Source of the DNA: Pontibacter cellulosilyticus
GTDB lineage: Bacteria > Bacteroidota > Bacteroidia > Cytophagales > Hymenobacteraceae
NCBI RefSeq assembly: GCF_014306105.1
Contig: NZ_JACRVF010000003.1
Span: 372,001 to 436,000, forward strand
DNA: 64,000 nucleotides
Direction of reading: 5' to 3'
How positions within the stretch are numbered: position 1 is the first letter of the stretch; each line of letters starts with the position of its first letter. Position numbers and translations under genes: made by a program. Shown here piece after piece: positions 1-64,000 of the stretch. Below the pieces are notes generated by a model. That model ran no database searches and had not been told where the DNA came from. It saw only the letters and a list, made by a program, of their open reading frames with translations.

Positions 1-84
1 ACCGGGGCAACTGCAGAACAGCTATCATCGGCTGCCCTGCCAGCATTATTTGGGGTGGTGCAGCAGTTTTCCATACTTAAATAA
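1..84 (+). CDS. C-terminal end of an unidentified protein (partial)
   Basis: Frame 1 is open from the first base and closes with TAA at 82-84, giving 27 codons that end in the residues GVVQQFSILK. The start lies outside the window. The remnant is too short to assign to a family, and it could be a chance open frame. Its orientation is convergent with the ArsI-like gene that follows, and a weak inverted repeat sits between the two stop codons, which fits two genes ending here. Confidence 0.4.
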   Translation, partial: TGATAEQLSSAALPALFGVVQQFSILK

Positions 85-101
85 ACGAAAATAAAATAAA
101 T

Positions 102-144
102 ATAGCAGCAACAGCAAGTATAAACAACCTGCCGTCGCTGCTAT
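102..144. terminator. possible bidirectional terminator
   Basis: ATAGCAGC at 102-109 can pair with GCTGCTAT at 137-144 around a 27-nt loop. It lies between two convergent stop codons (84 and 173). The stem is short and there is no clear T-tract, so this is weak. Confidence 0.3.
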
Positions 145-172
145 TGATGTGTTTTATTTTGTACTAAATGGC

Positions 173-586
173 TTATACTGTCTCTGTTATTGTAGCTTTA
201 GCGTTTGCACCCTCTCCGTATACCGTAGCCTCCCCGAAAGTATAAAACGCCTCCCAGTCTACGCCTTGCGGGTCTGTTATCCACGATTTCTCCGACTTAG
301 CATAGCAGCAGGTGCATTTTCCCTCTTCTCGGATAGCGCCTTTTGCCTTCTTTAAACGGCCATACACTTCTGCTAATTCTTCTTCGCTCTCGGCCTGAAT
401 ACCTAAGTGCTCTATACCTGCATTATCAGGGTGAAGAGAAATGGCAAAATTTATCCGCGGGTCTTCCAGCATCCACTTAGCGTAGTCTTCTTTCAGAACA
501 ATTGGGGTAGTGCCAAAGAGGGCTGTATAAAAAGCAACCGACTCATTCAACTCTTTTACTCTTACATTAACGTGAAATCTTTTCAT
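173..586 (-). CDS. arsI: ArsI/CadI-family VOC dioxygenase (organoarsenical or heavy-metal resistance)
   Basis: This 137-residue protein has the vicinal-oxygen-chelate fold. ArsI enzymes are Fe(II) dioxygenases that break the C-As bond of trivalent organoarsenicals; CadI is the cadmium-inducible relative. The likely metal triad is visible as H5 (MKRFH), H60 (IEHLGI) and E112 (DWEAF). The family's hallmark cysteines are in GKCTCCYAKSEKSW, with the vicinal pair C93-C94, spaced as in characterised ArsI. The start is supported by AAAGGAGA about 7 nt upstream, an unusual Shine-Dalgarno in this AT-rich Bacteroidetes context. No ArsR, ArsB or ArsM gene is visible next to it, so the substrate is inferred from motifs only. 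Conversion of another metal or xenobiotic adduct is possible. Confidence 0.82.
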   Translation of the reverse strand: MKRFHVNVRVKELNESVAFYTALFGTTPIVLKEDYAKWMLEDPRINFAISLHPDNAGIEHLGIQAESEEELAEVYGRLKKAKGAIREEGKCTCCYAKSEKSWITDPQGVDWEAFYTFGEATVYGEGANAKATITETV

Positions 587-671
587 GGCTTGTCTCCTTT
601 CCGGTTTTTATTTATAACCTGATGACGGAGCCATCCTGAAAAAGACGCAGCCTTTTGCAAAAAATTTACAT

Positions 672-690
672 AAGACTGTTATTCAGTCTT
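672..690. promoter_or_regulatory. 7-bp inverted repeat between two minus-strand genes
   Basis: AAGACTG at 672-678 and CAGTCTT at 684-690 are separated by TTATT. The site is 18 nt beyond the stop of the DUF3857 protein and about 85 nt upstream of the ArsI-like start. It could be a weak terminator for the former or an operator for the latter; the sequence alone does not decide. Confidence 0.3.
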
Positions 691-708
691 ATATCTTTAA
701 AACAGAGG

Positions 709-2598
709 CTAAGGGATATTCTTCACAAACACTACCTGCTGAGAATCCCCTTTAATGATCTGGTTTAGAAACTCTATATATTTTGGATAAAGGTCTTTGC
801 TGTAAGTGCCTTTGCCCATTTGAAGCGATCTAATGTATGTTACTCTCTGGCCGTCTACTTTTATACTTGTTTTGTACTCGCCAAACTCCGACTTGTGTAC
901 CGCATCCTGTGGCTTATGCTCCAATGTGTAGCCTGTTGGCAACTCATACGTTATGGTATCCAAATCCAGGAAGGCCATAGAGCGAACGACATTTGTTTTG
1001 CGGTTTTCGAGCGGCTCAGGGGCATAGCTCCACTTGTTCATCAGGTTCAACGTTAAAAACATACGCTTTCCGCTAATAGTGGCGCTCTGCCGCAGGTCCA
1101 GTTCCAGTTTTTCAGTAACAGATGGCAAGCGCTCCTTCTTCTGCTCCAGCGTGAAGTTAGTGATTTCGAAAGCCGGGATTTTAGTTTGCTGATAGATCCA
1201 CTTCTTTTGCTCATCAGGCTTGTAATGGTGCATCACATCGCTGCGCGACTCCTGCTGCAGGCCTGTGTATAACGTTGATACAATTGCTTTGCCATTGCCT
1301 TTATCGTCGAGTTTTACGCTAATGGTTCGGCGCTGCACATTCTCATTAATACCATAATCAGGGGTTTTTATCAGTTTGCCTCCTTCAGGGGTAACTAATA
1401 AAGCATGGCGGCTGCCTGTGTGGCTACCATTGTACCCGGCTGCAACATCCTGGCTGGTGCACTCCAACCAGATGCCGTTATCGCCATTTGGCACATACAG
1501 CAGTACGTGGTTAAACTGACTGCTGGGGAAATCAGTCAGGATGTCATCTTCATCATCGCCGGCACGTATCAGGGCCTGATAAGAGTTAACACCCACCGCC
1601 TTTAGCATTGCTTGTGTATAGTTTGTAAGTGCTTTACAATCGCCATAACCTTTAGCATCAACAAAGCTTGCCTCGAAAGGCTGCCAACCACCTATACCTA
1701 GCTGTATAGAAACGTAGCGTGTTTTGCCTTGCAGGTACTCATATACTTTCTGTATCTTCTCTTCCGGAGTTTTAGCGCCTGCTACCATGCTCTGCAGTTT
1801 CAGTACTGTCTCGGCAGGCAACGCGTCGCGGCCTTGGTTTAATTTGTCTATAAACTGGCCATAGCTTTTCCAGCTATCCATATTGCCCTGATAGCCATCT
1901 ACTTCAAATTCAGTAGGCGCTGTGCGTACGATGGGCACCAGTTCTTCCAACCCGGCTCCAGATGGCTCCTTACGTACTGGATTCAAATCTTTTACCTCCC
2001 ACAAGTATACATCATGTGTAGCGGTAGCCTCCTGTTTTACTTTTGCAGCCAGATTTTTTTCGTGATAACGCAGCTTCATACCTTTTGGCATTTCTACACG
2101 CAGACTTGCCGATTCTACCTTTAGGTTCTCCTCGTCCAGTGGTATCCACATCGGATAGAACATCATGTTCTTTGAGGTAGTTTGGTACTCGTACTCTACG
2201 GTATAGGGATATGTAATGTGGATCAGATCAGCAACTTTTACTCTATTGTCATCAAACAAAGAGCTGTTAGACACTGCACTTACATCCTTAATATCGCTAT
2301 TCTTAAGCTGTTTTACTTTTTTGCCGTTCGCATCGTAAAGGGTGCCTTTTATAGTGTTAACCTTACTCAGTTTATCATACGGTACATAAAGCTTGGCGCG
2401 ATGGTCACCGTTCGGGTTAAGTATAGTTATTTTTGTTTTAACGGTAGTGGTAGCGTTGTTTATAGCGTTTACTGTAAAAACAGTCTCCTCAGACCGGATG
2501 ATAATATTTGGTTTGTCTTCGGCTTCTGCTGTTACTATGCCTGCCGCTAAGTATAAAAAGCCGGCAACAAGCATCTTCAGAGTATAGATGTGCCTCAT
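709..2598 (-). CDS. secreted DUF3857 / transglutaminase-like protein with intact catalytic Cys
   Basis: This 629-residue protein has an N-terminal signal peptide (about 1-26), then an all-beta DUF3857 region (about 40-215), a transglutaminase-like core (about 265-390) and a C-terminal beta domain. The core has the papain-like nucleophile in GYGDCKAL (C321) and the histidine in FNHVLLYV (H364), so it could be a peptidase or a transglutaminase acting in the periplasm or at the cell surface. Members are common in Bacteroidetes but few are biochemically characterised. It lies downstream of a second gene of the same architecture on the same strand, with a terminator-like hairpin in the 87-nt gap. 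The two probably arose by duplication; only this copy keeps the active-site residues. Confidence 0.85.
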   Translation of the reverse strand: MRHIYTLKMLVAGFLYLAAGIVTAEAEDKPNIIIRSEETVFTVNAINNATTTVKTKITILNPNGDHRAKLYVPYDKLSKVNTIKGTLYDANGKKVKQLKNSDIKDVSAVSNSSLFDDNRVKVADLIHITYPYTVEYEYQTTSKNMMFYPMWIPLDEENLKVESASLRVEMPKGMKLRYHEKNLAAKVKQEATATHDVYLWEVKDLNPVRKEPSGAGLEELVPIVRTAPTEFEVDGYQGNMDSWKSYGQFIDKLNQGRDALPAETVLKLQSMVAGAKTPEEKIQKVYEYLQGKTRYVSIQLGIGGWQPFEASFVDAKGYGDCKALTNYTQAMLKAVGVNSYQALIRAGDDEDDILTDFPSSQFNHVLLYVPNGDNGIWLECTSQDVAAGYNGSHTGSRHALLVTPEGGKLIKTPDYGINENVQRRTISVKLDDKGNGKAIVSTLYTGLQQESRSDVMHHYKPDEQKKWIYQQTKIPAFEITNFTLEQKKERLPSVTEKLELDLRQSATISGKRMFLTLNLMNKWSYAPEPLENRKTNVVRSMAFLDLDTITYELPTGYTLEHKPQDAVHKSEFGEYKTSIKVDGQRVTYIRSLQMGKGTYSKDLYPKYIEFLNQIIKGDSQQVVFVKNIP

Positions 2599-2624
2599 TT
2601 TGTGGTATTTTAAATTTAGAAAAA

Positions 2625-2676
2625 AAGCTCTGGGTCTATCTTATAATAAAGTCTTATTAAGACAGACCCGGAGCTT
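2625..2676 (-). terminator. terminator hairpin after the upstream DUF3857 gene
   Basis: A 13-bp stem, 2625-2637 (AAGCTCTGGGTCT) with 2664-2676, has one G-U-type mismatch and a 26-nt loop. On the minus strand it follows the stop codon at 2686 by 9 nt and runs into a T-rich stretch. Confidence 0.55.
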
Positions 2677-2685
2677 AAGCAGCTA

Positions 2686-4650
2686 TTATCTACTTGCTGT
2701 GGCAACTTTTTTAATTACAAGCTGCTCTGCATGTTTGGCCACAATTTGATTATAGAACTCTTTTAGGTAAGGATACTCTGTTGCGTAAAACACTGCTTTG
2801 TTAATGTTGATCTTACTCATAATCTGCACCTGGTTACCTTCTCTTTCCACGAGATACATAAAGCGGCCATGCCCTTCAGGTAAGTTAACAGCGATGTTTT
2901 TAGGCGCTTCGTCTATTTCGTAGCCTTCTGGTAGTGTAAAGCGGCAAATGTATGTTTCGTCTATAGGAGTTGCAAAGTCTACCGGATACATGCGTTCCTT
3001 TAGCTTAAAAGGATTCTCCTTCTCTCCGTGACCCATCATTGGGTTTAAGTAAATTACATCGTTTACCTGTCCACTGCCCCCGGCAGTAAGGTTGTAGGTT
3101 AGGTTTAAGGAGTTGCCTAGTTCATTAAGGTTCTCAATCTTGGGCTTGCCAACTTTCAGGTTACCCACCTCTTTTGCCAGCTTTTCCATATACTTGTCTT
3201 CACCCTCTTCTTTTATTGTTTTGCGCATGTATAGGGCATTGTATCCACCAGCCGACTCTGTTCCTGTACCGGTTATATCACCTTGATTATTGATAGCTAG
3301 GTCTGCGCTAAACAACTTTATGTAATTGGATGCAGGCTTAATATCTACCCAACGATGATCGGTTTTCTTTACCAGTCTTCCCATACCATTCAGGCATCTT
3401 ACCGGAAGCATACCGGCAGGTAGAAGCGGTTCTGTAGCATCCAGGAAATATTCTTTATCCCCAATTTTAACATGTGTCACTACATAATTAAATTTGGTAA
3501 GCATAGGTGGGCCATGGCGCAACTGCCCGTTATCGCGAGTGCTTAGTAGTACCGGAGAGGCATCTAATCCTGCTTCTAACAGCATAGATGTCATAAGCAG
3601 GTTAATTTCAGGTACACTTCCGGTTCCAGACTCATATACTTTGCGGATAGGGTCTTTTGTGTAAATGCCATACTTGCCATTCCAGGTCATGCGTTTTCTG
3701 ACCAATTCATAGATAGCATTCATCTGCTGCTCCGGCTCCTTGTTCTTAGCCATCAGGGCTGCCAGTGTTTCTTTAAAGAAGCCGTTCCTTTTTAGCTGTA
3801 TACCAAAATCTTCGTTCTCCAGCAGCTTCTTGGTTACATCGTCCCAATTACCAGTCATTACGCGCACAGGCTCGTTCGGAAATCTAACCCGCTCTAGCTC
3901 AAATTCTATTTTTGACTGATAATCACTTAGAGTGGTAATGTACTTTTCGCCTTTTAGGGCTGGCACATCTTTCATAATCCAATAGTATTCATTGTTCTGT
4001 ACCTTGGTTATGTTTTCCATGGCGCTGCTTTGCTTGGTATCGTCTACAGACAAATAGCCTTGCATCAGGAACTTGTAGTCAAAATACTCAGGTATCTGAG
4101 CCCTGTACTCACTGTAGACAACCGGAATGGAATGCTGAAACTCCCATTCCCGCATTGTATAAACAAAGTCTGAGTAGATAGTATAGTTTATGTCCAACAC
4201 AGAGCCCTCCTTTACATTGGGCAACGAAAACTTTTTCAGGTGTTTATACTCTGATTGTTTTTCATCAAAAACATCCTTCGACTCCAGCTTAACTTTCTGT
4301 TCTTTCCCGTCTACTAGGTTAAAAGTATAAGCTTTAATGTTGCTCACTTTTTCCTTGGTTGTACCATTTATATAGTATGGCACCGTAACATTTGCCCAGT
4401 CGTAACCAGCTTTTTTGAGAATTTTGATGCGGATATGGCGCTCAAAAACGACTTGTATTTTCTCGTTAAAAGCGAATTTAGTACTACCGTGGTCATAAAG
4501 TATAACGGCTGCCGCACTAGTATCTTTGTCATAAGACATCATTCGCAGTTCTGCTTCCTCAACTTTACCAAAGCGTTTCTGAGGGTTTTGCGCATAGCAA
4601 ATAAAGCAGCACAATAAAAAAAGGGATGTAAGAGTAAACTTTGTTTTCAT
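2686..4650 (-). CDS. secreted DUF3857 protein with degenerate transglutaminase core
   Basis: From the ATG at 4650 the protein has 654 residues. A TTG two codons upstream is possible but less likely, because the ATG gives a clean signal peptide (MKTKFTLTSLFLLCCFICYAQ, positions 1-21 with one more residue). The layout matches the neighbour: DUF3857-type beta domain, transglutaminase-like fold (about 300-410), C-terminal beta domain. The nucleophile position reads GTGSVPEINLL where the neighbour reads GYGDCKALTNY, so Cys is replaced by Val (about residue 346). The histidine position is Tyr (FNYVVTHV). Only the acidic position (FLDATEP) remains. It is therefore probably non-enzymatic, perhaps a binding or scaffold protein at the cell surface. 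Confidence 0.8.
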   Translation of the reverse strand: MKTKFTLTSLFLLCCFICYAQNPQKRFGKVEEAELRMMSYDKDTSAAAVILYDHGSTKFAFNEKIQVVFERHIRIKILKKAGYDWANVTVPYYINGTTKEKVSNIKAYTFNLVDGKEQKVKLESKDVFDEKQSEYKHLKKFSLPNVKEGSVLDINYTIYSDFVYTMREWEFQHSIPVVYSEYRAQIPEYFDYKFLMQGYLSVDDTKQSSAMENITKVQNNEYYWIMKDVPALKGEKYITTLSDYQSKIEFELERVRFPNEPVRVMTGNWDDVTKKLLENEDFGIQLKRNGFFKETLAALMAKNKEPEQQMNAIYELVRKRMTWNGKYGIYTKDPIRKVYESGTGSVPEINLLMTSMLLEAGLDASPVLLSTRDNGQLRHGPPMLTKFNYVVTHVKIGDKEYFLDATEPLLPAGMLPVRCLNGMGRLVKKTDHRWVDIKPASNYIKLFSADLAINNQGDITGTGTESAGGYNALYMRKTIKEEGEDKYMEKLAKEVGNLKVGKPKIENLNELGNSLNLTYNLTAGGSGQVNDVIYLNPMMGHGEKENPFKLKERMYPVDFATPIDETYICRFTLPEGYEIDEAPKNIAVNLPEGHGRFMYLVEREGNQVQIMSKININKAVFYATEYPYLKEFYNQIVAKHAEQLVIKKVATASR

Positions 4651-4854
4651 AGGCAATAAATAAATTTTTCAAAAGGGAGATAATTTGTAGTGATTTTGAG
4701 CAAGAAGTGTGTTACAATAATTCCTGTATTTTAACTTCAAACAAACACTAACATAAATAAAACATTATATTACTATATAGACAATGTTTTAGACAACTTT
4801 ATTTATCCGATGTTATCCACTGTAAGTAATATTGACAGGAACCAGGCTTATATA

Positions 4855-5583
4855 ATGTATTTACTTAAACCCATTTTAGCCACAACAAGAAAGCTACTGT
4901 TACTTTTTTTGCTTTGCACTTGCACTGTATCTCTAGCTCAAGGCAAGGCTAGTGACCGCAAGGCCCTAAAGGCGAAAACAGCTATGATAAAAGCTTCAGG
5001 AGGTGAAAAAGCTTTAAATGCTATTAATCTTTTTAGCTACTCTATTCTAAAAACTTCCTATGGTACTGATACTATTACAACTCGAACTGATTATATTTTA
5101 GATTTAAGCCGACAGTATGTGGAGGAGAAGCAGTTTACTGATATCGACTCTACAATTAGATGGACTGATGCTACCGGTGCATGGATTATACTGAATGGCA
5201 ATAAGTCAAAACTGCCAGAGGATGAAATCAAGCGATTGCAGCGCATACTGCTCACAAATTTTATATCTATGCTCAAAAACGATGCACTAGAGTACGTGTA
5301 TAAAGAAAGTACTTCTTATAAAGGCAAGACTGTTGATATAATAAAAGTATATACCCCCAGCAGACAGAATTTAGTACTGGATCTTTTTATAGATAGTGAG
5401 AATGGCCAAATACTTACGTCATCTAAGCCTGATCCAGAAACAGGCAAGTATTCTTATTATGCCGATGAACTAGATTACCAGCATATTGGTGAAGGTGTGA
5501 AATTTCCTTTGGTTTACCAAGTGTGGATTGGAGGTAAAATAGTAACCGAAGGACGATTTATGGATGTGGTAGTAAGAAAATAA
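4855..5583 (+). CDS. secreted/periplasmic protein of unknown function, lipoprotein-carrier-like layout
   Basis: From the ATG at 4855 the protein has 242 residues and starts with a hydrophobic signal peptide ending near SLAQG. An in-frame ATG at 4810 would add 15 polar residues ahead of it and is less likely. The mature part is rich in beta-strand patterns (for example TDYILDLSRQYV and GKTVDIIKVYTP), the kind seen in periplasmic lipoprotein-sorting (LolA-like) folds, but no diagnostic motif is visible. It has no catalytic signature that I recognise. It stands alone on the plus strand, divergent from the DUF3857 gene, and its TAA stop is built into a long terminator hairpin. Confidence 0.65.
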   Translation: MYLLKPILATTRKLLLLFLLCTCTVSLAQGKASDRKALKAKTAMIKASGGEKALNAINLFSYSILKTSYGTDTITTRTDYILDLSRQYVEEKQFTDIDSTIRWTDATGAWIILNGNKSKLPEDEIKRLQRILLTNFISMLKNDALEYVYKESTSYKGKTVDIIKVYTPSRQNLVLDLFIDSENGQILTSSKPDPETGKYSYYADELDYQHIGEGVKFPLVYQVWIGGKIVTEGRFMDVVVRK

Positions 5584-5643
5584 ACCAAAGCGGCGGCCAA
5601 GGGTGATTAGTTGTAAGGCTAAAAGCGCCGCCGCTTTGGTTTA
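5581..5643. terminator. 17-bp perfect hairpin containing a stop codon
   Basis: Positions 5581-5597 (TAAACCAAAGCGGCGGC) pair perfectly with 5627-5643 across a 29-nt loop. The TAA stop of the plus-strand gene is the first base triplet of the stem. The opposite stop, at 5646, is 2 nt away, so this probably ends both convergent transcripts. Confidence 0.75.
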
Positions 5644-5645
5644 TT

Positions 5646-6014
5646 CTATAGGAAGGATGAATAATTAACTTTGTTTTTCCAGAAGTTGCGGCAAGCTTCG
5701 CGCTGTTCCTCTATGAATTTGGAATCTCGCTTTAATTCTTTCCAATTTCCAAGTCCAAGCCGCTCACATAATCTGAAGAAGCTATCGCCTTGGTTCTTCT
5801 GACCTTTTGTTTGAACGAGGCTGCTTAGCAAGGGTCTACCGTTCTTGTACTCACTCTCTGATATTTCATCAATAACTTCTGTAAGCATTGATTTTTCGTA
5901 GGAGTTTTCGAGGTTAAGGCCTAGCTCGGCTTCGTAAATAAGGTTTTGGAAGGTCATCAGATTAGCCCTGCCGCGAGCTACTTGAATGAGTTTCTTTCGT
6001 ACGCGTGTATTCAT
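5646..6014 (-). CDS. small protein of unknown function
   Basis: This protein has 122 residues, is mostly helical and basic at the N-terminus, and shows no signal peptide or membrane segment. The central motif GRPLLSSLVQTKGQ followed by GDSFFRLCERLGLG resembles, from memory, a loosely defined family of small bacterial proteins with an RPxLSxLV ... GxxFFxLxxxLG core; I know no function for it. It is a single-gene unit facing the plus-strand secreted protein and sharing its terminator. The 167-nt gap upstream shows no recognisable promoter. A link to mobile DNA is possible but unsupported here. Confidence 0.5.
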   Translation of the reverse strand: MNTRVRKKLIQVARGRANLMTFQNLIYEAELGLNLENSYEKSMLTEVIDEISESEYKNGRPLLSSLVQTKGQKNQGDSFFRLCERLGLGNWKELKRDSKFIEEQREACRNFWKNKVNYSSFL

Positions 6015-6181
6015 GGTATGAAAAGTATTTAGAGACAGACAAGCTTTAGCAGGAGGCTAAGTAGCCCAAAGCATTGCCCATGTTTAAAATAAAAGATCTA
6101 TATATTAAATTTAACGTATCTTTTGCCGGAATGGTTTCGTAGGAAGCGCGATTTAACGTATAAACGTTAGAAACAGTTTAA

Positions 6182-6967
6182 TTATTTTGTTTCCAGCTGC
6201 AGTCTTGGCTGCTTTTCAGAAAGGTATTTCCAGTATCGTTTGGGGATGTGCCTCAAGTGTAACTTCGGATTTTTCCGCTCTGGAATGTTTACGTGGTCAA
6301 AGTATACTTGCCATAGCTGCTTATACTTGTCTTCCTCCTCCGAAAAGATATTATTTGCCGCTGAACTGGTACGCTTATCTGGCTGTGACTCCAGATTTAC
6401 CAGCGTTACTGCGTTTAAATCGTAAAAGGCGCCGTACTTGCGCTGCGTGTCATAAATAACCCACCGCTGATCTGCATAGCGCTTTTCAAAGTGTTGGATA
6501 ATCAGGGGCAGCACATTAAAATCAGGAGAGATGGTGGCATAGTATAAATCATCTGCCGTTTTCTGGAATCGCACAAAGGCCTCCATACGGTGCTTCTCCC
6601 TGAACATTTGCTTTGCTGCCTGCTGCACCCGCAACACACATGAAGCGGCGTAGTTGTCTTCTATACATTCTTTAGAATCTATAGCCAGCTTCATATAATC
6701 AAACAGCAGCATCTCGAACCCCGGTTGCTCCCACAGGTATGTATGATATAAGGCCTTAAGCGCACCAACCGATAGCTTCTTCTGTAGGCCTTTCCATACA
6801 CGGCTTACTTTTTCCTCGTCGGTGGTTACGGCTATGTTCTGGCCAAACATACTTGGCTGCGCCAGATGCTCCTGCTCAATGGTATGGGGCCAGGTTTTGC
6901 GCTCGTAAGCCTCAAACACTACTGTCAGCAGTCCTTCAAAAGTGCCGTCGTAAGTGTAAAGCCCCAT
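6182..6967 (-). CDS. DUF4130 protein, partner of radical SAM DNA-repair-type enzyme (TIGR03915 type)
   Basis: From the ATG at 6967 the protein has 261 residues starting MGLYTYDGTFEGLL, the usual N-terminus of this family. A longer frame reaches 7012 but would overlap the preceding small gene. The C-terminal block with DPKLHLRHIP-like sequence (here NPKLHLRHIPKRYWKYL) and FVRFQKT are typical of DUF4130, which occurs alone or fused to uracil-DNA-glycosylase-like domains. Its gene is almost always next to a radical SAM gene, as here. The pair is predicted to modify or repair DNA, but to my knowledge the reaction is unproven. It is the last gene of a three-gene minus-strand operon. Confidence 0.85.
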   Translation of the reverse strand: MGLYTYDGTFEGLLTVVFEAYERKTWPHTIEQEHLAQPSMFGQNIAVTTDEEKVSRVWKGLQKKLSVGALKALYHTYLWEQPGFEMLLFDYMKLAIDSKECIEDNYAASCVLRVQQAAKQMFREKHRMEAFVRFQKTADDLYYATISPDFNVLPLIIQHFEKRYADQRWVIYDTQRKYGAFYDLNAVTLVNLESQPDKRTSSAANNIFSEEEDKYKQLWQVYFDHVNIPERKNPKLHLRHIPKRYWKYLSEKQPRLQLETK

Positions 6968-6974
6968 AGTAATT

Positions 6975-7181
6975 TTATTTGTGGCTGTTTGTTCCTGCCT
7001 TGCTTTTCTCACCGCCCTCTGCCTGCATCCTCGACGAAAGGTTCTTCAGCTGTGGCACCAGCATATTCAGTTTGCAGTAAAGGGAAACACGGGCTACTTT
7101 CTGGTTTTTTCTCATGACTATAACTTTCTTAGCTTGTATGGTTTGACTCGTATTAGATGATTTCTTTTTATTGGAGGCCAT
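6975..7181 (-). CDS. small basic protein between radical SAM and DUF4130 genes
   Basis: This 68-residue protein is strongly basic, with Lys/Arg clusters at both ends (ASNKKKSS, KNQKVARVS) and no signal peptide or membrane segment. It starts 17 nt after the radical SAM stop codon and ends 7 nt before the DUF4130 start, so it fits the operon too neatly to be chance. I recognise no family. A nucleic-acid-binding accessory role would suit its charge and its neighbours, but that is inference. Confidence 0.5.
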   Translation of the reverse strand: MASNKKKSSNTSQTIQAKKVIVMRKNQKVARVSLYCKLNMLVPQLKNLSSRMQAEGGEKSKAGTNSHK

Positions 7182-7198
7182 GGCACTAATAATAAAAT

Positions 7199-8464
7199 TT
7201 AGCCTACTTGTTTAAACAAGTCCAACTGCTGCGTTAGCAGGGAACTTCTCACTGAGCCGTCACCAAACAGAATGCGGCGCTTCAGGGTCTGAGAATCAAA
7301 GTCCTGACGATACATTGTTTTTGTCTGGCAGGTGATAAAATATTTTGCACGTTTAAGCACCACTCCCATCTGGCGCAGGTTATCGAAGTTAAGCGGTGTA
7401 AACCGCCTTGCCGACACTATTTTCTTTGCCGACTTTACTCCTATTCCCGGCACGCGCAAGATCATCTCATAATCGGCAGTATTAATCTCTACCGGGAACA
7501 TGTGGCGGTTTCGTAATGCCCAACCTAATTTTGGGTCAATATCAAGGTCGAGGTGTGGGTTTTGCTCATCTACTATCTCCTGCACGTTAAACCCATAGAA
7601 GCGCATTAGCCAGTCGGCTTGGTAAATGCGATTTTCACGGATAATGGGCGGCTCTGTTATAATAGGCAACCTGTTGTCGCTACTGATAGGCACATAGCCG
7701 GAGTAGTAAACACGCTTTAGACTATAGTCTTTGTAAAGCTGGTTAGACAGCTGCAGAATCTGGTGGTCGTTCTCGGCAGATGCGCCAACTATAAGCTGTG
7801 TACTCTGCCCCGCCGGAGCAAACGCCGGCGCCGACTTAAACAGCTGTTTTTCCTCTTTTGCAAGTATAAGTTGATCTTTAATGCTACCCATCGGCAGCAA
7901 TATCTCTGAGTAGTTCTTCTCCGGGGCAAGTTGCTGCAGACTCATTTCAGAGGGTAACTCAATGTTTACACTTAACCTATCAGCGTACAAACCTGCCTCC
8001 TTTATGAGTTCGTCGCTGGCTCCAGGGATGGTCTTCAGATGGATATATCCATTAAACTTTTCCTCCTGACGCAGCTTTTTAGCCACACGCACCAACCGCT
8101 CCATCGTATAGTCAGCATTTTTGAAAATGCCTGAGCTCAGAAAGAGTCCCTCTATGTAGTTTCGGCGGTAAAAGTTGACAGTAAGATCCACTACTTCCTG
8201 CACCGTAAATGCAGCCCGCTTTACATCGTTGCTTTTGCGGGTAACACAGTAAGCACAGTCGAATATGCAATGGTTAGTAAGCAGTATCTTCAGCAGTGAA
8301 ACGCAACGACCGTCTTCAGTATAGCTATGGCAAATTCCCATGCCTTCAGCATTACCTAATCCTTTATTCTCATTTTTGCGTTTTCCACCGCTGGATGAGC
8401 AGGAAACATCATACTTGGCAGCATCTGCTAATATCTTTAGTTTCTCAGTTATTCTGCTTTCCAT
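7199..8464 (-). CDS. putative DNA modification/repair radical SAM protein (TIGR03916 type)
   Basis: This 421-residue protein binds a 4Fe-4S cluster through the CxxxCxxC motif in NHCIFDCAYC (C66, C70, C73) and should generate a 5'-deoxyadenosyl radical. The C-terminus holds a helix-hairpin-helix motif (LRVPGIGVKSAKKIV, about residues 338-352) typical of non-specific DNA binding. The N-terminal CHSYTEDGRC segment adds further conserved cysteines. The family is related in layout to spore photoproduct lyase but its substrate is unknown. It is the first gene of the operon with the small basic protein and DUF4130, so it probably works on DNA with them. The start is the ATG at 8464 with no Shine-Dalgarno. 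Confidence 0.87.
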   Translation of the reverse strand: MESRITEKLKILADAAKYDVSCSSSGGKRKNENKGLGNAEGMGICHSYTEDGRCVSLLKILLTNHCIFDCAYCVTRKSNDVKRAAFTVQEVVDLTVNFYRRNYIEGLFLSSGIFKNADYTMERLVRVAKKLRQEEKFNGYIHLKTIPGASDELIKEAGLYADRLSVNIELPSEMSLQQLAPEKNYSEILLPMGSIKDQLILAKEEKQLFKSAPAFAPAGQSTQLIVGASAENDHQILQLSNQLYKDYSLKRVYYSGYVPISSDNRLPIITEPPIIRENRIYQADWLMRFYGFNVQEIVDEQNPHLDLDIDPKLGWALRNRHMFPVEINTADYEMILRVPGIGVKSAKKIVSARRFTPLNFDNLRQMGVVLKRAKYFITCQTKTMYRQDFDSQTLKRRILFGDGSVRSSLLTQQLDLFKQVG

Positions 8465-8708
8465 TTACTTTACATTTTTGTTTCTGCAACGGTTTAAAGA
8501 TAACACTTTATAGCTTAATCACCCAATATTATTAGCAATTTTTATAAACCTACTTATCAACAATTCTAATTATGCTAATACATTTAGCAAAAACCATCTG
8601 AGACAGCCAACCCAAAATTGCTCTCTATTTAAAATCGGCAACGTTACCACACATCTGCAGTATTAATTCGTTATATTAGAAAGATTAATTATTCCGCTAC
8701 CCGTACCC

Positions 8709-10604
8709 ATGCATCCAGTACACCCCAATGTAAAACAGCTACTTTGCTCCATGCTTTTTGGCCTGATGTTGCTGTACACGCAGGTGTGCTCTGCCCAAGA
8801 TCCGGTAAAGCCTAAACAGGACAGTGTAACAGCCCAACAGGATACCACCAAACAAAAATTTGATGAGCGTATTCTAGATAATCTCCGTCGCATGTCTGAG
8901 CGGAAAACCATTATGGGCAAACTGCTTGATGCTATACTTGAATTTGACCGGAAAGAGCAAGAAGTATATGGTTTGGATGTGGAGCTAATACAGCGGGAGT
9001 ATGAGAAGCACAACTACAAGATTGTAAGGCGCCTCGACATCGTAACACTAGATGCATTTGGCTACTCCATAAACGATTCTACACGTGTGCCACGCAATTT
9101 TTTTGAGAAAGCTGGCAATGCCATTCATATCAAAACCAGTCGCGGGCTGGTGCGGAACCAACTGCTGTTCAGACGGAACGAGCCACTTGAGCCCTTAGCT
9201 TTAATAGAATCAGAACGCTTACTTCGCCAGACGGATTATTTGCTGGATGCCCGTATTGTAGTCAACGAAATAACTACCACCGACGATAGTGTGGATGTTT
9301 ATGTAGTCACGAAAGACGTTTTTAGTATGGGCGGTTCCGGTTCCTTCACTCCATCGTCGGGCAGAGGCAGAATTTCCCTGCGCGAGCTTAATTTTTTGGG
9401 ACGAGGCCACCAGGTACGCGGCACTTACCGATTTAACATGAACCGTCCTCGCCCCTGGGAGGCGTCCGGCGCATACTCTATACCAAACATCAGCCGTACT
9501 TATATAGGCGCCGACCTGGTTTATACTGACGAGAATTATTATAAAGAGAAAAGCGCTTACCTGCACCGCGACTTCTTCGCTACCAACACCAAGTATGCGG
9601 GCGCAGTGGGATATGCCGACATCGAGGAGCAGATCTTACTGCCGTTTGCCCCAGGAGACTCCATTGCACGTTTCGGCGACCTAAAGTATAACCGAAAAGA
9701 CGTCTGGCTGGGGCGGGCATTTAAGTTTAAAACATACCACTTAGGCTACGAGCCACGCGGAAGACTGATAGTTGGCCTGCGGATGATAGACACGGATTAC
9801 TCAAAAATCCCAACTGATAACTTTCAAAGTAACGTATTGATGCTGGGAAGTATAGGCTATAGTGTGCGCAAATACTACAAAGACCGCTACTTATTTGGAT
9901 TTGGCAGAACCGAGGATATTCCGGCAGGTACACTGGTTTCTTTTACAAGCGGCTACGAAAAAGGAAACGTAACAGAACGGAGATATTTTGCCGCCTCTAC
10001 GTCCTATGCCAGGTACCGCACCCAAACCGGCTACTTTTATGGCAGCGCGACCTGGGGCTCTTTTATCCGCGACGACAGATGGGAACAAGGCGTACTGGAG
10101 CTGGAAAGTTTATACTTTACTGGATTAAAGGAATGGGGCAACTGGAAGCTAAGGCATTACATACAAGGTAGGGCCACCTTCGGCATTAACCGCAATCCCG
10201 AAGAACTGCTCGCTATAAACAACGAAAGCGGACTGCGGGGCTTCAGGTCAGATCTGCTGAGGGGCTCACGGCGCGTTACTTTTAACTATGAAGCCAACCT
10301 GTACACGCCATTCTCGCTGTTAGGCTTCAGGCTGGCAGCCGTTATGTTTGCAGATGTTGCTTGGCTGTCAACGGGCAACAAGAGTTCGCCTTTCAAAAAC
10401 ACCCCATACCGTGGCTATGGCATCGGGTTCCGTTTCAGAAACGAGTACCTCTCCTTTAGCACCATTCAGTTATTGCTAAGCTATTATCCTAAGCTGCCGC
10501 CAAACGAGAACTTTGATAGTTTTAGAATTCTGGAGTCATCGCGCCCATATTATGATTTTACCGACTTCCGGTTTACTCGCCCTGGCGTGGCAAACTTCAG
10601 GTAA
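8709..10604 (+). CDS. outer-membrane Omp85/TamA-like protein with one POTRA-like domain
   Basis: This 631-residue protein has a signal peptide ending near VCSAQ. A POTRA-like unit follows (about 140-205), with the usual RNQLLFRRNEPL and SERLLRQTDYLLDARI sequences. The rest is a beta-barrel of alternating aromatic strands. GLRGFRSDLLRG (about residue 514) corresponds to the VRGF/Y-type motif of the Omp85 family, and the chain ends in a barrel-type C-terminus (GVANFR). BamA has five POTRA domains, so this is not the main assembly factor. It may be a specialised assembly or export protein. It is transcribed alone, divergent from the radical SAM operon. Confidence 0.75.
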   Translation: MHPVHPNVKQLLCSMLFGLMLLYTQVCSAQDPVKPKQDSVTAQQDTTKQKFDERILDNLRRMSERKTIMGKLLDAILEFDRKEQEVYGLDVELIQREYEKHNYKIVRRLDIVTLDAFGYSINDSTRVPRNFFEKAGNAIHIKTSRGLVRNQLLFRRNEPLEPLALIESERLLRQTDYLLDARIVVNEITTTDDSVDVYVVTKDVFSMGGSGSFTPSSGRGRISLRELNFLGRGHQVRGTYRFNMNRPRPWEASGAYSIPNISRTYIGADLVYTDENYYKEKSAYLHRDFFATNTKYAGAVGYADIEEQILLPFAPGDSIARFGDLKYNRKDVWLGRAFKFKTYHLGYEPRGRLIVGLRMIDTDYSKIPTDNFQSNVLMLGSIGYSVRKYYKDRYLFGFGRTEDIPAGTLVSFTSGYEKGNVTERRYFAASTSYARYRTQTGYFYGSATWGSFIRDDRWEQGVLELESLYFTGLKEWGNWKLRHYIQGRATFGINRNPEELLAINNESGLRGFRSDLLRGSRRVTFNYEANLYTPFSLLGFRLAAVMFADVAWLSTGNKSSPFKNTPYRGYGIGFRFRNEYLSFSTIQLLLSYYPKLPPNENFDSFRILESSRPYYDFTDFRFTRPGVANFR

Positions 10605-10745
10605 TTGAATTTCTACAATGCGCTTAACCTACTGATTTATAATTTGTTTTACTCCATAGCTGTTAGCCGACGCTATTCTTTAACAGCACGCAGTTAAACT
10701 TTACAGTTTTTACACAGTCTAAACCTAACAATAGGTTAATCCTGC

Positions 10746-10776
10746 TTTCAGGCCTCTGCGCTTTTTGTTAGTTTTG
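10746..10776 (+). promoter_or_regulatory. candidate Bacteroidetes-type promoter for cvfB
   Basis: TAGTTTTG at 10769-10776 matches the -7 consensus TAnnTTTG exactly. At the right distance upstream is TTTC (10746-10749), close to the TTTG/TTG -33 element. The start codon of cvfB is 33 nt downstream. Confidence 0.5.
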
Positions 10777-10808
10777 TAAAGCAGCACATTATACTCCAAT
10801 CAAACAAA

Positions 10809-11645
10809 ATGGTAGAACTAGGCGATTACAACGAACTGGAAATTGCACGCGAAGTAGATTTTGGCGTTTACTTAACCTCTGAGGATGGCGACATACTGCT
10901 TCCTACAAAGTATATTCCGGAGGGTGCCCAGGTAGGTGACCGCGTACGTGTATTCATCTACCGCGACTCGGAGGACCGTATGATCGCCACTAACCTGCAC
11001 CCTTACGCCACGGTTGGGCAGTTTGCCTGCCTTACCTGCACCGACGTTACCCCGTTTGGCGCTTTCCTGGATTGGGGACTGGAGAAGGACCTGCTGGTGC
11101 CGCTCAATAACCAGAAAGACAAGATGCAGGTAGGCAAAAAATATTGCGTGTATTTATACTTAGACGATGCCTCGGATCGTGTGGTGGCCACCTCCAAATT
11201 AGGCAAATACTTGCAAAACGAGCACATTCAGCTAACAGAGAACGAAGAAGTGCAGTTGTTGGTGGCAGGCTTTACTGATCTTGGCATCAAAGTAATTATC
11301 AACAACGCTTACATGGGTATGCTGTACCGCAACGAAGTGTTTAAAGACCTGCACCTAGGCGACACCCCAACAGGCTACATCAAGCACATACGCCCTGACA
11401 ACAAAATAGACGTTACGCTACGCGCACCAGGAGCCACACAAAAAACAGAGTCTGATGAGGCCTCTGATAAAATTCTGCGGTTACTGCGCGAAGGCCGTGG
11501 TTGGCTTCCGCTATCAGATAACAGCACTCCGGAAGATATTTACCAGACATTGGCTATGAGTAAGAAGACATTTAAAAGAGCTATTGGCGGCCTCTACAAA
11601 GCCGGACTGATTACTTTGGAGGACGACAGCATCCGCCTTAAATAA
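10809..11645 (+). CDS. cvfB: CvfB/YitL-family S1 RNA-binding protein
   Basis: This 278-residue protein has tandem S1-type OB folds and a C-terminal winged helix, the CvfB layout. The N-terminal signature GVYLTSEDGDILLPTKYIP and a second unit with TPFGAFLDWGLEKDLLVP are clear. The last 65 residues (from about DKILRLLREGRGWLPL) are the winged helix (TFKRAIGGLYKAGLI). CvfB binds RNA and affects virulence gene expression in Staphylococcus; in other bacteria it is a conserved, poorly defined RNA-binding regulator in the cytoplasm. It is preceded by a good promoter candidate and followed by the DUF5916 gene after 74 nt. Confidence 0.9.
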   Translation: MVELGDYNELEIAREVDFGVYLTSEDGDILLPTKYIPEGAQVGDRVRVFIYRDSEDRMIATNLHPYATVGQFACLTCTDVTPFGAFLDWGLEKDLLVPLNNQKDKMQVGKKYCVYLYLDDASDRVVATSKLGKYLQNEHIQLTENEEVQLLVAGFTDLGIKVIINNAYMGMLYRNEVFKDLHLGDTPTGYIKHIRPDNKIDVTLRAPGATQKTESDEASDKILRLLREGRGWLPLSDNSTPEDIYQTLAMSKKTFKRAIGGLYKAGLITLEDDSIRLK

Positions 11646-11719
11646 CACATGATCCATACTCACTTAAACAAAACACTTAACCTTTAACAGCTGCGTTGCA
11701 CCTTCCGCAGCCAAGTATA

Positions 11720-14176
11720 ATGTATTACAAACTTTTACCACTTATTACCGCATTCTGCGTTATTACCAATCTAGCCTTTGCCGATAAAAACAATCCTGAG
11801 GCAACTACAAAATTTAAAACCACTACAGCTCAGCGTACTATCCAGGCGCCAGTGCTGGATGGTGTTTTAGAGCCGGAAGTATGGCTAACAGTAATGCCTG
11901 CCACTAACTTCATTCAGTTCGACCCAATTAACGGCAAACCCTCAAAACAGAATACGGAAGTGTACATGCTGTATGATAACGATGCCATCTATATTGGGGC
12001 AATGATGTACGACACCGCTCCCGATTCTATACTTACACAACTAGGCGACCGAGACTCCGGTGAGAATAACTCTGATATGTTCGGCGTGTACCTGGATACT
12101 TACAATGACAAACAAAATGCCTTTGCCTTTCTTGTGTCGGCAGCGGGTGTGCAAACAGATATAAAAATCTCCCAGGGTAGAGAGGACATCAACTGGGATG
12201 CCGTGTGGGCCAGTAATGTAAAGCGAAACCAACAAGGATGGACAGTAGAAATACGAATACCCTATGGTGCAATCCGCTTTCCGAAAGCGGCCGTGCAAAC
12301 CTGGGGCGTAAACTATATGCGTATTATCCGGCGCACGCGCGAAAAATCATATTGGAATCACGTTAATAACTCTGTTTCAGGGTTTGTGAACCAGGAAGGC
12401 CGTGCCGTTGGTATTGAAAGTATAGAGTCGCCGGTGAGGTTACAGTTCACGCCATACGTATCAGGTTATGTTAACCATTATCCCTCTAATGTTGAAGGCA
12501 AAAGCAATTACAGCTACTCTGTAAATGGCGGTATGGATGTGAAGTATGGCATTAACGACGCCTTTACCTTAGATGTAACTTTAATCCCGGACTTCGGACA
12601 AACACAGTCAGATAACCAAGTGCAGAACTTATCGCCTTTCGAAGTGAAGTTTAGCGAAAACCGCCAGTTCTTTACGGAGGGTACAGAATTATTTAATAAA
12701 GCAGGATTGTTTTACTCCCGCCGTATTGGTGGTACTCCCCTTTTACATGGCAAAGCAAAAACCTTTCTAAGTGACGGCGAGACACTGGAAGAAAACCCGG
12801 ATGTTAGTAGCTTGGTAAACGCCGCTAAAGTATCTGGTAGAACTCGCAATGGCCTTGGCATTGGTATTTTTAATGCACTTACCCGCAATATGTTTGCCAC
12901 AGCCAAAAACGAGGAAGGCGAAACCCGCGAAATCCTGACAGACCCGTTCACTAACTATAATGTGTTTGTATTGGACCAGACACTGCGCAACAACTCCTTT
13001 GTTACGTTTACCAACACCAATGTTACCCGCTCACAGGATTTTTACGATGCCAATGTTTCGGGTATTCAGCTTCGCTTCGCAGACAGAACAAACACCTATG
13101 CCGTGCGTGCCGGTGGTAACGTAAGCCAGTTATTTGGCAAACATGAAGGGGAAGATGTAACGCTGGGCCACCAGTATAACATCAATCTAGCAAAAGTAAG
13201 CGGCAACTTTAAGTATAGCCTGAACCACAGCGTAGAGTCTGACAAGTATGATATTAACGATCTGGGCTACATCAGGAACAACAACGAAGTAAGCACTTCG
13301 GCGCAAGTAAATTATAACTTCTATCAGCCTATCTGGAAATTCTTAAGCTGGAATAATCGCCTGAACGTGAACCATAGCATGCTGTATGCTCCGCGTGAGT
13401 TTGTAAGTACGAACTTTGGCGGGGGCCATTCTGTAAAGTTCCGCAGCTTTACCAGTGCGCACATTAACTGGTCAGTGAGAACCGGCAATGCCTACGACTA
13501 TTTTGAGGCCCGTACTTTCCCGAGGGTGTTTGTTAAGCCGCCGGCCTTCGAAGCCAGCAGCGGCATCTCCACAGATTATCGCAAACGCCTGGCATTTGAT
13601 GCATCTTTGGGCCATTGGGAGTCTGACCGCTACAACCAAAGCAACTGGTGGGGCAGCTTTAACCCACGATTCAGGGTAAATGATAAGCTACTGCTGGTAA
13701 ACGGCAACAACTATAGTATAGAAAAGCACAACATCGGGTTTGCCAAAAAAGAAGGCGGCAACATTATTTTCGGTGACCGTGATTTGAATGTACTTACAAC
13801 CACTCTTAACGGCTCATACATATTTAATAACAAAACAGGCATTTCGTTAAATATGCGCCATTACTGGTTCAGGGCAAAGTATAACTCTTACTATAGCCTT
13901 ACAAGCGATGGACAGCTAGAGCCGATAGAAGCGAGTGTAAATAACATCAACACCAATATATTTAACGTTGACCTGGTGTATACCTGGCGTTTTGCACCGG
14001 GCAGCGAATTGCGTGTGGTTTGGAAGAATGCGATCCAGGATAAGAGCAATACCCTGACTCCACTTTATTTCGACAATCTTTCACGCACCATGAGTGCCCC
14101 TCAAAACAATAACTTTTCTGTTAAATTACTGTACTTTATAGACTATATCGCCATCAAAAACGTACTTTCTGCATAA
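11720..14176 (+). CDS. DUF5916 protein with N-terminal carbohydrate-binding-like domain
   Basis: From the ATG at 11720 the protein has 818 residues and opens with a signal peptide (MYYKLLPLITAFCVITNLAFA with the first residue). An ATG at 11696 would only add 8 residues. The N-terminal domain (about 40-240) has the family-9 carbohydrate-binding or DOMON-like pattern PVLDGVLEPEVW and a conserved DMFGVYLDTYNDKQNAF segment. The C-terminal 550 residues are beta-barrel-like (DUF5916), with repeated short aromatic strands. Such proteins are common outer-membrane proteins of Bacteroidetes, sometimes beside hydrolases; their ligand is not known. It is 9 nt upstream of the next gene, so the two may be co-transcribed. 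Confidence 0.8.
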   Translation: MYYKLLPLITAFCVITNLAFADKNNPEATTKFKTTTAQRTIQAPVLDGVLEPEVWLTVMPATNFIQFDPINGKPSKQNTEVYMLYDNDAIYIGAMMYDTAPDSILTQLGDRDSGENNSDMFGVYLDTYNDKQNAFAFLVSAAGVQTDIKISQGREDINWDAVWASNVKRNQQGWTVEIRIPYGAIRFPKAAVQTWGVNYMRIIRRTREKSYWNHVNNSVSGFVNQEGRAVGIESIESPVRLQFTPYVSGYVNHYPSNVEGKSNYSYSVNGGMDVKYGINDAFTLDVTLIPDFGQTQSDNQVQNLSPFEVKFSENRQFFTEGTELFNKAGLFYSRRIGGTPLLHGKAKTFLSDGETLEENPDVSSLVNAAKVSGRTRNGLGIGIFNALTRNMFATAKNEEGETREILTDPFTNYNVFVLDQTLRNNSFVTFTNTNVTRSQDFYDANVSGIQLRFADRTNTYAVRAGGNVSQLFGKHEGEDVTLGHQYNINLAKVSGNFKYSLNHSVESDKYDINDLGYIRNNNEVSTSAQVNYNFYQPIWKFLSWNNRLNVNHSMLYAPREFVSTNFGGGHSVKFRSFTSAHINWSVRTGNAYDYFEARTFPRVFVKPPAFEASSGISTDYRKRLAFDASLGHWESDRYNQSNWWGSFNPRFRVNDKLLLVNGNNYSIEKHNIGFAKKEGGNIIFGDRDLNVLTTTLNGSYIFNNKTGISLNMRHYWFRAKYNSYYSLTSDGQLEPIEASVNNINTNIFNVDLVYTWRFAPGSELRVVWKNAIQDKSNTLTPLYFDNLSRTMSAPQNNNFSVKLLYFIDYIAIKNVLSA

Positions 14177-14185
14177 GCCATTTCT

Positions 14186-14857
14186 ATGCAGAAAGTACGA
14201 TATGCACTTATTGCCGGAGCCAGCGGGTTAGTAGGAAGCCATTGCCTTGATCTGCTGCTAAAAAGCGACAGGTACAGCCAAGTAATATCTATAGGCCGAC
14301 GCGATTTACCCCTGCTGCACCCCAAACTGGAGCAAAGAGTAGTAGATTTTAACAAACTGCAGCAGTATGCCGCCGAACTAGCCGTAGATGATGTCTTCTG
14401 CTGTTTGGGCACTACCATCAAAAAAGCCGGATCAAAAGAAGCCTTCTACAAAGTAGACCATACTTATGTGGTAGATTTGGCAAAGGTAACCGCTGCTAAA
14501 GGAGCGTCTCAGTTTATAGTAATATCTGCCCTAGGAGCCGATGCCAGTTCTATGTTCTTTTACAACAAAGTAAAAGGAGAGATGGAGCGTGATGTACAAC
14601 AGGCCGGATTTGAGGCGGTGCACATACTTAGGCCATCGCTGCTGCTCGGCGAACGTACCGAACAGCGCACCGGCGAAGAAGTAGCCTTCAAGCTTATGAA
14701 GCCCCTCAGCGGACTGATGATAGGGCCGCTGAAAAAGTATAAACCCATAGAAGCCGAGACAGTGGCCAGAGCCATGCTATACGTGGCGGCACAGCAGCAA
14801 AAGGGTACGCACATCTACCCTTCCGACGACATTGCAGCATTAGGGGCTAAACTGTAG
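14186..14857 (+). CDS. NAD(P)-binding oxidoreductase, HTATIP2-like atypical short-chain dehydrogenase
   Basis: This 223-residue protein has a Rossmann fold with the glycine motif GASGLVG at residues 11-17. The segment VFCCLGTTIKKAGS and the later FIVISALGAD are typical of bacterial HTATIP2/TIP30-like proteins, as is the LRPSLLLG block. It is shorter than a classical epimerase and lacks a clear YxxxK pair (FYNKVKGEME is the equivalent region). It is cytoplasmic and the substrate is unknown. It lies 9 nt after the DUF5916 gene and 43 nt before a methyltransferase gene on the same strand. Confidence 0.82.
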   Translation: MQKVRYALIAGASGLVGSHCLDLLLKSDRYSQVISIGRRDLPLLHPKLEQRVVDFNKLQQYAAELAVDDVFCCLGTTIKKAGSKEAFYKVDHTYVVDLAKVTAAKGASQFIVISALGADASSMFFYNKVKGEMERDVQQAGFEAVHILRPSLLLGERTEQRTGEEVAFKLMKPLSGLMIGPLKKYKPIEAETVARAMLYVAAQQQKGTHIYPSDDIAALGAKL

Positions 14858-14900
14858 CCTGAGTTATGCCGTAAGCTGCTTGCAACTACTTTTATACTTT

Positions 14901-15701
14901 ATGCACGCACAGCACTTACACCACGTCTTCCCGAAAGCTTCTCAATACGACCCGGAGTGGGTGCGAAAGCACTCTATGGGCGAAAACGTGCTATTTAACC
15001 TGGAGAGCCTTACCAAATCGCTGAACCTGAAGCCCAGCATGCGCGTGCTTGACCTTGGATGCGGCAAAGCCATCAGTTCTATATTCCTGGCTAAAGAGTT
15101 CGGTGTTAAAGTATGGGCCGTTGACGAAGCCGTGTCTGCCAGCGATAACTACCAGCGCATCCGCGAAGAAGACTGCGAAGACCTTGTAGTACCCATCGAA
15201 GCTGATGCCCGCGCCCTGCCTTTCGCTGAAGAATATTTTGATGTAGTGATTGTAGTAGACTCTTATACTTACTTTGGTACAGACGAAAAATACCTGCCCT
15301 ACATAGCCCGCTTTATAAAACCTGGTGGTTACATTGCCATTGTAGATGTATGTTTTACCAAAGAAATTGAAACGCTTGACCAGGTACCTGACTTCCTGCA
15401 GGAAGATTACCAAAACTACTGGTACTTTGTGCATACCATAGACTGGTGGAAGAAGCTATGGGAGAAGACTGGCCTTGTAGAAGTGCAGGCAGCAAAGCTC
15501 CTGAACGAAGCTGACCTTGTGCGCGAAAACTATGTCAAAGATTTTAAAGACTCAGACGAACCTGACCCCTTTGCCAAAGCGTTGGAGCTTGATGAACAGC
15601 ACTTTATCTCCTTTTTTAAATTAATTGGCTGCCGCACTAAAAAAACAGTGTACCTCCAGGATTATAAAGTTGAACTTAAAAATCAGGACAGTACACAATA
15701 A
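14901..15701 (+). CDS. class I SAM-dependent methyltransferase
   Basis: From the ATG at 14901 (start of MHAQHLHHVFPK) the protein has 266 residues. An upstream ATG at 14880 would add seven hydrophobic residues. The SAM-binding motif I is VLDLGCGKA (about residue 52), followed by the acidic end of strand 2 (VWAVDEAV) and the motif II-III region (FDVVIVVDSYTYFG). The later part has a KPGGYIAIVDV segment. The acceptor cannot be told from the sequence. It is the last gene of the plus-strand group before a hairpin and a new promoter-like box. Confidence 0.82.
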   Translation: MHAQHLHHVFPKASQYDPEWVRKHSMGENVLFNLESLTKSLNLKPSMRVLDLGCGKAISSIFLAKEFGVKVWAVDEAVSASDNYQRIREEDCEDLVVPIEADARALPFAEEYFDVVIVVDSYTYFGTDEKYLPYIARFIKPGGYIAIVDVCFTKEIETLDQVPDFLQEDYQNYWYFVHTIDWWKKLWEKTGLVEVQAAKLLNEADLVRENYVKDFKDSDEPDPFAKALELDEQHFISFFKLIGCRTKKTVYLQDYKVELKNQDSTQ

Positions 15702-15731
15702 ACACAGATAACTCCGTTAGAAGTAGTAATT

Positions 15732-15767
15732 TTGCCTGACCTAAAGCCTATAAACAGGCTCAGGCAA
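15732..15767 (+). terminator. bulged hairpin after the methyltransferase
   Basis: TTGCCTG (15732-15738) pairs with CAGGCAA (15761-15767). An inner AGCCT/AGGCT stem (15745-15749 with 15756-15760) stacks on it, leaving a 6-nt bulge. It is followed by a T-rich stretch. A perfect -7 box TAATTTTG overlaps its left edge at 15727-15734, so this may combine the end of one transcript with the start of the next. Confidence 0.45.
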
Positions 15768-15797
15768 ATACTAATCTTTCAATTTTTTTATACCTAA

Positions 15798-16292
15798 ATG
15801 AAAACTTTATTACGCATTACTTTTGTATTGGCTGTAACGCTGAGTGTGAGTGTTGGAGCTCAGGCACAAAGTGGCTACACCACAGGTATAGGTCTGAGAG
15901 GCGGTGTTGCCTCCGGTCTTACTATTAAACATTTTATTAAGAGCGATGCTGCTATTGAGGGTATCATCAGCACTAACTTCAGACACAGGGGCGCAGTAAT
16001 TACCGTACTTTACGAGAAACATGCGCAAGCTTTTAACGCAAGAGGTTTGCAGTGGTATTATGGTATCGGTGGGCACGTTGGCTTTCATGACGGTCGCCAT
16101 TATTATGACCGCGACCATAAGCATTATTACGATGATCGTGTCGTAGCTTTAGGTATTGATGGTGTATTGGGTCTGGAGTACTACATCCGCGACATTCCGT
16201 TTACCATCGGTGCAGACATTAAGCCATACATAAATATACCAAGCGGTGGTGGCTTCTGGGACAGCGCCCTACATGTGCGTTATGTGTTTTAA
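15798..16292 (+). CDS. small outer-membrane beta-barrel protein
   Basis: This 164-residue protein has a clean signal peptide ending in GAQAQS, followed by a short beta-barrel of alternating strands (YTTGIGLRGG, LQWYYGIGGHVG, VLGLEYYI) that ends in the aromatic HVRYVF expected for outer-membrane insertion. A central loop is rich in His, Tyr and Asp (HYYDRDHKHYYDD, about 101-115) and could bind metal or simply be a surface loop. It is transcribed alone with a strong terminator 41 nt after the stop. No specific function can be assigned. Confidence 0.78.
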   Translation: MKTLLRITFVLAVTLSVSVGAQAQSGYTTGIGLRGGVASGLTIKHFIKSDAAIEGIISTNFRHRGAVITVLYEKHAQAFNARGLQWYYGIGGHVGFHDGRHYYDRDHKHYYDDRVVALGIDGVLGLEYYIRDIPFTIGADIKPYINIPSGGGFWDSALHVRYVF

Positions 16293-16333
16293 TTGTTAAC
16301 TTATCAACCGCTGATTTTTGAAATCAGCAAAGT

Positions 16334-16380
16334 ATAAAAGAGAAGGCCTTGCTTTACTGTAGCAAGGCCTTCTCTTTTAT
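16334..16380. terminator. 20-bp perfect terminator hairpin
   Basis: Positions 16334-16353 pair perfectly with 16361-16380 around the 7-nt loop TTACTGT. The arm ends in TCTCTTTTAT, and the mirrored arm would give a U-rich tail on the other strand too. It separates the beta-barrel gene from the small minus-strand gene. Confidence 0.8.
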
Positions 16381-16396
16381 AAGCATTTAGCCAGCA

Positions 16397-16540
16397 CTAG
16401 TGTGTTATGTTGTATATAAACCTACCAACAGACTCTCCTACCATCAGACCTACACAAAAAAGTATAACAACCACAAAAAGAAGTACAAGAAGAGAAAATT
16501 TTGCCTTGGCAGTGCTACAGGTAGTAAAGAATTTCATCAT
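16397..16540 (-). CDS. 47-residue single-pass membrane protein
   Basis: The minus strand encodes MMKFFTTCSTAKAKF, then a hydrophobic helix (about residues 16-36), then GESVGRFIYNITH and a TAG stop. A basic N-terminus, one transmembrane helix and a short polar tail with the G-x-x-x-G-R pattern give it the look of a real membrane microprotein. It fills the gap between two strong terminators. It is too short for routine gene callers. There is no Shine-Dalgarno, which is usual here. No family is recognised with certainty. Confidence 0.5.
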   Translation of the reverse strand: MMKFFTTCSTAKAKFSLLVLLFVVVILFCVGLMVGESVGRFIYNITH

Positions 16541-16635
16541 GGGGTGTTAGTCAAAGTATAGTTCTCCGGTATATGCCTTTCGCATAATTCAGATTTTGAA
16601 ACAGGCTGTTTCTTAAATATAGTATTTTTAATTTA

Positions 16636-16688
16636 AACTATAAAAGGCGAAGGTTACCTGATTCAGGTAACCTTCGCCTTTTATAGTT
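16636..16688. terminator. 25-bp perfect terminator hairpin
   Basis: Positions 16636-16660 pair perfectly with 16664-16688, with a 3-nt loop (ATT). It lies 13 nt beyond the stop of the minus-strand RimB-RimK-aspartoacylase operon and probably ends that transcript. Confidence 0.8.
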
Positions 16689-16701
16689 AATCTGATAGAC
16701 T

Positions 16702-17643
16702 TTAAAAAGCTATGTGCAGCAAGGCATCGCCCTGGTTTACTACAGGCATATTGTTTAAGCCGACAATGTAGCCGGAAGCCGGAGCGTTCAGTCTTACTTC
16801 CATCTCGCCGTAAGGATCGGTTATACTTCCTATTTGCTGGTTCTTTTTAACGTACTCTCCTATTCCGATAGATGTGCGCCACAGGCCGGCATTTTTAGCG
16901 CGAAGCCAGATGTCTTTCATGCATATTACACTTGGTTCTGTTGGCTCTGTGTGGTTGGCCATCATGCCCAGGTGATGCAGCACACGGCAGGTACCCTCTA
17001 TTCCTAAATTTATACCTTTCTCATCAAAGCGCAGGCTCTCGCCAGTCTCATACACAAGTATAGATTTACCTAATTTACCTGCCTCTTTGCGAAGTGAACC
17101 CTGCCGGTATGGGGCATTCATGATAAAAGGTGCGGCAAAGGCTCTGGCTAACTCTTCGTTTCTGTAGTCACCCAATACGCAACGTATCTGCGGATAATTG
17201 GCGCGACTAGAGCCTCCGGTATGGAAATCTAATCCATAATCCACATAAGGCATTACTTCTTTCATGAAGCGGTGCGCTACGCGGCTGGCCAATGAGCCAT
17301 CACGATTTCCCGGAAAACTGCGGTTTACGTCCTTCCCATCCGGCACCTCCCTTGAAAAGTTCAGGAAACCGTAAATGTTAAGTACCGGCACGGCTATAAT
17401 GGTACCCTTAAGCGGATAGAGCATTTTTTTGGACAGCATCCTGCGGATGATCTCGGTGCCATTTACTTCGTCGCCGTGCATGCCAGCCATGAGTAATACC
17501 ACGGGGCCATCGTGCACAGAGCGGAAAACATATACAGGTATTTCTATGACAGTGCCGCTGGGCAATTTGCTGATCACTAGCTTTGTCAGCACTTTCTCTC
17601 CACGGTCTATACTTCTACCGTTGATAACGATTGTTTCCGGCAT
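16702..17643 (-). CDS. succinylglutamate desuccinylase/aspartoacylase-family Zn amidohydrolase
   Basis: This 313-residue protein has the M14-like zinc deacylase fold. Zinc ligands are visible in GMHGDEVNGTE (His and Glu of HxxE) and in LDFHTGG (third ligand His). The substrate-arginine region DVNRSFPGN is present, and a C-terminal biotinyl/lipoyl-like beta domain (NAPASGYIVGLNNM) is typical of the AstE-like subgroup. It removes an N-acyl or gamma-linked group. The gene starts 1 nt after the rimK stop, so it is translationally coupled to an ATP-grasp ligase. An amide or glutamyl-peptide product of RimK is therefore a plausible substrate (inference). Confidence 0.85.
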   Translation of the reverse strand: MPETIVINGRSIDRGEKVLTKLVISKLPSGTVIEIPVYVFRSVHDGPVVLLMAGMHGDEVNGTEIIRRMLSKKMLYPLKGTIIAVPVLNIYGFLNFSREVPDGKDVNRSFPGNRDGSLASRVAHRFMKEVMPYVDYGLDFHTGGSSRANYPQIRCVLGDYRNEELARAFAAPFIMNAPYRQGSLRKEAGKLGKSILVYETGESLRFDEKGINLGIEGTCRVLHHLGMMANHTEPTEPSVICMKDIWLRAKNAGLWRTSIGIGEYVKKNQQIGSITDPYGEMEVRLNAPASGYIVGLNNMPVVNQGDALLHIAF

Positions 17644-17644
17644 G

Positions 17645-18547
17645 CTATTCTTTTACTCTCTTCTTTGGCTTTTTCTTTGTCAGCCCTTCCAGATACTCAA
17701 TTACTTTTCCGGCAATATCTTTCTGCGTTGCTTTCTCAATTCCCTCCAAACCTGGCGATGAGTTTACTTCCAGTATAAGCGGCCCTCTTTTGGACTGTAG
17801 CATGTCTACACCAGCTACTCCCAGGCCCAGTGACTTGGCAGCCAGCAGCGCAGCGGCCTTCTCTTGACGAGATAGCTTGATCAACTCGGCTTTACCGCCA
17901 CGGTGCAGGTTAGAGCGAAACTCGCCTTCCTTTCCTTGGCGCTTCATGGCCCCAACAACCTCGCCGTTTACAATGAAAGCCCGGATATCAGCACCACCGG
18001 CCTCTGCGATAAACTCCTGCACAATAATACGCGCCTTCAGGTTATGGAATGCCTCTATTACAGACTCTGCCGCTTTTCTTGTCTCGGCCAATACTACGCC
18101 CAAACCTTGGGTACCCTCCAATAACTTAATTACAAGGGGTGCACCGCCTACTTCTTTTACCAGTTCCGATGTTTCTTTAGAGTAATTGGTAAAGGCGGTC
18201 TTTGGCATTCCCAGTCCGGCGCGTGAAAGTATCTGGAGGCTGCGCAGCTTATCTCTGGAGCGCACAATAGCCTGTGAGTCTACGGCAGTCTTCACCTTCA
18301 TCATCTCGAACTGACGCACCACTGCTGTACCGTAAAAAGTAACTGAGGCACCAATTCTCGGAATGATGGCATCAATATCTGTGAGGCGTTCGCCTTTATA
18401 AAGTATATGCGGATCGCCCTGCTCAATTACAAGGTCGCAACGCAGGTGGTCTAATACTACGGCTTGGTGCCCCCGCTGCTCTGCTGCCTCTACCAGGCGG
18501 CGGGTAGAGTATAGCTTAGGGTTACGGGAGAGGATGGCTATCTTCAT
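17645..18547 (-). CDS. rimK: RimK-family alpha-L-glutamate ligase (ATP-grasp)
   Basis: From the ATG at 18547 the protein has 300 residues starting [18 protein letters not shown], the standard RimK N-terminus. A longer frame to 18616 would overlap rimB and is not needed. ATP-grasp features are the glycine-rich [15 protein letters not shown] (about 150-164), the metal-binding [21 protein letters not shown] and the substrate-domain [11 protein letters not shown]. RimK adds glutamates to the C-terminus of ribosomal protein S6 in Escherichia coli; relatives make other gamma- or alpha-glutamyl links. It lies between a RimB-like protease and an aspartoacylase-like hydrolase, with gaps of 4 and 1 nt, forming one cassette. 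Confidence 0.9.
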
Positions 18548-18551
18548 AGAG

Positions 18552-19028
18552 TTATTCTTTCTGCTTTTGTTTGAGTTTAAACTTCTGCGCGACGTTTTTA
18601 CGGGAAACATCAACAATAAACCGCCCTTTCAGTAATTTTCTTCCGATAAGTACCGGGTATTTCATGTCGCTGCGGTCTGAGAGTGAAAAATCGGCTTCTA
18701 TCACTTCATCAAAAAGCCTGATCTTGGTGCGGATTACATAGCGCTCCTGCTTCTCTCCTATCGAACTTTTTATCTCGCGCAATTCATACTCGGCAAACCG
18801 AAGCTTTTTATGGTTGTACTGTGGATGAGACGGGTCTAGCAAATCCAAGCAGATAACTTTTGTACCATCGGGCATAGTTTCTTCGTGTATGTCGGAGCAG
18901 TGGATCGCAGAGGTATAAGCACCGGTATCTACCTTAGCCTCTATTTCCTCTATGTCCAGCTCCGGAAACGACACTAGCTCCCGCCGCCCAATAAGCTTCT
19001 TTTCTATTTTAGTTTTGTCTGCTCTCAT
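18552..19028 (-). CDS. rimB: RimB/DUF785-type retropepsin-like protease
   Basis: From the ATG at 19028 the protein has 158 residues (a TTG three codons upstream is the only alternative). The motif [15 protein letters not shown] carries the D-T-G of retropepsin-like aspartic proteases, and a second strand block [12 protein letters not shown] matches the fold. These proteins are often annotated as ATP-dependent zinc proteases, although the fold is pepsin-like. In other bacteria RimB acts with RimK to control S6 glutamylation. The C-terminus is very basic ([12 protein letters not shown]). It is the first gene of the cassette, 4 nt before rimK. Confidence 0.82.
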
Positions 19029-19167
19029 CAGAGGCAAATTAGGAATTATGAATTACGAATAATGAATTATGATTCAGATTTTTTCAGAAAAGTATAAATC
19101 ATGTTACACTTCCTTCGTTAAATCACGACTTATTTTCCATTCATCATTGCTAATTATCAACTCGCAA

Positions 19168-20376
19168 TTATTTAACGTAGCTGATGCGGTAAATCGCGTC
19201 GTTCTTATCGTCAGACACCAGCAGGGCGCCGTCAGGCATTACCAGCACATCTACAGGGCGACCCCAGTCTTCCTCGCCTTGCAGCCAGCCCTGGGCAAAC
19301 GGCTCATAGGCAGTGGCATTTCCATTTTTATCTACTGTAACCTGCATTAAGCGGTAACCGGATTTCTTAGAGCGGTTCCAGGAGCCATGCTCTGCAATGA
19401 TAATACGGTTTTTATATGCTGCCGGAAACATGTTGCCAGTATAGAACTTCATGCCTAGCGGCGCAACGTGTGCTCCCAGCTTTTGTACTGGCTTTACAAA
19501 CTCACTGCAATTGCGTTTGCTGCCAAACTCCGGATCGGCTATGTCACCTCCATGGCAATAAGGGTAACCAAAATGCTGGCCTTTTTGGGTAGCACGGTTC
19601 AACTCGCACGGCGGAATGTTATCGCCCATCATGTCGCGGCCATTGTCTGTAAAGTATAAGTTCTTGGTTTGCGGGTGCCAGTCGAAGCCAACTGTGTTAC
19701 GAACACCGTTCGCGTATACTTCCAGACCAGAACCATCAGGATTCATGCGGGCAATACTGGCATAAATTGGTTTGTCTTTGTTCTCGCAGATGTTGCAGGG
19801 CGCACCAACTGGCACATACAATTTTCCATCAGGACCGAAGGCGATATACTTCCAACCATGGTGGCGGTCTGTAGGTAGCTTATCATTCACCACCTCATAC
19901 TTTGGCTTGTTGCGGTACGTGTTTTCTATATTTGGGTACTTCAGGATGCGGTTTATCTCTGCCACATACAGGTCTCCGTTGCGAATGGCGACACCGTTTG
20001 GCGTGTTTAGACCAGAGGCAACCTCTACTACTTCTTCTGCTCTGCCGTCTTTGTTCTTATCTACAATGGCAAAAATCTTATCGTTGCTGCGCGTGCCCGC
20101 GAAAATTATACCCGACGGGCTCAAAACCATGGAACGGGCATTCTTTACGTTTTTGGCATAGTATTCTATTTTAAAACCGGCTGGCAATTTGATCTTTGCC
20201 AGGTTCGCGTCCGTTGGTTCAGGTTCTTCGGCGCTTGCTGCTGCATCCTGGTTCACAGCCACACTTTCTGTCTCAACTGTAGCTTCTGCTTCGGCAGATG
20301 TTCCCTCAGAAGAGCAACTGGTGGTAAGAGCTAAGGCTGTAAAGCAACATAAGAGTAGGCGAAATGCTTTTTCCAT
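19168..20376 (-). CDS. sorbosone-dehydrogenase-like beta-propeller lipoprotein
   Basis: This 402-residue protein begins with a lipoprotein signal (LALTTSCSS, lipid-modified Cys about 21), then an acidic Ala/Glu linker (about 25-55), and then a six-bladed propeller of the glucose/L-sorbosone dehydrogenase class. Typical signatures are LPAGFKIEYYA, NGVAIRNGDLYVAE, DRHHGWKYIAFGPDGKLYV and DWGRPVDVLVMPDGALLVSDD. Such proteins may use PQQ, but several members have no shown activity. Two CxxC-like pairs (APCNICEN) could form disulfides or bind metal. It should be anchored in the outer or inner membrane facing the periplasm. It is transcribed alone. Confidence 0.85.
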   Translation of the reverse strand: MEKAFRLLLCCFTALALTTSCSSEGTSAEAEATVETESVAVNQDAAASAEEPEPTDANLAKIKLPAGFKIEYYAKNVKNARSMVLSPSGIIFAGTRSNDKIFAIVDKNKDGRAEEVVEVASGLNTPNGVAIRNGDLYVAEINRILKYPNIENTYRNKPKYEVVNDKLPTDRHHGWKYIAFGPDGKLYVPVGAPCNICENKDKPIYASIARMNPDGSGLEVYANGVRNTVGFDWHPQTKNLYFTDNGRDMMGDNIPPCELNRATQKGQHFGYPYCHGGDIADPEFGSKRNCSEFVKPVQKLGAHVAPLGMKFYTGNMFPAAYKNRIIIAEHGSWNRSKKSGYRLMQVTVDKNGNATAYEPFAQGWLQGEEDWGRPVDVLVMPDGALLVSDDKNDAIYRISYVK

Positions 20377-20462
20377 TTTTTGAGTGTAGTTATAATAGCT
20401 TTGTATAAGTATAAATCAGCTTTGGGTTATTTTACCACACAAGCAGGCTCCTGCTAAAGTAG

Positions 20463-21281
20463 TTAATTATTTAATTTTCCGGACACGCGTTTCCGGTGCA
20501 GCAGTTCCGCCACATCGCTTAGTAAATTAGAATGTCCCGTTTTTAGCAGTACCAGCTCCCCCTGGTCAAGTGCCTTCACAAACACACCCACACGCTTCGG
20601 TGTAATGATCTGATCATACTCTCCCAGGAACATGGTAACGGGTACTTTATACTTGTTAAGCAGGCCAACTATGTGACGGATATCGAAATTGAGCTCCCGA
20701 AAACCGATCCAGCTACGGTACACGCGCAGGCGCTTGGAAGTGCTGTCCATTTGGTAGTGGGCAAAGCGGATAAGGCTTTTGTGTACCATGTTATACTTGT
20801 CCAGCATCCGCAGCAGACCAAAGAAGAACTCCGGCTTTACAACAGTGCGCTTAAACAACTGCTGCAGCCAACCGGGGTACGTAGCAATGTTGTACCAGAA
20901 GCTTGTTTTAATTCCGTCAGGTGCTATCAGAAAAAGTTCTTCTATGCGCTCCGGCATTGTTTCTACCAGTGTAAGCGCAAACTTGCCCCCCATACTAAAT
21001 CCCATCAGGGAGAACTGCTCCAGGTTAAACTTCTCCAGGAAGTGCTCGATAAACTCCTTTAAGTATGGTTTTGTCAGCGGAAGATCATTTTTATGCAAGG
21101 TACTGCCCCCATGAAAGAACAAATCAAAGGCATAGATGGTGTAATCGTTGCCCAATGCCCGCTCCATACTTTGGTAGTACGCGCTGCTCTGCCCATACCC
21201 ATGAAAAGCCAGCAGCGCCTTGTCTCCTTGCCCGATTACCCGGTAATGAAACTTGGATCTGTCTTTTAGAATAAAAGGCAT
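20463..21281 (-). CDS. alpha/beta hydrolase
   Basis: This 272-residue protein has an alpha/beta hydrolase fold. The oxyanion-hole region is LLAFHGYGQSS, the nucleophile elbow is GFSMGG (Ser about 94), the acid is probably in FLGEYDQI, and the catalytic His is in LKTGHSNLL. The lid region carries several aromatic residues (FWYNIATYPGW), suggesting a hydrophobic ester or ketone substrate. There is no signal peptide, so it is cytoplasmic. It stands alone between the sorbosone-dehydrogenase-like gene and the DUF502 gene. Confidence 0.85.
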   Translation of the reverse strand: MPFILKDRSKFHYRVIGQGDKALLAFHGYGQSSAYYQSMERALGNDYTIYAFDLFFHGGSTLHKNDLPLTKPYLKEFIEHFLEKFNLEQFSLMGFSMGGKFALTLVETMPERIEELFLIAPDGIKTSFWYNIATYPGWLQQLFKRTVVKPEFFFGLLRMLDKYNMVHKSLIRFAHYQMDSTSKRLRVYRSWIGFRELNFDIRHIVGLLNKYKVPVTMFLGEYDQIITPKRVGVFVKALDQGELVLLKTGHSNLLSDVAELLHRKRVSGKLNN

Positions 21282-21409
21282 GCTTGATTATTAGTTGATG
21301 AATTGTTGGATGCTTTAGTTAAGGCTATACTTTATCTCCGCTGTTTTGGATGTAACAACTTAGCATCTGAAGAAAAATCATTGAAAGCACAGCGATCAAA
21401 GATCAACCA

Positions 21410-21952
21410 TTATAGTTTAGAAACCCCTCCCGATACAATAAACTTCATTACTTCGCTGCTTGGGGCATCCAGGAAAGTAATATTTCCGATCGGCACCAGG
21501 AAGAGTTCTCCGGAAAAATTGTACGAGTGCGGAAAGTATACGGCTACTTTGTCTTCACAATCTATACTGATAATAGTGTCCTGGGTAACAAAACCGAGCT
21601 TACAGTTTTCTGAGTTCTGCGACATCTTCACCATTACTGGTTTGTTGAACTTCTGATTATCCCCCACAAAGGCATCAAACAAATCCTTTATACTAGAATA
21701 GATGATGCTTACCAACGGTACCTTATGAAAGATGCGCTCTGTGATGATAAAAAATGGCTTAACCAGAAACGAGGAACCGATAAAACCAACCAGAGTCAGC
21801 AGTACAACCATCAGCAAAATACCAAGGCCTGGTATACCAATGTCAAGTAAACCATCCAGCCAATCTATAATGGCCACCACAATCCAGACGGTGATGGTAA
21901 ATGGGGCTATTATCAGTAACCCATTAAGGAAATATCGAAATAAACGTCTCAT
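21410..21952 (-). CDS. DUF502 membrane protein
   Basis: From the ATG at 21952 the protein has 180 residues (MRRLFRYFLNG...). A longer frame to 21988 would start inside the ispH terminator, so the shorter start is preferred. Two transmembrane helices (about 9-30 and 40-65) are followed by a soluble domain with the DUF502 signatures VPLVSIIYSSIKDLFDAF and VAVYFPHSYNFSGELFLVP. DUF502 proteins occur widely in bacteria and plants (COV-like) and their function is unclear, perhaps in membrane trafficking or stress. It lies downstream of ispH but is separated from it by a strong terminator. Confidence 0.85.
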   Translation of the reverse strand: MRRLFRYFLNGLLIIAPFTITVWIVVAIIDWLDGLLDIGIPGLGILLMVVLLTLVGFIGSSFLVKPFFIITERIFHKVPLVSIIYSSIKDLFDAFVGDNQKFNKPVMVKMSQNSENCKLGFVTQDTIISIDCEDKVAVYFPHSYNFSGELFLVPIGNITFLDAPSSEVMKFIVSGGVSKL

Positions 21953-21966
21953 ATTTTGTTGATCAC

Positions 21967-21993
21967 AAAAAAGGCTTTGCCGAAGCAAAGCCT
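21967..21993 (-). terminator. Rho-independent terminator of the cmk-ispH operon
   Basis: On the minus strand a 9-bp stem (21985-21993 with 21972-21980) is closed by a UUCG tetraloop and followed directly by a run of six T. This is a textbook intrinsic terminator 38 nt beyond the ispH stop codon. Confidence 0.85.
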
Positions 21994-22031
21994 AAATGTA
22001 GCGAAAATGCTCTATAGTATAAATGCTATAC

Positions 22032-22922
22032 TTACACTTCGGCCAGGCCTAAATTTTCAATGTGAGTAGCTACCCTTTGCATCAGCCACATAGGTGTAGA
22101 GGTTGCACCGCAGATGCCAACGCTCTGTGCATTTGCAAACCACTCAGGTTGCAACTCCTGCTCATTCTCTACAAAGTAGCTGTTTGGGTTGTGCTGTTTA
22201 CATACGCTGTAAAGTGCCTTTCCGTTGGAGCTCTTTTTGCCACTTACAAAAACCAGCACATCGTGCTCTGTAGAGAACTTAGCTAACTGAGGCTCACGGT
22301 TAGACACCTGGCGGCAAATACTGTCGTTGGCGTTAAAAGCTGGCTGTGTACTATCTTCGTTTGCCTGCTTGATACGCTCCTCAATCAACTCTTTTATATG
22401 ATAAAAGCCTTTGGTGCTTTTGGTTGTCTGGCTAAACAGTGTTACCGGACGTGTAAAATCAATTTTGTCCAGGTCTTCCTCTGTAGTTACAATGATTGCC
22501 TCATCGCCTGTCTGCCCTGCCAAACCAATCACCTCCGCATGTCCCACCTGTCCGTAGATCACGATCTGACTGGCTTCGTTCAGACCACTATCGTAAGCGT
22601 GCTTTACACGGTTCTGTAGCTTTAGTACCACCGGGCAAGAGGCATCTATCAATTCAATATTATTCTCTAGAGCCATCTTATAGGTTTCTGGTGGCTCGCC
22701 GTGTGCTCTGATAAGTACTTTGCAGTTGCGTAGTTCTTTCAGTTGCTCTCGGTCTATAATGCGCAGGCCTTTTTCGTACAGGCGCTGCACTTCCATGCTA
22801 TTATGAACAATGTCGCCCAAGCAATAAAGCTCGTCGCAATTTTCCATTTCATCCTCGGCCATTTGTATGGCGAATTCCACGCCAAAGCAATAGCCTGAGT
22901 TTTTATCGATGGTAACTTTCAT
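22032..22922 (-). CDS. ispH: 4-hydroxy-3-methylbut-2-enyl diphosphate reductase
   Basis: IspH carries out the last step of the MEP isoprenoid pathway, reducing HMBPP to IPP and DMAPP with a 4Fe-4S cluster. The 296-residue protein shows all three cluster cysteines: C12 (SGYCFGV), C96 (DASCPVV) and C203 (DSICRQVSNRE). The catalytic HGEPPE segment (IRAHGEPPETY) and the C-terminal CGATSTPMWLM block are present. It is cytoplasmic. It starts 11 nt after the cmk stop and is the last gene of the cmk-ispH unit, which ends at a UUCG terminator. Confidence 0.96.
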   Translation of the reverse strand: MKVTIDKNSGYCFGVEFAIQMAEDEMENCDELYCLGDIVHNSMEVQRLYEKGLRIIDREQLKELRNCKVLIRAHGEPPETYKMALENNIELIDASCPVVLKLQNRVKHAYDSGLNEASQIVIYGQVGHAEVIGLAGQTGDEAIIVTTEEDLDKIDFTRPVTLFSQTTKSTKGFYHIKELIEERIKQANEDSTQPAFNANDSICRQVSNREPQLAKFSTEHDVLVFVSGKKSSNGKALYSVCKQHNPNSYFVENEQELQPEWFANAQSVGICGATSTPMWLMQRVATHIENLGLAEV

Positions 22923-22933
22923 AATCTTTTACT

Positions 22934-23641
22934 TCAATCCTGTTTAACAGCCTTCTCTTCGTTCTTGATCAGGGCAGATGTTACTCGCTCCAGCACAAAA
23001 TCCACCTGCTCATCTATCGTCATATGCGAGGTGTCCAGCAAGGCGGCATCTTCGGCACGGCGAAGCGGACTTTCAGCCCTGGTAGAGTCGATAAGGTCGC
23101 GTTTTAAGAGGTTCTCTCTGATCTCGTCTAAGTTAACTAACTGCTTCTTCTCCAGCAATTCTACCTGGCGGCGTTTAGCACGTGTATCTACATCAGCAGT
23201 CATAAAAATCTTTACCTCCGCATCCGGAAACACAGCTGTGCCAATATCGCGTCCGTCCATTACAACACCGCGCTTTCTGCCCATTTTCTGCTGCTGCGCC
23301 ACCATAGCTCTACGAACCTCCACTACTACACTCACCTCACTTACCTGGTTAGAGATGTACATCTTGCGTATTTCATCTTCAACATTCAGGCCATTTAAGA
23401 AAACTTCGTTGCGATTGGTCTTCGGGTTGTAATGAAATTCGATCTCAATGTTGTTTAGCGCCTCTCTTATCTCCTTCGGATTGGTAAGCGACACGTGATG
23501 CTCCAAGAAGTATAAAGTAACCGCACGGTACATAGCACCGGTATCAATGTAAGCATAGCCAAGGGCTGCTGCCACCAATTTTGCCGTTGTACTTTTGCCG
23601 CATGATGAATAGCCGTCGAGTGCGATTACGATCTTCTTCAT
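22934..23641 (-). CDS. cmk: (d)CMP kinase
   Basis: Cytidylate kinase phosphorylates CMP and dCMP. The 235-residue protein has the P-loop GYSSCGKST (residues 10-18), the CMP-binding YIDTGAMYRAVT, the conserved MDGRDIGTAVFPDA and the lid segment RAKRRQVELL. The length is that of a normal bacterial Cmk. It is cytoplasmic. It is followed by ispH after 11 nt and preceded by a small lipoprotein gene after 20 nt, so the three may share a transcript. The cmk-ispH pairing is common in Bacteroidetes. Confidence 0.95.
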   Translation of the reverse strand: MKKIVIALDGYSSCGKSTTAKLVAAALGYAYIDTGAMYRAVTLYFLEHHVSLTNPKEIREALNNIEIEFHYNPKTNRNEVFLNGLNVEDEIRKMYISNQVSEVSVVVEVRRAMVAQQQKMGRKRGVVMDGRDIGTAVFPDAEVKIFMTADVDTRAKRRQVELLEKKQLVNLDEIRENLLKRDLIDSTRAESPLRRAEDAALLDTSHMTIDEQVDFVLERVTSALIKNEEKAVKQD

Positions 23642-23661
23642 AAAGAGAGAAATAATGGAGA

Positions 23662-23817
23662 TTAATTAGAGTCGCAAGGGCAAGGTTGTTTACCACGCTT
23701 GCTCTTTTTCTGGTATTTAGCCGTTTTTTTCTGCTGTGGTGTTTTGTTAGAGCAACCAGCCAACGGACCTGTAGCCAGGAAGCATGCTAAAACCAAATAT
23801 GAAATATACTTTCTCAA
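23662..23817 (-). CDS. small cationic lipoprotein
   Basis: The reading frame has no ATG close to the lipoprotein signal. The most sensible start is TTG at 23817, giving 51 residues: a hydrophobic signal ending in the lipobox LAGC, then a Lys-rich tail with CPC near the C-terminus. A longer frame reaching 23976 would overlap the adenine deaminase start on the other strand and is not credible. The mature peptide is only about 30 residues and strongly basic, like two other small lipoproteins in this window (54502-54732 and 54941-55216). The function is unknown. Confidence 0.5.
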   Translation of the reverse strand: MRKYISYLVLACFLATGPLAGCSNKTPQQKKTAKYQKKSKRGKQPCPCDSN

Positions 23818-23901
23818 AACGACTGAATTTAACGCAAATATAAAGTAATTTACCGTTTTAAGCCTTACAACAAGGCAATTTATCAAACAAAACACAGCAC
23901 C

Positions 23902-25536
23902 ATGCACGCAGACTTTACCGTTTCCGGACATATCATAGATATACAGCAGCAAGAGACTTACAGCGGCACAGTTCATGTTTCAAACGGCCGCATTTCTAAA
24001 ATAGTTCGTGAGGCTACAACTGCAGACAATTATATTTTACCGGGTTTTGTAGATGCCCATGTGCACGTAGAAAGCTCTATGCTTGTACCCTGCGAGTTTG
24101 CACGACTGGCTGTACCGCACGGTACGGTAGCTACTGTCTCTGACCCCCATGAGATTGGCAATGTACTTGGCCTGGAGGGCGTAGAGTACATGATAGAAAA
24201 TGGCAACAAGGTACCGTTCAAATTCTACTTTGGGGCTCCTTCGTGTGTACCAGCCACTCCTTTCGAGACAGCCGGTGCCGAGATAACGACCGCCGACATA
24301 GAGAAATTGTTTCAGCGGGATGAGGTAAAGTACCTGGCCGAGATGATGAACTGGCCCGGCGTACTGAACCGCGACCAGGATGTAATGGAGAAAATTGAGC
24401 TGGCGCAAAGGTATGGCAAAGCTGTGGACGGACACGCACCCGGCTTGCGCGGTGAACAAGCGGCAAACTATGCTGCAGCAGGCATCACTACCGACCACGA
24501 GTGCTTTACCTCCGAAGAGGCTTTAGACAAACTAGCTGTTGGCATGAAGATACTGATACGTGAAGGAAGCGCTGCCAAGAACTTTGAAGCTCTGATTCCG
24601 CTACTGCCCGAACACCACCAAAATATCATGTTCTGCTCCGACGATAAACATCCTGATAATCTGGTAGAAGGGCATATAAACCTGCTGGTAGAGCGTGCAC
24701 TGGCAAAAGGCAATAATTTGTACCATGTTTTAAGAGCAGCCTGTGTTAACCCAGTACTGCATTATAAGTTGGATGTAGGCCTGCTACAAGAAGGTGATCC
24801 CGCCGACTTTATACTTATAGATAACCTGGAGAGCTTTAATGTACAGGCGACCTACATTAACGGGCAACTGGTAGCAGCGCAGGGTAAGTCTAAGATAGAG
24901 TTTACGCCCAGCGAGGAGATCAACAATTTTGATACCGATGTAAAGGTGCCGCAGCAGTTTGAGATACCTGTAGGCGATGCGCACAAGATTCGTGTGATTG
25001 AGGCATTTGACGGACAACTGATCACAAAAGAAAGCTGGGCCACACCAAAAGTGCATAATGGTTTTATAGAATCTGATGTGGAGCAGGATGTGCTGAAGAT
25101 CGCTGTCGTAAACCGCTATCAAAATACTATCCCAGCTGTAGCTTTTATTAAAAACATCGGGCTTAAAGAGGGCGCCATTGCTTCCTCTGTAGGCCACGAC
25201 TCACACAACATTATTGCCGTAGGCGTAGACGATGAAAGTATAGCCAGAGCCGTTAATTTAATTATACAAGCCAAAGGCGGTGTAGCAGCTGTAGGTTTAG
25301 GCCGAGAAGAGCTTTTGCCTTTACCAGTAGCTGGCATTATGTCGGCACAGGATGGCTACAAAGTGGCAGAGGCTTATTCGGCTATTGATAAGATGAGCAA
25401 AGAGATGGGCAGCAAACTGGAGTCTCCTTTCATGACACTGTCGTTCATGGCACTGCTTGTTATACCTTCGCTTAAGCTAAGCGACAAAGGTTTGTTTAAC
25501 GGTGATGTGTTTCAGTTCGTACCAGTAGCAGAGTAA
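23902..25536 (+). CDS. ade: adenine deaminase
   Basis: Ade converts adenine to hypoxanthine in purine salvage. The 544-residue protein is an amidohydrolase-superfamily enzyme. The metal-binding DAHVHVES segment (about residues 51-58), the carboxy-lysine/metal region DGHAPG, TDHECF, and the later SDDKHPDNL with the catalytic Asp are all visible. The C-terminal domain shows the SVGHDSHNI and [13 protein letters not shown] blocks of the bacterial Ade family. The metal is Fe or Mn in characterised members. It is a single gene followed after 51 nt by a TauE-type exporter. I see no purine riboswitch in the 84-nt leader. Confidence 0.95.
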
Positions 25537-25587
25537 TCTTATACCAAACAAAATATAAATAGTTTAGCCCGCATAGGGCTGCCTTAA

Positions 25588-26436
25588 ATGGAGGAGCTTA
25601 TCCTTTTTCTGGTTGGCATTTTGGTCAGCGCATTTGGCACCATCATCGGGTTTGGCGGTGGTGTGTTTATGGTGCCCATCCTGATCATCTTCTTCGGCTA
25701 CAACATCGAAATAGCCATAGGCTCTACCATGGCTGCACTGGTGCCAGCCTCTGTTATTGCCTCTGTGTTTAACCTCCGCGACAGAAGTATAGATTATGTA
25801 GTGGGCACGCTGATCCAGTTACCTGCTGTGGTGGGCACTGTGTTAGGCGCTTTTATGGTGGCTTTTCTGCCGGTGTTTAAGCTGCAGTTTATCTTTGCAT
25901 TGTTTGTTGTAGCCATTGGTGCCACCATGTTTGGTCCTAAAAAGAAAAAGGTAAGGTCGAAGCGTTCCGGTGTAATGTACCGCATGCGCCGGATTCCAAC
26001 TTCTTTTATCCGTAAGAACAGGGCAAAGCACCTGGCCTATAGAATTAACGGTGGTCTTGTTTCCGCTTTTGGGTTTGTGTCGGGTGTTATGGCGGGGCTG
26101 TTTGGTATAGGCGGCGGGTTTGTTCAGACTCCTGCCATGATCAAACTTTTCCGGATACCGCCGCAAATTGCCACGTCCACTTCCCTGTTTATACTTGTGA
26201 TTACCAGCTTTACCGGCCTTATCAGCCACTTTTTGTTAGGCAACGTTATGTGGAGCCGGTGTTTGCCCATTGTGGCCGCTTTTGCATTGGGCGCGCTGGG
26301 TGGCAACTTGGTAAAAAAAAGATCCGGCCCACAAGGGCTGAAAATGGAAAAATTGATCGGTATCGGTTTATTTCTGGCTGGCTTCGGTGTGCTTCTGAAC
26401 CTGGCCATTAAATCTCACTTCGGGTTCTCGTTTTAG
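25588..26436 (+). CDS. TauE/SafE-family membrane transporter
   Basis: This 282-residue protein has about eight transmembrane helices in two related halves: FGTIIGFGGGVFMVPIL near the N-terminus and GVMAGLFGIGGGFVQTPAM in the middle are the paired glycine-rich repeats of the family. A basic cytoplasmic loop (GPKKKKVRSKRSG) separates the halves. Characterised members export sulfite, sulfoacetate or related organosulfur anions, but substrates vary. It is co-directional with ade; the downstream genes are convergent. Confidence 0.88.
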   Translation: MEELILFLVGILVSAFGTIIGFGGGVFMVPILIIFFGYNIEIAIGSTMAALVPASVIASVFNLRDRSIDYVVGTLIQLPAVVGTVLGAFMVAFLPVFKLQFIFALFVVAIGATMFGPKKKKVRSKRSGVMYRMRRIPTSFIRKNRAKHLAYRINGGLVSAFGFVSGVMAGLFGIGGGFVQTPAMIKLFRIPPQIATSTSLFILVITSFTGLISHFLLGNVMWSRCLPIVAAFALGALGGNLVKKRSGPQGLKMEKLIGIGLFLAGFGVLLNLAIKSHFGFSF

Positions 26437-26452
26437 TAAACTGCTTATAAAC

Positions 26453-26476
26453 AAAAAAACCACCCGCAGCGGATGG
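26453..26476 (-). terminator. terminator of the EBD-kinase/response-regulator operon
   Basis: On the minus strand CCATCC (26476-26471) pairs with GGGTGG (26465-26460) around GCTGC, followed by seven T (26459-26453). It lies 27 nt beyond the response regulator stop. Confidence 0.7.
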
Positions 26477-26503
26477 CTTTAGTTATGTTGCACATAGAAT
26501 TAC

Positions 26504-26926
26504 TTAATCTGCGAAGTACTTATTAAGCAGGTTGCTCACCTTTTCTGTACTTAATGGCTTGGTCAGGTACTCGGCAGCGTATTTTTTAGAAGTCTCCGTG
26601 TCTTGTGGGTGAGTAGAGCTGGTAAGCACTGCCATTACTATATTCTTCCTGAAATCCGCATTTAGGCGCTCATACAGGTCCAGCATCTCAAAGCCATCCA
26701 TTACCGGCATGTTAATATCCAGGAAAATAAGCTGCGGCTGAAAATAGTCTTTATTAGTTGTGTCGTAGTTGTTGTTGCTGATATTGTACAGGTAATCGAA
26801 TGCCTGTTTCCCGTTCACGAAAGTGCGTATGTTCTCTGTTACCCCCAGCCTCTCCAGCAAACGGCGGTTCAGGAAGTTTGTAGTTTCATCGTCGTCGATG
26901 AGTAGTACGCCAGTAAGCTTTCTCAT
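26504..26926 (-). CDS. single-domain response regulator (Rcp1/CheY-like)
   Basis: From the ATG at 26926 the protein has 140 residues (a TTG two codons upstream is possible). It is only a receiver domain: the acidic pair is in VLLIDDDETTNFL, the phospho-acceptor Asp is in LIFLDINMPVMDG, Thr/Ser in VLTSST and the conserved Lys in YLTKPLS. There is no output domain. The ETTNFLNRRLLE segment and the long loop before the acceptor strand (NNNYDTTNKDYFQP) are typical of Rcp1-like regulators that serve phytochrome and similar kinases. It starts 6 nt after the stop of the ethylene-receptor-like kinase and must be its partner. Confidence 0.9.
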   Translation of the reverse strand: MRKLTGVLLIDDDETTNFLNRRLLERLGVTENIRTFVNGKQAFDYLYNISNNNYDTTNKDYFQPQLIFLDINMPVMDGFEMLDLYERLNADFRKNIVMAVLTSSTHPQDTETSKKYAAEYLTKPLSTEKVSNLLNKYFAD

Positions 26927-26932
26927 GATCAA

Positions 26933-28216
26933 TTAAATATCAATAGTATCAACAATTGGGAAACGTAATGTAAAGGTAGTTCCCTCTCCAACAACAGATG
27001 CAACTGTTATACTTCCTCCGTAATTCTCAACTATCCGCTTTACAATAAACAGACCAACACCGCTTCCTTCAACATGGTCATGCAGGCGCTTAAATAGCTT
27101 AAACAGCTTTTCTTCGTTACCTCGCAAATCTATACCTATTCCGTTATCTGTTACCGACAAAAATATATAATTTTCTTTAAACCCTGAAGTCAGCTTAACA
27201 TAAGGCTTACGAGATGGCTCTTTATACTTTAAAGCATTGGTTAACAAATTATAAAGAATACTTTTAGCATCTTTCCTGTTAATAGGCAACGTCGCCTGCG
27301 CCATAAAGTCAGTATCTAATACAGCGTTGTTCCGTTCAATTGTAGCCGCGATGCTAACTTTCACCTCCTGCAGCACCTCATGCAGGTTAACCTGCTCAAG
27401 CAAGTGCGTTTCGCTTTCATTCTGGAATATACTTACGGCAGTAAGATCATGTATTGTCCTGTTTATTTGGGCGACAGATTTGTCTAGGTGTGTTAAGAGC
27501 TGGTTTATATTCTCGTCAGGAGCAACCATTTCTTCCTTCAGCACATTCACCAGGCCCTCAATGTTGAATATCGGAGCTTTTAAGTCGTGGGACGCACAGT
27601 ACACAAAGTTGTCGAGGTCTCGGTTAGAGCGTTCCAGTTCACGGTTCTTTCGCTGCAGCGTTTTTTCTGCCACCATTCTTACCGCTATCTCTTTCTCTAA
27701 TTTTTGATTGGTAGAGTAAAGCTCTTCTGTACGCTCTCGCACGCGCATTTCAAGCTCCTCGTTTACCACCCTAAGCGCCTCTTGTACACGCTCGCGTTCT
27801 GCTATCTCTACCTGCAACTGCTTGTTTGCCGCTGTCAGCTGCGCTTGGCTTGGTATGGAAAGCAGCACTGGCAGCGATCGCCACAGCACAATAGCTGTGC
27901 CAACCGAAAGTATGGCTGTAACAACTTTTACAAGACCGCCAAGCCTGTATATGGGCACCCAAACCGTGATCATATCGATCAGGTGTGTTGTGCCGCAAGC
28001 CAGGATAAAAGCACCAAAAAGAAGAAAGACATACTTATGTGTGAGATCCTGCCTCTTTTTTGCAAAGTAAAAAAGCATGAATGGGATAGAATAGTAGGCC
28101 AGCATAATCAGCGAGTCGCCTCCTACATTCATCGCTACTATCTCTGTTTTCCAGAAATAGCAATGCCCGTGGGGCATAAAGTCAGATTCGACTATCTTTT
28201 TGAAAAATTCGTTCAT
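26933..28216 (-). CDS. membrane histidine kinase with ethylene-receptor-type N-terminal domain
   Basis: This protein has 427 residues. Residues 13-22 read FMPHGHCYFW, then three hydrophobic helices follow (about 33-53, 62-81, 88-112). The residues that bind Cu(I)/ethylene in plant ETR1 (Asp25, Tyr32, Ile62, Cys65, His69) are all present with the same spacing: D34, Y41, I71, C74 and H78 (LAYYSIPFMLFYF and FGAFILACGTTHLID). A long coiled coil (about 125-200) replaces the GAF domain of plant receptors. HisKA has its phospho-acceptor at H210 (YCASHDLKAP), and HATPase motifs N (NALKYKEP), G1 (DNGIGID) and G2 (GSGVGL) are intact. It should sense a small gas or copper at the membrane and phosphorylate the adjacent response regulator. 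Confidence 0.9.
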   Translation of the reverse strand: MNEFFKKIVESDFMPHGHCYFWKTEIVAMNVGGDSLIMLAYYSIPFMLFYFAKKRQDLTHKYVFLLFGAFILACGTTHLIDMITVWVPIYRLGGLVKVVTAILSVGTAIVLWRSLPVLLSIPSQAQLTAANKQLQVEIAERERVQEALRVVNEELEMRVRERTEELYSTNQKLEKEIAVRMVAEKTLQRKNRELERSNRDLDNFVYCASHDLKAPIFNIEGLVNVLKEEMVAPDENINQLLTHLDKSVAQINRTIHDLTAVSIFQNESETHLLEQVNLHEVLQEVKVSIAATIERNNAVLDTDFMAQATLPINRKDAKSILYNLLTNALKYKEPSRKPYVKLTSGFKENYIFLSVTDNGIGIDLRGNEEKLFKLFKRLHDHVEGSGVGLFIVKRIVENYGGSITVASVVGEGTTFTLRFPIVDTIDI

Positions 28217-28280
28217 ACAAGAAATGCCGAAAGGGTTTTAAGTAATGATATAGTTCTTTAATAATCGCGAAAGCTACAAA

Positions 28281-28316
28281 AAAGAAATGCCCGAACCTAT
28301 GTCCGGGCATTTCTTT
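28281..28316 (-). terminator. terminator after the CBS-like gene
   Basis: AAAGAAATGCCCG (28281-28293) pairs with 28304-28316 across a 10-nt loop, giving a 13-bp perfect stem 18 nt beyond the stop codon at 28335. On the minus strand the stem ends in TTTCTTT. Confidence 0.75.
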
Positions 28317-28334
28317 AAGCTTAGTATTTTACAA

Positions 28335-29321
28335 TTAGTCGATGTATCCTTGGGCGCGCATCCAATCGTCATTGTAAATCTTACCTAAGTAACGTGTACC
28401 GTGATCAGGCAATAGCACTACCACCACGTCATTTTCGGTAAGGTTATTTTCGCGGATATACTCCAGCGCACCATACACAGCCGTACCGCACGACCAACCT
28501 ACAAAAAGACCTTCTTCTTTTGCTAATCTTCTGGTCATCACGGCACCGTCTTTATCGGTTACTTTTACAAACTGATCTATCACGTCAAAGTCTACGTTCT
28601 TTGGCAGGATGTCTTCACCGATACCCTCTGTTGCGTAAGAGTAGATTTCGTTCTCGTCAAAAACGCCTGTTTCTTTATACTTTTTGAACACAGAGCCATA
28701 AGTATCGATACCAATCGTTTTTATCGCAGGGTTCTTCTCCTTCAGGTATCTGGAAATGCCCGTAACTGTACCGCCTGTTCCTACACCGGTAATAAAGTGC
28801 GTTATTTTCCCGTCTGTCTGCTCCCAGATTTCCGGGCCAGTGCTCTCGTAATGGGCTGCCCAGTTAGACATGTTATCATACTGGTTCGGGTAGAAGGAGT
28901 TTGGTATCTCTTCGTTCAGGCGCTTTGCCACCGAGTAATATGAGTCCGGATGGTCCGGAGAAACATTGGTTGGGCAAACTACCACTTCTGCTCCAACGGC
29001 ACGCAGGATGTCCATTTTCTCTTTGCTCTGCTTATCAGCCAGCGTAAAAATGCACTTATAACCTTTTGCAATAGCTGCCAGAGCCAGGCCCATACCTGTG
29101 TTACCTGATGTTCCTTCGATGATAGTGCCGCCTGGCTTCAGAATACCCACTTGCTCAGCATCCTCTATCATTTTTATGGCCATACGGTCCTTTACAGAGT
29201 TACCCGGGTTTAGGTATTCTACCTTGGCAAGAACGGTGGCTTTTACACCTTTTGTAACGTTATTTAGCTTTACTAAGGGTGTGTTACCGATAGCTTCGGT
29301 AATATGATTTAGGTATTTCAT
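28335..29321 (-). CDS. PLP-dependent cysteine synthase / cystathionine beta-synthase-like enzyme
   Basis: This 328-residue fold-type II PLP enzyme has the Schiff-base lysine in PGNSVKDRMA (K44), the phosphate-binding TSGNTGMG, and the PLP-phosphate glycine loop GVGTGGTVTG. The C-terminal LLPDHGTRYLGKIYNDDWM block is the form seen in cystathionine beta-synthases rather than in CysK. The regulatory CBS pair of the human enzyme is absent. It may make cystathionine or cysteine from O-acetylserine or serine. The cytoplasmic enzyme is transcribed alone, with a terminator behind it and a -7 box in front. Confidence 0.88.
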   Translation of the reverse strand: MKYLNHITEAIGNTPLVKLNNVTKGVKATVLAKVEYLNPGNSVKDRMAIKMIEDAEQVGILKPGGTIIEGTSGNTGMGLALAAIAKGYKCIFTLADKQSKEKMDILRAVGAEVVVCPTNVSPDHPDSYYSVAKRLNEEIPNSFYPNQYDNMSNWAAHYESTGPEIWEQTDGKITHFITGVGTGGTVTGISRYLKEKNPAIKTIGIDTYGSVFKKYKETGVFDENEIYSYATEGIGEDILPKNVDFDVIDQFVKVTDKDGAVMTRRLAKEEGLFVGWSCGTAVYGALEYIRENNLTENDVVVVLLPDHGTRYLGKIYNDDWMRAQGYID

Positions 29322-29345
29322 TTATATCTAATTTAGATTTTGGTG

Positions 29346-29353
29346 CAAAGGTA
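29346..29353 (-). promoter_or_regulatory. candidate -7 element for the CBS-like gene
   Basis: On the minus strand TACCTTTG matches TAnnTTTG exactly, 24 nt before the start codon. No good TTG lies 19 bp upstream, so only the -7 box supports it. Confidence 0.4.
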
Positions 29354-29565
29354 AGAATTTAAAATAAATCTGGAGGACTGAGGTACTTAAGCTATACTTC
29401 ACTGCATAATTAAACCGCACAGGCAACCCACACAAAGTATAAATACACCTTAGACTACATTATATCATGCTGGCAAAACACAACCATACTTAAACAACAG
29501 ACCTATAGCCACATCTTGTTCCTGCTTAAAGTATAACCTGTTGCTATATTAGGCTTAACTATTTT

Positions 29566-29595
29566 TTGTATGCCCCGCAAAAAAGCCTATTTTTG
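29566..29595 (+). promoter_or_regulatory. sucD promoter, full Bacteroidetes consensus
   Basis: TTG at 29566-29568 and TATTTTTG at 29588-29595 are separated by exactly 19 bp, matching the Bacteroidetes primary sigma-factor consensus (TTG, about 19 bp, TAnnTTTG). Transcription should start near 29602, giving a leader of about 40 nt. The rest of the 321-nt gap (29322-29642) holds a -7 box for the divergent CBS-like gene and several AGTATA motifs, but no other structure that I see. Confidence 0.75.
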
Positions 29596-29642
29596 CAAAT
29601 CCTTATAGTTCGACCTGTTTTTACAAACTAAAAAAGATACAC

Positions 29643-30533
29643 ATGAGTGTTTTAGTAAATAAAGATTCGAAAGTGATCGTGCAGGGCTTTACAGGCTCTG
29701 AAGGCTCTTTTCACGCTTCTCAGATGATTGAGTATGGCACCAACGTAGTAGGTGGTGTTACTCCGGGCAAAGGTGGCAACAACCACTTAGATCTTCCTGT
29801 TTTTAACACAGTAGAAGATGCCGTTAAAAGAACTGGCGCTGATGTATCTATCATTTTCGTTCCACCGGCTTTCGCCGCTGACGCTATCATGGAAGCTGCC
29901 GACGCAGGCATTAAAGTGATTGTGGCTATTACAGAGGGTATTCCTGTAAAAGACATGGTAATGGCTAAGAACTACCTGAAAGGCAAAGACGTAACGCTTA
30001 TCGGCCCTAACTGCCCGGGTGTTATCACGCCAGGCGAAGCGAAGGTAGGTATCATGCCAGGATTCGTATTTAAGCCAGGTCGTATCGGTATCGTGTCTAA
30101 GTCTGGTACATTAACTTACGAGGCTGCTGACCAGATCGTAAAGGCTGGCCTTGGTATCTCTACAGCTATCGGTATCGGTGGTGACCCAATAATCGGTACT
30201 CCTACAAAAGATGCTGTTCAGTTGCTAATGGAAGACCCTGAGACTGACGCGATCGTGATGATCGGTGAGATTGGCGGTAACTACGAGGCTATGGCTTCTA
30301 AATACATCAGCGAGTCTGGTAACAAGAAGCCGGTTGTAGGCTTTATTGCTGGCCAAACTGCTCCAGCTGGCCGTCGTATGGGCCACGCCGGTGCTATTGT
30401 AGGCGGTGCTGATGATACTGCAGCTGCTAAAATGAAGATCATGCGTGAGAACGGTATCCATGTGGTAGATTCTCCTGCCGAGATCGGTGAGGCAATGGTT
30501 GCTGCACTTCAGCAAGCTGGCATCACTGCTTAA
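29643..30533 (+). CDS. sucD: succinyl-CoA synthetase alpha subunit
   Basis: The alpha subunit of the TCA-cycle enzyme that makes succinate and NTP from succinyl-CoA. The 296-residue protein has the CoA-binding Rossmann part ([12 protein letters not shown]), the [20 protein letters not shown] block, and the phospho-histidine H248 in [12 protein letters not shown]. It is full length. No sucC lies nearby, so the beta subunit is encoded elsewhere. The gene has its own consensus promoter and a strong terminator, so it is a monocistronic unit. Base composition at third positions looks tuned for high expression (frequent GGT, GCT, ATC). Confidence 0.96.
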
Positions 30534-30568
30534 TTAGAGCTAAGTATACTTTTAAAGTATAAACCATA

Positions 30569-30598
30569 AAAAAGGCTGCCTTCGCGGGCAGCCTTTTT
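30569..30598. terminator. bidirectional intrinsic terminator between sucD and dps
   Basis: A 12-bp stem (30569-30580 with 30587-30598), loop TTCGCG, is flanked by an A-run on the left and a T-run on the right, so it can work for both convergent genes. Confidence 0.85.
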
Positions 30599-30647
30599 CT
30601 TTTGCTGGAAATTTAAAGTTATACTTCAGCCACAACTAAAGTATAAC

Positions 30648-31121
30648 TTAGCTCAGGAAAGCGTTCAGCATCCAAAGCGTCTTTTCGTTTTCGTTTATAT
30701 CCTCACTTATCAAGCCTACTGTACCCTCGTCTCCTGTTTCAGCAGCCATGATCAGGATTTCACGCTCCAGGTTCAGCAGCACGGTAAGGTTATCATAGGT
30801 GGCGCGTACGGTTTCTGTATCGCCGCTCAGGCTCCCTGCTTCTTTTATACTTGCCACTCTCACATAATCCGAGAAAGTATGGAGCGGTGTCTGCCCAATG
30901 GTCAGAATCCTTTCAGCGATCTCATCAATTCTTGTAAGGGCATTATTATACAGCTCCTCAAACTTAGCGTGCAGCTGAAAAAAGTGCACCCCTTTTATGT
31001 TCCAATGAAAACCGCGCAGGTTCTGGTAGTATAAATGATAATTTGCCAACAGCTCATTCAGTTTGTCGGCGATTTCCTTACTGTCAGTTTTCTGTAGTCC
31101 GATTTGAGTTAGTTTATCCAT
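30648..31121 (-). CDS. dps: Dps ferritin-like DNA-protection protein
   Basis: Dps forms a 12-mer cage that stores iron and consumes hydrogen peroxide, protecting DNA. The 157-residue four-helix protein has the ferroxidase-site residues at the dimer interface: the His and Asp-equivalent region in GFHWNIKGVHFFQLH, FEELY and RIDEIAERIL. The N-terminal tail is short with few lysines, so DNA binding may be weak. It is divergent from oxyR with a 161-bp shared control region, so peroxide induction through OxyR is expected. Confidence 0.94.
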   Translation of the reverse strand: MDKLTQIGLQKTDSKEIADKLNELLANYHLYYQNLRGFHWNIKGVHFFQLHAKFEELYNNALTRIDEIAERILTIGQTPLHTFSDYVRVASIKEAGSLSGDTETVRATYDNLTVLLNLEREILIMAAETGDEGTVGLISEDINENEKTLWMLNAFLS

Positions 31122-31157
31122 AGTTGTTTTGTTGTCAGTTTTAATTACTACGTTTCA

Positions 31158-31199
31158 AATTTGTATATACTTGCTATATAAATCAAATTGATACAAATT
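31158..31199. promoter_or_regulatory. candidate OxyR operator region between dps and oxyR
   Basis: A 9-bp inverted repeat, AATTTGTAT (31158-31166) and ATACAAATT (31191-31199), frames a second palindrome TATATA-CTTGC-TATATA (31164-31180). Dyads of this size, placed between divergent dps and oxyR genes, fit binding by an OxyR tetramer. The match to the E. coli ATAG-N7-CTAT consensus is only partial. Confidence 0.45.
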
Positions 31200-31282
31200 A
31201 TACTTACATTGATAACACTTATTAAGCAAAATTGTTTTACTGCTGTTGGACCACAATGTACTTCATTCTTTAGCCTAAAAAA

Positions 31283-32224
31283 ATGACATTAGTACAGTTA
31301 GAATATTTAGTGGCCGTAGACACACACCGTCATTTTGCCACTGCCGCAGAGCATTGCTTTGTAACACAGCCTACACTTAGTATGCAGCTGCAAAAGCTGG
31401 AGGAAGAGTTGGGCGTGCAACTATTTGATCGTAGCCGGGTACCTGTAAGGCCAACAGAGATAGGCAAAGAGATCATCGCGCAGGCGCGTATTATACTGGC
31501 AGAGTCTAAAAAAATACGAGAGATTGTGCAGGGCCAGAAGCAGGAGCTATCCGGTGAGTTAAGGATTGGTGTGATTCCTACGCTTGCCCCCTACCTGATC
31601 CCGTTGTTCATCACTAGCTTTTTACAAAAGCACCCTAGTGTACAGATAGTGATACAAGAACTGTTAACAACCGAGATCGTGGAGAAGCTGAAGCACGAGC
31701 TTTTGGATGTGGGTTTGCTGGTTACTCCTCTCGAAGATAAAAGTATAAAAGAGCTTCCCCTGTTCTACGAAGCATTTGTGACATATATCAACCCAAAGCA
31801 CCCTTTAGCAAAACATGAAAGTATAAAACCCGAACAGCTTGACATGGACGAACTGTGGGTATTGAATGAGGGGCATTGTTTCCGAAGCCAGGTACTAAAC
31901 ATCTGCAACAGAGGCGGCAGTACAACCTCCCAAAGCAATAACCTCGATTATAGGAGTGGATCTCTAGAGACTTTAAAACGCATCGTTGAAACTCAGCATG
32001 GGCTAACGCTTTTGCCAGAGCTATCCATCCTTGACATGCCGGAGCAAAAGCGGCAGTTGGTGCATACATTCCAGGAGCCACAGCCGCTGAGGGAGGTTAG
32101 CCTAGTGGTGCACCGCAGCTTCCTTAAAAAGAAACTGATCGAGGCACTGCAGCAAGAAATTATCGCAGCCTTGCCACATGAGATCAGGAACAGAAAAAAA
32201 GAACAGGTTGTGCCGGTGGGGTAA
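31283..32224 (+). CDS. oxyR: hydrogen-peroxide sensor OxyR (LysR family)
   Basis: This 313-residue protein has an N-terminal winged helix-turn-helix (TAAEHCFVTQPTLSMQLQKL, about 20-39) and a periplasmic-binding-like sensor domain. The redox cysteines are at C199 and C208 in EGHCFRSQVLNIC, exactly the numbering of E. coli OxyR, and the following SLETLKRIVETQHGLTLLPE block is also OxyR-like. Peroxide should form the C199-C208 disulfide and activate transcription. It is divergent from dps, its likely target. The C-terminal tail (RNRKKEQVVPVG) is a little longer than in E. coli. Confidence 0.93.
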   Translation: MTLVQLEYLVAVDTHRHFATAAEHCFVTQPTLSMQLQKLEEELGVQLFDRSRVPVRPTEIGKEIIAQARIILAESKKIREIVQGQKQELSGELRIGVIPTLAPYLIPLFITSFLQKHPSVQIVIQELLTTEIVEKLKHELLDVGLLVTPLEDKSIKELPLFYEAFVTYINPKHPLAKHESIKPEQLDMDELWVLNEGHCFRSQVLNICNRGGSTTSQSNNLDYRSGSLETLKRIVETQHGLTLLPELSILDMPEQKRQLVHTFQEPQPLREVSLVVHRSFLKKKLIEALQQEIIAALPHEIRNRKKEQVVPVG

Positions 32225-32277
32225 CCAAGACTACGTGATTTAGAAGGCTACTCAGATTTAAATTACTAACTACAACA

Positions 32278-32323
32278 CCGGGTCCAACCACCCCTAACCC
32301 CTCCTTATCTAAGGCGGGGAATT
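32278..32323 (-). repeat. extragenic palindromic repeat, copy A
   Basis: Read on the minus strand it is AATTCCCCGCCTTAGATAAG, then GAGGGGTTAGGGGTGG, then TTGGACCCGG. The first part folds into a small hairpin (CCCCGCCTT with AAGGAGGGG). Copies B (32456-32487) and C (37834-37882) share the same order of blocks. Confidence 0.75.
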
Positions 32324-32455
32324 GTGACTTTACTCTGGCAAAAGCATAAGCTCAGTAGTTTCTGCTTAACCTCTCTTCTTACAAGATCCTTAACAGATTG
32401 ACAAAAAAGAGAATAGCTGCTACAAAAATGTCAGAAGAAACAGTAAGTACAAATA

Positions 32456-32487
32456 CCCAGCCTTGGATAAGGGGTGGTTGGACCCGG
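32456..32487 (+). repeat. extragenic palindromic repeat, copy B (shortened)
   Basis: CCCAGCCTTGGATAAG is followed directly by GGGTGGTTGGACCCGG. Relative to copy A it lacks the GAGGGGTTA-type middle block, as if one arm of the hairpin had been deleted. It is inverted relative to copy A, so 18 bp at the ends (CCGGGTCCAACCACCCCT and its complement) could form a large hairpin. Confidence 0.7.
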
Positions 32488-32533
32488 CGCCGCAGATAAA
32501 CAATCTTAGTTCTCCCATTCTTCTACAGCCCAA

Positions 32534-32575
32534 AACAAAAACGCCTGCTGCATTGCTGCAGCAGGCGTTTTTGTT
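32534..32575. terminator. 19-bp perfect terminator hairpin after rny
   Basis: Positions 32534-32552 pair perfectly with 32557-32575 around TTGC. The arms end in T/A runs on both strands. It lies 16 nt beyond the rny stop codon. Confidence 0.85.
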
Positions 32576-32591
32576 TACTTATACTTGAGGA

Positions 32592-34157
32592 TTACTTCGC
32601 GTAGCTAATAGCACGCATCTCACGGATAACCGTGATCTTGATTTGCCCTGGGTATTGCATTTCTTTCTCAATCTTCTGCGAGATATCGAATGAGATTTGA
32701 GCGGCCTTGTCGTCAGACACGTTGTCTGCATCTACCATTACGCGCAGTTCACGACCTGCCTGAATAGCATAGCATTGGTTAACACCTTCAAAAGAGATAG
32801 CTGTTTCTTCCAGCTCCTTCAAACGCTTGATGTAAGACTCCATGATCTCGCGGCGAGCCCCTGGTCTTGAACCTGAGATGGCATCGCAGGCCTGTACCAA
32901 TGGAGAAATCATCGCTGTCATTTCAACTTCATCGTGGTGGGCACCAATCGCGTTGCACACATCCGGATGCTCTTTATACTTCTTGGCAAGCTCCATACCG
33001 ATAATCGCGTGCGGCAATTCCGGCTCGTCTGGCGTTACTTTACCAATATCGTGTAGCAAGCCGGCACGTTTCGCATGCTTCACGTTCAGGCCAAGCTCTG
33101 CGGCCATCGTAGCGCAAAGGTTAGCAACCTCACGAGAGTGCTGCAGCAGGTTTTGGCCATAAGACGAACGGAAACGCATACGGCCCACCATCTTGATCAG
33201 CTCAGGGTGCAGACCGTGGATACCAAGGTCAATGGCAGTACGCTCACCGATTTCCACGATCTCCTCTTCAATGTTTTTACGGGTCTTAGAAACAACCTCT
33301 TCGATTCTAGCCGGGTGAATGCGACCATCAGCCACCAGGCGATGCAACGACAGACGCGCAATCTCTCTGCGAACCGGATCGAAACCAGAGATAATGATTG
33401 CTTCAGGGGTATCATCCACGATGATTTCCACCCCAGTCGCAGCCTCTAAGGCACGTATGTTACGTCCTTCACGGCCAATGATTTTACCTTTAATGTCATC
33501 ACTCTCGATGTTGAACACCGACACGCAGTTTTCAATAGCGTGCTCAGCGGCTGTGCGCTGGATAGTCTCGATAACGATTTTCTTTGCTTCTTTTGTAGCG
33601 GTAAGCTTGGCCTGTGCTACAATATCCTTGATGTGCGATGACGCTTGTGTAGTGGCTTCGTTTTTCAGAGCTTCTACCAATTGTTCGCGGGCCTCTGAAG
33701 CAGTTAAACCTGCAATCTTCTCCAGCTGCGCTACAACTTCTTCGTGCTGCTGCTCAACTTCATCTTTGCGCTTTTTAAGGTGCTCCAGTTGCATGTTGAG
33801 GTGCTCTTTTTCTTTGTGAAGTTCGTTTTCTTTGCGTTTAACATCCTCCATCTGCTTAGACACGTGCTGCTCGCGCTGCTTTACTTTGTTCTCGTTCTGG
33901 ATGATGATGTTCTTCTTCTTGTTCATCTCCTCCTCGAACTCAGACTTCAGCTTAAGAGACTTTTCCTTCGCCTCCAGAATACGGTCTTTCATGATGCTCT
34001 CGCCGTTGATCTCGGCTTCGCGGATGATGTTTTTGGCACGTTGCCGCGCAGCATCTTCCTGCTGTTTATAGACCTTCTGCAACAGCGAACGGCCAATGTA
34101 CACGCCCACTCCGAGCGCTACGATGGCAGTTAGTATAATATAAAGAATGGTGGGCAT
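32592..34157 (-). CDS. rny: ribonuclease Y
   Basis: RNase Y is a membrane-anchored endoribonuclease that starts mRNA decay. The 521-residue protein has one N-terminal transmembrane helix (about 2-23), a long charged coiled coil (about 25-170), a KH RNA-binding domain (about 205-270, with [13 protein letters not shown]) and an HD domain (catalytic pair in GLLHDIGKV, about residue 365). The length is the usual 510-520. The gene is downstream of zapA after a 118-nt gap and ends at a strong terminator. Rny next to zapA and pheT is a conserved Bacteroidetes arrangement. Confidence 0.96.
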
Positions 34158-34275
34158 AACTATAGTTTTATGGTTAACAAAAACGTATAGCCGGTGCCTG
34201 CAAAAAGATAGGGATAAGGCTCAGGGCCCTAAACGAAGTATAAGCTATATATGAAGTATAAAATCCAGCAATAAC

Positions 34276-34563
34276 TTATTTATTTGTCGATGAAAGGAGT
34301 TCGTCGAGTACATTAAGCTGCTGGCCCACTTTAGCGAGGTGAGCTGATTTCTCTTCCTCCATCTTCAGTTTCTCCACCATGGTTTCAAAGGCCACCATGG
34401 CCAGCAGATCTTGCTTGTCCTGGATACCGAACTGATCCTTATAAAAACGAAGGCGCTCGTTCAGTAATTTCCCGACAACTCTTAATCTTTCCTCTTCCTC
34501 CTCTTTTACCCGCATCGGATACTCGCGTTCCGCGATGCGAATCTTTATAGATAATTCACCCAT
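34276..34563 (-). CDS. zapA: cell division protein ZapA
   Basis: ZapA promotes bundling of FtsZ filaments at midcell. The 95-residue protein has the N-terminal beta part (LSIKIRIAEREYPMRV) and the long C-terminal coiled coil (about 60-95) of the family. The DKQDLLAMVAFETMVEKL segment is the usual dimer region. It is 78 nt downstream of the small coiled-coil gene and upstream of rny on the same strand. Confidence 0.88.
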   Translation of the reverse strand: MGELSIKIRIAEREYPMRVKEEEEERLRVVGKLLNERLRFYKDQFGIQDKQDLLAMVAFETMVEKLKMEEEKSAHLAKVGQQLNVLDELLSSTNK

Positions 34564-34641
34564 CCGTTGCGTTTTTTATGGTGATGCTTACTTGCTTTTT
34601 GCTCGTTGGCTGCGCTCTAAAGGAGCTTTATGGCCTGATGC

Positions 34642-34938
34642 TTAGTCTTGTAAGTAAGCGATACACTTATCGATTTCTCTAATGTATTCGTTTAGTTTGA
34701 GCTTTAACTCTGTCGAATTTGCAGTATTTCCTGCTATCGCATCTACAATTTTAACAATATTATCCTGATTTTGAAAATTTTTTATTTGCTGCTCTTTCTC
34801 TTGCACCAAACCTTCCAAAAACTTGATTTCTTCCTGCGCCTGCGCAAACTTCTGTTGCACATCGGTGTAGCGTGAGATCAGCTTGCGAAGCTTTTCTTCA
34901 ATATGCTGGAGTTGTTGTACTTGCGTTTCCTTAGCCAT
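34642..34938 (-). CDS. coiled-coil protein between pheT and zapA
   Basis: From the ATG at 34938 the protein has 98 residues (MAKETQVQQLQHIEEKL...). An upstream start at 34977 would overlap pheT by 35 nt and is less likely. Residues 8-60 form a strong heptad-type coiled coil (IEEKLRKLISRYTDVQQKF, KFLEGLVQEKEQQIKNF), and the C-terminus (LKLKLNEYIREIDKCIAYL) is helical. I recognise the position, between pheT and zapA in Bacteroidetes, rather than a named family. By position and form it could be a ZapB-like partner of ZapA (inference). It starts 4 nt after the pheT stop. Confidence 0.7.
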   Translation of the reverse strand: MAKETQVQQLQHIEEKLRKLISRYTDVQQKFAQAQEEIKFLEGLVQEKEQQIKNFQNQDNIVKIVDAIAGNTANSTELKLKLNEYIREIDKCIAYLQD

Positions 34939-34942
34939 AACA

Positions 34943-37360
34943 CTACTTGCGGATAAAAGCTCCCAGTTGTTTTTCAAATTGCTGCATCAGGCGATTCATT
35001 GTACTGTCAATCACCTTATCGGTCAGGGTTTGCTGTTTATCCAGCAACGTGAAGCTAAGGGCATAAGCTTTTTTGCCTGCTTCTATTTTGTCGCCCTCGT
35101 ACACATCAAACACGTTTACACTCTGCAGCAACTTACGCTCTGTGCGCAAGGCAATAAGTTTAACCTGGTCAAAAGTAACATTTCTATCCAGCACCAAAGA
35201 AAGGTCACGGCGTACTTCCGGGAATTTTGGCAACTCTTCGGCTACCAGCTTGTTTTTATACTTCTTCAGCAGGTAATCCCAGTTAAGTTCTGCATACCAC
35301 ACCTGCTCTTTTACCTCCATAAAGCGGCAAACAGCAGCATCCAACAAGCCTAATCTAGCTATTTCGGTACCGTTCTTCTGGTAAGATATGCCTTGGCGCA
35401 TGTAGCTGTTCTGCTCCAGGTTCTGTACTTCAAACTCACCGGCATTTAGCTTGTGCAGCACGTTCTGCACTACACTTGCCAGGTCGTGGAAGGCAGTTTT
35501 CATACTTGGCTGCTTCCAGCTTTCGGCAGTTGCGTTGCCAACCATGTATAAGGCCAGTTTGCGGCTCTCCTTATAGTCACCATCTATCTGCTCGTATACT
35601 TTACCCAGTTCTACCAGTTTCAGGTCGCGCTGACGGCGGTTAATGTTGCGGCGCAGCACTTCTAACCCAGAGAAAACCATACTTTTACGCAGTACATCCA
35701 GGTCTTCGGAGTTATAGTTCAGCACCTTTACCAGGCTCTCTACTTCAGCCTCACCGGCTGGTTTGTAGTAGTTGGAGTTGGTAATAGAGTTAGTAATAAT
35801 CTCGTTAAAACCATTGGCTGTGATGTAGTTCATGATCGTGTCCGTCACATCTTCAGCGTATGGCGTAGCAAACTTGGCCAGGAATGTTGTGGCCAGGTTC
35901 TCGTCCATCTCAATGTTGTTGAAGCCGTAAATGCGCAGGATTTCTTCCACCACATCGGCCTCACGGGTAACATCCACTTTAAAAGGAGGCACCGAAAGGG
36001 TTAGATCTGTTTCAGTTTCCTTTGTTACTTCAATACCTAATGATGTAAGTATACTTTTGATTCGCTCCACATCAATGTGCTGCCCGATCAATGTATGGGT
36101 ACGCTCGATGTTTAACTCAATCTCTGTATTCTTAATCTGAGTTGGGTAAACATCTACTATCTCAGAAGAAACCTCGCCACCTGCTATTTCCTGCACCAAC
36201 AAAGCAGCACGCTTCAAGGCAGTTATCACCATATTAGGATCTGTACCACGCTCAAAACGGAACGATGCATCCGTTTTTAAACCATGAGCCATACCTGTAC
36301 GTCGGATCCAGTCCGGTGAGAAGTATGCGCTTTCGATGAAGATACTGGTTGTTTCTTCAGATACACCGGAGTCTTCACCGCCAAATACACCGCCTATCGC
36401 CATTGGGCCTTCTGCGTCGCAGATCATCAGGTCAGTTGCCTTCAGTTTGCGCTCTACACCGTCCAAAGTCTTTAGTACAGAACCTTCCGGCAAGGTTTTC
36501 ACGATAATCTTGCCACCTCTGATCTTATCAGCATCAAAAGCGTGCAGTGGCTGCCCCAGTTCGTGCAGCACGTAGTTCGTAATATCTACAATGTTGTTGA
36601 TCGGGGAAAGATCGATGGCACGCAGGCGCTTCTGCAGCCACTCCGGCGATGGACCAACTTTTAAACCAGTGATGGTTACACCAGCATAACGCGGACAGGC
36701 CTCTGTGTTTTCTACCTCAACCGTTATTGACTTAGAAGTAGTATCAACTTTAAAATCATCTACATTTGGAAGTGTAGCAGCAGCATCTGTTAATGCCTGC
36801 AGGTCGCGGGCTACCCCATAATGTGAAGCAGCATCGGCACGGTTTGGCGTTAAGCCAATCTCAAACACTTTATCAGAACCTAATCCAAAGAACTCGGCAG
36901 CTGGTGTTCCGTTTGGCAGGTCGGTGTCCAGCACCATGATGCCGGCATGCGATGTACCAATACCTATTTCATCTTCGGCACAGATCATACCTTCCGATAC
37001 CTGACCACGGATTTTCGACTTCTTGATCTTGAACGGTTCCCCGCCAGTTGGGTAAAGTGTGCTGTTAACCGTAGCCACTACCACTCGCTGACCTGCTGCC
37101 ACGTTCGGCGCACCACAAACAATCTGGCTTGGTGTACCGTTTCCGATGTCTACTGTGGTGAGGCTTAGTTTATCTGCATCCGGATGGCGCTCACAGGTAA
37201 GTACCTCACCCAATACGATGCCCTCCAGGCCGCCCTGTACCTGATCAAAAGTATGAATGGCCTCTACCTCCAAGCCTGCGCCTGTCAGTAAAGCGCCTAC
37301 TTCTTCAGCGGTTTTATCTGTATGTATAAGTTGTTTTAGCCAGTCGAATGATATCAGCAT
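34943..37360 (-). CDS. pheT: phenylalanyl-tRNA synthetase beta subunit
   Basis: PheT, with PheS, charges tRNA-Phe. The 805-residue protein has the N-terminal EMAP-like tRNA-binding domain (CERHPDADKLSLTTVDIGNG), the B3/B4 editing domain (DITNYVLHELGQPLHAFDADK), the B5 domain (PPFKVDVTREADVVEEILRI), the catalytic-like core and the C-terminal anticodon-binding FDX-ACB domain (FPEVRRDLSLVLDRNVTFDQV). It is full length. The gene opens the pheT - coiled-coil - zapA group. pheS is not in the window. The upstream 552 bp carry repeats. Confidence 0.97.
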   Translation of the reverse strand: MLISFDWLKQLIHTDKTAEEVGALLTGAGLEVEAIHTFDQVQGGLEGIVLGEVLTCERHPDADKLSLTTVDIGNGTPSQIVCGAPNVAAGQRVVVATVNSTLYPTGGEPFKIKKSKIRGQVSEGMICAEDEIGIGTSHAGIMVLDTDLPNGTPAAEFFGLGSDKVFEIGLTPNRADAASHYGVARDLQALTDAAATLPNVDDFKVDTTSKSITVEVENTEACPRYAGVTITGLKVGPSPEWLQKRLRAIDLSPINNIVDITNYVLHELGQPLHAFDADKIRGGKIIVKTLPEGSVLKTLDGVERKLKATDLMICDAEGPMAIGGVFGGEDSGVSEETTSIFIESAYFSPDWIRRTGMAHGLKTDASFRFERGTDPNMVITALKRAALLVQEIAGGEVSSEIVDVYPTQIKNTEIELNIERTHTLIGQHIDVERIKSILTSLGIEVTKETETDLTLSVPPFKVDVTREADVVEEILRIYGFNNIEMDENLATTFLAKFATPYAEDVTDTIMNYITANGFNEIITNSITNSNYYKPAGEAEVESLVKVLNYNSEDLDVLRKSMVFSGLEVLRRNINRRQRDLKLVELGKVYEQIDGDYKESRKLALYMVGNATAESWKQPSMKTAFHDLASVVQNVLHKLNAGEFEVQNLEQNSYMRQGISYQKNGTEIARLGLLDAAVCRFMEVKEQVWYAELNWDYLLKKYKNKLVAEELPKFPEVRRDLSLVLDRNVTFDQVKLIALRTERKLLQSVNVFDVYEGDKIEAGKKAYALSFTLLDKQQTLTDKVIDSTMNRLMQQFEKQLGAFIRK

Positions 37361-37763
37361 GATGTTAATCTGTGTCTGTTAAAGTATAGCTTCTATAGCA
37401 AAAGCCAATGTTCACCAAAATTAAACATTATTCTGTTTAGTGTCGCAAGAGAGGAGAAATTAAGATATTGTTGCTACTGCTGTTACTTTGACAGACGTTT
37501 TTTTGCTTTTCTATTGAGATGAGGTTCATCCTTAGCCTTACTGGCGGTATTTTCACTTCTAGCTTTGGTGCCCTCAAGGCCGTGTGGCCTCGTTTCTATG
37601 CATCACCGCTGTGTTCCTTCCTGCACTTGCGTGCTGCCCTAGCGGGCACCGGATCTCACAAGGCGCCTCTAAAGAGGGCCCCTACCCCCACAGAGAAACT
37701 GGGATAGACACTTCTTGGCCGATGCATTTGCTAAAGGAGAGGACGTGTGAATCGTTTTTGTAG

Positions 37764-37783
37764 GGACAAGTCGCGATCTGTCC
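37764..37783. repeat. imperfect palindrome GGACAAGTCGCGATCTGTCC
   Basis: The 20-bp site is centred on TCGCGA and preceded by GTAG. From memory, similar GGGACA...TCGCGA...TGTCC palindromes recur between genes in several Bacteroidetes and cyanobacteria, but I cannot check copy number here. Confidence 0.45.
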
Positions 37784-37833
37784 ACCTAAAGGCTGGTGCT
37801 ATGCAACTTATACTTAAACTAAAGCAAAAACAG

Positions 37834-37882
37834 AATTCCCCGTCTTGGCTAAGGAGGGAATACAGGGGTAGTTTGACCCGGC
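37834..37882 (+). repeat. extragenic palindromic repeat, copy C (diverged)
   Basis: AATTCCCCGTCTTGGCTAAG, GAGGGAATACAGGGGTAG and TTTGACCCGGC follow the same block order as copy A at 32278-32323, with scattered substitutions. It lies between pheT and the DUF1684 gene. Confidence 0.7.
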
Positions 37883-37912
37883 ACTACCGAACCGACAATC
37901 AGCAATCAAATT

Positions 37913-38530
37913 TTACTTTTCGTACGTCTTTTCCCCTGCCGGAATAGCTATACTTAGGCGGTTATCCTTCGGTGGTAATGGACAAACATACTCCGGGTTA
38001 TAAGCACAGAAGGGGCTATAGGCGCGGTTAAAATCGAGCGTCACCGTTTTAGCTCCCTCTTCAAAGGGCACATCTAGGTAGCGGCCTCCACCATAGGTTT
38101 CGAACCCATTGGTTTTATCTGTGAATGGCACAAACAACTGGTCCTTTTTCTCACCACTTAGCTTTTTATACAGTGTTAACTGGTGTGGTTGGTTTTGAAC
38201 CTCAAACTTTGCCAGGGCATACCGCAAGTAGGGTTCATAGCTACCATTGGTAAGAGGCATCAGCAATGTATCCTGTTCAGGAAGCGGCTCTACCTCTGCT
38301 TTGATACGATACTCCAGGTTTGGCTCGTAATAAACTAGATTCTTGAAACTGCGTCGCTCCTCGTCGTTTAAAGGGGAGTTTGTTTTACTTCTGAAAGACA
38401 GGTCTTTGTCTTCCCGCTCTTTCAGCAGAGGCATTGTATAATTCTCCTCGTTAAAAAAGGCATCTTTAAAGAAATAAAACAGTACCAGCACGACGCCGGC
38501 AAATATGATCAGCTTATGAGCTCGTTTCAT
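37913..38530 (-). CDS. DUF1684 protein with N-terminal membrane anchor
   Basis: From the ATG at 38530 the protein has 205 residues (MKRAHKLIIFAGVVLVLFYF...). A longer frame to 38656 runs through the SbtA-operon terminator and is rejected. One transmembrane helix or uncleaved signal (about 6-24) is followed by the DUF1684 domain: FETYGGGRYLDVP, TLDFNRAYSPFCAYNPEYVC and PLPPKDNRLSIAIPAGEK are its hallmark C-terminal blocks. The domain is common in Bacteroidetes and Actinobacteria; the function is unknown. The protein is likely periplasmic or secreted. Confidence 0.85.
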   Translation of the reverse strand: MKRAHKLIIFAGVVLVLFYFFKDAFFNEENYTMPLLKEREDKDLSFRSKTNSPLNDEERRSFKNLVYYEPNLEYRIKAEVEPLPEQDTLLMPLTNGSYEPYLRYALAKFEVQNQPHQLTLYKKLSGEKKDQLFVPFTDKTNGFETYGGGRYLDVPFEEGAKTVTLDFNRAYSPFCAYNPEYVCPLPPKDNRLSIAIPAGEKTYEK

Positions 38531-38630
38531 AATTAGAATTCTTGACTTCTGGCAAAGTTCGTAAATTTTGAAGAGAAGTATAAACGGTTTAGCCACTATA
38601 CATGCAATGGGCACTTTATTATTATGGCAC

Positions 38631-38696
38631 AAAAAAGGAGGCAGCCTTTTCTTCAATTAACTGTTTTTTTAACAGCTAAAGGAAGCGGCTACCTCC
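38631..38696 (-). terminator. terminator of the icd-sbtA operon
   Basis: On the minus strand GGAGGTAGCC (38696-38687) pairs with GGCTGCCTCC (38646-38637) with one mismatch. An inner CTGTT/AACAG stem lies inside, and six T follow at 38636-38631. It lies 26 nt beyond the sbtA stop. Confidence 0.7.
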
Positions 38697-38722
38697 AAAC
38701 CAACTAAACTTAAACCTTATCT

Positions 38723-39685
38723 TTAGAAGGTACCGATTACAAAGAGGTAAATCGGCATACCTAGTGTAATGTTGAACGGGAACGTAACCGCCAGCGCCAT
38801 TGGCAGGAAGATTCCCGGATTTGCCTGTGGCACGGCTATTTTCATGGCGGCAGGCACTGCAATATAAGAGGCGCTTGCCGCCAGCACAGCAAACATCAGC
38901 CTGTTGCCGGGGTCTTGCGTTATTAGTCCGCTTAGTACTGCCACCGCGCAACCATTTAAAAGTGGTACTACTATGGCAAACATAGAAGTGAACCAGCCGC
39001 TTTTGAAGAAGTCCTGTAGCTTGCGTCCGCTAATAATGCCCATATCCAGCAGGAAGATCGCCAGAAATCCTTTAAAAATATCTGTTGTGAACGGTTTTAT
39101 GCCCTGCGCCTGCTGTTCGCTGGCCAGCATACCAATAGCCAGGCTACCTAAAATCAGCAGTACACTCCCATTCGTAAAAGAATGATGAATTACGTGCCTT
39201 AAGTTTGGAGACTGCTCTTTCCGTTCGCAAAACATACTAATCAGGATAACTCCAACTATAATGGCAGGCGCCTCCATAAACGCCATTACGGCTACCATGT
39301 GTCCGCTAAAAGGCAGCTGCTGAAACTCTAGAAAAGACACAGCTGTGACAAAGGTAACTGCACTAACTGAGCCATATGCTGCGGCAACAGCACCTGCGTT
39401 CTCCACACTTAGCTTTCTCTTTAGCAGAAAGAAAGTATAAAATGGAATGGCGCATGAGATAAGTACCCCAAACAGAAGCGCCCATACAATTTCGAGATTG
39501 TAACTACTGTGCGCCAGTTCCTGTCCGCCCTTAAACCCAATGGAAAACAGCAGGTAAAGCGAGATAAATTTTGATGAATTCGGTGGTATCTCCAAGTCAC
39601 TTTTTACCTGAACGGCCAGAATACCCAACACAAAGAAGAGCAAGGCCGGACTTGTGAGGTTGTCAATCAGTAGATGTAGGTTCAT
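38723..39685 (-). CDS. sbtA: SbtA-family sodium-dependent bicarbonate permease
   Basis: SbtA proteins import bicarbonate with sodium in cyanobacteria. The 320-residue protein has about ten transmembrane helices. Family signatures are LLFSIGFKGGQEL near residue 50, GSVSAVTFVTAVSFL in the middle, and the mirrored C-terminal AVLAASASYIAVPAAM. It lacks an attached regulatory domain, and no SbtB (PII-like) gene is adjacent. The gene overlaps its upstream neighbour by 4 nt (ATGA), so the two are translationally coupled. It is the last gene of a six-gene operon that starts with icd. Confidence 0.88.
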   Translation of the reverse strand: MNLHLLIDNLTSPALLFFVLGILAVQVKSDLEIPPNSSKFISLYLLFSIGFKGGQELAHSSYNLEIVWALLFGVLISCAIPFYTFFLLKRKLSVENAGAVAAAYGSVSAVTFVTAVSFLEFQQLPFSGHMVAVMAFMEAPAIIVGVILISMFCERKEQSPNLRHVIHHSFTNGSVLLILGSLAIGMLASEQQAQGIKPFTTDIFKGFLAIFLLDMGIISGRKLQDFFKSGWFTSMFAIVVPLLNGCAVAVLSGLITQDPGNRLMFAVLAASASYIAVPAAMKIAVPQANPGIFLPMALAVTFPFNITLGMPIYLFVIGTF

Positions 39686-40176
39686 ATAGAGAACACAGCT
39701 TTGTTTGTTTTTACCGCCGTTAACTTACCCTCTGCAGTGGAGGCTATTAGCCCTTTAATTTTGATCTTTTGCAGTACCACCTGCTGCAGAAAATACTCAC
39801 TGCTTAGTAATTGCTGTATTTGTCTTTGCACGTTTAGCTCTGCTAATTTCTCCTTTTGCACTTCCACAGAACTACCGCTCATCACCTCTGCATAATTATC
39901 AATCAGCAGATCTACCAATACTTCTTCGGCATATGTGCCATACCCTTTCTTCTTCGAGAGCACACTTTCTATAAATTGGCAGTCGACGTCATTTACCACA
40001 ATCACCTCTTCTACAGATTCTCTTTCTATAAAGTCGATCAGTTCCTCTATATAGGTGTGCTCATTTAGTTTAAAAGCGGCTGCCAGTGCCGTAAGAAAGT
40101 AAGCGTTTTTGTACTTGCTACCCAGAAAGTGCTCTAGCTTACTGTGAGGGCATATCAGAAATAACTTATTTTTCAT
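39682..40176 (-). CDS. protein of unknown function, weakly carbonic-anhydrase-like
   Basis: This 164-residue soluble protein has no signal peptide. Its order of elements recalls a shortened beta-carbonic anhydrase: KLFLICPHSKLEHFLG at the N-terminus takes the place of CxDxR, NAYFLTALAAAF that of the AxxxRNAGG region, and VEEVIVVNDVDCQFIE that of the VxxHxDC region. Two cysteines are kept at the ligand positions, while the Asp/Arg dyad and the ligand His are changed. This likeness is by eye only. The gene sits between DUF6671 (2-nt gap) and sbtA (4-nt overlap), so a role with the bicarbonate permease is likely. Confidence 0.5.
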   Translation of the reverse strand: MKNKLFLICPHSKLEHFLGSKYKNAYFLTALAAAFKLNEHTYIEELIDFIERESVEEVIVVNDVDCQFIESVLSKKKGYGTYAEEVLVDLLIDNYAEVMSGSSVEVQKEKLAELNVQRQIQQLLSSEYFLQQVVLQKIKIKGLIASTAEGKLTAVKTNKAVFSI

Positions 40177-40178
40177 GG

Positions 40179-41015
40179 TTAAGGATTACATAATTGGCAA
40201 TAGGCAGGGTCTTCCACCTTTTTATTGTTGGGATACATGCGTTCCGAAGTATAATCACACTTCAGGCAGGTAAGAATTTCGCTCTTGATGGAGTGTGTCG
40301 GAAAACCGCAACCGGCACAAGGCAGCCCTTGCTTCACGCTGGTAACCCCGAAACCTGGCGTATGACATGCAGGGCAAAAGGAGTTTACCTTAACCAGCAA
40401 CTTCTCCGTGGCTTGCCTGATGACGGACATGCGGGTGGGATTATACATAGCCCGCATGTCCGTTTCTACATACACCAGTTCATGTTGCTGCTGTAACTGG
40501 CGAAAAACCTCCAGCAGTTGCGCCTTGTCAGTGATACCTTTGGTTATAGCTGTGGCAGAAGATCTTGTTGGCCGAAGCACCAGTGCATGAGATGGAAATT
40601 TAGCGTCTACCGCAAAAGCCATCAGTTGCTCCTCTGTGCTTACCGCTTCGCCGGCAAAATTCGTTTCAATGCTCAGTTCCCGGGCTACTATCTCCAGGCT
40701 GTTCTTTTTATCAAGCAGCAACAGGATCTCCTGATCTGCCGGCATAAACCCCAGCACCGGATGCGGACCGAAAGACCCTTCACTGGCAACAGCCAAGTCG
40801 AAACCGTGCAACTCCAAAGCCATTTCACACTTTTTACGGGCTGTAGTTACAGGGTCAGCTTCACGCTCTACCTCGCCTGTAAATGTGCCCAGCATATCTG
40901 TGTCAAACTGCGAAGCCACCACACAACTTACTCCCAAGGCCTCCTCCAACAAAGGCGCGATCACTTTTTCTTTTTCGTGCTTAGTGGCAATTAGTAAATT
41001 TCTGCCTCTGAACAT
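40179..41015 (-). CDS. DUF6671 protein with C-terminal zinc ribbons
   Basis: This 278-residue protein has an N-terminal alpha/beta domain starting LLIATKHEKEKVIAPLLEE, with the block TARKKCEMAL and the motif SEGSFGPHP typical of DUF6671. ETDMRAMYNPTRM is the other highly conserved segment. The last 70 residues have four CxxC pairs (FCPACHT, LPCAGCG, LTCLKCD, YCQLCNP), enough for two zinc ribbons. Relatives are common in cyanobacteria. The function is unknown; an enzyme or nucleic-acid or zinc-handling role is possible. The start overlaps the previous gene by 25 nt. Confidence 0.82.
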   Translation of the reverse strand: MFRGRNLLIATKHEKEKVIAPLLEEALGVSCVVASQFDTDMLGTFTGEVEREADPVTTARKKCEMALELHGFDLAVASEGSFGPHPVLGFMPADQEILLLLDKKNSLEIVARELSIETNFAGEAVSTEEQLMAFAVDAKFPSHALVLRPTRSSATAITKGITDKAQLLEVFRQLQQQHELVYVETDMRAMYNPTRMSVIRQATEKLLVKVNSFCPACHTPGFGVTSVKQGLPCAGCGFPTHSIKSEILTCLKCDYTSERMYPNNKKVEDPAYCQLCNP

Positions 41016-41302
41016 GTCTCTGCAGGTTGTTCCTGCGCCTCTAGGGTAATGTTTATAGTAGATTCAATCACAAATTTCTTGTTGTTTCGTTTTGCCTCTT
41101 CAATAAGACGCAGCACTTGCTCCTTCGCCTCCCTTAGCTCTTCCAGCCTGCTTCTCTGCTCCTCGTCTTGCTCATCGAAGCGAATGATTGAGCTGAAATT
41201 CTTCAGGTTATGAAAGTTGATTTTTTTTGTAATGATCTCAAGTAGGATCTCTTTTGCTTCTTCACAGGTAAAGCTTCCCTGTATCAATTTTATAGTTTCC
41301 AT
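40991..41302 (-). CDS. conserved small cytoplasmic protein, unknown function
   Basis: From the ATG at 41302 the protein has 103 residues (METIKLIQGSFTCEEAKEIL...). A longer frame to 41365 would overlap the small membrane protein gene. The N-terminal half, with KINFHNLKNFSSIIRFD, looks like a conserved core; the middle is a charged coiled coil (SRLEELREAKEQVLRLIEE), and a beta strand KKFVIESTINITLE follows. I have a general memory of such proteins in Flavobacteria and Cytophaga without a name. The start is 2 nt after the upstream stop and the end overlaps DUF6671 by 25 nt. Confidence 0.6.
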   Translation of the reverse strand: METIKLIQGSFTCEEAKEILLEIITKKINFHNLKNFSSIIRFDEQDEEQRSRLEELREAKEQVLRLIEEAKRNNKKFVIESTINITLEAQEQPAETCSEAEIY

Positions 41303-41304
41303 GA

Positions 41305-41583
41305 TTATAATTGTTTTTCTGTTGATGTATTGTTGCTTGCCATTACCCTGAACATGTTCAGGCAAAGCACTATGCCTAAAGCTTTACTTAACTCATTTAT
41401 CATGACATCGCTGGTGTAGAATATCATCATAAAGCAAGCAGCTACGGCCAGTGCGTTTACCATAAGTTGCAGGCGCAGTTTAAGGTCTCTCCTTTTTTCG
41501 CTGTTGCCTGCTGCTGGCAGAGCAGGCTGTGCAATGTTACTGTCCTTGCCCAAGAGAGAAGGCTTTTCTGTTATCGAAGGCAT
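41305..41583 (-). CDS. small two-helix membrane protein, unknown
   Basis: This 92-residue protein has a polar N-terminal tail of about 38 residues and then two hydrophobic segments (about 40-57 and 66-83). The ATG at 41583 makes it overlap the icd 3' end by 47 nt. An internal ATG at 41463 would remove the overlap but leave only the membrane part. Nothing in it names a family. Its place between icd and a conserved small protein (2-nt gap) in a tightly packed operon supports expression. Confidence 0.5.
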   Translation of the reverse strand: MPSITEKPSLLGKDSNIAQPALPAAGNSEKRRDLKLRLQLMVNALAVAACFMMIFYTSDVMINELSKALGIVLCLNMFRVMASNNTSTEKQL

Positions 41584-43039
41584 ATAAATTCTCTGTTTTA
41601 ATGGTGTCTATGTTCTTTTCGATGGCTTTTGCCAAGATGGCTACGATGTGCTCTTTTGTGATTGGCTGCTCCTGCGCATGCTGGAAGCGGCAGCGCCAGT
41701 GGTCGGTGCAGAATGTCTCTGCAAAGCCCTCAGGCCATACTTTGATACCCCGGTTTGTGATCATGCTTAGCTTTACCTCCGGCGTGTCCAGTTGCTGCAG
41801 TTGTTTGGCTATCTCCTCCGGGTCTCTGCCATTCCAGTGCACAAACACGTCTACACCAAGCAATTTTTTAGTTGCCGCAGGTTTAGGCATATACTTTGGC
41901 ATGTTAAACTTAATGCCCTTGCCATAGGCTACTGAGCTTAGCTGTGCAGGTTTTTGCCCCAGGTTATTGATCACGGCTGTGGCAAAATCTTGTGTCCCTA
42001 CTTTCTGTTTGCTGGTTCCTTCTTGGTAGATATCAGGTGTGTGCACGCCCTCTTCTATGGTCTTTAACCAGGCGTTGTAGATTTTCTCGGCTATGTCGTT
42101 TTGCCCGACATGGTTAAGCATCATGCAGGCCGCCTGCAGCAAGCCAGATGGGTTAGCCACTCCTAAACCAGCGATAAGAGGCGCCGAACCATGAATTGCC
42201 TCGAACATAGCGCAAGACTCACCGATGTTAGCAGATCCCGCCAGACCCACAGAACCTGTAATTTGGGCAGCCACGTCAGAAAGAATATCGCCGTATAGGT
42301 TAGGCATTACTATTACATCGAACTTTTCCGGCGAATCGGCTAGCATAGCGGCTCCAATGTCCACAATCCAGTGCTCTTTCTCTATGTCAGGGTATTCAGA
42401 GGCTATCTCATCAAACACCTTGTGAAACAGTCCGTCTGTCTGTTTCATGATGTTGTCTTTTGTAAAGCAGCTCACTTTTTTGCGGCCGTACTGGCGGGCA
42501 TATTCAAAGGCGTAGCGCACGATTTTCTCGCATCCCGGTCGGCTGATAAGCTTCAAGCACTGTACTACCTCATCAGTCTGCTGGTGCTCAATGCCGGCGT
42601 ATAAGTCCTCCTCGTTTTCCCGTACGATCACCACATCCATCACTGGGTGTTTAGTTTTAACAAAGGGTGCAAGGCTGGTACAAGGGCGAACGTTGGCATA
42701 CAGTCCTAGCATTTTGCGCATGGTTACGTTCAGGCTTTTGTAGCCACCTCCTTGTGGCGTTGTGATGGGTGCTTTCAGCAATACTTTATTTTGACGAATC
42801 ACATCCCATGCTTCTTTCGTGATGCCGGAGGAGTTGCCAGCCAAGTATACATTCTCTCCCACCTCAATTTCTTCTATATCCAAGCGTGCTCCTGCAGCCT
42901 GTAACACACGCAGGGTTGCCTCCATAATTTCAGGCCCGATGCCATCTCCTTTGGCTACTGCTATTTTGGTGCGAGTTGGCGCATTTACCGCTGCCTCGTC
43001 TGTTTGTTTTTCATTAAGTGTTATCATATCGCTTTTCAT
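41537..43039 (-). CDS. icd: isocitrate dehydrogenase (NADP-type, long form)
   Basis: Converts isocitrate to 2-oxoglutarate and CO2. The 500-residue protein is of the Thermus/alpha-proteobacterial long type, with a C-terminal extension of about 150 residues. Active-site blocks are KGDGIGPEIM, the substrate-binding SLNVTMRKMLGLYANVRP, RENEEDLYAGIEH, KDNIMKQTDGLF and the metal-binding MPNLYGDILSDVAAQITG. A better-known role is in the TCA cycle, but here it heads an operon with a bicarbonate permease and is divergent from a LysR gene. A 7-of-8 match to the -7 consensus (GATGTTTG) lies 18 nt upstream on the minus strand. Confidence 0.93.
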   Translation of the reverse strand: MKSDMITLNEKQTDEAAVNAPTRTKIAVAKGDGIGPEIMEATLRVLQAAGARLDIEEIEVGENVYLAGNSSGITKEAWDVIRQNKVLLKAPITTPQGGGYKSLNVTMRKMLGLYANVRPCTSLAPFVKTKHPVMDVVIVRENEEDLYAGIEHQQTDEVVQCLKLISRPGCEKIVRYAFEYARQYGRKKVSCFTKDNIMKQTDGLFHKVFDEIASEYPDIEKEHWIVDIGAAMLADSPEKFDVIVMPNLYGDILSDVAAQITGSVGLAGSANIGESCAMFEAIHGSAPLIAGLGVANPSGLLQAACMMLNHVGQNDIAEKIYNAWLKTIEEGVHTPDIYQEGTSKQKVGTQDFATAVINNLGQKPAQLSSVAYGKGIKFNMPKYMPKPAATKKLLGVDVFVHWNGRDPEEIAKQLQQLDTPEVKLSMITNRGIKVWPEGFAETFCTDHWRCRFQHAQEQPITKEHIVAILAKAIEKNIDTIKTENLYAFDNRKAFSLGQGQ

Positions 43040-43075
43040 TTTTTCTTATTTAACTGCAAACATCATATTTTTGAT

Positions 43076-43095
43076 TTATAAATATTAGTTTATAA
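43076..43095. promoter_or_regulatory. candidate LysR operator between icd and the LysR gene
   Basis: TTATAAA (43076-43082) and TTTATAA (43089-43095) form a perfect 7-bp inverted repeat with a 6-bp spacer, in the 83-bp gap between divergent genes. Its size and T-N11-A content fit a LysR-type recognition site. Confidence 0.5.
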
Positions 43096-43122
43096 TTTTA
43101 ATGCGACACATAAACATTATTT

Positions 43123-44052
43123 ATGAATTATACTTTACACCAATTGCAGGTCTTCCTAAAGATCACGCAGACAAAGAGTATCACCAAGGCCGCTGAGGAG
43201 CTGCACCTGACTCAGCCAGCGGTGTCTATCCAGCTAAAAAACCTCCAGGAACAGTTCGAAATCCCACTCACAGAGATCATCGGAAGGAAACTCCACGTCA
43301 CTGATTTTGGGAAAGAACTAGCCGTTGCTGCAGAGAAAATTCTGAACGAGGTACATGCAATCAACTTTAAAACCCTTGCCCATAAAGGGCTCTTGTCTGG
43401 CAGATTAAAGCTATCAGTGGTATCAACCGGAAAGTATGTGATGCCATATTTTCTCTCAGGTTTTCTGAAACAGCACGCAGGGGTAGAACTAGTGATGGAC
43501 GTTACAAATAAATCAAAGGTGTTAGAGTGCCTGGAGAACAATGAGACGGATTTTGCCTTAGTGTCTATTCTGCCTGAGCACCTTAAGGTGAGTAATGTAG
43601 AGCTTATGCAGAACAAGCTATACTTAGTAGGCCGCGAACTGGAGGGAGATGGTAGCAGGCACCACGGCATAGAGCTCTTTGAAAAGCTTCCCTTAATTTA
43701 CAGGGAGCCCGGATCGGGCACGCGCCTGACGATGGAACGCTTTATCTCCAGCAACAAAATCAGTGTTGGCAAGAAGATAGAGCTTACCTCTAACGAGGCG
43801 GTAAAGCAGGCACTATTAGCTGGTATAGGCTATTCCATTATGCCACTGATCGGCATCAAAAATGAGCTTAACCAGAAAGACCTGAAGATTATACCGGTAG
43901 ATGGCCTACCGCTGATTACCTCCTGGAACCTGATATGGCTGCACAACAAAAGTTTCTCGCCTGTAGCCGAGGCATACCTAAATTATATACAGCAAGAGAA
44001 AAGCAGCATCATCCAGAAGCATTTTGATTGGGTGGATAAGTATAAAGATTGA
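43123..44052 (+). CDS. LysR-family regulator, CbbR/NdhR-like
   Basis: This 309-residue protein has an N-terminal winged helix (SITKAAEELHLTQPAVSIQLKN with the last two residues beyond the core) and a two-lobed effector domain. The pattern LHQLQVFLKITQTKSIT and the effector-domain block REPGSGTRLTMERF are of the CbbR/CysB-like group that in autotrophs and cyanobacteria controls carbon-fixation and bicarbonate-uptake genes. There are no redox cysteines as in OxyR. It is divergent from the icd-to-sbtA operon over an 83-bp gap with a dyad, so it probably controls that operon and itself. Confidence 0.86.
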   Translation: MNYTLHQLQVFLKITQTKSITKAAEELHLTQPAVSIQLKNLQEQFEIPLTEIIGRKLHVTDFGKELAVAAEKILNEVHAINFKTLAHKGLLSGRLKLSVVSTGKYVMPYFLSGFLKQHAGVELVMDVTNKSKVLECLENNETDFALVSILPEHLKVSNVELMQNKLYLVGRELEGDGSRHHGIELFEKLPLIYREPGSGTRLTMERFISSNKISVGKKIELTSNEAVKQALLAGIGYSIMPLIGIKNELNQKDLKIIPVDGLPLITSWNLIWLHNKSFSPVAEAYLNYIQQEKSSIIQKHFDWVDKYKD

Positions 44053-44172
44053 TCATATAGACTAACTAATTCTTTTGCCCCTATCGCACTGTATTCTGCT
44101 ATTTATACTTAGTACAGGAATACCTCATCCTGGCTGTATGCGTAAGTCTCAATAAAGACTAAAGTATGAATT

Positions 44173-46020
44173 ATGCCAAAGCCCAAGGAGGAGCCGTATG
44201 ATACACTAATTGCGCAATTAGACCAGCTGCACCAGGACGCTATTGCGCTGGAAAAGAAGTTTTCTGCTGCTGTTAAAGTCGTGCATCCCAATTTTAGAAA
44301 AAGTGCTAAGAACCTGCTGCACTACCTGGCGCTTCGGCAGCACGATATTCGGGAACTACAGCAACAACTGGCAGCGCTAGGCCTTTCTTCGTTGGGCCGC
44401 GCCGAGGGGCATGTGCTGGCCAGCCTGCAGGCAGTACGGAAACAACTTTGCTATCTCTCTGCGTGTCAATCAGCCCCAAAACACTTGTCGGTAACGTTTA
44501 ATGAAAACAAGAAATTACTAGCTGCGCATACTGAAGCGTTGCTTGGCACGAAGCCTAAAAAGCGTAGGACCAGCATTATGGTAACACTGGCAGCTGATGT
44601 GGTAAATGAATATGAGCTAGTACTTCGAATGTTTAAAGCCGGCATGAACTGCGCACGCATTAACTGCGCTCACGACAGTGAAAAGGTTTGGCTAAAGATG
44701 ATAGAGCTCATACGGCAAGCAGAGAAAGAAACAGGTAGTAGCTGCAAAATCCTGATCGACTTGATGGGGCCTAAACTGAGGACCGGCCCGCTTAAAGAGG
44801 GACCTAGGATGCGTGCCATACACCCGGTGCAAAATGACTTAGGCCAGGTAACCGAAGCTGCTAAAGTATGGCTTGCACCAGCAGGCGCTGAGCCCCCAAA
44901 AAACATAGATGCTGTACTTCCGGTAGATGCCGATTGGGTAGCACAACTGCAGGAAAACGACAAAATCAACTTTACTGACACCCGTGGCCGTAAGCGAACT
45001 TTTACGGTTGCAAGTAAAGAAGAAAATGGTTGTGTGGCGCGCCTATTTAAGACCTCCTACCTCGTAACAGGCACCAAACTGCGCGTAAAAAGTAAATCGG
45101 TACCGGACCGGGTAACGGAAGTTGGCGAACTGCCTCCTATATACTCCCCGCTTATACTTAAGAGCGACAGTCTATTGATGATAACAAAAGAGCAGATACC
45201 CGGCGAACCAGCACAGTATGACTCAAAGGGACATATTGTACAGCCTGCCCACATTGCCTGTACTTTGCCAGAAGTGTTTAAACAGGTAAAAGCAGGTCAG
45301 CCTATCCTGTTTAACGATGGCAAAATAGGTGGTGTAATAGAGGAGGTGAATAAGGATAAACTGTTTGTAAAAATAACCTCTGCCAGTGAAAAAGGCAGTA
45401 AACTGCGCGCCGATCAAGGTATAAACCTCCCTGAAAGCGACATCCATTTAAAAGGACTAACAGACAAGGATAAAAAAGACCTCCGCTTTATAGCCAAGCA
45501 TGCCGACATTGTAAACCTGTCGTTTGTGAACCATGCAGAAACTGTGGATGCCCTTCAGCAAGAATTAAAAAAATTAAAGGCTGAGCACTTAGGCGTGATG
45601 CTGAAGATAGAGACCAAGGAAGGCTTCAGAAACCTGCCCCACTTATTATTGGCTGTGATGCAGTGTTACCCTGCTGGCATCATGATAGCGCGAGGCGACC
45701 TTGCCGTGGAGTGCGGTTGGGAGCGGCTGGCGGAGGTACAGGAAGAGATCCTGTGGCTTTGCGAGGCAGCACATTTACCGGTAGTGTGGGCTACACAGGT
45801 ACTGGAAACATTGGCAAAGAAAGGTCGCCCCTCCAGGGCCGAGATAACAGATGCCGCCATGGCCCAGCGAGCCGACTGTGTGATGCTTAACAAGGGTCCT
45901 CATGTAATAAAAGCCATCGAGATGCTGCACGATATCCTGGTGCGGATGCAGGAGCACCAGAACAAGAAAACATCTATGCTGCGCAGCCTGCACATTTCGG
46001 AACTGGATATGCAGCCTTAA
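44173..46020 (+). CDS. pyruvate-kinase-like protein with N-terminal extension and no C-domain
   Basis: This protein has 615 residues. The first 130 residues are a helical extension (LALRQHDIRELQQQLAALG, LGRAEGHVLASLQAV) absent from standard pyruvate kinase. The TIM-barrel part follows (about 135 onwards), with CARINCAHDS replacing the usual MNFSHG, LIDLMGPKLRTG, KIETKEGFRNLP, IMIARGDLAVECGWE and a final ATQVLETLAKKGRPSRAEITDAAMA. The chain ends soon after MLNKGPHV, so the allosteric C-domain is missing. The B-domain region is unusually long. It may be a true but divergent pyruvate kinase or have a changed substrate. It is monocistronic. Confidence 0.75.
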   Translation: MPKPKEEPYDTLIAQLDQLHQDAIALEKKFSAAVKVVHPNFRKSAKNLLHYLALRQHDIRELQQQLAALGLSSLGRAEGHVLASLQAVRKQLCYLSACQSAPKHLSVTFNENKKLLAAHTEALLGTKPKKRRTSIMVTLAADVVNEYELVLRMFKAGMNCARINCAHDSEKVWLKMIELIRQAEKETGSSCKILIDLMGPKLRTGPLKEGPRMRAIHPVQNDLGQVTEAAKVWLAPAGAEPPKNIDAVLPVDADWVAQLQENDKINFTDTRGRKRTFTVASKEENGCVARLFKTSYLVTGTKLRVKSKSVPDRVTEVGELPPIYSPLILKSDSLLMITKEQIPGEPAQYDSKGHIVQPAHIACTLPEVFKQVKAGQPILFNDGKIGGVIEEVNKDKLFVKITSASEKGSKLRADQGINLPESDIHLKGLTDKDKKDLRFIAKHADIVNLSFVNHAETVDALQQELKKLKAEHLGVMLKIETKEGFRNLPHLLLAVMQCYPAGIMIARGDLAVECGWERLAEVQEEILWLCEAAHLPVVWATQVLETLAKKGRPSRAEITDAAMAQRADCVMLNKGPHVIKAIEMLHDILVRMQEHQNKKTSMLRSLHISELDMQP

Positions 46021-46207
46021 GCCAAGTTAGTAACATTACACGTGCTAAGATTTAACATAATTCACATCTTTTTGAATTTCAGCAATATAATTACAACCTT
46101 TATCGTTTTTATACATATATTACCCCTGTAAAGTGCTAAACCTTTTTAAAGTAACTTAGGTCTCGCAATTACACTTAGTAAAGATTTGTTCAACGAAGCA
46201 TACCATT

Positions 46208-46441
46208 ATGAAATCGAGAACACTTGAAAAGTTGCTTTACAAGGCTGCCATTTTGTTGGTAATTATCGGAGCCTTTGTTAAGTTTATGTATTCCCCGGAT
46301 AGCAACTTTGGTTTGTACCTTATACTGGCCGGTCATGCTGCTGGTGTAGCTGGCATACTGTTATACATGAAATACTCCTGCAGCCAGGAACGCCAGAGCC
46401 AGTTGCACAAAGAAAACTTCAAGCATTTTAAAAACGGCTAA
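46208..46441 (+). CDS. small two-helix membrane protein
   Basis: This 77-residue protein has two transmembrane segments (about 10-27 and 35-55) joined by a short loop (MYSPDSNFG), with a charged C-terminal tail (SCSQERQSQLHKENFKHFKNG without the last residue). No family is recognised. The stop is 8 nt before the next gene, so the pair is probably co-transcribed. The 187-bp upstream gap shows no consensus promoter. Confidence 0.65.
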   Translation: MKSRTLEKLLYKAAILLVIIGAFVKFMYSPDSNFGLYLILAGHAAGVAGILLYMKYSCSQERQSQLHKENFKHFKNG

Positions 46442-46449
46442 GCTCCGCT

Positions 46450-46932
46450 ATGAAACAACTTTTCGCCCTGCTTATACTCGCCTCCAGCCTGGGAGCAAGT
46501 GCACAGACTCCTTCAAACCAGGAGCAACTAACATTTGTTGGCAACACACAAACATCAAACCCGCTGGTAGTTGTAAATGGGCAACAAACAGCTATGGGAG
46601 CTTTTATACTTGAGCCCGACAAAATAAAAAGCGTTGATATTTTAAAAGGTGAAAAAGCCACTGCAAAGTATGGCGACAAAGCTGCAGAAGGTGCTGTTAT
46701 CATTGCTTTAAAAGAGGACATTGAGCTAACCAGACTGCCACAGGTGTTTACCCACTTTAAAGTTCCTGCAAAACAACAGCAGCTGAAAGTTGCCATTGAT
46801 GGCCGCATGGTTAGCAAACCGGAGCTAGTTTTAGTAGAGCTTGCCACTATAAAAGATGTGGTGGTGGCTGTTGCTGATAATCCGTTTATAGAAGGCGGCA
46901 AAGAAGAGTACCTGAACCTGGTTACAAAATAA
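46450..46932 (+). CDS. secreted protein with TonB-plug-like domain
   Basis: This 160-residue protein has a signal peptide (LGASAQ cleavage). The core (about 38-92) has the plug-domain pattern of TonB-dependent receptors: PLVVVNGQ, then LEPDKIKSVDILKGEKATAKYG and EGAVIIALK. A second similar half follows (KVAIDGRMVSKPELVLVEL). It has no barrel, so it is not a receptor; stand-alone plug-like proteins are common in Bacteroidetes and their role is unclear. It follows the small membrane protein by 8 nt and is followed by the beta-helix gene after 34 nt. Confidence 0.72.
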   Translation: MKQLFALLILASSLGASAQTPSNQEQLTFVGNTQTSNPLVVVNGQQTAMGAFILEPDKIKSVDILKGEKATAKYGDKAAEGAVIIALKEDIELTRLPQVFTHFKVPAKQQQLKVAIDGRMVSKPELVLVELATIKDVVVAVADNPFIEGGKEEYLNLVTK

Positions 46933-46966
46933 AACCGGGCATGCAACTGTAAACGTACAGCCGTGC

Positions 46967-48598
46967 ATGGCCTTTACAAAATCAATAGCGACTATACTTT
47001 TACTCGTATTCAGTAGTTTGAGTGTAGCCGCAAAAACATACTACATCAGCAGCGCAGGCAGCGATCAAAACACAGGTCTCTCCCCAGCCAGCGCGTGGTA
47101 CAGCATCAGTAAAGTAAACTCCCATACTTATTACTCCGGCGATACTATTCTTTTTGAGAGCGGCAGCACGTTCAACGGCAGTTTATACTTACACAAAGGC
47201 AACCTAAAACAAGGTGACCAACAAGTGGTCATCAGTTCTTATGGTCCGGGTAAAGCCAATATTGAAGCCGATACCAGCTTTGGCTTGTATGCCTACAATG
47301 TGTCTAACCTTGATGTAAGCCAACTGGCATTTACAGGCAATGGCTACCAAACCAATCAAAATACCGGAATCCTGTTCTACAACGACTTACCCGGAGACAC
47401 GAAGCTTAACCGTGTACGCATCCATGATGTGGAGGTGTCTGGCTTTAGGGATGCAGGAATTGCCATTGGCAGTTGGAACGGTAACAGCGGCTACAGCGAT
47501 GTAAGTATAACCAAAGCCATTGTATATGATGTGGGTTCTGAGGGCATTACCAGTTGGGGATTCTTCAGCCAGTCTAAAAAAGGGTATTCACACCAAAATA
47601 TTTTTGTGGGCAGCTGCCATGTGTACAAGGTGTACGGCTTAGCCAAACAAAATAAACACAGCGGTAGCGGCATTGTGCTTTCAGATGTAGACGGTGCTAC
47701 CATAGAGCATTCCGTGGTGCATAGCAGCGGCAGCAACAACATACATTGTGGCGGTCCGGTGGGTATTTGGGCTTGGGACGCAAACAAGGTGATTATTCAG
47801 TTTAACGAGGTCTACAATATGCAGGCCGGCAGTGGCTGCGACGGCGGCGGCTTCGATTTAGACGGAGGCACTACCAACTCGGTGCTGCAGTACAACTACT
47901 CCCACGACAACGACGGCCCGGGTTTTTTAGCTGCGCAGTTCGAATGGGCCAGGCCAATGCATCACAATACCATCCGGTATAATATCTCGCAGAACGATGG
48001 GCGCAAGAACAACTACAAAGGCATTAGTTTGTGGGTGGCTCCAGCCAACACAACAGGCGGCATTAGCCAATTATACATCCACAACAACACTGTTTTTGCA
48101 GATGGTGCTGTGGTACCCAGTGGCGGCGGCTTCCGGATTATGAGCAGTGGCTTAAAAGATGTAGAAGTATGGAATAATATCTTTTACACAGACAATGGCG
48201 CTACACTCCTAGCAATTGAAGACACCATTAATACCGTACGTTTCCGGAGTAACAATCTCTACAGTAAAGATGGTACACCGCTATTTATCGTGGGAGATAA
48301 AACGTATACAGATCCACAACAGCTACAGCAGCATACAAGTATAAATATAGCAGATGCACAGGGGCTGTTTATGCAGAACCCAAGGCTTAGAAAACCGGGC
48401 AAAGGAAAAACAGTCGGCTACCCAGGCAAGGTGATGTCTTTAAACGCCTATAAACTGAAAGCGCGTTCTTCCTTACAAGGCAAAGGAGTATGGCCGGAGC
48501 AGTTGCAACTCTCTCCAGGAGCACATGATTTTTTCCTGAACCCTTTACCCCGGCAACAACTGCTGGATATTGGCGCACACCAACGAACAAAAGAGTAA
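46967..48598 (+). CDS. secreted right-handed beta-helix protein
   Basis: This 543-residue protein has a signal peptide (about 1-22), then a parallel beta-helix of the pectin-lyase fold. It starts with the usual YYISSAGSDQNTGLSPASAW lead and carries many helix-turn repeats of the N-N-x-I/V type (IHDVEVSGF, HNNTVFADG, VWNNIFYTD). An Asp/His-rich stretch (GGFDLDGGTTNSVLQYNYSH) could be the active or metal-binding site. It may bind or cleave a polysaccharide outside the cell. The C-terminal 40 residues do not look like a type IX sorting domain. It overlaps no other gene and ends 37 nt before ywbE. Confidence 0.75.
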   Translation: MAFTKSIATILLLVFSSLSVAAKTYYISSAGSDQNTGLSPASAWYSISKVNSHTYYSGDTILFESGSTFNGSLYLHKGNLKQGDQQVVISSYGPGKANIEADTSFGLYAYNVSNLDVSQLAFTGNGYQTNQNTGILFYNDLPGDTKLNRVRIHDVEVSGFRDAGIAIGSWNGNSGYSDVSITKAIVYDVGSEGITSWGFFSQSKKGYSHQNIFVGSCHVYKVYGLAKQNKHSGSGIVLSDVDGATIEHSVVHSSGSNNIHCGGPVGIWAWDANKVIIQFNEVYNMQAGSGCDGGGFDLDGGTTNSVLQYNYSHDNDGPGFLAAQFEWARPMHHNTIRYNISQNDGRKNNYKGISLWVAPANTTGGISQLYIHNNTVFADGAVVPSGGGFRIMSSGLKDVEVWNNIFYTDNGATLLAIEDTINTVRFRSNNLYSKDGTPLFIVGDKTYTDPQQLQQHTSINIADAQGLFMQNPRLRKPGKGKTVGYPGKVMSLNAYKLKARSSLQGKGVWPEQLQLSPGAHDFFLNPLPRQQLLDIGAHQRTKE

Positions 48599-48635
48599 CA
48601 CGATTTATACTTACCTTGCCACTTTAATCAAAACT

Positions 48636-48836
48636 ATGGACGGCAGAAAACGATCAAACATAAAGCCCGGCCTTCGGGTAAACATCGTGATGAAAGAAGA
48701 CCAGCGCACCGGCTATCTTACCGAAGGCTATGTGCAGGATATCCTGACTAATTCTCCAAATCATCCGCACGGGATTAAGGTTAGGTTGGAGACTGGTGAG
48801 GTTGGCAGGGTAAAGGAGATACTTCCTGAGTTATAG
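48636..48836 (+). CDS. ywbE: YwbE-family small protein (DUF2196)
   Basis: From the ATG at 48636 the protein has 66 residues starting MDGRKRSNIKPGLRVNIVMK, which aligns end to end with Bacillus YwbE. A longer frame to 48570 would run into the previous gene. The KEDQRTGYLTEGYVQDILTN and HPHGIKVRLETGEVGRVKEI blocks are highly conserved across bacteria. It is a small beta protein, probably a KOW/SH3-like nucleic-acid or protein binder, with unknown role. Its stop codon is directly followed by the left repeat of the four-helix element. Confidence 0.88.
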   Translation: MDGRKRSNIKPGLRVNIVMKEDQRTGYLTEGYVQDILTNSPNHPHGIKVRLETGEVGRVKEILPEL

Positions 48837-48867
48837 AGTTAGAGGGTTTAAGAGTTAGAGAGTTAAA
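48836..48867. repeat. left terminal repeat of the four-helix (S23) element
   Basis: GAGTTAGAGGGTTTAAGAGT followed by TAGAGAGTTAAA: two degenerate copies of a GAGTTAGAGRGTTT unit. It starts at the ywbE stop codon and ends 8 nt before the S23-type gene stop. Its complement reappears at 49262-49303. Confidence 0.75.
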
Positions 48868-48874
48868 TCTGTTA

Positions 48875-49252
48875 CTATTTCCTTGCTGAATTCCTGCGGA
48901 TGGTAGTAAGTATTGCTGTTAGCTCATCTGCTTCTTGTTTTAAGCCAGTTAAAAGTACAGATTTGACTATTCCTGCCTCTTCAAGCATCTCAAGCCAAAA
49001 AAGAGATTCGTCCACCTCTTCCAGCGCTATACCAATTTTAGCGGCGAACTCTGCTTTAGATCTTGCTCTACAAGCTGCACGATAATTTGCTGCAACAGAT
49101 ATTGCTGCTCTAAGTAATTGTTTACCCAAAACCTGTGCCTCCACATCTTTAGGTAATGCCTGAAAAAGTTTTATTACCCTTAGACTATAAGCTTTGGTAC
49201 GCCTTTTAAACTGTTCGCCAAACTCAAAATTGCTTAACCTAAGCTCACCCAT
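48875..49252 (-). CDS. four-helix-bundle protein of the 23S rRNA intervening-sequence (S23) family
   Basis: This 125-residue protein has the S23/TIGR02436 pattern: FEFGEQFKRRTKAYSLRVIK, then LGKQLLRAAISVAANYRAACRARSKAEF, then the helix with EVDESLFWLEMLEEAGIV (each quoted in part). The proteins form pentameric four-helix bundles with a basic face. Members were first found inside intervening sequences of 23S rRNA and are also related to the Avd protein of diversity-generating retroelements. Here there is no rRNA and no reverse transcriptase nearby. The gene is bounded by inverted repeats and sits exactly between two convergent stop codons. Confidence 0.85.
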   Translation of the reverse strand: MGELRLSNFEFGEQFKRRTKAYSLRVIKLFQALPKDVEAQVLGKQLLRAAISVAANYRAACRARSKAEFAAKIGIALEEVDESLFWLEMLEEAGIVKSVLLTGLKQEADELTAILTTIRRNSARK

Positions 49253-49261
49253 ATTTCTACC

Positions 49262-49303
49262 TTTTAACTCTCAAACCCTCTAACTCCCAAACTCTCTAAC
49301 TCA
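49262..49303. repeat. right terminal repeat of the four-helix (S23) element
   Basis: Read on the minus strand it gives TGAGTTAGAGAGTTTGGGAG, then TTAGAGGGTTTGAGAGTT and AAAA. The block GAGTTAGAGGGTTTRAGAGT matches the left repeat with one difference in 20. It ends inside the radC stop codon (49301-49303). Confidence 0.75.
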
Positions 49304-50023
49304 TAACAACCCTTCATCTGCGAAGCTATAGTAGTCATTATCCGTAAAAATGATGTGGTCCAGCACAGGCAGGTCTAGGAACTGTCCGGCTTCTTTCATC
49401 TTTTTGGTCAGGGAGATATCGGCTGCGCTTGGTTTGATGTTACCGCTGGGGTGGTTGTGCACCAGTATAATAGAACTGGCCAATTGCTCTAGTGCTTTCT
49501 TAAAAATGATCTTTGGGTCAGCCACGGTGCCGGCCACGCCGCCAGAACTTATACTTTCCTTTTTCATTACCACATTGGCGCGGTTCAGAAGTATAATCCA
49601 GAATTCTTCGTGGGGCAGGTCGAGCAGTTGGGGCTTAATGTAATTATAAATATCTGTGGAACAGGTTATTTGCGCACGGGCAGCAGCAGTTGTCTCTTTG
49701 CGGCGGCGGCCCAGTTCCAGTGCACTTACAATAGTAATAGCCTTTGCCTCTCCTATTCCTTTATGCTTCATCAGATCTTTTACCGAAAGCTTTGCCAGCT
49801 CGTTCAGGTCGTTGCCAACGGCAGCAAGTATAAGTTTGGCTACATCCACGGCCGTAAGCTTAGGCGTACCCGAACCGATAAGTATAGCGATGAGCTCGGC
49901 ATCGCTCAGGACCGCTTTTCCTTTTAGCAAGAGCTTTTCGCGGGGTCGGTCTTCTTCGGCCCAGGTTTTAATATTTAACGGCTGCAGGTATGGCGCAATG
50001 GCAGTAGCTTCGGTCTCTTTCAC
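49301..50023 (-). CDS. radC: RadC-family JAMM protein
   Basis: This 240-residue protein has an N-terminal helix-hairpin-helix part (MKHKGIGEAKAITIVSALELG) and a C-terminal JAMM/MPN+ domain. The zinc site is visible as HNHPSGNIKPSAAD (two His and the Asp). The DNA-repair role once assigned to RadC is disputed; the JAMM domain suggests a metal-dependent hydrolase. It is full length. Its stop codon is joined to the right repeat of the four-helix element, so the insertion happened just outside its coding sequence. Confidence 0.93.
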   Translation of the reverse strand: MKETEATAIAPYLQPLNIKTWAEEDRPREKLLLKGKAVLSDAELIAILIGSGTPKLTAVDVAKLILAAVGNDLNELAKLSVKDLMKHKGIGEAKAITIVSALELGRRRKETTAAARAQITCSTDIYNYIKPQLLDLPHEEFWIILLNRANVVMKKESISSGGVAGTVADPKIIFKKALEQLASSIILVHNHPSGNIKPSAADISLTKKMKEAGQFLDLPVLDHIIFTDNDYYSFADEGLL

Positions 50024-50175
50024 TTACGGTACAAAATTTGATAATAAGAAGATGCTACTGCAATTAATTATAGAGAAAATTAGTTCAGCAGTTAGTAATA
50101 AATACAAAATAACTTTCACTAATTGTGGTTACACACGCGCGGCTATTTGATTTATAGCTTGCAGCTTACTAAAAT

Positions 50176-51414
50176 ATGATACAACGCATCTTAAATTTTG
50201 GCATTGTTGTCCTGATCCTTTTCATGCTGGACCTGTATGTGTTTCAGGCAGTAAAGGCAGCAACTCAGAATCTTGCACCAATCACCCAACGCATTTTACA
50301 CATAGTTTACTGGCTGATTTTTGTCATAACGGCAGGCACATTTATACTTGCCTCTGCCACACGTGGCACACCTCCTAGTGCCTTCCAGACTTATTTGGCC
50401 AGCACGCTCTTTATAATATTTGCCTCTAAACTGGTAGTGGTAGCTTTCCTGATGGTAGACGATTTGTTGCGGGTGGGCAAGTATGCCCTAAACAGCATTA
50501 GCAAAGAAACGCCGTTCGATCCGTCGCGCAACAGGTTTATCAGCCAGTTGGGCCTGGCAGTGGCAGCCATTCCATTGTCTGCTTTTATCTATGGCATGGT
50601 TAAGGGCGCCTACGATTACCGTGTTAAACGCGTAACGCTCCGCTTCCCTAACCTTCCGGCTGCGTTCGATGGCTATAAAATGCTACAGATCTCTGACTTG
50701 CACACCGGCAGCTTTACCTCTACAGAACCGCTGCAGGAGGCAGTTAGGATCATTAACAAGCAGGAGGCCGACCTGGTGTTTTTTACCGGCGACCTTGTAA
50801 ATAACCTTGCTTCGGAGGTAGAGAGTCACATACCAACGCTTAGCCAGATCAAGGCAAAAGATGCAGTATACTCTGTGCTGGGCAACCACGATTATGCCGA
50901 CTATGTGCGTGAGTGGCCGCACCCGAATGCCAAAAAGGATAACCTGAAGCGTATGGTAGAAACGCATGCCGAAATGGGATGGCAGCTACTCATGAACGAG
51001 AACCGCATTATCGAGAAGAACGGGGAGAAAATTGCCGTGCTTGGCGTTGAGAACTGGGGCAACAGGGCTGGCTTTCCGAAGTATGGCCGCTTAGAGGATG
51101 CTTACAAGGGCACTGAAGGCACTCCGTTTAAAGTACTTCTTTCGCACGACCCATCACACTGGGATGGTGAGGTAAATCAGAAATACGATGACATCGACCT
51201 TACCCTTTCCGGGCACACGCACGGCATGCAGTTTGGCGTAAACATACCTGGCTTTAAATGGAGCCCGGTGCAGTATGTGTACAAACAGTGGGCAGGCCTG
51301 TACAAAAAGGGACAGCAGCACTTGTATGTGAATACGGGTCTGGGCTTCATTGGCTATCCCGGCAGGGTGGGCTTTTTGCCAGAGATCACTGTTTTTGAGT
51401 TGAAACGAGCCTAA
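50176..51414 (+). CDS. membrane-anchored calcineurin-like metallophosphoesterase
   Basis: This 412-residue protein starts with about four transmembrane helices (about 5-24, 38-60, 70-92, 125-143) and a cytoplasmic or periplasmic phosphoesterase domain. The metal-binding motifs are all present: QISDLHTGS, FTGDLVNN, VLGNHDYADY, LLSHDPSHW and LSGHTHGMQFG. It resembles the YkuE/LpxG-type family, members of which cleave lipid A precursors (UDP-diacylglucosamine) or phospholipid headgroups in some bacteria. The substrate is open. It is monocistronic, with a good terminator. Confidence 0.88.
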   Translation: MIQRILNFGIVVLILFMLDLYVFQAVKAATQNLAPITQRILHIVYWLIFVITAGTFILASATRGTPPSAFQTYLASTLFIIFASKLVVVAFLMVDDLLRVGKYALNSISKETPFDPSRNRFISQLGLAVAAIPLSAFIYGMVKGAYDYRVKRVTLRFPNLPAAFDGYKMLQISDLHTGSFTSTEPLQEAVRIINKQEADLVFFTGDLVNNLASEVESHIPTLSQIKAKDAVYSVLGNHDYADYVREWPHPNAKKDNLKRMVETHAEMGWQLLMNENRIIEKNGEKIAVLGVENWGNRAGFPKYGRLEDAYKGTEGTPFKVLLSHDPSHWDGEVNQKYDDIDLTLSGHTHGMQFGVNIPGFKWSPVQYVYKQWAGLYKKGQQHLYVNTGLGFIGYPGRVGFLPEITVFELKRA

Positions 51415-51437
51415 ACCGTAGGGTTTATACTTAAAAG

Positions 51438-51464
51438 AAAGCCGGCCTTTGCGTCGGCTTTTTT
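51438..51464 (+). terminator. intrinsic terminator after the phosphoesterase
   Basis: AAAGCCG (51438-51444) pairs with CGGCTTT (51455-51461) and is followed by a T-run. It lies 24 nt after the stop codon. Confidence 0.8.
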
Positions 51465-51598
51465 CGTTTCGCTATACTTGCTGTCATCTGCTATAATCAA
51501 ACATAACAGAACATGAGACGTAATAAACTGAAGCGAAAACAAATGCCGGCTTAAAAGAAAATAAGACCGGCACAACATCAAACAAACAGAAGCAAACC

Positions 51599-52108
51599 AT
51601 GAAAAAGGCGTTTAATATTGTACTGGCTGCAGGTATACTTTTCTTTGCAAGTTCATGTATGGAAGACAGTGGCACCTCTTTTGAAACAGAAGAGTCTAAC
51701 AATGATGAAAGAGTTAATCCTAACCATATCAGACCATACTCTAGTCTCGACTCTTTATCCCGTATGATACAAATGACCACAGCTACTGTACCAACCAACG
51801 GGCAATTAGCCACCGAAATGGTTAAGGCTTATTACATATCAGACCAAGACGCAAGTGGCATAATAGAACAATTCAACCTTAATCAAACCACTAGAATGGT
51901 TGGCCAGGCAGGAGACATAATAGATGAGTCCAGTGCAACAGACCCAAGAGAGCAGGAAAGTATGGTAACAGTACAGGACAGCCTGAACGAAGTAACTGGA
52001 GACAAAAACACCGAAAGCGCGAAGCCGGAACAAAACAACCCCAACCAGAAAACCACAACAGGCACACAAAAACAGTCCGATACAAGCAAGAAGACGAACA
52101 AGCAATAA
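51599..52108 (+). CDS. lipoprotein of unknown function
   Basis: This 169-residue protein has a lipoprotein signal (LFFASSC, lipid-modified Cys about residue 20). The mature part is hydrophilic, rich in Asn, Thr, Gln and Glu, and the last 50 residues are of low complexity (NPNQKTTTGTQKQSDTSKK). No domain is recognised. The mature protein is likely largely disordered and surface or periplasm exposed. It is monocistronic and ends at a hairpin terminator. Confidence 0.65.
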   Translation: MKKAFNIVLAAGILFFASSCMEDSGTSFETEESNNDERVNPNHIRPYSSLDSLSRMIQMTTATVPTNGQLATEMVKAYYISDQDASGIIEQFNLNQTTRMVGQAGDIIDESSATDPREQESMVTVQDSLNEVTGDKNTESAKPEQNNPNQKTTTGTQKQSDTSKKTNKQ

Positions 52109-52122
52109 GTATAGCAAAGCAT

Positions 52123-52168
52123 AAGAAAGGCAGACCGTAAATTCATACACGGGCTGCCTTTCTTTTTT
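52123..52168 (+). terminator. intrinsic terminator after the lipoprotein
   Basis: AAGAAAGGCAG (52123-52133) pairs with CTGCCTTTCTT (52154-52164) across a 20-nt loop and runs into TTTT. Confidence 0.75.
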
Positions 52169-52282
52169 AACTATCTTGATATATCTTTCAGGACTAATAT
52201 TTTGAGGCTGGCATACTTTTTGGCAGTTCTGGACGTAGTAAAGAAGTCCTACGATTAAATGCTGCTTATCAACCTATACTAA

Positions 52283-52918
52283 ATGCTTCGTTTCCCCCTA
52301 CTTTTCAGCTTTGTCTGTCTGATGCTTTTTGTAAGCCTGCCTGCGCAGGCACAACGGAAGTTACGGGTAAGCGGAACCGTAGTGCAGGCCGATAAAAAAA
52401 CACCCATTCCCGGTGCCAGCGTCATTAAGATCAACTCAAGTTTAGGAGTAGTTTCAGACGAGCAGGGCAAGTTTGTAATAGATGTGGCGCAGGAAGACAC
52501 CCTGATGATTCGTGCCATTGGTTTTAAGCCACTTTTATACCTGCCTAAGCCTGTACCTGTTTCCGAGATCAGGGTAAATATTGTGTTGCAGGAGGATAGC
52601 GTAATGCTTGGCGAGGTAGAGGTAACGAGCCGCCCCTCTCCTGAAATGATACAGCGCGCCCTGCGCAACATGAAGCAAAGCACCACTAGCCAGGCCAAAA
52701 AGCCAGGCTACATACCGGGCTTAGAACCACCCCCACCCCCAGAAGCAGCCCCTGCCACCATCATGAGTCCGGCCACTTTCCTGTACGACCTGTTATCACG
52801 GGAAGGCAAGGAGAAGCGCAAATTACAGGAACTGATCATTTTACAGGAGCTTGAGCGTTTGCAAAAAGAACGGGAGGCATACAACAAGTTTTTTAAGGAT
52901 AACAAAGGCTACGAATAA
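52283..52918 (+). CDS. secreted carboxypeptidase-regulatory-like domain protein
   Basis: This 211-residue protein has a signal peptide (LPAQAQ cleavage) and a CarboxypepD_reg-like beta sandwich (about 27-112): VSGTVVQADKKTPIPGASV, LGVVSDEQGKFVI, DTLMIRAIGFKP and LGEVEVTSRPS are the standard pattern found at the front of SusC/TonB receptors. Here the receptor barrel is absent. A Pro-rich linker (LEPPPPPEAAPA, about 148-159) and a charged helical tail (KLQELIILQELERLQKERE) follow, a combination that recurs in Bacteroidetes small secreted proteins. The stop codon is inside a terminator stem. Confidence 0.78.
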   Translation: MLRFPLLFSFVCLMLFVSLPAQAQRKLRVSGTVVQADKKTPIPGASVIKINSSLGVVSDEQGKFVIDVAQEDTLMIRAIGFKPLLYLPKPVPVSEIRVNIVLQEDSVMLGEVEVTSRPSPEMIQRALRNMKQSTTSQAKKPGYIPGLEPPPPPEAAPATIMSPATFLYDLLSREGKEKRKLQELIILQELERLQKEREAYNKFFKDNKGYE

Positions 52919-52959
52919 AGCCAAAGCGCCTGCAGCAAACTGCAGGCGCTTTGGCTTTA
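52916..52959 (+). terminator. 20-bp perfect hairpin containing a stop codon
   Basis: Positions 52916-52935 pair perfectly with 52940-52959, loop CAAA. The TAA stop of the preceding gene is the first triplet of the stem, the same arrangement as at 5581-5643. Confidence 0.75.
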
Positions 52960-53035
52960 GGGACGGTGCAGACGACGAAGTAGATTCCTAAACCTTTTTT
53001 TACAGCAGGGGTTAAACAAAACAAAAGAAGCGCAC

Positions 53036-53929
53036 ATGAAGATTGGATACCCCTGCATAAACGAATCACTGGATTGCACCTCTTCCCGCACATTCAGGTT
53101 AGCATCTTATACAGAAGAACGTCTTATTGAAACTGTAGAGCAAAATCTAGCCTGCTTGCGACGCATTCTGGAGTATAATGTACAGCATGGGCTGCTTTTC
53201 TTCAGGCTCACATCCGGTTTAGTGCCCTTTGCCTCGCACGAGGTGAACAAGTATAACTGGCAAGAGCATTTTAAGATGACATTTAGGCGGCTGGGTAGTT
53301 ACATCCGAAATAACAACATGCGCATCTCTATGCATCCCGATCAGTTTGTGGTGCTAAACTCCCCGAACGAGCAAACGGTAAAGAACAGCATAGCCGAGCT
53401 GGTGTACCAGGGCAGCGTACTCGACCTGATGGGCCTTGACACTACTGCCAAACTGCAGATACACGGCGGCGGCGCCTACGGCGATAAAGCCTCTGCCCTG
53501 AGCCGCTTTTCCGAAGTATACCACACCATGTTACCCGATGCTGTAAAAGCCCGACTCTGTGTAGAGAACGACGACCGCACCTATTCTCTAAGAGACTGCC
53601 TTTACCTACACGACCTCACTGGTATGCCTATTATTTTTGACAACCTGCACCACGAGTGCGTAAACAACGGTGAACCAATGCGTGAGGCAGTTGAGATGGC
53701 TGCCGCTACCTGGCAACCAGAACGAGACGGTATACTGATGATGGACTATAGTTCGCAAGCTCTTGGAGAGCGCAAAGGCAGACATACGCAAAGTATACAG
53801 GAGCAACTTTTCCATGATTTTCTGATTGAGACTGAGGGTCTAGACATGGACATCATGTTAGAGATCAAGGACAAAGAAGACAGTGCCCTCAAAGCTCTAA
53901 AGCTGGCGCAAGCGTTAGGCCGGGCCTAA
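53036..53929 (+). CDS. uvsE: UV damage endonuclease UvsE/UvdE
   Basis: UvdE nicks DNA 5' to UV photoproducts and starts an alternative excision repair. The 297-residue TIM-barrel protein shows the family's metal ligands in MRISMHPDQFVVLNSP, KLQIHGGGAYGDK, VENDDRTYS, IFDNLHHECVN and LMMDYSSQ. The N-terminus MKIGYPCINESL is typical. The length matches the Thermus enzyme. Its last 4 bases overlap the convergent DUF4112 gene. With the radical SAM/DUF4130 operon it gives this window a second DNA-repair unit; no link in regulation is visible. Confidence 0.93.
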   Translation: MKIGYPCINESLDCTSSRTFRLASYTEERLIETVEQNLACLRRILEYNVQHGLLFFRLTSGLVPFASHEVNKYNWQEHFKMTFRRLGSYIRNNNMRISMHPDQFVVLNSPNEQTVKNSIAELVYQGSVLDLMGLDTTAKLQIHGGGAYGDKASALSRFSEVYHTMLPDAVKARLCVENDDRTYSLRDCLYLHDLTGMPIIFDNLHHECVNNGEPMREAVEMAAATWQPERDGILMMDYSSQALGERKGRHTQSIQEQLFHDFLIETEGLDMDIMLEIKDKEDSALKALKLAQALGRA

Positions 53930-54423
53930 AACAAGTCCGCTATTATGTGGTAAGCCCACTCCGCCAGTTCCCATAGTGCCCAAATTAAAAGTATAAATAG
54001 CACCAGTATCCCAATACCTACGCCAATAATTATATTCTTGCCACTGCCCTGGTATTTGCCTTCTTCGTAGTGTTCCCGCATCATACGAACATTACGCTCA
54101 TTGGCTTTAAAGAAAAAGTCGAAGATGTTACCTAGTATAGGTATACTTCCTATAATAGTATCTAAAGCAATGTTCAGCAGCATTAGCACAACCAGTTTAT
54201 TGCTCGCACCGTGCCTCGCCATGGTCATCACGATAGTGGCAGAAACAGCAAATGACGCAAGATCTCCAGCCACTGGAATAAATCCAAGTATAGGATCTAA
54301 GCCAAATCTGAAGTTAGTGCCCGGAAACCTGAACTGGTTATCCATCAGCTTCACCATGTGCTCCACCCACTTCAGCTTCTCGCTGCGAGGCGTGCGGGTA
54401 TAACGACTGTTATATTCTACCAT
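53926..54423 (-). CDS. DUF4112 membrane protein
   Basis: This 165-residue protein has an N-terminal charged part, a central membrane-associated domain with the DUF4112 signatures FGLDPILGFIPVAGDL and DTIIGSIPILGNIFDFFFKAN, and a C-terminal transmembrane helix (about 132-155). It is widespread in bacteria and some archaea, with unknown function. It is transcribed on the minus strand and its stop overlaps the uvsE stop by 4 nt, so the two transcripts run into each other with no room for a terminator. Confidence 0.88.
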   Translation of the reverse strand: MVEYNSRYTRTPRSEKLKWVEHMVKLMDNQFRFPGTNFRFGLDPILGFIPVAGDLASFAVSATIVMTMARHGASNKLVVLMLLNIALDTIIGSIPILGNIFDFFFKANERNVRMMREHYEEGKYQGSGKNIIIGVGIGILVLFILLIWALWELAEWAYHIIADLF

Positions 54424-54501
54424 AAGCGCATATACGGCAGCTTGCAGTTAAAGATATTAGCAAGACAATATTCCCAAACTTCAACACTGATGGCACAGGT
54501 T

Positions 54502-54732
54502 TTACCCTCGTCTTCTTTTTGCAAAAGACTTGTTTCTCTTCTTCTGCTGCTTTCCAATGCTTTTAGAGCTGTTCCACTTTTTATTTTTGCTTTCTTGCCG
54601 GCCATTATTAAAGCGCATGCTTCTCCCATCATCATCAACCAAAATAGCTTTATTGCTTCTGCTAAGGGGCGAACATGAAGCAACCATAGCTCCTACTGCC
54701 AACACAAAAAATCCTTTTGTAAAAAACCGCAT
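54502..54732 (-). CDS. small cationic lipoprotein
   Basis: This 76-residue protein has a lipoprotein signal ending MVASC (lipid-modified Cys about 20). The mature part has one beta-like stretch (KAILVDDDGRSMRF) and then a strongly basic tail (KQQKKRNKSFAKRRRG). It resembles the small lipoprotein at 54941-55216. The charge suggests contact with LPS, peptidoglycan or nucleic acid. The function is unknown. Confidence 0.65.
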   Translation of the reverse strand: MRFFTKGFFVLAVGAMVASCSPLSRSNKAILVDDDGRSMRFNNGRQESKNKKWNSSKSIGKQQKKRNKSFAKRRRG

Positions 54733-54887
54733 AAATAAACTGTTTATTCCTGCCCAGACAAGGGCAATTCTACAAATAGTGTTTTAACAGTGTATTTATA
54801 CTTTATAATTTCACAATGGTTTTATCCAATTTAAATTTCTCTATATTTTGTTTTACAAATAGCCTTAGCCAAGCATAAAGGCATAAA

Positions 54888-54921
54888 AAAAGCACCTAAA
54901 CCTAATGGCTAAAGTGCTTTT
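54888..54921 (-). terminator. weak terminator after a small lipoprotein gene
   Basis: AAAAGCAC (54888-54895) pairs with GTGCTTTT (54914-54921), with an A-run on the plus strand that becomes a T-run on the minus strand. It lies 20 nt beyond the stop at 54941. Confidence 0.6.
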
Positions 54922-54940
54922 CTAAAGATTAACTGGTAAG

Positions 54941-55216
54941 CTACTTTTTCTTTTTACCGTTGCCCTTACCTGTTGGCTTACCCTTTTGCTTGGTATGGCC
55001 CGGATTGGTTGTGCTTGGGTGATGCGGGTTGTTCGGGTTTTTATACCACCCTTTGTGCAAGCCATTGTCTTTTTTGCCGCTTTCTATGCGTACCTGTTTT
55101 CCGTCTACTACAACAACACGGCCATTACTGCCAGTGCTTTTTTTAGAAGATGAGCAAGCAGTCATTGACAACACTGCAACTACAATCAAAATACTTGTGC
55201 TTAATGTAAAATTCAT
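54941..55216 (-). CDS. small cationic lipoprotein
   Basis: This 91-residue protein has the lipobox SMTAC (Cys about 21), a Ser-rich linker, a short beta region (GRVVVVDGKQVRIE) and a His/Pro/Lys-rich tail (NNPHHPSTTNPGHTKQKGK and a final KKKK). The HPxHP-type tail is like small Bacteroidetes lipoproteins that are sometimes misannotated as quinol oxidase subunit 4. A -7 promoter box lies 32 nt upstream. Confidence 0.68.
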   Translation of the reverse strand: MNFTLSTSILIVVAVLSMTACSSSKKSTGSNGRVVVVDGKQVRIESGKKDNGLHKGWYKNPNNPHHPSTTNPGHTKQKGKPTGKGNGKKKK

Positions 55217-55247
55217 AAAAGAATTGGTTTCTGATACCGATGAACGG

Positions 55248-55255
55248 CAAAACTA
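55248..55255 (-). promoter_or_regulatory. candidate -7 element for the small lipoprotein gene
   Basis: On the minus strand TAGTTTTG matches TAnnTTTG exactly and stands 32 nt before the start codon. No TTG is found at the ideal distance. Confidence 0.4.
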
Positions 55256-55403
55256 CATCTCTCTGTATAACTTAATAAACACATTGCAAAGATTCTTGAA
55301 TAAGAATTAACTCAACTGCATTAAGTACAAATTAGACAAATAGGAAGAAGATGAACATTGATCATATTGAGGATTAACTCATTGCACTAAAAAAGAAACC
55401 CTT

Positions 55404-55440
55404 AAACAAAAGAGCCTCTTATGCAGAGGCTCTTTTGTTT
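55404..55440. terminator. 16-bp perfect terminator hairpin after the cupin gene
   Basis: Positions 55404-55419 pair perfectly with 55425-55440, loop TATGC. It lies 17 nt beyond the stop at 55458 on the minus strand and ends in a T-containing arm. Confidence 0.8.
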
Positions 55441-55457
55441 ATAATAATATCATAAGC

Positions 55458-55964
55458 TTATCTTCCAAAGTCATCCTGCAGCCTGACAATATCCTCTTCA
55501 TCAGAGGGTTGTGTTGCATCAGTGTGGCGCCAGATTTCGGCAAGTACGCCCCAGTCGTTAAGTCCGACTAAACGGTGGCGTTCGCCCTGCTTTAAAGTTA
55601 TTAAAGATTCAGGAGATAATCGCTGCAATTCACCTTCTTCGTCTGTATCGCTGGTAACCACGCCTACCTCGCCTTTTAGCACTTTCCAAATCTCAGCACG
55701 GCGGTGGTGGTATTGCCACGACAGTCTTTTGTCAGGAGCTACAACCAAAATCTTAGGGCTAAGCTTTCCGGATATTTTCAGGTCCTCTACTGGTACCTGG
55801 TTGAAGTATGTTTCTGCAAACTTTGGTGCCTGGGCTTCATCTATTACAAAAAAACCACCCCAAGGCCTATTTAAATCTTTTTTTTCGATATAAAAGCCCT
55901 GGCTGGCAAGTTGTTTTTCTACCTCGCTAAACAACGTTTGTTTATCTTCTGCTAAACTCATCAT
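55458..55964 (-). CDS. cupin protein, ManC C-terminal/phosphomannose-isomerase type II-like
   Basis: This 168-residue protein has one cupin barrel. KRLSWQYHHRRAEIWKVLKG holds the usual metal ligands (HH and E), and KQGERHRLVGLNDWGVLAEIW carries the second motif with its His. EEDIVRLQDDFGR at the end is the standard finish of the type II mannose-6-phosphate isomerase / ManC family. The N-terminal 50 residues (NRPWGGFFVID) match the VEKPWG lead of that family. Sugar isomerase activity is likely but not certain without the nucleotidyltransferase domain. It is a monocistronic gene. Confidence 0.8.
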   Translation of the reverse strand: MMSLAEDKQTLFSEVEKQLASQGFYIEKKDLNRPWGGFFVIDEAQAPKFAETYFNQVPVEDLKISGKLSPKILVVAPDKRLSWQYHHRRAEIWKVLKGEVGVVTSDTDEEGELQRLSPESLITLKQGERHRLVGLNDWGVLAEIWRHTDATQPSDEEDIVRLQDDFGR

Positions 55965-56136
55965 ATAAGGGTGTCTCTTCAGGGTGTATTGTTCTTGGTA
56001 TTAAGTTTAAACAATACTAGCTCTTATAATTTTTGTTACTACGGAACGTAGTAATTTAGTTAAAACATCAGCATGCACAACATCTTTCAGCAGCTTTTTA
56101 GTGAAAACGGTACTGCACAAAAAAAGATAAAGCACA

Positions 56137-56175
56137 AAAAAGCGCCAGCCGACACAATGTCAGCTGGCGCTTTTT
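56137..56175 (-). terminator. terminator of the tmRNA gene
   Basis: AAAAAGCGCCAGC (56137-56149) pairs with GCTGGCGCTTTTT (56163-56175), with an inner GACA/TGTC. On the minus strand the stem ends in a T-run. It lies 5 nt past the 3' CCA end. Confidence 0.85.
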
Positions 56176-56180
56176 ATAAT

Positions 56181-56551
56181 TGGTGGAGATGCAGGGATTC
56201 GAACCCTGGTCCAGACAAGGAAACCGTCGTGCCTTCTACATGCTTAGACGCTAGTTGGATTGTCGGGAGATTGCGGGCCTAGGTCAAGCCTATGCGCACT
56301 CCTTAGATGCTTAATTTCGCCTGTGCACCGCACCTTTACACAGACTAGTAAATCGGATCGAAGCCTCTGATGTGCAAGCAGATTTACGAAGCCTGCACGA
56401 GACTATGGCTAGTGCTTAATACCTAGATTAAGCAGCCATGGCGTAGTTATATTCGCCAGTTATTGTTCGAACGAATTTTTAACAGGTGGTACGTTCATCA
56501 CCCAACATGCTTACACGCAATCTGCACAAGCTGTCAATTCCGGTCATCCCC
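56181..56551 (-). ncRNA. ssrA: tmRNA (transfer-messenger RNA)
   Basis: tmRNA rescues ribosomes stalled on broken mRNA. The 3' end (56181 upward on the minus strand) reads GGTTCGAATCCCTGCATCTC with CACCA, giving a T-arm and an encoded CCA. The 5' end GGGGATGACCGGAATTGACA pairs with it as a 7-bp acceptor stem (one G-U). The tag frame, with resume codon GGC, is 56457 to 56431 on the minus strand, followed by TAA. The total is about 371 nt, normal for tmRNA. Its terminator and a -7 box are both visible. Confidence 0.95.
56428..56457 (-). other. tmRNA tag reading frame (GEYNYAMAA)
   Basis: Inside ssrA the minus strand reads GGC GAA TAT AAC TAC GCC then ATG GCT GCT TAA. After the tRNA-like alanine the tag is GEYNYAMAA. 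It ends in the usual A-A for ClpXP-type proteolysis, and Met instead of Leu at the third-last position is a small variation. Confidence 0.9.
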
Positions 56552-56580
56552 AATAAATAAAGAACGAATTCTTGTTATTT

Positions 56581-56608
56581 ATACTTCAAGAAGTATGCCA
56601 CAAATGTA
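56581..56608 (-). promoter_or_regulatory. candidate ssrA promoter with a palindrome at the start site
   Basis: On the minus strand TACATTTG (56608-56601) matches the TAnnTTTG consensus exactly. The palindrome ATACTTC-AA-GAAGTAT (56581-56596) lies where transcription should start, about 40 nt before the mature tmRNA 5' end. The -33 element is not clear. Confidence 0.45.
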
Positions 56609-56692
56609 TAAAATTTGCAGCACACTTCTATCCGTTTTTCAGTTAATTAACACTTAAATATCGTTTCAGGTTTCAGATTTCTAAAGTTTTGC

Positions 56693-58096
56693 CTATAAAG
56701 TTTTGCTCCAGTCAAGCATAGCAATATAAAGCTCATCTATACTTATTTTTGGGTTCACTTTGTAAAGCGAGATCAGCTTTTGATTGAAGTCTCCGAACCG
56801 GATAAAACCCCTACTCTTCTCCATCTGGCGCTCCATTTTGGGTATAAAGGTGGCATTGTCTTCGGCAGAAAATTTATCCAGGCAATAAAGGGAGTAAATG
56901 GCCCATGTCATGTATTCTTTAAAAACATGGTCAGGCGAAGCATAAGCGCTAGTACCAGAAACAGCATCGTTTACCCATTTCGATCTATCTGTAAACGCCT
57001 GGTTTACCTGCTCAGGATACTTCTCCGCTACCGGATTCACAAAGTTGTGGTCTATCTCTGTAAATACGACACGCGTATTGCTCATCTCGTTTACTTTCGC
57101 ATTATACTTTGGGCTTAGCTTTGCACGGTTTACGAACATAACGGTCTGGCTAAAGCCATTGTCTTCGAAACTCATGGTAGAGTGAGCGCCACCTACCAGC
57201 GGCGAGAACGTGACACGGTAGTTGCCATACTTGAACCCGAATTTTTCTTCCAGCCACTCCTGCTGCTGGTCTATTGGGTTTTGAGAGCGATACATCTGAA
57301 TAAGCTCATTGTAGTATGGCTGGTGCTGCTTATAAAATTCCCTGAAATTCGATTTCCTGGCAAAGTCTTCGATCAACGCGCGGTTGGCAAGAATCGGATC
57401 CTCAGGATAGTTAAAACCCATTTTCCTGATGAAGCCTTCGTTCTTTATGTTGCCTTTCTTATCGAACACGTAGGCGCAGGCATTCATTTTCATGCCATAG
57501 TAATACCAATAGCTGTCTATGTCCTCTGGTTTAGTAATGTGTTTATTAACCACATCCATAACCGGGTGGTTTTTGTATGGGGAGAAATGCGCCATCACTT
57601 CTTTGTAGTAAGGCGTAGTCATATCAACCATATTAGAATCCTGCTGCCCTACATTTGAGATAGCCGTTAAGATATTAGCGAGCTCATGCACTTCGGGCAC
57701 CTCTACACTAAACTTGCCCTGGTGCTCTCGGATATACTTCTTCGTGAAGTTCGTGTTCTTAGGCACTCCCACGATTTCGGTAAGCTTTTTTTCTTTACCT
57801 GTCTGCTGCACATAGAAGTGCACAGTTTCACCTTCTTTTATATGAAAGAAGATCGAGTCAACGTCTGTTATAAAACCTACTTTATTTACCTTCAGTTTAC
57901 ACTCTACTTGCAGCCTGGACGGTTCAGCGTCAGGAGACACTCTCCAGTCAGAGCGCCTGTCGGTATCATTTACTACATAAGTAAAGTTGTCTGTATTAGA
58001 TTTTATGCTTGGCAGTTCCTTTACCTTCTGTGCATAGCTGGCTGATGCGCCAGTTACTAACATCAACGCCAATGCGTATTTCTTTAAGCTTTTCAT
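56693..58096 (-). CDS. secreted DUF4932-like protein, possible metallopeptidase
   Basis: This 467-residue protein has a signal peptide (ASASYAQ). The segment VVFTEIDHNFVNPVAEKY (about residue 345) has the E-x-x-H-x-F-x-x-P pattern that recalls zinc peptidases and is, from memory, the signature of DUF4932. The upstream strand GNYRVTFSPLVGGAHSTMSF is also family-like. The second glutamate or histidine for metal binding cannot be fixed with confidence. It is the last gene of a minus-strand operon after an S41 peptidase (23-nt gap) and an ABC permease. Confidence 0.68.
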   Translation of the reverse strand: MKSLKKYALALMLVTGASASYAQKVKELPSIKSNTDNFTYVVNDTDRRSDWRVSPDAEPSRLQVECKLKVNKVGFITDVDSIFFHIKEGETVHFYVQQTGKEKKLTEIVGVPKNTNFTKKYIREHQGKFSVEVPEVHELANILTAISNVGQQDSNMVDMTTPYYKEVMAHFSPYKNHPVMDVVNKHITKPEDIDSYWYYYGMKMNACAYVFDKKGNIKNEGFIRKMGFNYPEDPILANRALIEDFARKSNFREFYKQHQPYYNELIQMYRSQNPIDQQQEWLEEKFGFKYGNYRVTFSPLVGGAHSTMSFEDNGFSQTVMFVNRAKLSPKYNAKVNEMSNTRVVFTEIDHNFVNPVAEKYPEQVNQAFTDRSKWVNDAVSGTSAYASPDHVFKEYMTWAIYSLYCLDKFSAEDNATFIPKMERQMEKSRGFIRFGDFNQKLISLYKVNPKISIDELYIAMLDWSKTL

Positions 58097-58119
58097 AAAG
58101 TTTTATTTTGAGATTGGTA

Positions 58120-59505
58120 TTATTTAGCGGCTAATTTCTGGTCTTTCAGGTGCTTCAGGGCACGCTCCAGCACAGGATCTTTTTTCTGGATGTAGTCCTG
58201 CAGGGTCATCTTCACCTCTATGTCTGGTTTCACACCGTAGCCCACAAACTCACGGCCATCCGGGTAAGTGTCTTTTTTGGTGCAGATGCGGGCATTGCCA
58301 CCGCCAGGCAACTCAAACATAAAAGGCTGGCCCGTGCTGCCATTAGAGTTCTCCCCTATCTTGGTCATGTGCTTTTGATTATCGGCATAGATCAGGAAAT
58401 CTTCGGCTGCTGATGTAGTTTTATGCCCAATAAGTATGGCGGTTGGCACAATAACTTTTTCACTTTGCTGGACTTTATTGTGGGCTGGATTGTAGTCAAA
58501 CTCATACATCAGTCTGTCCTGAAAAGCGTTCAGCGACTTGGCGGCAAACTCACTTCCAACGGTATCTTTTGGCGCCGTAAATACACCCCAGGCTTTAAAA
58601 CTGGCTAGGTGCTGGCGCGTAGAATTTTTAGAGCCATAAAGCAGTGTGTCAGGACTCAGGTAATCCAGTATCTGACGGCCTATACTTGTAGAGCCGCCGC
58701 CATTATAGCGAAGGTCAATGATCAGGGCTTTGGCTTTGCGCAGCTCAGGCAGCTTCTCTAAAAACAGCTGGTTAATTTTAGGATCGTGAAAGGCGTTTAG
58801 TGCCAGGTAAGCTGTTTCATTCGGGTACCACTTCAGGTCTAGCAGCTCACGTTTCTCAAGCACCGGGTATACTTCCTGCTCTGTAGTTTTGGCATGGGTC
58901 AGCGTCAGGCTCTTTACCTTACCTTTTGGAGTTCTGTACTTGATGTCATACTTCTCTCCTACCAGGCCTCTCAGCATATTTTCAATAGCCCAGTCCATCA
59001 GTACATAATCCGTAGAGGATGAGATGTAAAGCAGTACATGCTGCTTTAGGTAGGCATTGGTTGGTTGTCCGTTTACTTCAATGATCTCGCTACCCACCGG
59101 CACTTCGTCTTTAGCGCTCAGGTTGATTCTGGTTATAATGGCTTTGTTATCAATGTTGCTAAGGAAGAGTTTATACTTGCCGAATGTGTTTTTGTGAATC
59201 AGCGAATCTATACTTTTCGGAAAGTAGATGTTGGTGTGACCATCATTCAGCAAGGCACAGAATTTCTGCAACTCCCTGTAATACTCATAATCATTTTTCG
59301 TAGCCTGGACTGTAGTTATAGCCTCACGGTAGGCATTCTCCCACTTGCTGCGGTCCACTTTGTTTAGGTACACAAAGTTATAGTTTACCTCCTGCCAGAA
59401 TTTAGACAAGCCGTATACTTTGTCGGCTGCAGAAAGGGTGTTAGGAACCTGTGCATGTGCAACAACTGCTAAGAGCAACAGCAACGGGAATAGAAATTTT
59501 TTCAT
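58120..59505 (-). CDS. S41-family secreted serine peptidase
   Basis: This 461-residue protein has a signal peptide (VVAHAQ). An N-terminal helical part is followed by a PDZ-like region (VPVGSEIIEVNGQPTNAYL, about 136-154) and the S41 catalytic core: KALIIDLRYNGGGSTSIG and the nucleophile S365 in GHKTTSAAEDF, with GQPFMFELPGGG near the end. S41 enzymes cut the C-termini of unfolded or tagged proteins in the periplasm. The PDZ part is short. It starts 28 nt after the permease stop, so it is part of the same operon. Confidence 0.86.
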   Translation of the reverse strand: MKKFLFPLLLLLAVVAHAQVPNTLSAADKVYGLSKFWQEVNYNFVYLNKVDRSKWENAYREAITTVQATKNDYEYYRELQKFCALLNDGHTNIYFPKSIDSLIHKNTFGKYKLFLSNIDNKAIITRINLSAKDEVPVGSEIIEVNGQPTNAYLKQHVLLYISSSTDYVLMDWAIENMLRGLVGEKYDIKYRTPKGKVKSLTLTHAKTTEQEVYPVLEKRELLDLKWYPNETAYLALNAFHDPKINQLFLEKLPELRKAKALIIDLRYNGGGSTSIGRQILDYLSPDTLLYGSKNSTRQHLASFKAWGVFTAPKDTVGSEFAAKSLNAFQDRLMYEFDYNPAHNKVQQSEKVIVPTAILIGHKTTSAAEDFLIYADNQKHMTKIGENSNGSTGQPFMFELPGGGNARICTKKDTYPDGREFVGYGVKPDIEVKMTLQDYIQKKDPVLERALKHLKDQKLAAK

Positions 59506-59533
59506 GGTTATATTTTATACTAATGGTTGGATA

Positions 59534-61894
59534 CTATTCAGTTCTAAGTGAAGTAACCGGATTAGCTACTGCAGCTCTTACTGCATGGAAGCTAAGCGTG
59601 AACAGTGCAATAATAATTGTGGTTATAAAGGTGCCTGCAAAAATCCACCAGCTAACTTCGGTGCGGTATACATAGCCGTTCAGCCATAGCTGCATAACAT
59701 ACCAGCTCAGTGGCAGCGCGATAAGATTAGCAATCAGCACCAACTTCAAGAAATCCTTGCTCAGCATGAACACGATGTTTGCTACCGATGCGCCCAATAC
59801 TTTTCGGACACCTATTTCCTTGGTGCGTTGCTCGGCTGTAAACAAGGCTAAACCAAACAAGCCCAGGCAAGAGATGATAATTGCTATTACTGCAAAATAT
59901 GTGGTCAGCTTGCCCATAATGGCTTCGCTTTTGTAGATCTTCTCATAATCATCGTCCAGGAAATGATACTCAAATGGGAAAGCTGGATTGTGTCGCTTTA
60001 TAACTCCCTCAACTCCAGCAAGTGCATCAGTGGTTTTTCCTGTAGCAATGCGGGCAAACAGAAACTGAGAACCAGACCCTAAAGTGATGATAATTGGCTG
60101 CGTGTTTACCTGTGCAGGCGAAGTATGAAAGTTCTTTACAACCCCAATTATTTTTCCCCTTTCATCATCCTGACCAAGCCATTCTCCTACCGGATTTTGT
60201 AACTGCATCAGGCGGGCAGCTTCTTCGTTTATAATGTAATTGGCAGTATCGGTACCAAACTCTTTGGAGAACGTGCGGCCCTCTTTCAGCTTGATATCCA
60301 TTGTTTCAATAAAGTGATAGTCTACCCACAGCCTGCTGAATAGGATATTGGTATCAGGATCTTTACCTTCCCACTCAAAGTTACCGGTAGAGTTTCCAAC
60401 ATAAAGTGGCACTTCACTTCCTGCGGACACACCTGTTATACCCGGCACCTGCTGCAAATCACGCTTTACTTGCTCATACCTTTTGTTTAGCTCGCCTTCC
60501 AATGGCAGATACACCACGTTATCCCTGTTCATGCCTATGTCTTTTGTGCGGATGTAGTGCAATTGCAGGTAAACAACCAGTGTGCTGATAATAAGCAAAG
60601 CCGAAAGTATAAACTGAAACACCACAAGCCCTTGTCGGAAAACGGCTACGCGCTTATTTAATTTAACTGTGCCTTTAAGCACAACTGCCGGATTAAAGGA
60701 GGAAAGGAAAAGGGCAGGATAACTACCAGAAATCAATCCTGTAAACAAAGCCACACCCAGCAGCAAAAGTATAAGAGACGGATTGCTTAAATCAAATGAA
60801 ATGGCTTTGCCTGTAAGCTCATTAAACTGTGGCAACACCATACCAGCAATGTTTAAAGAAAGGAACAGCGCCAGAAAAGCCACCAACACCGACTCGACCA
60901 TAAACTGCCCTATAAGTGCAGATTTGCTTGCGCCTATTGCTTTGCGTACACCTACTTCTTTAGCGCGCTTTGCAGAGCGTGCCGTGGCCAAGTTCATGAA
61001 GTTGATGCAGGCAATTACAAGTATAAACAGGGCAATAACCGAAAAGAGACGTACGGTTTCAATCTTACCACTTCCTTTCGGGTTGCTTTTGAAGTCACCG
61101 TAGAGGTACATGTCTGCAACGGGTTGTACAAACAAATCTATGTGCGTGTCCTCCTGATATTTCTTGATGAAGAATTCAATCTTTTTGTTAAAAGCCGCTA
61201 CATCGGCACCTGGTTGTAGCTGCACATAAGATCTTATGCCATTGTTGCCCCACTCCTTCAACCAAGCCATATCCGGCTTGCTTAGCAGGTCCTGCATCGG
61301 CATCAAAAAATCAAATTGAATTGAAGAGTTCTCCGGCACGTTAGCCAACACACCTGTTACTCTGTAGCTTTCCTTGTTATCTACCTTGAGCAGTTTACCT
61401 ACTGCTGCATCAGCACTTCCAAAAATATTTTCCGCCATCTCCTGCGTTAGTAATACAGATTTTGGCTGGCTCAGCGCCTGGTTGGCATCACCGTGTAGCA
61501 GCGGAAACGAAAACATCTGCAAAAACTCCGGATCTACATAGCGGCCAGTCTGCTTCAGGGTTTTGTCGCCGTAGTTGAAGAGCATCTGGGTATCCCAAAA
61601 AATACGCGCTGCACGCTTTACTTCTGGCAGATCTGCTTTCAAAGCCTCAGCTAACGGTCCTGGATTAGCCGAAGTGATAAGATCATCGTTTCCTGGGTAG
61701 TGCTGTACCTCCATCACCCTATACAGATCATCTATGTTACTATGATATTGATCAAAGCTCAGTTCGTCCTTCACCCACAGCATAATCAGGATGCTGCACG
61801 TCATCCCCAGCGCTAAACCTGATATGTTGATCAAAGAGAAAACCTTGTGGCGCATTAGGTTGCGGTAGGCCATTTTGAGGTAGTTCTTAAGCAT
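59534..61894 (-). CDS. FtsX/MacB-type ABC transporter permease
   Basis: From the ATG at 61894 the protein has 786 residues (MLKNYLKMAYRNLMRHKVFS...). A longer frame to 61978 is not needed. It has a first transmembrane helix (about 20-42), a large periplasmic MacB_PCD domain, three helices in the middle (about 290-440, with the FtsX loop CINFMNLATARSAKRAKEVG), a second PCD and a final trio of helices with FTAEQRTKEIGVRKVLGAS. Both FtsX domains are complete. The ATPase is not adjacent. Such long permeases are very common in Bacteroidetes, where they may export peptides or resist antimicrobials. It is the first gene of the permease-S41-DUF4932 operon. Confidence 0.88.
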   Translation of the reverse strand: MLKNYLKMAYRNLMRHKVFSLINISGLALGMTCSILIMLWVKDELSFDQYHSNIDDLYRVMEVQHYPGNDDLITSANPGPLAEALKADLPEVKRAARIFWDTQMLFNYGDKTLKQTGRYVDPEFLQMFSFPLLHGDANQALSQPKSVLLTQEMAENIFGSADAAVGKLLKVDNKESYRVTGVLANVPENSSIQFDFLMPMQDLLSKPDMAWLKEWGNNGIRSYVQLQPGADVAAFNKKIEFFIKKYQEDTHIDLFVQPVADMYLYGDFKSNPKGSGKIETVRLFSVIALFILVIACINFMNLATARSAKRAKEVGVRKAIGASKSALIGQFMVESVLVAFLALFLSLNIAGMVLPQFNELTGKAISFDLSNPSLILLLLGVALFTGLISGSYPALFLSSFNPAVVLKGTVKLNKRVAVFRQGLVVFQFILSALLIISTLVVYLQLHYIRTKDIGMNRDNVVYLPLEGELNKRYEQVKRDLQQVPGITGVSAGSEVPLYVGNSTGNFEWEGKDPDTNILFSRLWVDYHFIETMDIKLKEGRTFSKEFGTDTANYIINEEAARLMQLQNPVGEWLGQDDERGKIIGVVKNFHTSPAQVNTQPIIITLGSGSQFLFARIATGKTTDALAGVEGVIKRHNPAFPFEYHFLDDDYEKIYKSEAIMGKLTTYFAVIAIIISCLGLFGLALFTAEQRTKEIGVRKVLGASVANIVFMLSKDFLKLVLIANLIALPLSWYVMQLWLNGYVYRTEVSWWIFAGTFITTIIIALFTLSFHAVRAAVANPVTSLRTE

Positions 61895-62235
61895 AGCTTT
61901 AAATTTTATCTGGTACAGGTATAAATCTTCTTTTTGGAGTGTAACAAGTATAACTTCACTCTCTGTAATCTGTATCAAGAAATTAAGATGCCAATTTTAA
62001 ACATCATTGATTATCAGTTATTTACACAAATAAAGAATTAGAAAGTGTACGCTTCCGATACACATTTCAGGAGAACACCTGTGCGGTTGTGACACAGCTT
62101 TTTCAGGAGCCGAAAGACATAAATTGTACTGAGGCAATTTGGAGCATGAGCCAGCAAAGCAGCTTGAATGAAGACAAGTATTAAACTCCGGATAAATTAC
62201 TTAAATTCGGTATCTGAACCAGAATAACTTGCACG
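61895..62235. other. 341-bp divergent control region, permease operon / NtrC regulator
   Basis: The gap between the divergent permease and NtrC-type genes contains no credible reading frame. I searched for the sigma-54 element (GG-N10-GC) and for TAnnTTTG on both strands and found no convincing match. It has two AGTATA-type motifs at the permease end and short A+T-rich runs, and nothing else that I can name. Confidence 0.5.
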
Positions 62236-63603
62236 ATGGCTACAGGAAAAACCGGTAGAATTTTAGTTGTTGACGATGAAGCAGACGTGCTTTTCGCCAT
62301 GAAGATGCTGTTGAAAACAGAGGTAAAAGAGGTGGTAACCGAGAAAAACCCGGATAACCTGATGAGCCAGCTGTCGAAGGAGAAGTTTGATGTCATTTTC
62401 CTGGACATGAACTTTAAGAGTGCTCTTAACACTGGCAACGAAGGTCTGTTTTGGCTGCGCCAGATTCTGGGAAAAGACAAAGACGCCAAAGTCATACTTA
62501 TCACAGCTTACGGTGATGTGGAATTGGCTGTAAAGTCGCTGAAGGAGGGTGCTTACGATTTTATAGTAAAGCCCTGGCACAACGACAAGCTGCTGGAAAC
62601 ACTGCATAATGCACTGCAGGCAAAGGGGCAAAAGAAGAGTGAAAAATCAGCTGCCAATACAGGCCATACCACTATACTTGGCGAATCCGAAGCAATACAG
62701 GATATACTTTATAAGATAGATAAAATTGCCCCTACCGAGGCTAACGTACTTATACTTGGCGAGAACGGAACAGGCAAGGAACTGGTAGCACGCGCCCTGC
62801 ACGAGAAATCTTTTAGAGCCAACCAACCTTTTGTAAGCGTAGATGTGGCAGCACTTACCGACACTTTATTTGAGAGTGAGTTATTCGGCTTTAAGAAGGG
62901 TGCTTTTACCGATGCCAAAGAAGATCGCAAAGGCCGCTTTGAGGCAGCAGATGGTGGTACGCTGTTTCTGGATGAGATCGGAAATATCTCGCCTGCCATG
63001 CAAGCCAAACTGCTGACGGTGCTGCAAAACAGGCAGGTAACGCCACTAGGCTCCAATACACCCATTCCTGTCGATATACGTCTAATTTCTGCTACCAACG
63101 AGCCCATTTACGAACTGGCTGCTAAAAACCTTTTCCGCAAAGACCTTATTTACCGCATCAACACTGTAGAAATAACCTTGCCGCCGCTGCGTGTCCGCGG
63201 TAATGATGTGGAACTGCTGGCAAGACATTTCGCCGGAATCTATGCACAGAAAAACCATAAGCCTGTACCTGAGTTTGCCCCTGCTACCCTGCAAAAGCTA
63301 AAGCAACACAGTTGGCCTGGCAATGTGCGTGAGCTGCAACATGCCGTGGAGCGTGCCATCATACTTGCCGAGGATAATGTGTTGCAACCGCAAGACTTTA
63401 GCTTTTCGCCTATGGAAATGGCACCTGCTGCACAGTCTGTACCTGCTTTTGCCGCAGATACAAATATGCCGCTACACGAAATAGAACGCGAAACGATTCG
63501 CCGCGTGATCGAGAAGAACAAAGGCAACATTTCTAAAGCTGCTAAAGAACTTGGCCTTACCCGCACTGCCCTTTACCGCCGCCTGAACAAGTATGATATC
63601 TAA
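62236..63603 (+). CDS. sigma-54-dependent response regulator (NtrC family)
   Basis: This 455-residue protein has a receiver domain (acidic pocket VVDDEAD, phospho-acceptor in VIFLDMNF, Lys in FIVKPW), a AAA+ domain with Walker A GENGTGKE, a GAFTDA loop, Walker B GGTLFLDEIG, an arginine-finger region DLIYRINTVEITLPPLRVRG and a C-terminal Fis-type helix-turn-helix (ISKAAKELGLTRTALYRRL). The sigma-54 contact motif is normally GAFTGA; here the fifth residue is Asp, a change frequent in Bacteroidetes members. It should drive sigma-54 promoters when phosphorylated by the kinase whose gene overlaps its end by 11 nt. Confidence 0.93.
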   Translation: MATGKTGRILVVDDEADVLFAMKMLLKTEVKEVVTEKNPDNLMSQLSKEKFDVIFLDMNFKSALNTGNEGLFWLRQILGKDKDAKVILITAYGDVELAVKSLKEGAYDFIVKPWHNDKLLETLHNALQAKGQKKSEKSAANTGHTTILGESEAIQDILYKIDKIAPTEANVLILGENGTGKELVARALHEKSFRANQPFVSVDVAALTDTLFESELFGFKKGAFTDAKEDRKGRFEAADGGTLFLDEIGNISPAMQAKLLTVLQNRQVTPLGSNTPIPVDIRLISATNEPIYELAAKNLFRKDLIYRINTVEITLPPLRVRGNDVELLARHFAGIYAQKNHKPVPEFAPATLQKLKQHSWPGNVRELQHAVERAIILAEDNVLQPQDFSFSPMEMAPAAQSVPAFAADTNMPLHEIERETIRRVIEKNKGNISKAAKELGLTRTALYRRLNKYDI

Positions 63604-64000
63604 ACGACTGGAGCTCGGGCTGTTTGTCCGGTTTATACTTTTGCTGGGCATGATGTACGTTACGGTGCAATACCTGACACAGTACACCTGGCTGCAGGTT
63701 ACATCGGGCATACTAATCATGCTGGCGCAGCTTTGGGAGATAGCACGTTACGTAACCCGCAGCAACAACGAACTGGCTAAGTTCCTGGAGGCTGTGAAGC
63801 AGCGTGACTTTTCGCAGCGATTTAATGAGAATACAAACTCTTCGCTGCAGCAACTCCATCGCGCCTTTAATCTAATAAATAACACATTCAAACAACTACA
63901 GATAGAACGGGAGGCGCAGTTCCAGTACATGCAAACCATACTGCAGTTGGTGGATACCGGCATTATGGCCGTTGACACAGAGACGGGGGAAGTAGAATGG
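63593..64000 (+). CDS. membrane sensor histidine kinase (partial, cut by window end)
   Basis: From the ATG at 63593, overlapping the regulator's stop by 11 nt, 136 codons run to the window end. Two transmembrane helices (about 10-25 and 33-50) are followed by a helical linker (LAKFLEAVKQRDFSQRFNE) and the start of a PAS-like segment (LQLVDTGIMAVDTETGEVEW). The kinase core lies outside the window. The arrangement, NtrC-type regulator then kinase, is the usual Bacteroidetes layout of a two-component pair controlling divergent FtsX-permease operons. Confidence 0.85.
   Translation, partial: MISKRLELGLFVRFILLLGMMYVTVQYLTQYTWLQVTSGILIMLAQLWEIARYVTRSNNELAKFLEAVKQRDFSQRFNENTNSSLQQLHRAFNLINNTFKQLQIEREAQFQYMQTILQLVDTGIMAVDTETGEVEW

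Follow-up and report, generated by a model that had tools for sequence, protein, structure and literature searches.

The closest described systems are the ETR1-type receptors of Synechocystis and Azospirillum brasilense. SynEtr1 (Slr1212) of Synechocystis is presented as an active kinase with a response regulator as its signaling partner (PMC11819568, PMC7700396), and plant ethylene signaling, unlike that of SynEtr1, is described as independent of histidine kinase activity (PMC11819568). AzoEtr1 of Azospirillum brasilense is reported to bind ethylene and comprises 525 aa, with a PAS domain between the sensor and the kinase, and the gene downstream of it encodes AzoRR-etr1, a 135-aa receiver without an output motif (PMC11819568). 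The same report equates D25, C65, H69, and K91 of ETR1 with D35, C75, H79, and K98 of AzoEtr1 (PMC11819568). C65 and H69 of ETR1 are given as the Cu(I) ligands (PMC13012798), and the aspartate D25 and the lysine K91 have been described as tied to ethylene affinity and output. Published work also places putative ethylene receptors in "other bacterial phyla" (PMC11819568), and one from Bacteroidota may have been listed before; no tested or described ETR1-type receptor of Bacteroidota was reported in the titles and abstract openings of the ethylene-receptor literature that we found. Here we analyze a kinase gene within a window of 64,000 nucleotides (the whole stretch of DNA studied) from Pontibacter cellulosilyticus. 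Judged from its sequence, the product is most probably an ETR1-type receptor kinase seated in the membrane.

Domain layout of the kinase

The sensor histidine kinase gene (26933..28216, minus strand; ORF list and Pfam) starts at ATG and encodes 427 aa. Pfam and the AlphaFold2 model give the domain order as ETR1_N sensor, coiled coil, HisKA, and HATPase_c. The three-helix membrane sensor, residues 26 to 121 (27854..28141, minus strand), matches PF25487 (ETR1_N) with an E value of 5.9e-36 and 123 bits against a cut-off of 27. The match covers positions 2 to 97 of the 97 in the profile, and together with the modeled helices it accounts for a complete ETR1_N three-helix domain. None of 14 control genomes contained a PF25487 match. 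Since the whole ETR1_N domain matches, a chance or convergent pocket was ruled out.

In the AlphaFold2 model, helices at residues 24–54, 61–83, and 90–118 are followed by a single helix, 124–211, that runs into the dimerization domain. This last helix is the coiled-coil linker into HisKA (27584..27847, minus strand; AlphaFold2 secondary structure), for which Pfam offered no linker domain; in particular, no GAF or PAS domain was detected by Pfam between residues 121 and 202 at E values up to 0.01. The GAF domain that lies between sensor and kinase in the Slr1212/SynEtr1 and plant ETR1 architectures is accordingly not found in the window kinase. The earlier note had described a coiled coil leading straight to HisKA without a GAF domain, and this description holds, as Pfam finds no domain between 121 and 202 and the helix 124–211 is modeled there. 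The HisKA match at residues 202–261 scored 22.9 bits, below its cut-off of 26.9, and with the alignment it places the expected phospho-acceptor H210 in an SHDLKAP box (27587..27589, minus strand). The HATPase_c catalytic domain, residues 315–421 (26954..27274, minus strand; PF02518, E 2.7e-22), has N327 and the DNG/GxG boxes intact. By alignment, the orthodox kinase motifs are all present, namely H210, N327, D357/G359/G361, and G384/G386/G388.

The model was built from a three-row alignment, with a mean pLDDT of 68.8 and a pTM of 0.37, and its confidence over the membrane part is moderate (block means 54–80). Structure prediction had been proposed as a check on the sensor, and the result, three helices and a long coil at moderate confidence, agrees with it. 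The predicted structure supports the layout of the kinase but not the geometry of the pocket. For ETR1 itself, a review states that an ab initio model of the membrane domain agrees with EPR data more closely than the AlphaFold model does, although neither accounts for them in full. No solved structure resembled the sensor by sequence, the only two matches both having an E value of 0.9. Among the best 50 of 476 Foldseek matches, nearly all were histidine kinase structures by title.

Predicted ethylene-binding pocket

Seven residues of ETR1 (D25, Y32, I35, P36, I62, C65, and H69) are said to be needed for ethylene binding, reportedly from work by Wang et al. in 2006. In an alignment with ETR1, its residues D25, Y32, I35, P36, I62, C65, H69, and K91 correspond to D34, Y41, I44, P45, I71, C74, H78, and K97 of the kinase. 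All seven binding residues are identical (7/7), and K97 is the equivalent of K91. The five pocket residues named in the earlier note (D34, Y41, I71, C74, and H78) are thus at the places claimed, and I44, P45, and K97 match in addition; an alignment had been suggested as a test, and D34, Y41, C74, and H78 do superpose on the ETR1 pocket positions.

The alignment places D34, the counterpart of ETR1 D25 and AzoEtr1 D35, at 28115..28117. The expected Cu(I) ligands are C74 (27995..27997), equivalent to ETR1 C65, and H78 (27983..27985), equivalent to H69. K97 (27926..27928), which corresponds to ETR1 K91 and AzoEtr1 K98, is the expected partner of D34 in receptor output; all four codons are on the minus strand. 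The D-C-H-K spacing of D34, C74, H78, and K97 is identical to that of D35, C75, H79, and K98 in AzoEtr1. On the general chemistry of Cu(I), such a pocket could bind another small ligand, CO or another gas, in place of ethylene; but the full ethylene pocket is kept here, D34 included, and we regard this as highly improbable.

The kinase locus and its regulator across the genus

Downstream of the kinase lies a gene for a stand-alone receiver protein of 140 aa with D70 as the expected phospho-acceptor (26504..26926, minus strand; PF00072, E 1.9e-13, and translation). It starts at the ATG at 26926, 6 nt past the kinase stop; the mechanical ORF list has a TTG at 26932. By Pfam, this regulator consists of a receiver domain only. 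Upstream of the pair, an intergenic stretch (28217..28334, minus strand) holds, by eye, a terminator-like inverted repeat and a T run, and beyond it a PLP enzyme of the cysteine synthase/cystathionine beta-synthase kind (28335..29321, minus strand; Pfam and synteny) forms the upstream boundary of the conserved locus. The downstream neighbor is a TauE/SafE-type transporter (25588..26436, plus strand; PF01925, E 2.9e-39), which was found in 30 of 50 genomes of the genus (E ≤ 1e-40). The sister genera g2, g3, and g5 share the gene order PLP enzyme, kinase, regulator, TauE, and adenine deaminase, either whole or partially. The assignment of an ETR1-type sensor to a histidine kinase is upheld by PF25487, by all pocket residues, by three predicted helices followed by a coil, and by the same locus in sister genera. 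Elsewhere in the window, a tmRNA gene (56181–56551, minus strand) with the tag GEYNYAMAA was seen; no tRNA genes were found in the window.

Of the 50 genomes of the genus, 49 have the regulator (E ≤ 1e-35), always at this locus, and the kinase occupied that site in only three. The single genome lacking a regulator match, G016, is 87% complete and stands outside the 49. In all 48 fetched loci, as in the window, the regulator adjoins the PLP-enzyme gene. The gap between the two measures 168–854 nt in the 46 genomes without the kinase, compared with 1435 and 1498 nt where it is present (G046 and G029, respectively) and about 1.4 kb in the window. The earlier note described the kinase as paired with an Rcp1-like regulator lacking an output domain, and this stands in part: the regulator is a receiver domain alone, 6 nt away, but it is not tied to the kinase, as 46 of the 49 genomes do without one at the site. 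Being genus-wide and mostly without the kinase, the regulator is probably not a dedicated ethylene-response partner, and most of the genus can do without whatever signal the kinase detects.

Residues D11, D12, D70, T102, S104, and K123 of the regulator are invariant in all 49 genomes, so the protein is presumably still phosphorylated where a kinase of the window type is missing. Kinase cores 40–47% identical to that of the window kinase were common in the seven genomes of the genus that were searched, which makes another phosphate donor for the orphan regulator plausible. We infer that the regulator functions in this genus with or without the kinase, which would feed into it only in some species. 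PF25487 matched in six of the 50 genomes. In G027, G013, and G002 (L055, L056, and L057), a pocket-intact kinase is found elsewhere in the genome and the regulator stays at the old site; no regulator-like ORF of at least 110 aa was seen beside the relocated kinase in the surroundings inspected in G027 and G002.

Probable loss of the kinase

Remnants in at least two genomes point to loss of the kinase at the site, which we favor over gain. In G008 the regulator is intact, and the gap beside it (L121:3079-3900) contains a kinase fragment that is about 55% identical over 102 aa. In G005 (L124, from the regulator to the PLP-enzyme gene), two collinear kinase pieces lie in different frames, and the regulator is likewise intact. 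When the gaps were tested with a profile, G008 scored 117.6 bits and G005 scored 15.6 and 14.2 bits, values reached by none of 920 dinucleotide-shuffled gaps. Weak remnants in G033, G021, and G035 were matched by 2, 3, and 5 of the 920 shuffled controls, respectively, and are only suggestive. For the other 41 of the 46 gaps, the best 15 were matched by at least 54 shuffled controls each, and the remainder scored lower. The gap of G031 gave a tblastn piece at E 5e-4, outside the best 20 of the profile test; the codon-shuffled tblastn control returned one piece, at E 0.059. PF25487 matched nowhere in G007 and G043, the genomes placed closest to the window's on the tree, and their gaps of about 200 nt showed no kinase trace above chance in the profile test.

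Similar decay was observed in the sister genera. In g2, G054 has kinase pieces in two frames beside an intact regulator (L223:5435-5748, E 2e-6), G055 has a weak piece (E 3e-4), and no kinase pieces were found next to the regulator in G057. In G059 of g3, only the sensor and the coil remain, and no regulator passed E 1e-28. On the species tree, a quick tree without G054, G055, and G057 (which have the regulator and no PF25487), a history of losses only takes 13 of them, a number that falls to 7 when trust is limited to branches with SH-aLRT of at least 95. Equal-cost parsimony on the 70-row tree gives four changes and allows one loss with three regains. In the kinase tree, which included 11 of 15 g5 proteins but not G059, the three site kinases form one group, whose support is 92/87 according to the group table and 81/77 on the drawn tree. 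That the site acquired the kinase recently is disfavored, given that outgroup genera hold it there, that remnants lie in the gaps, and that the three site kinases group together.

Disarmed homologs in a sister genus

In g5, homologs lie at the same site with the same regulator alongside in all 15 genomes with a match. Their pockets have been altered: in the 11 aligned proteins, the positions of C65 and P36 are replaced in 11/11, D25 is changed in 10/11, and H69 is kept in 11/11, and in the remaining four the Cys and Pro are also gone, by eye. The phospho-acceptor His is replaced by Arg in 15 of 15. At the g5 loci L024-L034, L068-L069, and L181-L193, the pocket Cys, the Pro, and the phospho-acceptor His are lost and the reading frames are open. 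The DNG and GxG boxes and N327 are kept in the 11 aligned homologs; by eye, His replaces the first Asn of the N box in G190, G192, and G188. The g5 homologs therefore share the locus, the regulator, and the DNG/GxG boxes with the window kinase but have lost its pocket and phospho-acceptor His. In g3, G058 has Asn in place of the phospho-acceptor His and has the pocket. Some plant ethylene receptors have also lost their His, and the pattern in g5 suggests a role other than that of a kinase.

Conservation follows the same division. Among the three site carriers, identity is 70% in the sensor versus 61% in the kinase core, and against g2 and g3 it is 55–60% versus 50–51%. Between g5 and the pocket-bearing relatives the ratio is reversed, at 27–31% versus 44–47%. 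The genus and its sister thus offer a natural experiment, with one regulator in 49 species in which the kinase is present or gone, and a disarmed form in g5. The empty site in 46 of 49 genomes, the decayed remnants in G008 and G005, the disarmed g5 homologs, and the reduction to sensor and coil in G059 could mean that the kinase is vestigial, with little present function, and is disappearing from the genus. However, the reading frame, the pocket, H210, the N box, and the G boxes are all intact in the window, and the three site carriers differ less in the sensor than in the kinase core; we judge a vestige to be very unlikely.

Copper and pump fusions

The genome of the window contains three Cu P-type ATPase matches over the cut-off, one of which has an internal stop codon. 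As such ATPases were also over the cut-off in 13 of 14 control genomes, these pumps are weak evidence for a copper link. A closer association was seen in G385, G574, and G615 (two families), in which HMA, P-type ATPase, ETR1_N, PAS, HisKA, and HATPase domains lie in one ORF. By Pfam domains, these fusions of a CopA-type pump, an ETR1_N sensor, and a PAS histidine kinase are located at L215:4440-9038 (plus strand), L216:5389-9987 (minus strand), and L230:4936-9168 (minus strand); for G615, the mechanical ORF list puts the start at a TTG. An ORF cut by the contig end in a Chlorobiota MAG (L010:159-3236) holds, by eye, the pump, the sensor, and the coil. In the alignment, the fusions of G385, G574, and L010 have the pocket N/Y/I/P/I/C/H with D at the place of K91, and by eye the G615 fusion likewise keeps C and H and has N and D at the places of D25 and K91, respectively. 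The G385 fusion is followed by a receiver gene, with a gene for cytochrome bd subunit II upstream. From the pump fusions, we infer that copper is the likely cofactor of the ETR1_N domain in bacteria. The copper pump RAN1 and the receptor ETR1 are described as two proteins in plants, and the fusions would join in one chain what plants split between them. No fusion of a copper pump, ETR1_N, and a kinase was reported by title or abstract opening in the literature found.

The same fusions bear on whether the sensor might read Cu(I) itself, as metal load or redox state, with occupancy of C74 and H78 switching the kinase and ethylene at most incidental. The ETR1 pocket is described as a Cu(I) site, and the related sensors on CopA-type pumps have kept C and H, with D25 changed to N and K91 to D. 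In the window kinase, by contrast, both D34 and K97, the counterparts of the affinity and output residues of ETR1, are intact; moreover, the bacterial member AzoEtr1 is reported to bind ethylene, and there is no copper-resistance gene among the few neighbor genes identified. We consider direct Cu(I) sensing unlikely and favor ethylene reception.

Phage proteins

ETR1_N proteins without a kinase were found in four phage lineages, in three of which an endolysin-type gene is adjacent or near. The stand-alone proteins comprise one of 75 bits beside a terminase (L241:2977-3363), a near-copy of it (L242:1726-2112), one of 55 bits near a muramidase (L243:2824-3273), and one of 67 bits near an M15 peptidase (L249:1102-1692). 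In Maribacter phage Molly_1, Molly1_65 (61 bits, L244:5932-6801), annotated as hypothetical, lies beside an amidase; out of 50,697 records, eight from Maribacter phages gave a match. The proteins of L241, L243, and Molly_1 keep the Cys and His and have Ser in place of P36, and the Asp is kept only in L241. None of L241, L243, and Molly1_65 has a PHROGs family. Our literature search found no paper on ethylene receptors in phages, and none of the matches listed for Maribacter phage, ethylene, and holin concerned ETR1_N phage proteins by title. The title of Kabbara et al. (2019) already raises the question of phytohormone receptor genes in giant viruses that infect brown algae, so there is no novelty in viral copies by themselves. 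Because an endolysin-type gene is adjacent or near in three lineages, the phage proteins may have a role in lysis, holin-like or as a timer.

Proposed mechanism

The window kinase is likely to perceive ethylene by means of Cu(I) and to pass phosphate to the neighboring receiver. Cu(I), supplied by the copper ATPases of the cell, would sit on C74 and H78 of helix 2, and ethylene would bind to it beside D34 of helix 1. The resulting change would travel via the D34–K97 contact and helix 3 into the coil and reset the autophosphorylation of H210. The phosphate would then move from H210 to D70 of the receiver, which would act by binding other proteins. In favor of ethylene reception we count the PF25487 score, the 7/7 pocket residues with K97, the spacing and receiver gene like those of AzoEtr1, the CopA–ETR1_N–kinase fusions, the three Cu ATPase matches, and the better conservation of the sensor than of the core among relatives that have the pocket. 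Against it we count the absence of the kinase in 46 of 49 genomes, the lack of PF25487 in G007 and G043, and the moderate AlphaFold2 confidence over the membrane part.

A broader proposal, conceivable though doubtful, is that bacteria and phages use the ETR1 fold generally as a membrane module gated by Cu(I), with ethylene reception as just one application. Here it would be a plug-in input on a hub regulator, either deleted repeatedly or retained in disarmed form, as a pseudokinase that may hold the regulator back instead. Distant relatives would have it built onto a copper pump. Alone in phages, where three of the four lineages have an endolysin-type gene adjacent or close by, it could be a holin or lysis timer.

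Comparison with known receptors

PF25487 was found in 34 of 204 genomes of the family and in 21 of 395 drawn from the phylum. It also matched in 6 of 245 genomes drawn from the class of G385, five of them over the cut-off. The scan of genome contigs yielded only four loci. One locus, L039, comprises only a 41-aa start with a TGA inside, from which no pocket letters were read. A distant homolog in G350 (L232:4701-6371, minus strand) has its Cys replaced and a kinase of a different type by eye. Relatives of the sensor occur on plasmid records (18 of 72,556), among others from Azospirillum, Novosphingobium, Rhizobium, and cyanobacteria. Residues 11–127 of the window kinase (117 residues) are 47–48% identical to copies in the A. 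brasilense records listed, which may not be AzoEtr1 itself.

The window thus holds a pocket-complete kinase outside the bacteria with receptors reported as tested, Synechocystis and Azospirillum. Plant ETR1 resembles it in the pocket residues and their spacing, and has in addition a GAF domain and an attached receiver. SynEtr1 (Slr1212) likewise has an ETR1-type sensor on a kinase, but it is described with a light-sensing GAF domain, and none was found in the window kinase. As a refinement, we regard AzoEtr1, more than Slr1212, as the nearest tested analog. AzoEtr1 and AzoRR-etr1 share with the window pair a three-helix ETR1 domain, the identical D-C-H-K spacing, a histidine kinase, and a lone receiver gene just downstream, whereas AzoEtr1 has 525 aa with a PAS domain and the window kinase has 427 aa with a coil only.
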